A stretch of 32,583 nt of DNA, taken from positions 1 through 32,583 of the forward strand of contig MWYU01000728.1 in NCBI GenBank assembly GCA_002050375.1. Reading direction: 5' to 3'. This document shows, one piece after another, positions 1 through 32,583 of this stretch (position 1 is the stretch's first letter; every line of letters begins with the position of its first letter). Under the pieces are notes generated by a model that was not told where the DNA came from, made no database searches, and saw only the letters and a list, made by a program, of their open reading frames with translations. This DNA comes from Chitinophagales bacterium 62-2 (GTDB lineage Bacteria > Bacteroidota > Bacteroidia > Chitinophagales > Chitinophagaceae). A program made the position numbers and the translations under genes.

Positions 1-780
1 CTGTTAATATCCTCTGTTGTCCTTATTAATCTCCTTTTCGTTTACGCAACAAAGCCTGTTGAAACCTCTGTTACTAATGCTGTAGAAATTACTACTACTG
101 ATAACACTACTGCTACTAATACTACTGCTGCTAATACTACAACTGCCAATTCTTCTGTTAACAATGACCAGGCTAGTGATAAATTATCTATTTATGATAA
201 TCTTCAGCTTGCAAGTTTAGGATTATCTAAAGAAGCTTTCGAGTTTGGTATTAAAGGTTTTGAAAATCTACTTGCAGCAGGTAAACTTCACAACGATCAG
301 ATTATTTCAATAGTAGATTTTAGTCGTGCTTCCAGTAAAAAGCGTTTATTTGTTATAGACCTTAAGAATAGTAAAGTTTTATTTAATACTTATGTTTCTC
401 ACGGGAGAAATTCAGGTAGAGAAGTAGCGCAGGAGTTTTCTAACCAGCCCGAGAGTTTTAAAAGCAGTCTTGGTTTTTATGTAACCGGTGGAACGTATGA
501 AGGTAAACATGGCTTCTCAATGCGTTTAATGGGCGAAGAACCCGGATTTAATGATAATGCTTTAAGCCGTGCAATAGTAATGCATAGTGCAGAATACATC
601 AATGAAAGTATTATTAAACACCAAGGCTTTATTGGTCGCAGTCTTGGATGTCCCGCACTTTCTCCAACTATATACAAGCCTGTGATTGAGAAAATCAAGA
701 ACGGAACTTGTTTATTTCTTTACAGTCCTAATAAAAGTTACCTTACTCATTCTAAACTAATAAATATAAATAAAGCTTAA
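1..780 (+). CDS. Murein L,D-transpeptidase catalytic domain family protein (YkuD_2-like), 5'-truncated by window edge
   Basis: Frame 1 is open from base 1 to TAA at 778-780; the track lists only the internal ATG ORF 520..780. Translation includes RLFVIDLKNSKVLFNTYVSHGRNSG...SLGFYVTGGTYEGKHGFSMRLMGEE...AIVMHSAEYI...GRSLGCPALS, with the HS...SLGCPAL catalytic motif. A Thr/Ala/Asn-rich linker precedes the domain. Confidence 0.88.
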   Translation: MLISSVVLINLLFVYATKPVETSVTNAVEITTTDNTTATNTTAANTTTANSSVNNDQASDKLSIYDNLQLASLGLSKEAFEFGIKGFENLLAAGKLHNDQIISIVDFSRASSKKRLFVIDLKNSKVLFNTYVSHGRNSGREVAQEFSNQPESFKSSLGFYVTGGTYEGKHGFSMRLMGEEPGFNDNALSRAIVMHSAEYINESIIKHQGFIGRSLGCPALSPTIYKPVIEKIKNGTCLFLYSPNKSYLTHSKLININKA

Positions 781-794
781 GATATTTTTCTTAG

Positions 795-840
795 AACAGA
801 AAGAGGCTTTGTCTTGCAAAAGATAAAGCCTCTTTCTGTT
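795..840 (+). terminator. Stem-loop terminator candidate after the L,D-transpeptidase gene
   Basis: Perfect 16-nt inverted repeat AACAGAAAGAGGCTTT (795-810) / AAAGCCTCTTTCTGTT (825-840) with a 14-nt loop, 15 nt after the stop codon. Confidence 0.8.
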
Positions 841-870
841 TATTGATCGAAAATAGTAGTTATTGTAAGG

Positions 871-1023
871 TTAAAGGAGATTAAGCCCCTTTGCAAAAAA
901 GGTTACAACAAATGGAAGTGCCACCCAAAAAAATTTAGTTACAAAAATTAATAATAGGATCATTACTATTAACGATATGAAGAAATATAACCAATATTTT
1001 CCCGTCGCTTTTGTAGTTTCCAT
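871..1023 (-). CDS. Small hydrophobic membrane protein, 50 aa (not in supplied ORF track)
   Basis: Complete ATG..TAA ORF: METTKATGKYWLYFFISLIVMILLLIFVTKFFWVALPFVVTFFAKGLNLL. Hydrophobic composition; sits between a terminator and the divergent malQ gene. Confidence 0.55.
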   Translation of the reverse strand: METTKATGKYWLYFFISLIVMILLLIFVTKFFWVALPFVVTFFAKGLNLL

Positions 1024-1142
1024 GCTTTTGAAGTTTTGGCAAAAATAAGAGTTGCATTAATATTATCAATATTTGTTTTGGAACCTCGTTAAAGTGGTTA
1101 AAATGTTTTATTTATTTTCGCCGCCGAACTAAAATAACAACC

Positions 1143-4100
1143 TTGAATACTGAAACTTCTTTCTACGAAAATGAAGATATGTCTGCGACCGATAATAGTT
1201 CTGTTGGTACTATAAATGAAAATCAGCAGAACCATGAAGCTGAAAAAAACGGCGAAGAAAGCGAGGCCGAAAAACCTGATTTAGAGGAAGACATGCTCCC
1301 TAATACTATATCTTTCAATACCGAAACGCGAAAAAAAGGTAGGTCAGATTTAGTTTCAGAGAAAGGTTTAAATAACAGCGAAGGGCATGGTGATAAAAAA
1401 GTAAAACAGCTTACTTCATCTAAAATAGAAGAAATAAAAACTGGTTATTTTAAGGCTAATACTACGAAAATAGCACCGAGCGATTCGGGGGAAAAAATAA
1501 AGAAAAAATCTACGCCTATTAAAGGAACTCCTTTACAAACAATTACTTTTAAAGTAAAGTTTCATACTAAACCGGGTCAATCAATTTGTGTATTAGGTAA
1601 TCATTCTCTTTTAGGAAATAATGATGCAGAAACGGCCTTTCAATTACAATATTTTAATGCCGATTACTGGTATGGAACTCTCAACATTCCGGAAAATAAA
1701 GTTTTACCTGCCACTATTTGCTATAAATATCTGATGAAGGATGAAGACGGTAGTATTACCGTTGAATGGGGCGATGACAGAATAATACCTTCCTCTCTTC
1801 GAAACAAAGAACAAATGGTTCTTGTTGACGATTGGAATTCTACAAGTGCCATAGAAAACACATTTTATACTGAACCGTTTAAAAGTGTTCTTTTAAAAAA
1901 CAATTACACCCCGGTAAATGCAATTGAGCCTGAAATTGTAACACACGTTTTTAAAGTAAAAGCCCCACTCTTATTAAAAGGGCAAGGGTTATGTATAATT
2001 GGATCGATACCCGAATTAGCCGAATGGAATACGGATACACCTTTGTTACTCTCACGCGGGAAAAATGAAGATTGGTATACTATACAATTAGAATTGTCAG
2101 CAGCTTCTTTTCCTGTTGAGTATAAATATGGCATGTACGATATTAATGAAAAGAAGTTTGTACAGTATGAAAGCGGTAAAAACCGTTTCTTATATGATAA
2201 TCCCTCTACCACAAAAATAACGGTTGTAACGGACGGATTTGCAGTGTTACCTAATAACAGTTTTAGAGGTGCCGGTGTTGCTATTCCTGTTTTTAGTTTA
2301 AGGAGCGAAAAGGGCTTAGGTGTTGGTGAGTTTAACGATCTTAAGTTGATGGTTGACTGGGCTAAAGAAGTCGGTTTAAAGGTTGTTCAGATATTACCGG
2401 TTAACGATACGACTGCTACATATACCAAAGCCGATAGTTATCCTTATGCCGCTATATCCGCCTTTGCCTTGCACCCGTTATACCTTCATTTGCCAGCGGT
2501 TGTAAGCAGACAAAACAAGGGACTGCTTTCGTCTTTAACTGATATACAAAACAAACTCAACAGCAAAACGGAAGTTTCGTATGACGAGGTTATGGAAGTA
2601 AAATGGTCTTTTATTGAAAAGATTTTTCCGTCTCAAAAAAAACCAACATTTAGAAGCATAGGTTTTAAATCGTTCTTTAATGATAATGCGCATTGGTTGG
2701 TTCCATACGCCGCGTTTTGTTTTCTTCGGGATAAATATAAAACTGCTGATTTTTCAAGGTGGCAGACTAACCAAACTTACGATGCTAAGACAATTGAAGC
2801 GTTGGCTGGCTCTCCTTTAGAGGCGGCAGATGAAATCAGTATTAATTATTTTGTTCAGTATTATTTACATCTGCAATTAAAAGAAGCTACAGAGTATGCC
2901 CATGCGAAGGGGATAATTGTAAAAGGAGATATACCCATTGGTATTTATCGCCATAGTTCTGATGCGTGGCAGGAGCCGCAATTATACAATATGGATATGC
3001 AGGCCGGCGCACCGCCAGATGATTTTGCTATTAAAGGGCAAAATTGGGGTTTTCCCACCTATAACTGGCAGCAAATGCAGCAGGATAGTTTTACCTGGTG
3101 GAAAAAACGTTTTAAGCAGATGAGCTATTATTTTGATGCCTTTCGCATTGACCATATCCTTGGCTTTTTTAGAATATGGAGCATCCCTATGGATGCAGTA
3201 GAAGGCATAATGGGCCGTTTTGTTCCTGCATTGCCTGTTCATCAGAATGAATTTATTGAAAGGGGTGTTAACTTTAACTACGACAGATTTTGCAAACCAT
3301 TTATAAATAACGCTGTTTTAATTGAAGTTTTTGGACACCTGTCAGAAATGGTAAAGAGCGAGTTTTTACAGCTATCAGATACTGGGTATTATATTTTGAA
3401 AACCGCATTTGATACCCAAAGAAAAGTTGAAAGCTATTTTTTGGAGAAGGAGCAAAACTCTCAAAATCATAAACTTAAACACGGTTTATTCGATATTATA
3501 TCTAATGTTCTTTTATTTGAGAAGGGATCTGATAAAACACGCTTCCATTTCAGAATCTTGATTGAAGACACATCAACGTTTAAGTATCTCGATGGAGATA
3601 CACAACATAAGTTAAAGGATCTGTACGTTAACTATTTCTTTCGCCGGCAGGATGACTTTTGGTATAAAGAGGCAATGAAAAAACTTCCTGAATTAAAGCG
3701 GAGCACAAACATGCTTATCTGCGGAGAAGATCTTGGTATGGTGCCTGACTGTGTACCGGGAGTAATGAAAGAACTCGCTATCTTAAGCCTCGAAATTCAG
3801 CGCATGCCTAAAGATCCTACACGTGATTTTTTCCATCCTAACGATGCTCCGTATTTAAGCGTGGTAACACCTTCAACGCATGATATGAGCACTATAAGAG
3901 GTTGGTGGGAAGAAGACAGGCCAGTAACACAACATTTTTTCAACCAGGAATTAGGGCAGTGGGGTACTGCACCTTTTTATTGCGAGCCGTGGATAAACCA
4001 GTTAATTGTTAAGCAGCACCTGTATTCTCCCGCAATATGGAGTATTTTCCAATTGCAGGATTTGCTAGGAATGGATAAAGAGTTAAGAAGAGAAAACCCC

Positions 4101-4238
4101 TCTGAAGAGCGTATAAATATTCCGGCCGATCCAAAGCATTATTGGTGTTACCGAATGCATTTAACGCTTGAGAACCTGCTGGCTCAAAAAGGTTTTAATT
4201 CAGAACTAAAAATGTCTATTGCTGAAGCAGGGCGTTAA
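1143..4238 (+). CDS. malQ: 4-alpha-glucanotransferase (GH77) with two N-terminal starch-binding CBM20-like domains and an extra charged N-terminal tail
   Basis: TTG start. CBM20-like segments (TFKVKFHTKPGQSICVLGNHSLLG; HVFKVKAPLLLKGQGLCIIGSIPELAEWN) are followed by GH77 motifs (GVAIPVFSLRSEKGLGVGEFNDLK; VKGDIPIGIYRHSSDAW; YFDAFRIDHILGFFRIW; ICGEDLGMVPDCV; SVVTPSTHDMSTIRGWWEED). Confidence 0.93.
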   Translation: MNTETSFYENEDMSATDNSSVGTINENQQNHEAEKNGEESEAEKPDLEEDMLPNTISFNTETRKKGRSDLVSEKGLNNSEGHGDKKVKQLTSSKIEEIKTGYFKANTTKIAPSDSGEKIKKKSTPIKGTPLQTITFKVKFHTKPGQSICVLGNHSLLGNNDAETAFQLQYFNADYWYGTLNIPENKVLPATICYKYLMKDEDGSITVEWGDDRIIPSSLRNKEQMVLVDDWNSTSAIENTFYTEPFKSVLLKNNYTPVNAIEPEIVTHVFKVKAPLLLKGQGLCIIGSIPELAEWNTDTPLLLSRGKNEDWYTIQLELSAASFPVEYKYGMYDINEKKFVQYESGKNRFLYDNPSTTKITVVTDGFAVLPNNSFRGAGVAIPVFSLRSEKGLGVGEFNDLKLMVDWAKEVGLKVVQILPVNDTTATYTKADSYPYAAISAFALHPLYLHLPAVVSRQNKGLLSSLTDIQNKLNSKTEVSYDEVMEVKWSFIEKIFPSQKKPTFRSIGFKSFFNDNAHWLVPYAAFCFLRDKYKTADFSRWQTNQTYDAKTIEALAGSPLEAADEISINYFVQYYLHLQLKEATEYAHAKGIIVKGDIPIGIYRHSSDAWQEPQLYNMDMQAGAPPDDFAIKGQNWGFPTYNWQQMQQDSFTWWKKRFKQMSYYFDAFRIDHILGFFRIWSIPMDAVEGIMGRFVPALPVHQNEFIERGVNFNYDRFCKPFINNAVLIEVFGHLSEMVKSEFLQLSDTGYYILKTAFDTQRKVESYFLEKEQNSQNHKLKHGLFDIISNVLLFEKGSDKTRFHFRILIEDTSTFKYLDGDTQHKLKDLYVNYFFRRQDDFWYKEAMKKLPELKRSTNMLICGEDLGMVPDCVPGVMKELAILSLEIQRMPKDPTRDFFHPNDAPYLSVVTPSTHDMSTIRGWWEEDRPVTQHFFNQELGQWGTAPFYCEPWINQLIVKQHLYSPAIWSIFQLQDLLGMDKELRRENPSEERINIPADPKHYWCYRMHLTLENLLAQKGFNSELKMSIAEAGR

Positions 4239-4304
4239 CCTACTTAAATCAGAATCCAAAAAGCCAAAAAGAAAATTAATTTCCCATCTAAAAAGTAAAA
4301 TATT

Positions 4305-5321
4305 GTGAAGGTTAAATACTGGTCGTTTAATCTCCCTTTTAAACATCCCTTCACCATTTCAAGGGGGACGAAAACGCACCAGCCATCTTTGGTGGTTGAA
4401 TTGGAAGTTGGGCGGTTTAAAGGATACGGTGAAGCACCGGCCATCACTTACTATAATATCACTTTAGAACAAATGATTGAGGACCTCGAAAAAAAGAAAA
4501 CATTTGTTGAGAAGTTCGCCTTTACTGATCCTGAACGTTATTGGCATTACCTGCATCATTTATTTCCAAACAACCCGTTTTTAGTTTGTGCTTTAGATAT
4601 GGCAGGATGGGATCTTTTTGGTAAAATGAAACGCAAGCCATTATATGATTTATGGAATACAAAATTTGAGAAAACACCTATTACAGATTATACAATAGGT
4701 ATAGATACTATAGAAAAAATGGTTACCAAGATGCAGGAAAAGCCGTGGTTAATCTATAAGATCAAGTTGGGAACACCGGATGATATTGCTATTGTTGAAG
4801 CATTAAGAAAACATACAGACGCGATTTTAAGGGTAGATGCAAACTCAGGCTGGACAACAAAGGAGGCGCTGGAGAAAATACCTGTTTTAGCCGGTTTGGG
4901 CGTGGAAATGATTGAACAACCTTTAGATAAAGCAAATTGGGAAGGTATGAAGCAATTATTTGCAGAATCTCCTTTGCCTTTGTTTGCTGATGAAAGCTGC
5001 GTTTTTGAGCAGGACGTTCAAAAATGCTACGAACACTTTCACGGTGTAAATATTAAGCTTACGAAATGTAGCGGAATTACTCCTGCCCGAAGGATGATAA
5101 CAAAAGCCCGCGAATTAGGTATGAAGGTGATGATGGGTTCTATGAATGAAAGTTCAATTGGATCTGCTGCTGTTGTACATTTTCTCCCTCAATTAGATTT
5201 TGTAGATGTTGATGGTCCACTCCTTTTAAATGAGGACATTGCAAGTGGTTTAGATTATTCAACTGGGCAGGTGAAACCATCCAACGAACCAGGATTAGGT
5301 ATTTCAATAAATTTTTCATAG
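4305..5321 (+). CDS. Dipeptide epimerase, L-Ala-D/L-Glu epimerase-like (enolase superfamily)
   Basis: GTG start. Enolase-superfamily motifs YKIKLGTPDD, RVDANSGW, EMIEQPL, LFADESC, NIKLTKCSGI. Confidence 0.87.
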   Translation: MKVKYWSFNLPFKHPFTISRGTKTHQPSLVVELEVGRFKGYGEAPAITYYNITLEQMIEDLEKKKTFVEKFAFTDPERYWHYLHHLFPNNPFLVCALDMAGWDLFGKMKRKPLYDLWNTKFEKTPITDYTIGIDTIEKMVTKMQEKPWLIYKIKLGTPDDIAIVEALRKHTDAILRVDANSGWTTKEALEKIPVLAGLGVEMIEQPLDKANWEGMKQLFAESPLPLFADESCVFEQDVQKCYEHFHGVNIKLTKCSGITPARRMITKARELGMKVMMGSMNESSIGSAAVVHFLPQLDFVDVDGPLLLNEDIASGLDYSTGQVKPSNEPGLGISINFS

Positions 5322-5522
5322 ACTTTCGTTGTCGTATTTTCTGAATACAAACCTAATTTTCCGGTAAAGAAGTTGCGAATTTACTGGTAATAGAAGATGA
5401 AGTAAGTCTTAAAACAATTTGATTATCAGTACCAAGCACTATTATAAGTGGATTACCAAAAGCATGTTTGTTTCATAATATAAGAGTATAGACCACAAAA
5501 AATCCTTTAGGAACTAACTATA

Positions 5523-7868
5523 TCAGGTAGACTTTTTCCTTCTTACAACCTTTTTAGGCGGATTTGCTTTCAGCTCTTCAATAATTGCTTTTACTTCTTC
5601 TATGGTAAGATTTGCAGCCCTTTCCTGTTGTTCTTTTGAAAGTTTATAATTACGTAACCCCTGCTTTATGTATGGGCCATAAGGACCTTTTAAAATCTGT
5701 ATTTTTTCTTTCTCGAAAACCTTCAATGTACGGTCGTCTTTGGCTTTACGTTTTTCTTCAATCATAGGAGCAATATCTTCTATACTTACATTGTACGGAT
5801 CCATTTCTTTATTTAGCGAGTAAAACTTTTTGTCGTGCGAAGCATAAGGGCCAAACCTTCCAATATTCACCAATACATCGCTGCCTTCAAAAACTCCAAG
5901 GTTACGCGGAAGTTTAAACAACTCCATCGCTTCTTCCATTGTTATGGTCTCAATGCTTTGGTTAGCTTTCAATTTTGCAAACCTTGGTTTCTCTTCTTCT
6001 TCAGCATTTCCTATTTGTACCATGGGGCCATAACGTCCCATCCTGGCAATAACTTTCTTCCCTGTTTCCAGATCAATGCCTAACTCTCTTTCGCCTTTAG
6101 CTCTTTCAGCTTTTTCAAGCGTGTGCTCAATATCATTATGAAAGGGCTTGTAAAAATCGTCAATCATGGTATTCCAAAGCATTTTACCGCCCGCGATCTC
6201 ATCGAACTCCTCTTCTATGTGTGCTGTGAAACCATAATCCATTACCTTTTTAAAATGAAGTTTCAAAAAGTCCGTTACTACCATCCCCAGGTCAGTAGGA
6301 AACAATTTGCTTTTTTCAGCTCCGGTAATCTCAGTAATTACTTCTTTATGTAACGAATTGTCTTTTTTTAGGCGTAAAACATTTACATCTCTTTTTACAC
6401 CGTCCTTATCACGCTTTTCTACATAATTTCTTTTAATTATTGTGGTAATAGTAGGAGCGTAGGTTGAAGGCCGGCCAATACCTAATTCCTCCAGCTTTTT
6501 TACTAAAGAAGCTTCAGTATATCTTGGTGCAGGACGGGTGAACTTTTGAGTAGCATTCATTTCTCTGAAATCCAGTTTCTGGTCTACCCTCAGTGGCGGT
6601 AAAATTCCTTCATTTTCTTCCTCATCTTCTGCGTCATCTTTGCCTTCCAAATATACTTTCAGGAAACCGTCAAACTTCATTACTTCTCCGTGGGCAGCAA
6701 GGCTTTCTTTATTGGTTGAGATATTTATCTTAGCTGTTGTCTTTTCAAATACAGCATCACTCATTTGGCAGGCGATCGTTCTTCTCCAGATAAGTTCGTA
6801 TAATCGCCGCGCATCTTCATCAGGTACCGTATGAGCTTCCATATAAGTAGGACGGATGGCTTCGTGAGCTTCCTGTGCGTTCTCATTTTTATTTTTGTAC
6901 TTGCGGGGCTGGTAGTATTTGTCGCCGTAACTGCTTCTTATTTCTTTCTGTACATCCTCGAGGGCAGTTTCGCTAAGGTTGATGCTGTCTGTACGCATAT
7001 AAGTTATCTTACCGCTTTCGTACAGTCTTTGGGCAAGCAGCATTGTTTTGCTTACACTGTAACCAAGCTTACGACTTGCTTCCTGTTGCAAAGTTGAGGT
7101 AGTGAAAGGAGCGGCCGGCGTACGCTTAGCTGGTTTTACGGTTACATCAGCAACGGTATATTCTGCATTTTTGCAACCTTCTAAAAACTCCTGTGCAGAT
7201 TCCTGCTTTACAATTTTTTGAGGACCCTCGGCTTTAAAGCTTACCGTCTTACTATTAATGTCAGGTGCGGAAAAAATCGCTTCAATCTTATAGCTGCTTT
7301 CATGCTTAAAGTTGTTTATTTCTCTTTCTCGTTCAACAATTAAACGTACCGCAACGCTTTGCACCCTGCCTGCACTAAGACTGCGTTGCATCCCTATCTT
7401 TCTCCATAATACAGGACTAAGTTCAAAACCTACAAGTCTGTCAAGGATCCGGCGTGCCTGTTGTGCATTTACCAAATCCATATTAATTGTGCGGGGATTT
7501 TGAACAGCTTTGCGAATAGCGGGTGCAGTTATCTCGTGAAAAACAATTCGCTTTGTTAATTTAGGATCTAATCCTAATGTTTCGGCCAAATGCCAGCTAA
7601 TGCTTTCGCCTTCACGATCCTCATCCGATGCCAGCCATACTTCCTTCGCTTTCTTGGCGCCTTGTTTAAGCTCTTTAACCACCTTCTGCTTATCTTCAGG
7701 AACAATATAACGTGGCTGATAATTATTATTTATATCAATGCCCATGTCGTCTTTCTCAAGATCGCGTATGTGCCCATAGCAACTTCTTACCTCAAAATCA
7801 TCTCCCAGTATTTTCTCAATCGTCTTAGCCTTCGCCGGAGATTCTACTATTAATAAGTTTTTACCCAT
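5523..7868 (-). CDS. topA: DNA topoisomerase I
   Basis: MGKNLLIVESPAKAKTIEKILGDDFEVRSCYGHIRDL; LASDEDREGESISWHLAE; GRVQSVAVRLIVERE; ITYMRTDSINLS; C-terminal G-x-(Y/F)-GP repeats. Confidence 0.97.
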   Translation of the reverse strand: MGKNLLIVESPAKAKTIEKILGDDFEVRSCYGHIRDLEKDDMGIDINNNYQPRYIVPEDKQKVVKELKQGAKKAKEVWLASDEDREGESISWHLAETLGLDPKLTKRIVFHEITAPAIRKAVQNPRTINMDLVNAQQARRILDRLVGFELSPVLWRKIGMQRSLSAGRVQSVAVRLIVEREREINNFKHESSYKIEAIFSAPDINSKTVSFKAEGPQKIVKQESAQEFLEGCKNAEYTVADVTVKPAKRTPAAPFTTSTLQQEASRKLGYSVSKTMLLAQRLYESGKITYMRTDSINLSETALEDVQKEIRSSYGDKYYQPRKYKNKNENAQEAHEAIRPTYMEAHTVPDEDARRLYELIWRRTIACQMSDAVFEKTTAKINISTNKESLAAHGEVMKFDGFLKVYLEGKDDAEDEEENEGILPPLRVDQKLDFREMNATQKFTRPAPRYTEASLVKKLEELGIGRPSTYAPTITTIIKRNYVEKRDKDGVKRDVNVLRLKKDNSLHKEVITEITGAEKSKLFPTDLGMVVTDFLKLHFKKVMDYGFTAHIEEEFDEIAGGKMLWNTMIDDFYKPFHNDIEHTLEKAERAKGERELGIDLETGKKVIARMGRYGPMVQIGNAEEEEKPRFAKLKANQSIETITMEEAMELFKLPRNLGVFEGSDVLVNIGRFGPYASHDKKFYSLNKEMDPYNVSIEDIAPMIEEKRKAKDDRTLKVFEKEKIQILKGPYGPYIKQGLRNYKLSKEQQERAANLTIEEVKAIIEELKANPPKKVVRRKKST

Positions 7869-8326
7869 TCTATAATTTTAAAAGGTTGAATGTACATGCT
7901 AAAACGAAATATAAAACATCACTCAGATTTAAACGCTTGCCCCTTCAACCAATGCAATATTACAGTATAAGTACAAATAGCAGGTATTTGATAAGTGAAG
8001 CTTTTCTTTAAAGCTATTATTATCAAGGCCTGCAATATTATGAAGACAGCAGGCAGCTTACTGAGATTGGGAGATAAGTTAAGCTGTTATTTTTTTTACC
8101 GGTAAATAAGAGCAATACGTTTCGAAATTTATCGTCACGATAAAAACTATGCATGAAGAAACTGAATTGATGAGGGAATGTTAGTATTGGCCACTAACGA
8201 TGCTTACATTTCAATAAAAGTTAAATATGTTATAGTAATATTACGAAGATGTCAAAAAAATGGGGAAAAAGAAGAAGATTGTGTAAAACTATTCACATTT
8301 CAAGGCATTATGTAAAAGTATATAAT

Positions 8327-8334
8327 TACATTTG
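8327..8334 (+). promoter_or_regulatory. Putative Bacteroidota -7 element (TACATTTG) for the RlpA-like gene
   Basis: Matches the TAnnTTTG consensus of Bacteroidota housekeeping promoters, about 60 nt upstream of the CDS. No convincing -33 element seen. Confidence 0.4.
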
Positions 8335-8401
8335 CGTCCTATCAGGATGAAGCTAATCAAGTAGAGCTAAAATATTTCGTAACACAAAAAATTTGCCACT
8401 T

Positions 8402-8803
8402 TTGAAAAAACTCATACTATCGTTCTTGCTGATACCAGCATTTGCGTCCGCCCAGAAAAAAATCTCCGACAAGAAATCTCTAAATGGAATTGCGAGTTTT
8501 TACGCCAATCGCTTTAATGGACTTAAAACTGCTACAGGAGAAATATTTAGGCAAACTAATTTGACTGCCGCCAGTAATAATTTCAAAATTAACACTTGGG
8601 TAAAAGTGACTAATCTCTTCAATAACAAATCTGTTATAGTAAGAATTAATGATCGCATGCACGAAAGAATGGCTAAAATGGGCAGGGTTGTTGATTTAAC
8701 AGGTGCTGCTGCAAAACTTTTGGGTGTAGGAAATGATGGTTTGCTAAAAGTAAAAGTGGAAAGTTTAAGCCCTAATTTTATGCTTACTGCAATTGTTCTT
8801 TAA
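8402..8803 (+). CDS. RlpA-like double-psi beta-barrel protein (secreted)
   Basis: MKKLILSFLLIPAFASAQ signal peptide if started at TTG 8402 (track start is TTG 8393). ASFYANRFNGLKTATGEIF...VKVTNLFNNKSVIVRINDRM...RVVDLTGAAAKLLG is characteristic of the RlpA-like DPBB domain. Confidence 0.88.
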   Translation: MKKLILSFLLIPAFASAQKKISDKKSLNGIASFYANRFNGLKTATGEIFRQTNLTAASNNFKINTWVKVTNLFNNKSVIVRINDRMHERMAKMGRVVDLTGAAAKLLGVGNDGLLKVKVESLSPNFMLTAIVL

Positions 8804-8887
8804 AATTTTATCCGAGTAAATTTCCTTATTTATTCATCTTCTCTTTCCATATTAATGCAATAAAAGCTCGGATAGCAGTAATCTATT

Positions 8888-10444
8888 TTATAAGTTCGTT
8901 GTTACAAAAAAGTCATTAGAGAACATTTTCAATTGCTTTTCAGAAAGCAATGAACTTCTTTGTTCTTTCCACTTTGCCACTCTGTCGCCATACATTTTTT
9001 TTGCTAACTCCGGAAACGACCATGCTGCATTCTTACCCCAGTGTATAGTAAAATCTATCCTGTTCTGAATTAATACTTCAATCATTCTTTTACTAAAATT
9101 TTCTAAACTAATCATCCTGTTGTTTCCCTTCCATAAAACACCATCAATTTCAATCATACAGGTAATGGGAAATTTAGTAAAAGCCAGCGTAGCTCTCGAA
9201 GCCTTAACAAATCGCATTGCAAAGATTCCCGGTATGGTACCTGCGTCTCTAACAAGATCGATTAATACTTCAAGTGTCCGTTTTGAATCTTTATGGTCAA
9301 CTCCAACAGAACAGGCAAAAGCTGGACCTTGATTGATTGCATCATCAAATATTTCTCCCAGTGTACCCGTTAGGTTTTAATCAACGCTTGGCAGAATATC
9401 TTTCTCTAAAAGTTTAATAAGCCTCGGAATATTGTTTTTATGTTGGGCCGCAATTTTGCCAAACAATACAATAAGGTCTTTATATAAAGCAGTTTGAATA
9501 CGCGGAATTGGATCAGGGTAGTCTGTTCTAAATTTCTTTTTATACATTGCCTCAACAACATAATCTGCGTTGTCATTATAAGGGTTTATAAAAATTTTAT
9601 AATGATAAGGATTACTTGGCTTTCCATTGGCATCCACTTCAGCGTCGATTTTAAATTCAGAATCCTTAAAATTCATTGTCACTGCTAAATCCAGCGCTAC
9701 GGACTTGTTTATTTTCCTTACATACCTGTTTAAAAGGTACAGATCTTCTGTTTCTATAACAACACCATGTATAAATCCAAACCCTCCCAAACCAACCAAT
9801 GCAGCATTGAATAATGCATCATTTCTAATGACCCTTGCATTTATACTTAATGCAAACTGATCGCTTAAAGCAGGCTCGTTTTGCCTTTCTAAATAAATAA
9901 TGTCGTTTTTATCAGGCCCGATGATTAAGTTAATTCCGACAACAAAATCCTGAACACTGCCTACATTTAGAGCTGATCCATGAACACCGGTTGAAATAGC
10001 TCCTGCAATAGTTTGTCCATTACTTGCACCACACGTTTTTAATGACTTTCCTTCACGCTTTATAAATTCGGTTATTTCTTTAATTTTATTTCCACATTCA
10101 ATTAGAAAAAGGTCCTCTTTCTTAAAAGAAGAATTGGGATGCATTTCATCATTTGAAATTGACTTTTTTATGTTCATGTTTTCATTAAAATGCATTCTGT
10201 CTTTATGATGAGCGACATTGTTCATTGACCACCTTGCACCAAAAGCCCTAAAACCTTCGTTTGCATCTGTGGTCTCTTTAAGTAAGCGCTGTATTTCTTT
10301 TGCAACATCATTGAAACGATCTATTTTAGAAGGTAGCTTGCTATCTGGCTCCAAAGTAGTTTTATATAATATCCTTGTTGGAAACGGACCATTAAAGTGC
10401 ACTGTGTTCCACTTGGATCCTTCCTGTTCTGAAGTAGTTGCCAT
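8888..10444 (-). pseudogene. FAD-linked oxidase (D-arabinono-1,4-lactone oxidase-like) interrupted by one in-frame TAA at 9377-9379
   Basis: ORFs 9377..10444 and 8888..9217 are in the same frame. The region between them is open after the TAA and reads NLTGTLGEIFDDAINQGPAFACSVGVDHKDSKRTLEVLIDLVRDAGTIPGIFA-MRFVKAS... The N-part has an FAD-binding segment (KTCGASNGQTIAGAISTGVHGSA); the C-part has a conserved end (FTIHWGKNAAWSFPELAKKMYGDRVAKWKEQRSSLLS...FSNDF). Confidence 0.85.
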
Positions 10445-10445
10445 A

Positions 10446-10793
10446 TTAGTTTTTTTCTTTTAAACAAGTGTACTTCACCTTAACCTTTCTAATTTTGCCA
10501 AGAGTTAAGCCACTAAGCAATACACCTCCTAAAGTTGCACGATATTCAACTGAATGAAAGCCTCCTTCCGGACATCCTTCCTGGAACAACACGTAATTTT
10601 TTGCGAGTGATAATTTAATCGTTGTATCAATTTGAATTACTTGCCTGGCATTATAGAAGCCTATATCGTTATTCAAAGGATCAGGAACAGGTAGGCCTTT
10701 TTTATTAACGAGAATAATAGAATAGCATGACTGAACAGATAATAATAAAAGCACTAAAAAAGAAACAACGGCGACCTTACTTTTTAAGCTCAT
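10446..10793 (-). CDS. Putative small lipoprotein (Bor-like C-terminus possible)
   Basis: Signal peptide with lipobox-like LLSVQSC. Stop is 1 nt from the start of the downstream FAD oxidase (TAATATG), suggesting an operon. The Bor-like assignment is only suggestive. Confidence 0.65.
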   Translation of the reverse strand: MSLKSKVAVVSFLVLLLLSVQSCYSIILVNKKGLPVPDPLNNDIGFYNARQVIQIDTTIKLSLAKNYVLFQEGCPEGGFHSVEYRATLGGVLLSGLTLGKIRKVKVKYTCLKEKN

Positions 10794-11147
10794 CTAAATT
10801 TTTTTAAAAGATAATGGTAAGTTTTATTTCAGCTTTTACTTCTATTTATTAAGCCACTCAGCTACATCTTTTTATTTGCGTTGGGAGGTACTAAATTTCT
10901 TCTAAAACTAATACGGTAAAATCACATTTGCAAGGAGGTCGAAAAAATTACTGATACAAACTATTGCTGCTGTAAAATACACTTTGATGAGCTACTTATT
11001 GTTGTTACTGTTGCACAAGAAGGCATGACATAGGTAAGAGACAGGCAGATATCCAAATCCGGCTAAAACGTTTTTCTCCAATCATCACCAAATAATTAGA
11101 AATTCGTCTTCATGTTTTTAGAGCTAACAACTAATCATAACAATTCA

Positions 11148-11882
11148 TTAAATATGAAACTGTAAAACATATTCTTCCATCTCTTTAGCATTTTTAATTG
11201 CCGATCCCCCAATATCGTTGTTGAAATAAATATAGACTTCCTTAGTTTTTGTGTTTGCGTGTATCTCATCTGCTATCATTGTCAGTTTAGACAATTCGTA
11301 AGGGGAGGAGTATAAATGTGGGATGCCGTGAAAACGATAATATACAACTTTCGTATTTTGAATTACATCCTCCGGCAGTTGAGGATGACTCATGCCACAA
11401 AAAGTAATATCATGTTTCGAGAGCTTATTATAGACCTCCGCGTTCCACCAGCTTTCATGTCTAAATTCTAAAACATTCTTTACTGAAAGGTCAAGATTAT
11501 CTATAATTTGTTCAAGCTTTTCTTCTTTATAAACCATTTGTGGGGGCATTTGAAACAAAACACATCCTAACTTTTCTTTCAAACCTTCCTGCACAGTACC
11601 ATAGAAATCCTGAACCATTCTTTTGGTCTCTATAAATTTTTTATAGTGCGTTATTAAACGCGGTGCCTTTACCGAAAAACTGAAGGACCCATCACTTTCA
11701 TTATACCAGGGTTCTAAAACCAATAACCGCGGAAAGCGATAGAAAGTGACATTAAGCTCAAATGATTTGAAGTGCTGGTTATAGAAATTGAACCACTTAC
11801 TTTGAGCAAGACCTTCAGGATAGAATATCCCTTTCCAATGCTTATAATGAAATCCTGAACATCCGATCCTCCACTTTGACAT
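11148..11882 (-). CDS. DUF72 (YecE-like) domain protein
   Basis: MSKWRIGCSGFHYKHWKGIFYPEGLAQSKWFNFYNQHFKSFELNVTFYRFP...YYRFHGIPHLYSSPYE...VYIYFNNDIGGSAIKNA. ATG at 11882 preferred over track start 11954 because the upstream segment overlaps a terminator hairpin and adds non-family sequence. Confidence 0.9.
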   Translation of the reverse strand: MSKWRIGCSGFHYKHWKGIFYPEGLAQSKWFNFYNQHFKSFELNVTFYRFPRLLVLEPWYNESDGSFSFSVKAPRLITHYKKFIETKRMVQDFYGTVQEGLKEKLGCVLFQMPPQMVYKEEKLEQIIDNLDLSVKNVLEFRHESWWNAEVYNKLSKHDITFCGMSHPQLPEDVIQNTKVVYYRFHGIPHLYSSPYELSKLTMIADEIHANTKTKEVYIYFNNDIGGSAIKNAKEMEEYVLQFHI

Positions 11883-11941
11883 AAAATTTAATAGAAACAT
11901 TTGCAATTTTAAAACCGCAGTAAACCTATAAAGAGAAAATA

Positions 11942-11974
11942 ATGCAAAAGCCAATGAATTAATGCACTGGCTTT
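11942..11974 (-). terminator. Intrinsic terminator candidate downstream of the PBP1A gene
   Basis: Minus strand: AAAGCCA-(14 nt)-TGGCTTTTGC; perfect 7-bp stem (11968-11974 / 11947-11953) followed by TTT. Confidence 0.5.
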
Positions 11975-12031
11975 CTAAAATTATAGCTTCTATTTACCTT
12001 ACCAACCGCCTAATCTCGTTAGGCTGTGCTG

Positions 12032-14515
12032 TTAATTGGTGTCATCAGTCTTGCCTTCTCTTCTTTGCTGGCGTCGTAATTTTCGTTTCTCTCGCGGACT
12101 AAGATCTTCAATATTTGGTTCCGCCGGCTTAACTTCAGCTTTAGGCGGTGTCTCTGTAGTTGTTTTTAAATTGCTAACTCCCGGCTTTGTTTTTTCAGCG
12201 GGAATATCACTTTCAGCACCTATATCTTCAGGCTTCGTATCCGGGATTATATAATCTTCAGAAGAGCCGTTACCCATATCTTCACCTTCTGCTTTTGGAA
12301 TGTCGTTATTTACATTATTCTGGTAATCATAAATAACATCATTACTCATTATTTCAGGTTTGGAGAACTGTGCATTTCTATCTAAACCCAACGTTTTATC
12401 TGCTAATGCCTTATTGAAGAAGTACGCCCAGATAGGTAAGGCTGCAGAAGAACCCTGTCCCATTTCATCACTGTTGAAGCGAATAAACCGATCATCGCAG
12501 CCTACCCATGCACCGGCAAGTAACTGTGGAGTATAACCTATAAACCAGGCATCGCTATTATCATTCGTAGTTCCTGTTTTACCGGCGATCTCGCCTGTTA
12601 ATCCATAGCTTGCCATACGACGGCCTGTTCCCTGCTGAATAACTCCCTGCATCATTAAGGCAACACTATATGCAGTTACTTCACTGATAACTTCTTTACG
12701 TTGGGCGGGCAAAAAGTTTTCCAGAACATTACCATTCTTGTCTTCGATACGGGCAATCATTAAAGGCTTGGAATTGAAGCCACGGCCAGGATACATACTA
12801 TAACCCTGCATCATTTCGTACAAACTTATTTCGCAGGCTCCTAATGCAATAGAGGGGAAAGGATCAATTTTAGTTTGAATATTACAGTTCCTTAAAAAGT
12901 CGACAAAGCGTTTAGCGCCATCGTTACCTCCATTGCCTAATTGCTTCATGATATAAGCAGTAGCACAGTTGCGCGACCACATTAAGGCTGATGCCATTGA
13001 CACGGAACGACCTGTACATGTAGCATCCGTAGCGGGAACGAGGCCAAGGCTACCAAAGTCCTGCTGCACATCACGTACAGTAGTATTAGGAGTAAAGCCT
13101 GCATCTTCTATGGCAAGACCATAAAGCAAAGGTTTAATAGTACTGCCTACCTGCCTTTTGGTATTTACATTTACGTGATCATATTTAAAGTTCTTAAAAT
13201 CAATTCCACCTACCCAGGCTTTAATTTCTCCGCTAAGCGGATCCATTACCATAAAACCTGCCTGTAACATTTGCCTGTGATACTTAATAGAGTCATAAGG
13301 GGTCATGGTTGTATCGGCTTCACGTTTAGTGTTCCAAGCAAAAATCTTCATGTGCGTTTTTCTAAAAAAGGTCCTTTTAATATCTTTCTCTTCAAGACCC
13401 TCTTTCTTAAGGTTTTTCCAGCGCTCACTATTTTTCATTGCGGTTTGCAAAACTTCTTCCCGGTCTTTCCATACAGTGCCCTTGCGAATATTGCTTTGTG
13501 AGTTCAATATCTTTTGCATGTAACTCACATGCTTACTTACAGCTTCTTCAGCGTAAACCTGCATCCGTGGATTTATAGTTGTGTAAATTCTTAAACCATC
13601 ACGATACAAGTCATAATTATCACCGTTTGGTTTGGTGTGCTCTTTACACCACTTTTTCATTTCCTGCCCTAAAACCATTCTAAAATAAGGAGCTAAACCG
13701 GCTGTCTCGTTAATCTTCTTGTAGTTTAATGCAATTGGTTTTGCTTTAAGCCGCGAAGCTTGAGTGGTAGTAAGAAAATTGTTGCGAACCATTTGGTCGA
13801 GTACAGTATTACGGCGGTCGAGCGCCATTTTTGGATTAACCCTGGGGTTATACAAAGTTGATCCTTTAAGCATTCCGATTAATACAGCCGCTTCTTCAAT
13901 ATTAATTACATCGGGATCTTTCTGAAAAAAAATGCGGGAAGCATTTCTAATGCCAAATACATTATCGCCGAAGGGAACAGTATTAAGGTAAAATGCAAGA
14001 ATTTCATCTTTTGTAAAATTCCTTTCTAACTTAACGGCTATAATCCACTCTTTAACTTTTTGCATAGTTCGCGAAATAGGGTTGCGGGCCCTGTTTCCAT
14101 TAAATAAGTTGAAAGCTAACTGTTGAGAAATTGTACTCGCTCCTCCGTCTTTGCCTAAGTGAGCAATAGCCCGTGCCAGTCCACGGCCGTCAATTCCGCT
14201 GTGATTATAAAATCTTTCATCTTCAGTTGCTATTAATGCATGAACTACATGCGGACTAATGTCATGAAAATCAGTGTTTGATCTGTCTTCCAAAAAGTAT
14301 TTTCCCATTACGGTTCCATCATCGGCAATCACTTCGCTTGCCAATGAAGCACTTGGGTTTTCAAGGTCATCAATAGAAGGCATCTTTCCGAAGACACCCC
14401 AGTTTGCCAATAGTAATAAAAGAATAAAAGAACCAAATCCCATTAACACAATTCTATAGAATATTTTTACTGAAGTACTGGTGCGTCTTTTTGTTGCTAT
14501 TCTTTTTGTTGCCAT
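12032..14515 (-). CDS. mrcA: Penicillin-binding protein 1A (bifunctional transglycosylase/transpeptidase)
   Basis: GT51 motifs (IATEDERFYNHSGIDGRGLARA; GGASTISQQLAFNLF; KEWIIAVKLERNFTKDEILAFYLNTVPFG) and transpeptidase motifs (RQVGSTIKPLLYGLAIE; SRNCATAY; AGKTGTTNDNSDAWFIGYTP). Confidence 0.96.
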   Translation of the reverse strand: MATKRIATKRRTSTSVKIFYRIVLMGFGSFILLLLLANWGVFGKMPSIDDLENPSASLASEVIADDGTVMGKYFLEDRSNTDFHDISPHVVHALIATEDERFYNHSGIDGRGLARAIAHLGKDGGASTISQQLAFNLFNGNRARNPISRTMQKVKEWIIAVKLERNFTKDEILAFYLNTVPFGDNVFGIRNASRIFFQKDPDVINIEEAAVLIGMLKGSTLYNPRVNPKMALDRRNTVLDQMVRNNFLTTTQASRLKAKPIALNYKKINETAGLAPYFRMVLGQEMKKWCKEHTKPNGDNYDLYRDGLRIYTTINPRMQVYAEEAVSKHVSYMQKILNSQSNIRKGTVWKDREEVLQTAMKNSERWKNLKKEGLEEKDIKRTFFRKTHMKIFAWNTKREADTTMTPYDSIKYHRQMLQAGFMVMDPLSGEIKAWVGGIDFKNFKYDHVNVNTKRQVGSTIKPLLYGLAIEDAGFTPNTTVRDVQQDFGSLGLVPATDATCTGRSVSMASALMWSRNCATAYIMKQLGNGGNDGAKRFVDFLRNCNIQTKIDPFPSIALGACEISLYEMMQGYSMYPGRGFNSKPLMIARIEDKNGNVLENFLPAQRKEVISEVTAYSVALMMQGVIQQGTGRRMASYGLTGEIAGKTGTTNDNSDAWFIGYTPQLLAGAWVGCDDRFIRFNSDEMGQGSSAALPIWAYFFNKALADKTLGLDRNAQFSKPEIMSNDVIYDYQNNVNNDIPKAEGEDMGNGSSEDYIIPDTKPEDIGAESDIPAEKTKPGVSNLKTTTETPPKAEVKPAEPNIEDLSPREKRKLRRQQRREGKTDDTN

Positions 14516-14595
14516 AATATTGAAAATAATCCTTTGAGAATTTTTGAAGTCTCTGCAAAGCTATAGAACTACTTACACTTAGCTTGCTATTGTTA

Positions 14596-17500
14596 TTAGA
14601 ATTTACCGGGAAGCGCTTCTCTTAGTAATTGTTGATAAGCATCCATATTTTTATTAGTTTTTAATAACTCAAGATTGGCGTTACTAATGATTATAAAACT
14701 GTATTTATTTGCTGACAGCCACGGCAAAATTCTGCTTCCGGTAACTGGTCTAACTTCGTCTATATAATTAACTGCAGCCTTTGCATCGTTAAAAGGCCCT
14801 TCTAAAACCATATTGAACCTTTCATCTAATTTTAAAGAAGACATGGCAATGGGTTGGTTATAAAACCTTTCGCGGTTATAGCGGTTGAACGCATTTCTCG
14901 CCTCACTTGCGTAAACCTCATCTACTTTATCCATAAGCAATACGACATATTGTGGATCGGTTGAAACAAAGGTGAAATTCTTAACGACTATTGGAGCAGG
15001 AGGTGCAACGGCGGTATCTTTTTTAATGTCAGGCTTTTTAGCGACAGGAGGTGCAGCTACAGTATCTTTTTTAACTACAGGTTTTTCAGTTATAGCAGGA
15101 AGTTTAGCTACAGTATCTTTTTTAACTACAGGTTTTTCAGTTATAGCAGGAAGTTTAGCTACGGTATCTTTTTTAACTACAGGTTTTTCAGTTATAACAG
15201 GAGGTTTAGCTACGGTATCTTTTTTAACTGCCGGAGGCTCAGGTTTCACGTTAATAGGATTGTTAACCTTTGGATTATTATCAACTTTTGGTATTGCAGT
15301 GCCTGCATTTTCATTTGTAGGTTTTGTTACTATTGTATTATCTACCGGCATACCCTTTCTCACATCCTCGTTTCTCGTAATTTCTAGTTTAGCAAGATCA
15401 CTTTCAATTTGTTTGCGTCGTCTTAAAACATCAATCATTGTTTTAGCGCGTTCTGCCATAGGATTACTGCTATATAAACTGGTAAGATTGGTAAGCACTT
15501 TTATAGCAGTACTGTCTTCGGTTTGCTTTACATAATAAATAGATTCAATAAACAACAGTTGGGGCGTCCAATAAGAATTGCCGTAAATGCTGTCTGCAAT
15601 TTTCTTTTCTGATTTCGCCCTCTCAAAATTCCCTTCGATAAACATGTTGTAAATGTCTTCGTACTTTTTTGTTGCAGGGCCTGACTGAACGTTGTTTTTA
15701 GCAAGTGCCGGGTTTTGTATCAGTTTTGCAAGCTTGCCATTTGGTGAGGATGCAATAAGCGCCCTTTTATAAAAATCAGCTTTTTCTTTATCGCCAGTTT
15801 TTTGATAAGCATTAGCAAGATTGAAAAGTATTTCTTCGGTATAAGCATTATTTGGAAAGCGCCTTAGCAGTTCTTCGTATGCTTTTATAGCCGAAGGGTA
15901 GTCTTCCAGTTTATTTAAAAATGTTTGTGCAAGGGTATACAAAGCTTCTCTTACTGTAATATTGCTTTCAGCAATTTGCTGGTCGGTGAGCGGCACATTT
16001 TGCAGTAACCCCTCATAGCTAATATCGGCTGTTTTCCCCGATGTATTATTTGCAGTATTTGCCGCAGCGCCGGTATCTATAATTGCGAGGCCGGGGTTTT
16101 GACGGTTTGCTGCACCTTGCCTGCGCCAGTTATCTGTATTAGGGCGCTGTCCCCACCTGCTTTTAAATTCGCTAAACCCGCGTGCTTTTGCTGAAGCATT
16201 ATAAAAATAAAAATCATTGCTTTTCTCGGTGCTTGCAAACAAATCGGAAGCCTGCTGCATTACAGCGGGATTAACACTTTCTACCTCTTCGTCTTTTAAG
16301 CCCTGTGCTCTGCGTAACTGCCGCGCCAGTTTTTTTATAAACGCTTCTCTTTGTTCAGCAGGCATTTTAGCAAGCGCCTGTAAACTATCCTGCCTGGTAA
16401 TGCTAACCGTATTTTCCGTAATAATTTTTAAAGGAGGTTTACGATCGTTTACCCTGTTCCTGTCAGGATCATTTGAAAGAGCATTTACTTCAACACTGTC
16501 GTAGAAATTATATGCAACGGGATAAATTTTACGGTCAAAATTCATATCCCCTAATAAAAGAAAAGATTGGCTTCGTTGGGCAGGATTATTTGCAGTGTAC
16601 TTCACACTTTTAAGAAGATCGTCCTGTGCATTTTCAAAGTTTTTTCTTTCAAGCTCGATGGAGGCTGCGGCATAATAAATAATGTCCCTGTAATTTTCGT
16701 ACTTATCTCTTCTGGCCATTTGGTGAAGCGCATCAATATTCTCCTGCATGTAATTCTTATTATCAGAACGGTTAATTCTAATTGAATTTAGGCGTGCATA
16801 AACATCCATGACAGGATCGGTAGTGTGCTTTATACTACGATGGTAATATTCCACCGCTTCTTCGTTCTTATTATCTAACTGGTACATCTGTGCAATCAGA
16901 TATTCCCAACGGGCTCTTTCCTGGCCGGTAGAAGCCTCAGTGAGTGCATTGTTTAAATGAAAAGCAGAGCTGTCGTAAACCTTTTGTTTATAAAACCAGT
17001 AAGCTAAAACTTCCTCTAAATCTGTGTGTAACCTCGCTGGAAAATTAAGATCGTTTCTAAGTATTTCAATTACCCCTGCAGCTTCTCCGAATTCATTCTT
17101 CTCAATATGGTTTCTCACCTGCCAAATAAAACTTTCGTTACGGCTGGGCTGGCGGGTGGTAAGTTTATTCCAAATGCTGCTTTTTTCAACTGTTGCAATA
17201 CTAAATTCACCTTTATCGTTACTTGCATTACTGCCAATGGGAATATGATAGCCGCCTTCCTCCTTGGGCGCATAAGCGTAATTGAGATATTGTAATGTTA
17301 GTCCGGCAGAGTCCTGGTCTTTCCTATAAAAATATGCTTTGGCTAAAAGCAAATACATATTATCTATCCAGCTATTTCTAAGGTCATGCAATAAAATACC
17401 TGCCGTGCATTTATAAATAATAGAGTCAAGTTCGCTCTTATCCTGCGAGGTTACATCTAGCGAGTAATTATAAAAAGAAAGCAGTTGTGAGTAATCATCT

Positions 17501-17853
17501 TTAAAAGAAGTTTTTGCACGAACTACCAAATCGTTTAGACGATTGTTAGCGTTGAAATAGTAGTTATAATGAGTAGTTGTATTATGATAAACCTTTCGGG
17601 GAAAGTTGAATTTTTTATTACCGGTTTTTTCAGAAGCTAATTTCCTGTTTTCATATTTTTTAGGTTTGATAAGTTCTACTTCAAACCCTTTTTGAGCATG
17701 ACTGAATAAAAACAAAAACGATAAAAGAAGCGTAGTGTATATACTACGGATATAGATCTTGAATAATGGACGACTGTTTAAAAGCATAATCAGGAAGAAA
17801 ATATTTTTAAAAATAACGTTATTTTTCTTTGCGGGCATAGGAATACAGGCCAA
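14596..17853 (-). CDS. porW: TPR protein of the PorW/SprE family (type IX secretion / gliding); start may be internal ATG at 17787
   Basis: N-terminal KVYHNTTTHYNYYFNANNRLNDLVVRAKTSFKDDYSQLLSFYNYS, multiple TPR-like repeats, length of about 1,060-1,085 aa, and a C-terminal segment (NFTFVSTDPQYVVLLMDKVDEVYASEARNAFNRYNRERF). Confidence 0.8.
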   Translation of the reverse strand: MACIPMPAKKNNVIFKNIFFLIMLLNSRPLFKIYIRSIYTTLLLSFLFLFSHAQKGFEVELIKPKKYENRKLASEKTGNKKFNFPRKVYHNTTTHYNYYFNANNRLNDLVVRAKTSFKDDYSQLLSFYNYSLDVTSQDKSELDSIIYKCTAGILLHDLRNSWIDNMYLLLAKAYFYRKDQDSAGLTLQYLNYAYAPKEEGGYHIPIGSNASNDKGEFSIATVEKSSIWNKLTTRQPSRNESFIWQVRNHIEKNEFGEAAGVIEILRNDLNFPARLHTDLEEVLAYWFYKQKVYDSSAFHLNNALTEASTGQERARWEYLIAQMYQLDNKNEEAVEYYHRSIKHTTDPVMDVYARLNSIRINRSDNKNYMQENIDALHQMARRDKYENYRDIIYYAAASIELERKNFENAQDDLLKSVKYTANNPAQRSQSFLLLGDMNFDRKIYPVAYNFYDSVEVNALSNDPDRNRVNDRKPPLKIITENTVSITRQDSLQALAKMPAEQREAFIKKLARQLRRAQGLKDEEVESVNPAVMQQASDLFASTEKSNDFYFYNASAKARGFSEFKSRWGQRPNTDNWRRQGAANRQNPGLAIIDTGAAANTANNTSGKTADISYEGLLQNVPLTDQQIAESNITVREALYTLAQTFLNKLEDYPSAIKAYEELLRRFPNNAYTEEILFNLANAYQKTGDKEKADFYKRALIASSPNGKLAKLIQNPALAKNNVQSGPATKKYEDIYNMFIEGNFERAKSEKKIADSIYGNSYWTPQLLFIESIYYVKQTEDSTAIKVLTNLTSLYSSNPMAERAKTMIDVLRRRKQIESDLAKLEITRNEDVRKGMPVDNTIVTKPTNENAGTAIPKVDNNPKVNNPINVKPEPPAVKKDTVAKPPVITEKPVVKKDTVAKLPAITEKPVVKKDTVAKLPAITEKPVVKKDTVAAPPVAKKPDIKKDTAVAPPAPIVVKNFTFVSTDPQYVVLLMDKVDEVYASEARNAFNRYNRERFYNQPIAMSSLKLDERFNMVLEGPFNDAKAAVNYIDEVRPVTGSRILPWLSANKYSFIIISNANLELLKTNKNMDAYQQLLREALPGKF
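15005..15240 (-). repeat. 51-bp in-frame tandem repeat in porW (unit about VVKKDTVAKLPAITEKP)
   Basis: Near-identical units starting at 15056, 15107, 15158 and a partial one at 15209, with a degenerate copy upstream from about 15005; spacing exactly 51 bp. Confidence 0.95.
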
Positions 17854-17882
17854 TTGCTACCTTTAACCTTTTATAAAACATT

Positions 17883-18278
17883 ATGGCCAAACCGGAGGCT
17901 CCAAGTACATTAAAACGTCTTAACAACCGCTACCGTCTGGTTATAATGAATGATGATACTTATGAGGAAGTAATTACTTTTAAATTAACCCGGCTAAGTG
18001 TTTATATCGCCTCAAGCAGCATATTTGTTATTTTAGTTTGCCTTACAGTTGCCCTGATTGTTTTTACACCTTTAAAGCAATATGTGCCGGGGTACGCAAC
18101 CCAATCTGCACGTAAAGAATTGCAGGGTTTAAAATTGCGAACCGACTCACTTGAGCAGGCAATGAAAAATAAAGACCAATACCTTTTAAACCTGAAAAAA
18201 GTGCTTACGGGAAATGTAAATACCGTATATGATACAACTCCTTTGAAGGTGCGAAAGCCTGTAAGGATTAATGATTAA
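17883..18278 (+). CDS. Membrane-anchored coiled-coil protein resembling the N-terminus of PorW-adjacent M23-family proteins, without a peptidase domain
   Basis: NNRYRLVIMNDDTYEEVITFKLTRLSVYIASSSIFVILVCLTVALIVFTPLKQYVPGYATQSARKELQGLKLRTDSLEQAM: one TM segment plus coiled coil. Stop at 18276-18278 and the next gene begins 27 bp later. Confidence 0.7.
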   Translation: MAKPEAPSTLKRLNNRYRLVIMNDDTYEEVITFKLTRLSVYIASSSIFVILVCLTVALIVFTPLKQYVPGYATQSARKELQGLKLRTDSLEQAMKNKDQYLLNLKKVLTGNVNTVYDTTPLKVRKPVRIND

Positions 18279-18304
18279 TTTTTCAATTAATAGTTTCACC
18301 GCTA

Positions 18305-18526
18305 ATGGATACTCAAAAATCTTCTTCGGGAAATAACGGGCTACTTATGAAATATGCCGGGTTAACAATGCAGGTTATGGTTGGCCTGGCGCTCGCCGTA
18401 TTTGTTGGAATTAAATTAGATAAATGGCTTTCTTTCAAGACACCCTTATTTGTTTGGGTGTTGCCATTGCTAGTTATTATTGTAATGATTTGGCAAATAA
18501 TTAAGGATACTTCAAAAAAGAAATAA
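18305..18526 (+). CDS. AtpZ/AtpI family protein
   Basis: 73 aa with two TM segments: MKYAGLTMQVMVGLALAVFVGIKLDKWLSFKTPLFVWVLPLLVIIVMIWQIIKD. Confidence 0.85.
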   Translation: MDTQKSSSGNNGLLMKYAGLTMQVMVGLALAVFVGIKLDKWLSFKTPLFVWVLPLLVIIVMIWQIIKDTSKKK

Positions 18527-18924
18527 TGTTTAATAAAAGTGTGCTTCCGTTAGTAACTGTTTTTTTAGTGTTTGGCATCCTTATCCTGGTCTTTCGAAAG
18601 AGTTTGGAACAATACGGTTTTGACTGGCAAGTGTTAAGTGGTGGTAATTTGTTTATTTATTTAGTCACTGCTATCTCCATTCATTTATTAAATAAAGGGT
18701 TGCATGCAGGCAATACTCAAGCTTTTTTACGTAATGCCTACAGTGGAATCTTAGTAAGGCTATTTACTCTTGCTCTTGCCGCTTTTATTTACATTTTAGC
18801 CGCGGGAAAAAACATGAATAAACCTGCTTTATTTGCCTGTATGGGGCTTTACCTCATTTATTCTTTTGTGGAAATGTATATAGTAATGAAAGAAAGCAAA
18901 CGGAAAAAAAATCTTGAAAACTGA
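18526..18924 (+). CDS. Small polytopic membrane protein (ATP synthase subunit I-like position)
   Basis: 132 aa with about four hydrophobic segments. Overlaps the AtpI stop codon (TAATG). Confidence 0.7.
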   Translation: MFNKSVLPLVTVFLVFGILILVFRKSLEQYGFDWQVLSGGNLFIYLVTAISIHLLNKGLHAGNTQAFLRNAYSGILVRLFTLALAAFIYILAAGKNMNKPALFACMGLYLIYSFVEMYIVMKESKRKKNLEN

Positions 18925-19540
18925 GCATCCATTAGAGGCTTTAAACGAATATCTTCCACCTGGTACGTTTCAACCTGTAGCCGATTATTTGCAGCTATAT
19001 AAAGTTCACCTAACCATTGCCCGCGAACGTAAAAGTGTTTTAGGCGATTACAGAAATGCAGGCAGCAGGGGTAATCACCGGATAAGTGTAAATGGCAATT
19101 TAAATATTTATTCATTTCTCATAACGCTTCTGCACGAACTGGCGCATTTGCTTACGTTCGATAAATATGGTAACAGGGTGCAATCTCATGGTAAAGAATG
19201 GAAAGCTTTGTTTAGCCAATTACTTGCACAGTTTATAAAAAACAAAGTTTTTCCTGCTGATATTGAAAAGGAATTGATCGCATCATTATCGAATCCTGCT
19301 GCCAGCAGTTGTGCTGAAGACGGATTAATGCGGGTTTTAAGAAGATACGATAAGAAGGCAGAAGGACAAATGCTGGTAGAAGAAATTCCTCCGAAAAGTT
19401 TATTTAAGTTAAAAGATGGGCGGGTGTTTAAAAAAGGAGAGAAGCTGCGTAAAAGATATCGTTGTGAAGAAGTGGGGTCGAAGAAAGTTTATTTGTTTAG
19501 CCCGGTGTATGAGGTGGAATTGGTAGGAAATGTTGGTTGA
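18914..19540 (+). CDS. SprT-like putative metalloprotease domain protein
   Basis: TTG start overlapping the previous gene by 11 nt. HELAH zinc-binding motif in SFLITLLHELAHLLTFDKYGNRVQSHGKEWKALF. Confidence 0.85.
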   Translation: MKTEHPLEALNEYLPPGTFQPVADYLQLYKVHLTIARERKSVLGDYRNAGSRGNHRISVNGNLNIYSFLITLLHELAHLLTFDKYGNRVQSHGKEWKALFSQLLAQFIKNKVFPADIEKELIASLSNPAASSCAEDGLMRVLRRYDKKAEGQMLVEEIPPKSLFKLKDGRVFKKGEKLRKRYRCEEVGSKKVYLFSPVYEVELVGNVG

Positions 19541-19580
19541 TGGGTTGAAAGGGTTGAAGGGTTAGTTCACAAGTTGAAAC
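19531..19580 (+). repeat. Degenerate GGGTTGA-type mini-repeat spanning the stop codon of the SprT-like gene
   Basis: GTTGGTTGATGGGTTGAAAGGGTTGAAGGGTTAGTTCACAAGTTGAAAC; TTGA/TTAG recurs every 8-9 nt through the TGA stop at 19538-19540. Confidence 0.6.
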
Positions 19581-19599
19581 ATTAGAGATAGCTCTTTTC

Positions 19600-19631
19600 T
19601 TATAAATCCAAAAAATCCCATAAATCCTGGT
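19600..19631 (-). repeat. 9-nt degenerate repeat (GGATTTATR) directly downstream of the GNAT gene
   Basis: Minus strand after the TGA stop: ACCA GGATTTATG GGATTTTTT GGATTTATA AG. Confidence 0.65.
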
Positions 19632-20117
19632 TCAGACAATTTTCTTCAACATCCAAACATCACAGCCAAAGTGCCCTGTGTTTCCTAAAGGTCCGTTCAA
19701 ATATTCAAAACCATATTTTTCGTAAACGCTTACTGCTTTTCTAAGTTCAGGCATCGTTTCGATATATACTTGTATGTGACCAAAGCCTTTTGCAAATTGA
19801 AGACATGCATTTATTAACTTTCTTCCAACCCCCAGGTTTCTTGCCTTCGGTAATAAATACATTTTAACCAGTTCACATGTTCCTTGTGGTAACCCTGTTG
19901 AAGGATAAATACCAGCGCCACCTAAGATATGTTCTTCCTGTTCGGCTACATAATACATACTTCCCGCTTCCTGGAAGAGTTCATATAAGTGATCAGTTGT
20001 ATCATCATAATATACAGTTCCGGATTTGTTGGCACCAAATTCGGCTAAAGCGTTTCTGATGATAGCAGCAAGATGAGGGTTATCAGTTGGTTCGATTTTT
20101 CTGAGGTTAATATTCAT
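19632..20117 (-). CDS. GNAT family N-acetyltransferase
   Basis: CELVKMYLLPKARNLGVGRKLINACLQFAKGFGHIQVYIETMPELRKAVSVYEKYGFEYL matches the acetyl-CoA binding fold. Confidence 0.9.
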   Translation of the reverse strand: MNINLRKIEPTDNPHLAAIIRNALAEFGANKSGTVYYDDTTDHLYELFQEAGSMYYVAEQEEHILGGAGIYPSTGLPQGTCELVKMYLLPKARNLGVGRKLINACLQFAKGFGHIQVYIETMPELRKAVSVYEKYGFEYLNGPLGNTGHFGCDVWMLKKIV

Positions 20118-20150
20118 GGATTGTAAGACTATGATGAAATAAATTTAATA

Positions 20151-20178
20151 AATAAAAATCCCGCCTTTCACGGTGGGA
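20151..20178 (-). terminator. Intrinsic terminator of sucC
   Basis: Minus strand: TCCCACC-GTGAAA-GGCGGGA-TTTTTATT; 7-bp stem with one G-U pair and a T-tract. Confidence 0.8.
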
Positions 20179-20180
20179 CT

Positions 20181-20250
20181 ATTTATAATTCTAAATTCGT
20201 ACTTCGTATTTCAACCCTCGTACTTCGTATTTCGTACTTCTTACTTTTCA
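20181..20250 (-). repeat. Degenerate heptanucleotide repeat (consensus TACGAAR) filling the sucC stop-to-terminator interval
   Basis: Minus strand from the stop codon: TGAAAAG TAAGAAG TACGAAA TACGAAG TACGAGG GTTGAAA TACGAAG TACGAAT TTAGAAT TATAAAT (10 x 7 nt). Confidence 0.85.
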
Positions 20251-21459
20251 CGCCACTGCTTTCTTTACCAACTCCGCAGCTTCACTCAAAAGTATTGCGC
20301 TTTGAACTTTCAGGCCGCTTTCGTCTATAAGCTTTTTAGCTTCTTCAGCGTTAGTGCCTTGTAGTCGTACGATGATAGGAATATTGATGTTACCCATTTT
20401 ATTATAAGCTTCAATAACCCCGGCAGCAACACGGTCGCAGCGCACAATACCCCCAAAAATATTGATTAAAATAGCCTTAACGTTTGGGTCTTTCATGATA
20501 ATCTTAAAACCAGCCTCAACGGTTTGGGCATTTGCGGTACCGCCTACATCAAGAAAGTTAGCAGGTTCACCACCGCTTAATTTAATCATATCCATAGTGG
20601 CCATTGCCAAACCGGCGCCATTTACCATACAACCAACATTACCATCGAGCTTAACGAAGTTTAAATTGTACTGACCTGCTTCAACTTCTGTTGGGTCTTC
20701 TTCAGATATATCACGCATTGCGGCCAAATCAGGATGACGCATTAAAGAGTTTTCATCCAAATTCATTTTGCAGTCAACCGCAATAATTTTATCGTCGCTT
20801 GTTTTAAATAATGGGTTAATCTCAACCATGCTGCAGTCGAGACCAACATAGGCATTATATAAATTTGTCACAAGCTTTACGCAGTTCTTAAAAGCCTCGC
20901 CAGCTAAACCAAAATTAAAAGCAATCTTTCGAGCCTGGAAACCTGGCAGTCCCGCACCTGGGTACACCCATTCTTTGAATATTTTTTCAGGAGTATTGTG
21001 TGCAACTTCTTCAATATCCATTCCGCCTTCGGTGCTATACATTATTACATTTTGTCCTTTGGCCCGATCAAGCAAGATGCTTAGGTAAAATTCCTTAACA
21101 GGGTTAGGACCGGGATAATAAACATCCTGGGCTATCAATATCTTGTTTACTTTTTTACCTGTAGGACCGGTTTGTATTGTAACTAAAGTACCGCCCAAAA
21201 TGTTTCTTGCAATGTTTGAAACATCTTCGAGGCTTTTACCAACTGCAACGCCGCGTTGTTCCTTACCCTGTATTTTTCCCTTGCCGCGACCACCCGCATG
21301 AATTTGAGCTTTTACTACGGCAAAGTTGTTGCCCGTATCGTTTTTAATTTGCCTGTATGCTTCTTCGGCTGCCATAACATTATCAACAGCAATGCCTTCC
21401 TGCACCGGCACGTTAAATCTTTTTAGTAATTCTTTCGCCTGGTATTCATGCAAGTTCAT
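20248..21459 (-). CDS. sucC: Succinyl-CoA synthetase (ADP-forming) subunit beta
   Basis: MNLHEYQAKELLKRFNVPVQEGIAV; KAQIHAGGRGKGKIQ; VEINPLFKTSDDKIIAVDCKMNLDENSLMRHPDLAAMRD; GNVGCMVNGAGLAMATMDMIKLSGGEPANFLDVGG; NIFGGIVRCDRVA. Confidence 0.97.
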   Translation of the reverse strand: MNLHEYQAKELLKRFNVPVQEGIAVDNVMAAEEAYRQIKNDTGNNFAVVKAQIHAGGRGKGKIQGKEQRGVAVGKSLEDVSNIARNILGGTLVTIQTGPTGKKVNKILIAQDVYYPGPNPVKEFYLSILLDRAKGQNVIMYSTEGGMDIEEVAHNTPEKIFKEWVYPGAGLPGFQARKIAFNFGLAGEAFKNCVKLVTNLYNAYVGLDCSMVEINPLFKTSDDKIIAVDCKMNLDENSLMRHPDLAAMRDISEEDPTEVEAGQYNLNFVKLDGNVGCMVNGAGLAMATMDMIKLSGGEPANFLDVGGTANAQTVEAGFKIIMKDPNVKAILINIFGGIVRCDRVAAGVIEAYNKMGNINIPIIVRLQGTNAEEAKKLIDESGLKVQSAILLSEAAELVKKAVA

Positions 21460-21822
21460 ATGGTAAATTGTTTCGGCGAAGATAATTGAATTAAGAATTG
21501 AGATTTTATAACAGGATTGTTTTTTTAACTGGTTCTATAACTCGTTATGCGTACAGATATTGGTAGTCCATTTAATGTAACAGATGGCATTATAACAATT
21601 GTAACTATTAAAATCATTTAGAAGTTGACGGTCGTTTTAAATTTTTATGAATAGAAATGAGGTTCCAAAAACAGAGCTTCTTAAATTTCTTTTATAGTTT
21701 GGTTGGCTTTTTGTTGTTTAAAATTCATAGACAGTTCTACAGCAGTAGTTTTTTCAACAAATATTACTTTTGCTAAACCAACTGTTCAAATTAGTTGTTG
21801 TAAATAGAAATGTAAAAATCAA

Positions 21823-21999
21823 ATGGGAGTTTGGCGGCAGATAGCAGAATACCTCTACTTAAAGAAACGAGATCCTAATGCACCCCGATCCGACTGGATG
21901 AAATACATGCATGGCATGAACCGTATTTCTATAGTTATGTTCCTGATTGCTATCATTATTATAATTATCAGGATAGTAATTATTCCCTTGTTTAAATAA
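21823..21999 (+). CDS. Small membrane protein, 58 aa, resembling DUF6728-type Bacteroidota proteins (not in supplied track)
   Basis: MGVWRQIAEYLYLKKRDPNAPRSDWMKYMHGMNRISIVMFLIAIIIIIIRIVIIPLFK; complete ATG..TAA ORF with one TM helix. Family assignment is from memory. Confidence 0.75.
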   Translation: MGVWRQIAEYLYLKKRDPNAPRSDWMKYMHGMNRISIVMFLIAIIIIIIRIVIIPLFK

Positions 22000-22004
22000 A
22001 CCCT

Positions 22005-22112
22005 ACCCCTAAAGGACTTAAGTAAAACTGTGTAAGAGTAAAGCTTATGAAGGTTTAAACTATTATACGATTCTGGTTCATCAGTAGAGATTGATTAAGC
22101 CTCTTTAGGGGT
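22005..22112. repeat. Inverted pair of ACCCCTAAAG-type elements flanking a 73-nt loop
   Basis: ACCCCTAAAG-GA-CTTAA (22005-22021) pairs with TTAAG-CCT-CTTTAGGGGT (22095-22112): 10 bp + 5 bp helices around a small internal loop. Confidence 0.65.
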
Positions 22113-22155
22113 TTGGCTTGGAATAAAACTTGCATTTTTCTTTAAAACAATAAAT

Positions 22156-22350
22156 ATGGAATACTTACAAATTGATATGCAGCAACAACCTGAAGATGAT
22201 GATGTAGAATTAATAGAACAAGCCTCTAATGATGCAGTTGAAGAAGATGGAACTCCTGTATTAGACGAACAGGATTTAAAGGAAAATAATTTGACCGAAG
22301 AGGAAGCTGAACAGCTTATTTGGGACGAGCCCGGACAAAGTGAGAAATAA
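22156..22350 (+). CDS. Small, strongly acidic hypothetical protein (64 aa)
   Basis: MEYLQIDMQQQPEDDDVELIEQASNDAVEEDGTPVLDEQDLKENNLTEEEAEQLIWDEPGQSEK; complete ORF rich in Asp/Glu. Confidence 0.6.
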   Translation: MEYLQIDMQQQPEDDDVELIEQASNDAVEEDGTPVLDEQDLKENNLTEEEAEQLIWDEPGQSEK

Positions 22351-22408
22351 ATTGTTGAGGATAAACCGATAGGAGAGAGCGGCATATAATATAGCAGGTG
22401 TATTGCTA

Positions 22409-23581
22409 TTAGGGTTTCATAAAGTCTACAATAATTTCAGCGGCATTCGCTGATGCATGTCCACCTTTTGTCAAAAGATCTTTAAGAGCTTTATAATCCT
22501 TTTGCAACTGTGCACGACGTTGTTGATTCTGCAAAAGCTCTTTCAACTCCTTAATGCAATTTTCGGTAGTAAGATCTTTTTGTATTAATTCTTTAACCAC
22601 TGGTTTGTCCATTATCAAATTAACGAGCGATATATATTTTACCCTGATCACCCTTTTTGCAATTTCGTACGATATTGGATTTCCTTTATAGCAAACAACT
22701 TCAGGTACCCCAAATAAAGCAGTTTCAAGGGTTGCTGTTCCGCTTGTTACTAAAGCTGCTGAAGCCTGATTAAGCAGGTTATAAGTTTGGTTACTAATTG
22801 AAGATACATTTTTGTAAGGCTCCATAAAAGGGTCATAAAAATCATCCTGGAGGCCGGGAGCTTTTGCAACTACAAATTGAAAGTCAGGAAATGATTTACT
22901 CACCTTCAACATAATCGGAAGCTTTACATTTATTTCCTGTTTACGGCTTCCGGGTAGTAATGCAATTATACATTGAGAATCATCGGTTGCCGGTTGCCAG
23001 TTATCTGTTGCCAGTTGTTCATCGTTTGTTGTTCGTTGTTTGGTGCCGGTTAACTGCGGTCTATTATTCTTCCTAAATTCTTCTATCACTTCTATCAGGG
23101 GATGGCCTACATACTCAACTTTGTAATCCCATTTTTGGTAATAGTCTTTTTCAAACGGTAGAATAACCAGCATTTTGTCTACACATTTCTTAATTGTTTT
23201 CACCCTCTGTTCTTTCCACGCCCATACCTGCGGAGAAATATAATAAACAGTTTTCAAATTTTGCCGTTTAGCCCATTCTGCAATTTTTATATTGAACCCG
23301 GGATAGTCAATAAGAACAATAACATCAGGCTTAAAAGCAAGAACATCTTCTTTACAAAATGCGAGGTTTTTTAAAATAGTTTGCAGGTTAAATAACACTT
23401 CAACAAAGCCCATAAAAGCAAGGTCTTTATAATGCTTTACCACAGTTGCACCCTGGGCCTGCATTAAATCTCCGCCCCAGCACCGGATGTTTGCCTGGTT
23501 ATCTAATCCATAAATATGTTTTATAAGATTACTTCCATGCAGATCACCGCTTGCTTCACCGGCTATAATATAGTATTTCAT
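22409..23581 (-). CDS. lpxB: Lipid-A-disaccharide synthase
   Basis: MKYYIIAGEASGDLHGSNLIKHI; CWGGDLMQAQGA; FMGFVEVL; IDYPGFNIKIAEWAK; YYISPQVWAWKEQRVKTIKK; YVGHPL; IALLPGSRKQEI; SGTATLETALFGVPEVVCYK. Confidence 0.96.
   Translation of the reverse strand: MKYYIIAGEASGDLHGSNLIKHIYGLDNQANIRCWGGDLMQAQGATVVKHYKDLAFMGFVEVLFNLQTILKNLAFCKEDVLAFKPDVIVLIDYPGFNIKIAEWAKRQNLKTVYYISPQVWAWKEQRVKTIKKCVDKMLVILPFEKDYYQKWDYKVEYVGHPLIEVIEEFRKNNRPQLTGTKQRTTNDEQLATDNWQPATDDSQCIIALLPGSRKQEINVKLPIMLKVSKSFPDFQFVVAKAPGLQDDFYDPFMEPYKNVSSISNQTYNLLNQASAALVTSGTATLETALFGVPEVVCYKGNPISYEIAKRVIRVKYISLVNLIMDKPVVKELIQKDLTTENCIKELKELLQNQQRRAQLQKDYKALKDLLTKGGHASANAAEIIVDFMKP
22979..23055 (-). repeat. Degenerate heptanucleotide repeat inside the lpxB coding sequence
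   Basis: Minus strand: AGTTAAC CGGCACC AAACAAC GAACAAC AAACGAT GAACAAC TGGCAAC AGATAAC TGGCAAC CGGCAAC CGATGAT; 11 units of 7 nt. The tract encodes most of TGTKQRTTNDEQLATDNWQPATDD. Confidence 0.8.
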
Positions 23582-23604
23582 GCCCCTAACCCCTACAGGG
23601 GGAT
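23582..23604. repeat. GC-rich CCCCTA/AGGGG palindromic element abutting the lpxB start codon
   Basis: GCCCCTAACCCCTACAGGGGGAT on the plus strand immediately upstream of the lpxB ATG (23579-23581 on the minus strand); resembles the two elements at 22005 and 22112. Confidence 0.55.
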
Positions 23605-23790
23605 TAATGTTTTTGCTGCAAAATAATGTATTATAAGTTGGAGAAGGATTAGCCTACACTCATTATTGCAAGTATTATCAGTAGGAGATTATATCACACT
23701 AATATTTAATTGTAAAAGAAGGTTCGCATTCTATGAAGAATTATGCTGCTCATTGTAGCTACGGCAACATCTGGATTATAACAATACAAA

Positions 23791-24093
23791 TTAACCAATC
23801 AATTTCCAAAGTAAAGAGGCAATTGCATATATACAAGTTGCTATAAAAATACCACGAGCTGTTCTGTCTTTACGATTGTTAATATAAATAGTAAAAATGA
23901 CTGCATTGGCAATAAGAGAGATACTTACGATACCTGTAAGTAAGGTTTTTTGCGAAAACATGATCATGAAAAATTCTGCAAGTGTAAACAGCCGAAACTG
24001 GAGAAAGTAGTAAATGAACATCCCTGCTATGGGCGCTAGAAATCCTAAGACAATCCCCAGTCTCAGTCCGTCTTTTCTAAACATAGTTACCAT
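23791..24093 (-). CDS. Small polytopic membrane protein (100 aa)
   Basis: Three hydrophobic segments. Start overlaps the surE stop by 7 nt (ATGGTAA), implying translational coupling. Confidence 0.75.
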   Translation of the reverse strand: MVTMFRKDGLRLGIVLGFLAPIAGMFIYYFLQFRLFTLAEFFMIMFSQKTLLTGIVSISLIANAVIFTIYINNRKDRTARGIFIATCIYAIASLLWKLIG

Positions 24094-25034
24094 TTAAGGG
24101 TTTTTTCCAGCTTCTCTTTCAGCCTATAATCTGTAAGGTCAAATTGTACAGGAACTACGCTTACATAATTGTTGTTAAGTGCCCATACATCGGTATCACG
24201 CCCTTTATCAAAATTGACAAATTCGCCTGTAAGCCAGTAGTATTTTCTTCCATGAGGATCAACGCGCTCATCAAAATCTTCCTCGTACTTAGCGTATGCC
24301 TGCCTGCTAACCTTTAGACCTTTTAATACATTAACATCAACTGCCGGAATATTCACATTGAGGCAAAGGTGCTTATCAATAGTTTTTTTTGTAAGCAGTT
24401 GCTCTACAATTAAGCGGGCATATTTTTTAGCTCCTGTAAAATCTGCACTTAAACTATAATCAAGCAACGAAAAGCCAATACTCGGTATACTCTCAATTGC
24501 AGCTTCCAAAGCTGCAGACATAGTACCCGAATAAATGACATTTATTGAGTGGTTGGCGCCATGGTTTATGCCGCTTAAACAAATATCAGGTTTACGGTGA
24601 AGCACTTTATCTACTGCCAGCTTTACACAATCAACAGGTGTTCCGTTACATTCGTAAGCTTCAATTTCTCCAAAAGTATTAACAGACGACATCCTTAAAG
24701 GAGAGCCAATTGTTATTGCATGTCCCATTCCGCTTTGTGCCTTGTCGGGAGCAATCACTACTACCTTGCCTAAATCTTTCACTGCATCTACCAGTGCTGC
24801 AATACCAGGAGATGTTACACCATCATCGTTGGTGATTAGTATAATACGATCTTTACCAGTTCTAATATTACTTTTCAGGTTCTTCTCTTTATCATTTTGG
24901 GGTTCATCTGCCTCCTTCGCTGCTTTAACTTTTGTATTGATAACAGAGGCAACAGGAGGCTGCCCGGGGTTGAGTTTTGTTGAAGTACCAGTTGCTAAAC
25001 TTTTATTTATTCCTTCTTTTCTCTCTTTTGCCAT
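24087..25034 (-). CDS. surE: 5'/3'-nucleotidase SurE with extended N-terminal tail
   Basis: IILITNDDGVTSPGIAALVDAVKDLG; VIAPDKAQSGMGHAITIGSPLR; YECNGTPVDCVKLAVDK; PDICLSGINHGANHSINVIYSGTMSAALEAAI. ATG 25034 (MAKERKEG...) preferred over track start 25121, which would overlap the divergent regulator's operator region. Confidence 0.93.
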   Translation of the reverse strand: MAKERKEGINKSLATGTSTKLNPGQPPVASVINTKVKAAKEADEPQNDKEKNLKSNIRTGKDRIILITNDDGVTSPGIAALVDAVKDLGKVVVIAPDKAQSGMGHAITIGSPLRMSSVNTFGEIEAYECNGTPVDCVKLAVDKVLHRKPDICLSGINHGANHSINVIYSGTMSAALEAAIESIPSIGFSLLDYSLSADFTGAKKYARLIVEQLLTKKTIDKHLCLNVNIPAVDVNVLKGLKVSRQAYAKYEEDFDERVDPHGRKYYWLTGEFVNFDKGRDTDVWALNNNYVSVVPVQFDLTDYRLKEKLEKTLKW

Positions 25035-25093
25035 ATAGATAAATAGCCTGCAAAAATGATTATAAAAAAATTCGTAGGCAAAAGAATTTGCTA

Positions 25094-25134
25094 ATACTAA
25101 AACATTTAGTATTTTTACCACTAAATTAATTAGT
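25094..25134. promoter_or_regulatory. Two tandem palindromic operator candidates ACTAA-N5-TTAGT upstream of the XRE-S24 gene
   Basis: ATACTAAA-ACA-TTTAGTAT (25094-25112), containing ACTAA-AACAT-TTAGT at 25096-25110, and ACTAA-ATTAA-TTAGT (25120-25134). Centres are 24 bp apart. Confidence 0.65.
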
Positions 25135-25139
25135 TGCAG

Positions 25140-25892
25140 ATGTCTCAGGCGGGAAAAAATCTAAAATATTTACGTAAGTTAAGAGGCTGGACGCAGGAAG
25201 AGTTTGCTAATAAGCTTAAAATAAAGCGTTCTCTTTTGGGAGCTTATGAAGAAGAAAGGGCAGAGCCACGAATTGAAGTGCTGGAAACCATTAGCAATAT
25301 TTTTAAAATTACTTTGGATGAGTTGCTGCTAAAAGATATAAGTACCGCAAAGGGTAACACATATCTTGAAAAGCGCAGGCAGTTAAAATTGTCGGCTACA
25401 GTGGCGGAGATACAATACGTACCGGTAAAAGCAGCAGCAGGCTATTTAGCCGGTTATGCTGATCCTGATTTTATTGATGAGTTGAATACATTTACTTTAC
25501 CTATGCTTAATGCCGGCAGCTACCGTGCTTTTGAAATTATAGGAGACAGCATGTTACCAACCCAAAGCGGATCGGTGATAGTTGGTGAAAAAATTGAAGA
25601 CCTTGACAGTGTAAAAACGAGCAATACTTACATTGTAATAAGCAGGAGCGAGGGGATTGTTTATAAAAGGGTTTTAAAAAATAACCGTAGCAAGAATAAA
25701 GTTACCCTGGTAAGTGATAACCCTACCTACCAACCTTACCAGGTAAATGCTGAAGATATTGTAGAACTATGGCAGGCACAAATGATAATAACAAAAGCTA
25801 ACGTGCAACAACGATGGGATGTTAATCAACTTGCCAGTTTAGTGAATAATCTGCAGGAACAGGTAAGTACTTTGAAGAAGAAATTACCATAG
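25140..25892 (+). CDS. XRE-family HTH regulator with C-terminal S24 (LexA/CI-like) peptidase domain
   Basis: HTH: NLKYLRKLRGWTQEEFANKLKIKRSLLGAYEEERAEPRIEVLETISNIFKITLDELL. S24: FEIIGDSMLPTQSGSVIVGE...GIVYKRV, supplying the candidate Ser/Lys dyad. ATG at 25140 chosen over TTG 25134. Confidence 0.92.
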   Translation: MSQAGKNLKYLRKLRGWTQEEFANKLKIKRSLLGAYEEERAEPRIEVLETISNIFKITLDELLLKDISTAKGNTYLEKRRQLKLSATVAEIQYVPVKAAAGYLAGYADPDFIDELNTFTLPMLNAGSYRAFEIIGDSMLPTQSGSVIVGEKIEDLDSVKTSNTYIVISRSEGIVYKRVLKNNRSKNKVTLVSDNPTYQPYQVNAEDIVELWQAQMIITKANVQQRWDVNQLASLVNNLQEQVSTLKKKLP

Positions 25893-25935
25893 TTGATATA
25901 ACAATTGAAGAAATTTTTTTGGGGTGATAATTAAT

Positions 25936-25963
25936 GCCGGGCGAAAGTCCGGTGTTTTTATTT
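25936..25963 (+). terminator. Intrinsic terminator of the XRE-S24 gene with GAAA tetraloop
   Basis: GCCGGGC-GAAA-GTCCGGT (25936-25953) followed by GTTTTTATTT. Confidence 0.75.
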
Positions 25964-26280
25964 AAAACATTATATCTTCTAAGCAACAACAGCGGCGTAG
26001 GTTTGTTTATCTTTTTATTTATTGTTCAACCGTTGTTTAAACTACAGGTTTGAGGTAATAACACTGTTCAACCGAAGGGCGGCAAGAAGCGTCAAAGTTC
26101 TCTTAGCATCTATCAATTTTGTAAACCTGAATATACATTCAATAAGAACTATTTCCTATGTTTTCTGTCTAAAGGAATTTTCATGACGACCGCTATAATA
26201 AATAAAAGCTGTGCTTATTTACAATAGGTAGATTGGCAGAACTCTTGTTTAAAACCTGTTATTCCGGGGCGAATATGCAA

Positions 26281-26598
26281 TTATTGTGAAACAAATTTTA
26301 GCCCGGCAATGGAAGCAATGAGTGTAGTAATAAAGAATAACCTCCAAAAATCTGAGGGTTCTTTAAAAAGAATTATTCCAACGAGCACTGTTCCTACCGC
26401 ACCGATACCGGTCCAAACGGCATAAGCTGTGCCTATCGGAATTGTTTGTGATGCTTTATTAAGAAGAAAAAAACTAAGACTTATCGAGATTAGAAATGCT
26501 ATACTCCAACCCAATCTTGTAAAGTTGTTTGAAAGTTTTAAACATGTGGTAAAACCTACTTCGAATAGTCCTGCTATTATTAGTATTAGCCAGTTCAT
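26281..26598 (-). CDS. SMR family efflux protein (SugE/Gdx-like)
   Basis: MNWLILIIAGLFEVGFTTCLKLSNNFTRLGW...IPIGTAYAVWTGIGAVGTVLVGIILFKEP, four TM. ATG 26598 preferred over track start 26637. Confidence 0.9.
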   Translation of the reverse strand: MNWLILIIAGLFEVGFTTCLKLSNNFTRLGWSIAFLISISLSFFLLNKASQTIPIGTAYAVWTGIGAVGTVLVGIILFKEPSDFWRLFFITTLIASIAGLKFVSQ

Positions 26599-26620
26599 AT
26601 TTAATATTGGAGGAATTAAT

Positions 26621-26646
26621 AAAAAAAAGGTTACCAACTTGTAACC
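26621..26646 (-). terminator. Intrinsic terminator of lpdA
   Basis: Minus strand: GGTTAC-AAGTTG-GTAACC-TTTTTTTT; perfect 6-bp stem plus eight Ts. Confidence 0.9.
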
Positions 26647-26650
26647 CTTT

Positions 26651-26687
26651 CTAACTTATAACTTTACTACTTAAAACTTACCACTTT
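26651..26687 (-). repeat. Degenerate heptanucleotide repeat (AAGTNNN) directly downstream of the lpdA stop codon
   Basis: Minus strand: AAGTGGT AAGTTTT AAGTAGT A AAGTTAT AAGTTAG; first unit overlaps the TAA stop (26686-26688). A further AAGTTGG lies in the terminator loop. Confidence 0.8.
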
Positions 26688-28092
26688 AAATATCAATTGC
26701 CTCACCATAAGCTGCGGCGGTTGCTTCTTTTACCCCTTCGCTCATTGTAGGATGCGGGTGAATGGCATTTAGAATTTCATGAGCAGTTGTTTCTAATTTC
26801 CTTGCAACGGAAACTTCTGCAATCATTTCAGTTACATTGTTGCCAATCATGTGTGCGCCCAAAAACTCTCCGTATTTAGCATCAAAAATTACTTTCACAA
26901 AACCTTCGGTTGCGCCGGATGCGCTGGCTTTACCGCTTGCCATAAATGGAAACTTTCCAACTTTAATATCGTATCCTGCATCTTTAGCAGCCTTTTCAGT
27001 ATAACCAATACTTGCGATTTCCGGTGTACAATAGGTGCAGCCGGGGATATTGTTATAATCCATTCCTTCCGGCGCGTGCTGGTATTTTTTTTCGGTATAG
27101 GCGATATGTTCAGAAGCGTTAATACCTTCTTTGGTGGCAACGTGTGCCAGAGCCTGGCCCGGTGCACAATCACCAATTGCATAAAACCCCGGCACATTTG
27201 TTTGTCCGTATTTATCAACTACTATCCTTCCTTTTTCAGTTTTAATACCAAGTTCTTCCAAACCGATATTTTCAATATTTGCAACAACCCCTACGGCGCT
27301 TAGTACAATATCAGCTTCCAAAGTTGTTTCGCCGCTTTGTGTTTTAACCCGGGCTTTTACTCCGTTGCCTGTCTGCTCAACAGACTCCACTGTGGAGTTA
27401 ACCATTATTTCAATTCCCTGCTTTTTGAATTGTTTTTCAAGCTCTTTAGAAATTTCCTCATCTTCTACAGGCACTACCCTTGGCATAAATTCAACAATAG
27501 TAACTTTTGTTCCCATACTGTTATAAAAGTATCCGAATTCAGCACCTATTGCACCGCTTCCAACAACGATCATGCTTTTTGGTTGTTGAGGTAATACCAT
27601 TGCTTCGCGATAACCAATCACTTTCTTACCATCAATCGGTAAATTAGGCAGTTCGCGGCCCCGTCCGCCTGTAGCTATAATGATATATTTTGCTTCAACT
27701 ACCTGCTTACTGTTATCTGCTGCAGTTACTTCAATTTGGCCTTTGGCTTTCAACTTCCCATAACCCATTATTACATCAATCTTGTTTTTCTTCATCAGAA
27801 ACTGAACGCCTTTACTCATTTTATCCGCAACGCCACGGCTGCGTTTAATAACAGCATTAAAGTCGTGCTGCGCACCACTCACATTTATGCCATAGGCAGT
27901 TGAATGCTTGGCATATTCATAAACCTGTGCACTTTTTAATAATGCTTTAGTAGGAATACAACCCCAGTTAAGACATATTCCGCCGAGGCTTTCCTTTTCT
28001 ATAATAGCAACTTTAAAACCTAACTGTGAGGCACGGATTGCGGCAGGATAACCACCGGGGCCACTTCCTAAAACGATTACATCGTAAGCCAT
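26686..28092 (-). CDS. lpdA: Dihydrolipoyl dehydrogenase
   Basis: MAYDVIVLGSGPGGYPAAIRASQLGFKVAIIEKESLGGICLNWGCIPTKALL; VVGSGAIGAEFGYFYNSMGTKVTIVE; GFYAIGDCAPGQALAHVATKEG; HPHPTMSEGVKEA. Confidence 0.97.
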   Translation of the reverse strand: MAYDVIVLGSGPGGYPAAIRASQLGFKVAIIEKESLGGICLNWGCIPTKALLKSAQVYEYAKHSTAYGINVSGAQHDFNAVIKRSRGVADKMSKGVQFLMKKNKIDVIMGYGKLKAKGQIEVTAADNSKQVVEAKYIIIATGGRGRELPNLPIDGKKVIGYREAMVLPQQPKSMIVVGSGAIGAEFGYFYNSMGTKVTIVEFMPRVVPVEDEEISKELEKQFKKQGIEIMVNSTVESVEQTGNGVKARVKTQSGETTLEADIVLSAVGVVANIENIGLEELGIKTEKGRIVVDKYGQTNVPGFYAIGDCAPGQALAHVATKEGINASEHIAYTEKKYQHAPEGMDYNNIPGCTYCTPEIASIGYTEKAAKDAGYDIKVGKFPFMASGKASASGATEGFVKVIFDAKYGEFLGAHMIGNNVTEMIAEVSVARKLETTAHEILNAIHPHPTMSEGVKEATAAAYGEAIDI

Positions 28093-28271
28093 AAATTTTT
28101 GTGTTGATTGAGTAAATGTTACGGTTTGCTGTTTTTACTGATTAAGTCCATTGCATCATAATGAACCTGTAACGAACAACTTTTAAATGATGTGCGAAAA
28201 TACTGGTTAGTGGGCAAATGGCAAAAGACGTTATCCGGATGAATGAATGTGATATTTAAAAATGAAACAGG

Positions 28272-28301
28272 TTGCGCATGAGGGATAACCCCTTATTTTT
28301 G
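28272..28301 (+). promoter_or_regulatory. Putative Bacteroidota promoter for the outer-membrane receptor gene
   Basis: TTG (28272-28274), 19 nt spacer, TATTTTTG (28294-28301), matching TAnnTTTG; 27 nt upstream of the GTG start. Confidence 0.55.
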
Positions 28302-28327
28302 CTGACTTACAACATGAAAAACAATTA

Positions 28328-30766
28328 GTGAAACTTCTGATATTTCTTGTATTTACCTGTTTTGCAACAATTGGTTTTTGCCAGGGCAAGCATAGCAATT
28401 TGGGAATAGTTACAGGTACTGTTGTTGAAGCTGAAACAGGCAAAGCTGTAGCCGGAGCAACAGTATTAATTGTAAATATTAATGACAGCACCAATAAACG
28501 ATCTGAATTAAGCGATAAGAACGGAAGCTTTGAAATTGATCGTCTTTCTCTTGGATACTATAAATTAAACATTACTAATGTTGGATTTTCTACCCTGGTT
28601 CTTGATAGCATTTACTTACGGGCCGAAAGATTTGATTTTAATCTTGGTGATCTTAAACTGCAAAGAAGTGCAGTGCAATTAATAGAAGTTATTGTGTATG
28701 CTGAAAAACCATTGATTGAAAATACAGATGGAAAGATAACTTATAACGTTGGCGAGAGTGCGTTAACCAGTGGTTCTTCAACTGCTGAAATTCTCAAAAA
28801 CATGCCCCTTATTAATAATGACCCTAACGGGAAAATTTTATTAAAAGGCAAGGAGCCAAAAATATTAATTGATGATAAGCCAACAGATTTAAACGCACAA
28901 CAACTTGCCGATCTTTTGGAAAGCCTGCCCGGCAGCAGTATCGAAAAAATTGAATTAATGACAAATCCTCCTCCGCAGTATGCTACCGAAACGGGCGGAG
29001 TAATTAATATCGTAACAAAAAAAGGCAAAATTGGTTTGGTGGGCAGGGTTACGGTAAGTGCGGGAAGCAGGGGTGAAGCAAACGGGACAGCCAACATTTC
29101 GTACCGTAATAAAAAGTTTGCCTTCAATACAACGGCAAGTGTTGGCGCGGGTATGTTTACCGGTACTAATTACAGCAGGCGCACTAATTTATATACTGAC
29201 TCTACTAACTTCTTTAATACGAATACCCGTTTTAAAAACAAAAACCTGCGTCCCAACCTGCGTTTCCAGGGCGACTATGAATTTAATCAACATCATAGCA
29301 TAAGTGGTGTCATTCAAAGCAACTTTAATTATTTTGATAATAATAGTTTTACCCAATACTCTAACATTAATCGATATACTGAAATTTATAAATTAAGCAA
29401 CCGCACAAACGCTTCCAACGGAAATGGATACAGCAACGGCCTTACACTTACTTATACTCACAGGGGCAAAAACTTAGCGGAAAGATTGCAGGTAATAGCT
29501 TCCGGAAATCTTGGAAAAAATGATAATGGAAAAGATTTTTACCAACAATTTTTACGTCCTGATTTCTCGCCAACGGGTATCGACTCTACGTCTCAACAAG
29601 GCTACGATTATTTGAGTAATTCTTTTTCTTTGCGTGTTGATTATGTAAAGCCTTTAAAGTTGAAGGGAGCAACTTTTTCAGCCGGCAGTTCTTATTCACG
29701 AACAAATAATCACAACATTTTCAATACCCGTTTTTTCAGAAAATCCGATCAGCAGTTCGTTGAGAATGATTTGTTGAGCACAAACTTTCGTTTTCACCAG
29801 GATATATTTACTGCACGTGCTGCTATTAGTTTGCGGTTGCCCAAAGAGTGGCGCATAATTACAGGTGCGCAGGCCGAACAAACAGTAAGCACCTTTAAGT
29901 TCATTAAAGGAAATGCGCCTGATGTAAGCAGCAGCTATTGGAATGTTTTACCCAACTTTACACTTCGTAAAGACTTCAATAAAAAGTTCAACACTTCTTT
30001 TGTTTATCGCGCAAGTATTCGCAGGCCAGGCATTGGCGAACTTAATCCCAGTATTGATTATTCTGATCCTTATAATATTCGTTTCGGTAATCCTTATCTT
30101 TTGCCTTCACTCGCCGATAATTTTGATTGGAACGTTGGGTTGGTAAAGGGCAAATATTATATCAATACTTCGGTGGGTTACAACAAGGTAAAAGATGTTT
30201 ACAACACCATAAGAACATTGGTCGAAAACGGGATAACAGAGATTACTTACCGCAATATTTCTGACCGGCAGGAATATGAAGCAAGCGTTTGGGGAGGTTA
30301 TACCTTCACAAAGAAGTTCAGGATAAATACCAGTGCAGGATACAGCTACAATAAATATGGCGAAGAACAAATAAGATTATACAAGTATCGTAACGGTGGT
30401 ACTTTTTATACCAGTATCAATTATTCCTTTACGCCTAACACCCTTACCACCTTAGATGGAAATGCACGTTACAGCAGTTATGCCGATCCCCAGGGTAGGG
30501 CACGAAGTAACCTGCAAATGAACTTGGGGATACAACGTAAGTTTTTTAATAAACGGCTGATTGTAAGTTTCAATGCAATTGACCCAATAAAGGTGCAGAA
30601 GTTTGTTACTTATACTTACGGAACAAGGTTTACTTTAGAAAATCATAATTCAACCAACACCCGCAACTTTAGGATTGCTGTTGCTTACCAGTTGAATAAA
30701 GTGGTTCAAAAGAAGATGAGCGATAAAGAGAAGAAGAAGATGCTGGATAAATTGAAAGGGAAATAG
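28328..30766 (+). CDS. Outer membrane beta-barrel / TonB-dependent receptor-like protein with N-terminal carboxypeptidase-regulatory-like domain
   Basis: GTG start, signal peptide KLLIFLVFTCFATIGFCQG, GTVVEAETGKAVAGATVLIVN...NKNGSFEI-like domain, plug-like VGESALTSGSSTAEILKNMPLINNDPNGKILLKGKEPKILIDDKPT, IEKIELMTNPPPQYATETGGVINIVTKKGK, then barrel strands. Confidence 0.9.
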   Translation: MKLLIFLVFTCFATIGFCQGKHSNLGIVTGTVVEAETGKAVAGATVLIVNINDSTNKRSELSDKNGSFEIDRLSLGYYKLNITNVGFSTLVLDSIYLRAERFDFNLGDLKLQRSAVQLIEVIVYAEKPLIENTDGKITYNVGESALTSGSSTAEILKNMPLINNDPNGKILLKGKEPKILIDDKPTDLNAQQLADLLESLPGSSIEKIELMTNPPPQYATETGGVINIVTKKGKIGLVGRVTVSAGSRGEANGTANISYRNKKFAFNTTASVGAGMFTGTNYSRRTNLYTDSTNFFNTNTRFKNKNLRPNLRFQGDYEFNQHHSISGVIQSNFNYFDNNSFTQYSNINRYTEIYKLSNRTNASNGNGYSNGLTLTYTHRGKNLAERLQVIASGNLGKNDNGKDFYQQFLRPDFSPTGIDSTSQQGYDYLSNSFSLRVDYVKPLKLKGATFSAGSSYSRTNNHNIFNTRFFRKSDQQFVENDLLSTNFRFHQDIFTARAAISLRLPKEWRIITGAQAEQTVSTFKFIKGNAPDVSSSYWNVLPNFTLRKDFNKKFNTSFVYRASIRRPGIGELNPSIDYSDPYNIRFGNPYLLPSLADNFDWNVGLVKGKYYINTSVGYNKVKDVYNTIRTLVENGITEITYRNISDRQEYEASVWGGYTFTKKFRINTSAGYSYNKYGEEQIRLYKYRNGGTFYTSINYSFTPNTLTTLDGNARYSSYADPQGRARSNLQMNLGIQRKFFNKRLIVSFNAIDPIKVQKFVTYTYGTRFTLENHNSTNTRNFRIAVAYQLNKVVQKKMSDKEKKKMLDKLKGK

Positions 30767-30802
30767 TACTACCGGCAAGTAACCTTCTAGTGCAACAATA
30801 AC

Positions 30803-31315
30803 CTATAGCGATAACGTACTTAACCTCTTCGAGATCCAGCTTCGTTTTACCGGTATCATCCAGTTATTAATCAGCTCTTCTTTCGTCTGAACAAGATTGT
30901 TGAAATAGAAGGTTTCACCATTTATGAAATTATTCTCAACCGCGTACTTTAATTGCGAGAGAGGTAATAACTGAACTTTATCTTTTATTATAAATGCAAG
31001 ACTTTGCCGGTCGAACATATCAACCTTAAAGTTTTCTTCTATTGCTTTTATGAGCCGAACACTGCTGTCTGTACTGCAACCGCTAACACCCGCTGCTGTC
31101 TCATCTGCCATTAGTACAATAAACTGACCAAATAAAAGGTTCGCATATCCTTTTACTTTAGCACCATGCGATTGCCACTTTTCTACAAATTCATTCAGCA
31201 TATCTTCTATTTCCAAAGCTTCGCCAATGGAAAATAAGCGACTCGACTGGTAAATCCATACTCGTGATGCAGCGTCGAAGTCTTCGGGGAACAAGTGTGC
31301 GTATTCTAATTTCAT
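30803..31315 (-). CDS. Conserved Bacteroidota protein of unknown function (often labelled 'ABC transporter ATPase' without a Walker motif)
   Basis: 170 aa: ASRVWIYQSSRLFSIGEALEIEDMLNEFVEKWQSHGAKVKGYANLLFGQFIVLMADETAAGVSGCSTDSSVRLIKAIEENFKVDMFDRQSLAFI. No P-loop visible. Confidence 0.75.
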   Translation of the reverse strand: MKLEYAHLFPEDFDAASRVWIYQSSRLFSIGEALEIEDMLNEFVEKWQSHGAKVKGYANLLFGQFIVLMADETAAGVSGCSTDSSVRLIKAIEENFKVDMFDRQSLAFIIKDKVQLLPLSQLKYAVENNFINGETFYFNNLVQTKEELINNWMIPVKRSWISKRLSTLSL

Positions 31316-31387
31316 ATGAGTAAAATTAAAGAAACAAGGTCAGCTAAAACAGTTCAATAAATTATAAATGATGATTATGTAGAAGAT

Positions 31388-32179
31388 TTAAGAGATACTT
31401 GCGGCCACTATTTCGGCAATATCCATAACAGACACTTCGTTTTCTTTTTCGTTATGCTTTACGCCATCAGTAAGCATAGTATTGCAAAACGGGCATGCAG
31501 CAGCTATAACTCTGGCACCGGTGCCAATAGCCTCGGTGCTCCTCTCAGTATTAACGTACCTGTCACCTTTTTCTTCTTCTTTAAACATTTGTGCTCCGCC
31601 TGCACCACAACACAAGCCGTTGCTTCCGCATCTTTTCATTTCTACCAGTTCGGCATCCAATGCTTCCAGTACTCTGCGCGGGGCTTCATAAATGTTATTC
31701 GATCTGCCTAAGTAGCAACTGTCGTGGTAAGTTATTTTCTTGCCTTTAAAAGCACCGCCTTCTTTCAGCTTAATTCTTCCATCATTTATTAGCTGCTGCA
31801 ACAGTTGGGTGTGATGTATTACCTCGTAATTTCCACCCAATTCAGGGTATTCATTTTTTAGGATATTGAAGCAATGCGGGCAGGCAGTTACAATCTTCTT
31901 TACTTCGTATCCATTTAAAACCTGAATGTTATTATAAGCCATCATCTGAAATAAAAATTCGTTGCCTGCACGTCGGGCAGGGTCGCCCGTACAGGCTTCT
32001 TCTTTTCCAAGTATGGCATATTTAATCCCGGCGGCATTTAAAATCGCAGCAAATGCTTTTGTAATTTTTTGTGCTCTCTGGTCAAAGCTGCCTGCACATC
32101 CTACCCAAAATAGGATTTCAGGCGTTTCTCCGTTTGCCATCATTTCAGCCATCGTTCTAACGGTCATCGCTTCTAACAT
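31388..32179 (-). CDS. (Fe-S)-binding protein with two CCG (cysteine-rich, heterodisulfide-reductase-like) domains
   Basis: LFWVGCAGSFDQRAQKI...TACPHCFNILKNEYPEL; YHDSCYLGRSNNIYEAPRRVLEAL...RCGSNGLCCGAGGAQMF...AACPFCNTML. Confidence 0.92.
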   Translation of the reverse strand: MLEAMTVRTMAEMMANGETPEILFWVGCAGSFDQRAQKITKAFAAILNAAGIKYAILGKEEACTGDPARRAGNEFLFQMMAYNNIQVLNGYEVKKIVTACPHCFNILKNEYPELGGNYEVIHHTQLLQQLINDGRIKLKEGGAFKGKKITYHDSCYLGRSNNIYEAPRRVLEALDAELVEMKRCGSNGLCCGAGGAQMFKEEEKGDRYVNTERSTEAIGTGARVIAAACPFCNTMLTDGVKHNEKENEVSVMDIAEIVAASIS

Positions 32180-32279
32180 TTATCTTCAAATGTATGGTAA
32201 AAGGGAATTAGCAATGAAGCTCAGTTTTTTAAAATCCGACAACTAATTGTTCTTATGCATTTACCAGTAAACCATATCT

Positions 32280-32287
32280 TACTTTTG
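32280..32287 (+). promoter_or_regulatory. Putative Bacteroidota -7 element (TACTTTTG)
   Basis: Matches TAnnTTTG, 19 nt upstream of the TTG start at 32307. Confidence 0.4.
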
Positions 32288-32306
32288 CCGCCTAATATTT
32301 TAAGGC

Positions 32307-32583
32307 TTGAGTAGTATTTGGAAAAGAGCATTAAATTGGGAACTATGGCCTTTTGCCATGATTTATGCTCCGCTCGGTTTATTATGGTTGTACTACGCTA
32401 TTAGAGCCCGGGCATTTTGGTTCTTCTCCAATGTCAATCCAACAATTGAATTTTCGGGTTTCGAAGGTGAAACAAAAGAAGAAATGTACGTTCAGTTGCC
32501 GGTACATTCATACCCTAAAACAGTGCATATAAAAGCGGGTACTGATTTTACTGAAGTGCAAGACCGGCTGACTAATGCAGGTC
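32307..32583 (+). CDS. Membrane protein, 3'-truncated by window edge (possibly the N-terminus of an ATP-grasp-type protein)
   Basis: TTG start preceded by an in-frame TAA (32301-32303). LSSIWKRALNWELWPFAMIYAPLGLLWLYYAIRARAFWFFSNVNPTIEFSGFEGETKEEMYVQLPVHSYPKTVHIKAGTDF... open to the window end and absent from the ORF track. ATP-grasp suggestion is from remembered similarity. Confidence 0.65.
   Translation, partial: MSSIWKRALNWELWPFAMIYAPLGLLWLYYAIRARAFWFFSNVNPTIEFSGFEGETKEEMYVQLPVHSYPKTVHIKAGTDFTEVQDRLTNAG

Follow-up and report, generated by a model that had tools for sequence, protein, structure and literature searches.

Heptanucleotide repeats of a kind already known from bacteria probably enter coding DNA recurrently in the Chitinophagaceae and survive there as polar, disordered protein loops. 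The array that the original prediction had pointed out inside lpxB is one instance of this family-wide pattern. It lies in the window, by which we mean the whole 32,583-nucleotide stretch of DNA that was analyzed, and its host, which belongs to the Chitinophagaceae, is Segetibacter-like. The relevant features of the window are as follows.

22409-23581, minus strand: lpxB, encoding lipid-A-disaccharide synthase, 390 amino acids, intact, single copy (Pfam PF02684, E 7e-90).
22979-23041, minus strand: nine degenerate 7-nt units, in frame, encoding KQRTTNDEQLATDNWQPATDD (sequence; TRF rows at 22986-23042; shuffle P values below).
22979-23056, minus strand: codons of residues 176-201, a predicted disordered loop leading from helix 161-172 to strand 205-209 (AlphaFold).
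20189-20246, no strand assigned: intergenic heptad array of TTCGTAC/TTCGTAT units (TRF).
26653-26686, no strand assigned: short intergenic heptad array of AACTTAC units (TRF; sequence).

The gene at 22409-23581 is the sole LpxB match of the window's genome, adjoins a surE gene, and encodes a protein with both the PF02684 domain and the LpxB fold over its full length. Its array comprises 63 nt, that is, nine units and 21 codons (21 amino acids), and the units, namely AAACAAC, GAACAAC, AAACGAT, GAACAAC, TGGCAAC, AGATAAC, TGGCAAC, CGGCAAC, and CGATGAT, are present letter for letter as originally described. The period-7 self-match of the loop, scored at a mismatch cost of 1, was unreached in 20,000 base shuffles and 20,000 codon shuffles (P = 5e-5), and a mismatch cost of 1.5 gave P values of 4e-4 for base shuffles and 1e-3 for codon shuffles. 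Periods 4-6, 8-10, 12, and 13 gave no signal under shuffles in this loop, period 14 is a consequence of period 7, and period 11 was weak (P 0.005-0.015); with the loop masked, the same gene scored 6 for period 7, as compared with 19 for the loop. The window array is therefore a heptanucleotide simple sequence repeat (SSR) in having tandem 7-nt units beyond chance, whereas its units, which differ at several positions, are not of the near-identical kind that is competent for slippage. It is a decayed heptad array. We found no inverted arm at this array (score 6) and no hairpin within it, its folding being no better than that of shuffles (z 0.25).

In an AlphaFold2 model built with 53 family sequences (mean pLDDT 87), residues 176-201, which precede the conserved LLPGSR motif, form the sole stretch with pLDDT below 50. 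The insert as first delimited (22979-23055) matches the codons of these residues to within one base, and its proposed location in a tolerated loop agrees with the predicted disorder. Alignment of relatives, which might have revealed an ordinary conserved segment, found conservation of neither length nor sequence; the insert is variable and often absent. Between the YVGHP and LLPGSR motifs, the window's LpxB has 57 amino acids, as compared with 47 in G004, a member of the same genus, and 34-36 in eight further members. The nearest solved relative, by both sequence and fold, is Escherichia coli LpxB (5w8n/5w8s/5w8x), from which we draw only the fold, because the superposition is poor (TM ∼0.6, rmsd ∼21 Å).

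We surveyed 96 distinct LpxB proteins of the family for period-7 matches against nine control periods. At a score of at least 12, a period-7 array was present in 11 of the 96 and in none for the control periods; at a score of at least 10, the counts were 15 and 0-2, respectively. Twelve of these 15 arrays lie in the same loop as that of the window, two lie at a second site, and one (L006) lies in ordinary sequence just past the loop and is probably a chance match. Loops that bear arrays are longer (median of 36 versus 24 amino acids between anchors, P = 1e-6), and a tree computed with the loop left out requires a minimum of 11 changes of the trait, a rough count since this quick LpxB tree contains many weak branches. 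The units, namely AGCTTTG/AAACAAC, GAAGTAC, GGAATTT, AGCAACC, CACTCAC, ACCTTAA, GGAACCA, AGTGAAT/GGTCAAT, and AGGAGAT, are mostly unrelated between species, although L052 and L088 have units in common, which indicates that arrays also persist by descent. Fresher, less degenerate arrays occur in L041 and L046, and isolates are among the carriers (Ilyomonas limi, L038, and the near-closed genome G004), so that the arrays are not an artefact of metagenome assembly. Some heptad-bearing loops are of normal length (L230, L225, and L223), so that insertion does not account for everything. Among ∼20 LpxB loops from other families of the order, one (L218, of normal length) gave a weak heptad match.

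The second site, near LpxB residue 105, carries AAGCTCA-type heptads in two sister species (L070:10316-10351 and L095:1991-2022) and CAACAATCAACAGTCAAC in a third (L100/L223); it is a second permissive site. Overall, the density of arrays in lpxB is ∼8 times that in the rest of the coding DNA at the same loci (10 in ∼0.09 Mb versus 14 in ∼1.09 Mb). The original prediction had expected loop lengths to vary in steps of 21 nt, or 7 amino acids. This was borne out for two sister pairs: the L070 and L095 loops differ, with a clear gap, by exactly 21 nt, equal to three heptads or 7 amino acids, and the L046 and L075 loops are likewise 21 nt apart, though here the agreement is one of length alone. 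It did not extend to the remaining sister pairs, which differ by 39, 15, or 6 nt.

Heptads are also the prevailing short tandem repeat of these genomes. Across 1.35 Mb from relatives, we counted 55 period-7 arrays as compared with 0-13 for each other period from 4 to 13, the next being period 8 with 13, and the same dominance was seen in G000. The window's genome holds 14 heptad arrays of score at least 12 in 0.53 Mb (these counts rest on ∼11% of the genome), which makes heptads a dispersed class of SSR there, and one unit type, that of 20189-20246, recurs at two other loci of this genome (L113 and L121). In Chitinophagaceae genomes such arrays lie mostly between genes, and other families of the order have them as well, at lower density. 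The description of the lpxB insert as an intergenic-type repeat therefore holds in that heptads of the same kind are common between genes in the genome and the family, but not for the window array's own units, which a search allowing up to 3 mismatches found nowhere else in the genome, so that no donor is visible. A universal heptad consensus was considered and rejected, as the likelihood over 86 arrays was 178 against 152-174 for 12 permuted controls, with only a weak purine-run pattern. Elsewhere in the window, a 51-nt tandem repeat (15055-15229; 3.4 copies, 97% alike) lies in the gene of a 1085-amino-acid TPR protein (14596-17853).

Intergenic arrays often come in inverted pairs. An inverted partner was found within 100 nt of 29 of 60 intergenic arrays, as compared with 1 of 60 for reversed units and 4 at random places; for coding arrays the count was 4 of 28, with none in the control. 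Some of the intergenic pairs form very stable hairpins (z −6 to −7). Long hairpins of this origin occur at L235:1511-1578, L062:19041-19113, L103:13567-13641, and L064:12184-12281, and these pairs are kept between related species while their units drift; they are possibly terminators or products of strand-switching copying.

Genes other than lpxB also contain arrays. In the window's genome (0.53 Mb) and in G004 (0.40 Mb), these genes encode ValS, LipB, BshC, PurE (near the N terminus), a DUF7033 protein, and a class II ribonucleotide reductase; in relatives, they encode MutS, an Lhr helicase, a GHMP kinase, and an M1 peptidase. The identities of the host genes were confirmed by Pfam. ValS carries arrays in three loops in seven genomes, with units that are all different, namely at reference residue ∼451 in G000, G001, G005, and G009, at ∼617-624 in G012 and G017, and at ∼208-222 in G014, while LipB carries them in one loop in three genomes (G000, G014, and G022). 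The LipB array of G000 (L152:5829-6008, contig 44) comprises ∼26 units over 180 nt, keeps its 7-nt phase while the unit type drifts along it, and sits between the first helix and the NHLLFVEH motif of this lipoyl(octanoyl) transferase.

Of 38 genic arrays, 33 have the orientation whose translation is the more polar (P = 4e-6), and 31, versus 5, are A-rich on the coding strand. The bias agrees with selection for loops that are polar and harmless; coding strands that are A-rich in general could contribute as well, and, because this may be the case here, orientation alone is no proof of selection. The arrays at L046:7032-7067 and L075:3716-3751 (CTACTTG and TACTACT), whose strand sense is opposite to that of the polar loops, code for the hydrophobic stretch of what appears to be a signal peptide (KKILLATCYLLLANC; KKILLTTCYLLFTTC) in an M1-peptidase-like protein. 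Copy numbers of genic arrays gave no clean modulo-3 signal, since coding and intergenic copy numbers overlap broadly and array ends are blurred. Comparison of flanks between close species yielded no genic empty-site pair close enough to show a single insertion; the close species had arrays in common, with drifting units and small changes in length.

Within single genomes, the spread of units is uneven. The lpxB unit of G004, AACCAGG, is scattered over seven sites of that genome; neither the 60 other genomes nor the reversed control yielded a match. A mobile element with common flanks was rejected as an explanation, as these sites have little in common beyond the repeats. Exact units were in common for 4 of 112 pairs within a genome and 28 of 3111 pairs between genomes, the former being only weakly above the latter. 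Of two further lpxB units, CACTCAC occurs at one place in its host (L038), and GGAATTT has, in L041, one perfect site and a further site with a mismatch, in searches whose control was poor because reversed CACTCAC is almost the same repeat. In these searches, the genomes of L033, L040, L064, and L062 differed sharply from the L079-, L083-, L087-, and L098-type genomes (handles G061-G087); for these two units, some family genomes hold many copies of the given heptad array and others hold none.

How the arrays arise admits more than one account. In-situ replication slippage alone, by which arrays would have grown from chance near-repeats already in the loop without copying between sites, is a possible, if rather doubtful, explanation: units differ between species and mostly also between sites of one genome, the L070 and L095 lpxB loops lie exactly three units apart, and slippage related to the polymerase footprint has been proposed for bacterial heptads (Mrazek et al. 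2007, as cited in PMC4692102). Single-unit steps would, however, shift the frame of an essential gene, so that growth would have to proceed in threes or in one jump, and a single heptad stands at seven unlinked places of G004 while occurring in no other genome of 61. That same distribution, with unrelated flanks, speaks for copying of heptad blocks between sites by template switching, ectopic gap repair, or a small mobile element of a new type, the genic copies being landings in which the frame was kept. The inverted partners of intergenic arrays, more frequent than in the reversed control (29 versus 1 of 60), are what strand-switching copying would give. Yet we found no target-site duplication, enzyme, or conserved flank, and CACTCAC and GGAATTT showed no comparable spread in their host genomes; as a full account, copying is likewise entertained only tentatively. 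Between an array copied in and one arisen on the spot, G004 favors copying, whereas the scarcity of common units elsewhere (4 of 112 pairs) favors local origin. Neither "invasive" nor "slippage-driven," the labels originally attached to the lpxB repeat, is proven.

A functional role for the array, whether in phase variation or as a hairpin that regulates lpxB, appears very unlikely. While changes of one 7-nt unit would switch the reading frame, and the folding of some lpxB arrays is better than that of shuffled sequence (L041, z −2.8; L046, z −2.3), the window array is degenerate and hence a poor slippage substrate, its folding is unremarkable, 81 of the 96 relatives fall below the array threshold, and lipid A generally needs LpxB. 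Still less credible is an ordinary low-complexity linker that happens to be periodic. The degeneracy of the single window array and the L006 match of similar score in ordinary sequence would allow it, but the shuffle P values (5e-5 to 1e-3) speak against it, and the appearance of period 7 specifically, and of no other period, in the same loop of 12 relatives refutes it at the level of the family.

The best account remains recurrent entry of heptads into coding DNA. A heptad block would occasionally form in, or be copied into, a coding region; blocks that are in frame, stop-free, polar, and placed at a solvent-exposed disordered loop would be tolerated and then drift, and the remaining genic blocks would be purged. 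The lpxB linker at residues 176-201, which has been filled repeatedly with unrelated heptads, would be one such permissive site, and the LpxB loop appears to tolerate rather than use its insert. As 7 is not a multiple of 3, genic gains probably came as three-unit blocks or their multiples, or as blocks with uneven ends, and we infer that most of them were block events. The generator would presumably be replication slippage or template switching in 7-nt steps, with occasional copying between sites. A bolder version, in which an active process of the Chitinophagaceae writes heptad blocks, often as inverted pairs, at new sites in 7-nt steps, seems improbable.

Rickettsia palindromic elements, which are palindromic, measure ∼100-150 bp, follow a family consensus, and lie in frame in housekeeping genes, where they are tolerated at protein surfaces, offer a parallel in that small repeated DNA stands in frame in housekeeping genes. 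Unlike them, the arrays here have no consensus element and only a 7-nt period: the window array does not form a palindromic hairpin (inverted-arm score 6; folding z 0.25), nor does it belong to a set of many copies, being unique in its genome, and the consensus of 86 arrays barely exceeds permuted controls.

The closer likeness is to bacterial heptad SSRs, with which these arrays share a 7-nt unit, degenerate copies, and a mostly intergenic location with a minority in genes. Such repeats have been described as GGGAATC in Xanthomonas and GGGGA(C/T)T in Nostoc, where 7-11% and about a third, respectively, lie inside genes (PMC4692102), and as TAACTGA in Beggiatoaceae, cyanobacteria, and five Bacteroidetes (PMC4679880, which also cites heptads in Calothrix). 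In Nostoc PCC 7120, lpxB is named among the repeat-associated genes, with no statement of whether the repeat is inside or beside the gene. In contrast to the heptads of Xanthomonas, Nostoc, and Beggiatoaceae, which comprise one or a few unit families per genome, those of Chitinophagaceae comprise many units, and the recurrent in-frame entry of unrelated heptads into the same loops of essential enzymes is new relative to PMC4692102 and PMC4679880, where it is undescribed. Borg elements likewise contain tandem repeats inside open reading frames that create disordered segments, with unit lengths that are all divisible by three and that yield perfect peptide repeats (PMC9879509); the Chitinophagaceae unit, at 7 nt, is not divisible by three, so that successive units are read in all three phases in turn.

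An indel in a conserved enzyme is usually taken as a lineage signature or as a functional loop. In LpxB, a large share of the variation in loop length derives from a class of repeats with a unit length indivisible by three, which has come to occupy these sites independently on many occasions, and loop indels filled by heptads therefore call for caution as phylogenetic markers. The same loops provide a natural record of where essential enzymes tolerate insertions, and the old question of why bacterial tandem repeats favor seven bases becomes testable in culturable genera. If an active heptad-writing process does exist, whether through strand-switching copying or an enzyme of a new type, it would give the family a steady source of disordered loops in essential proteins.
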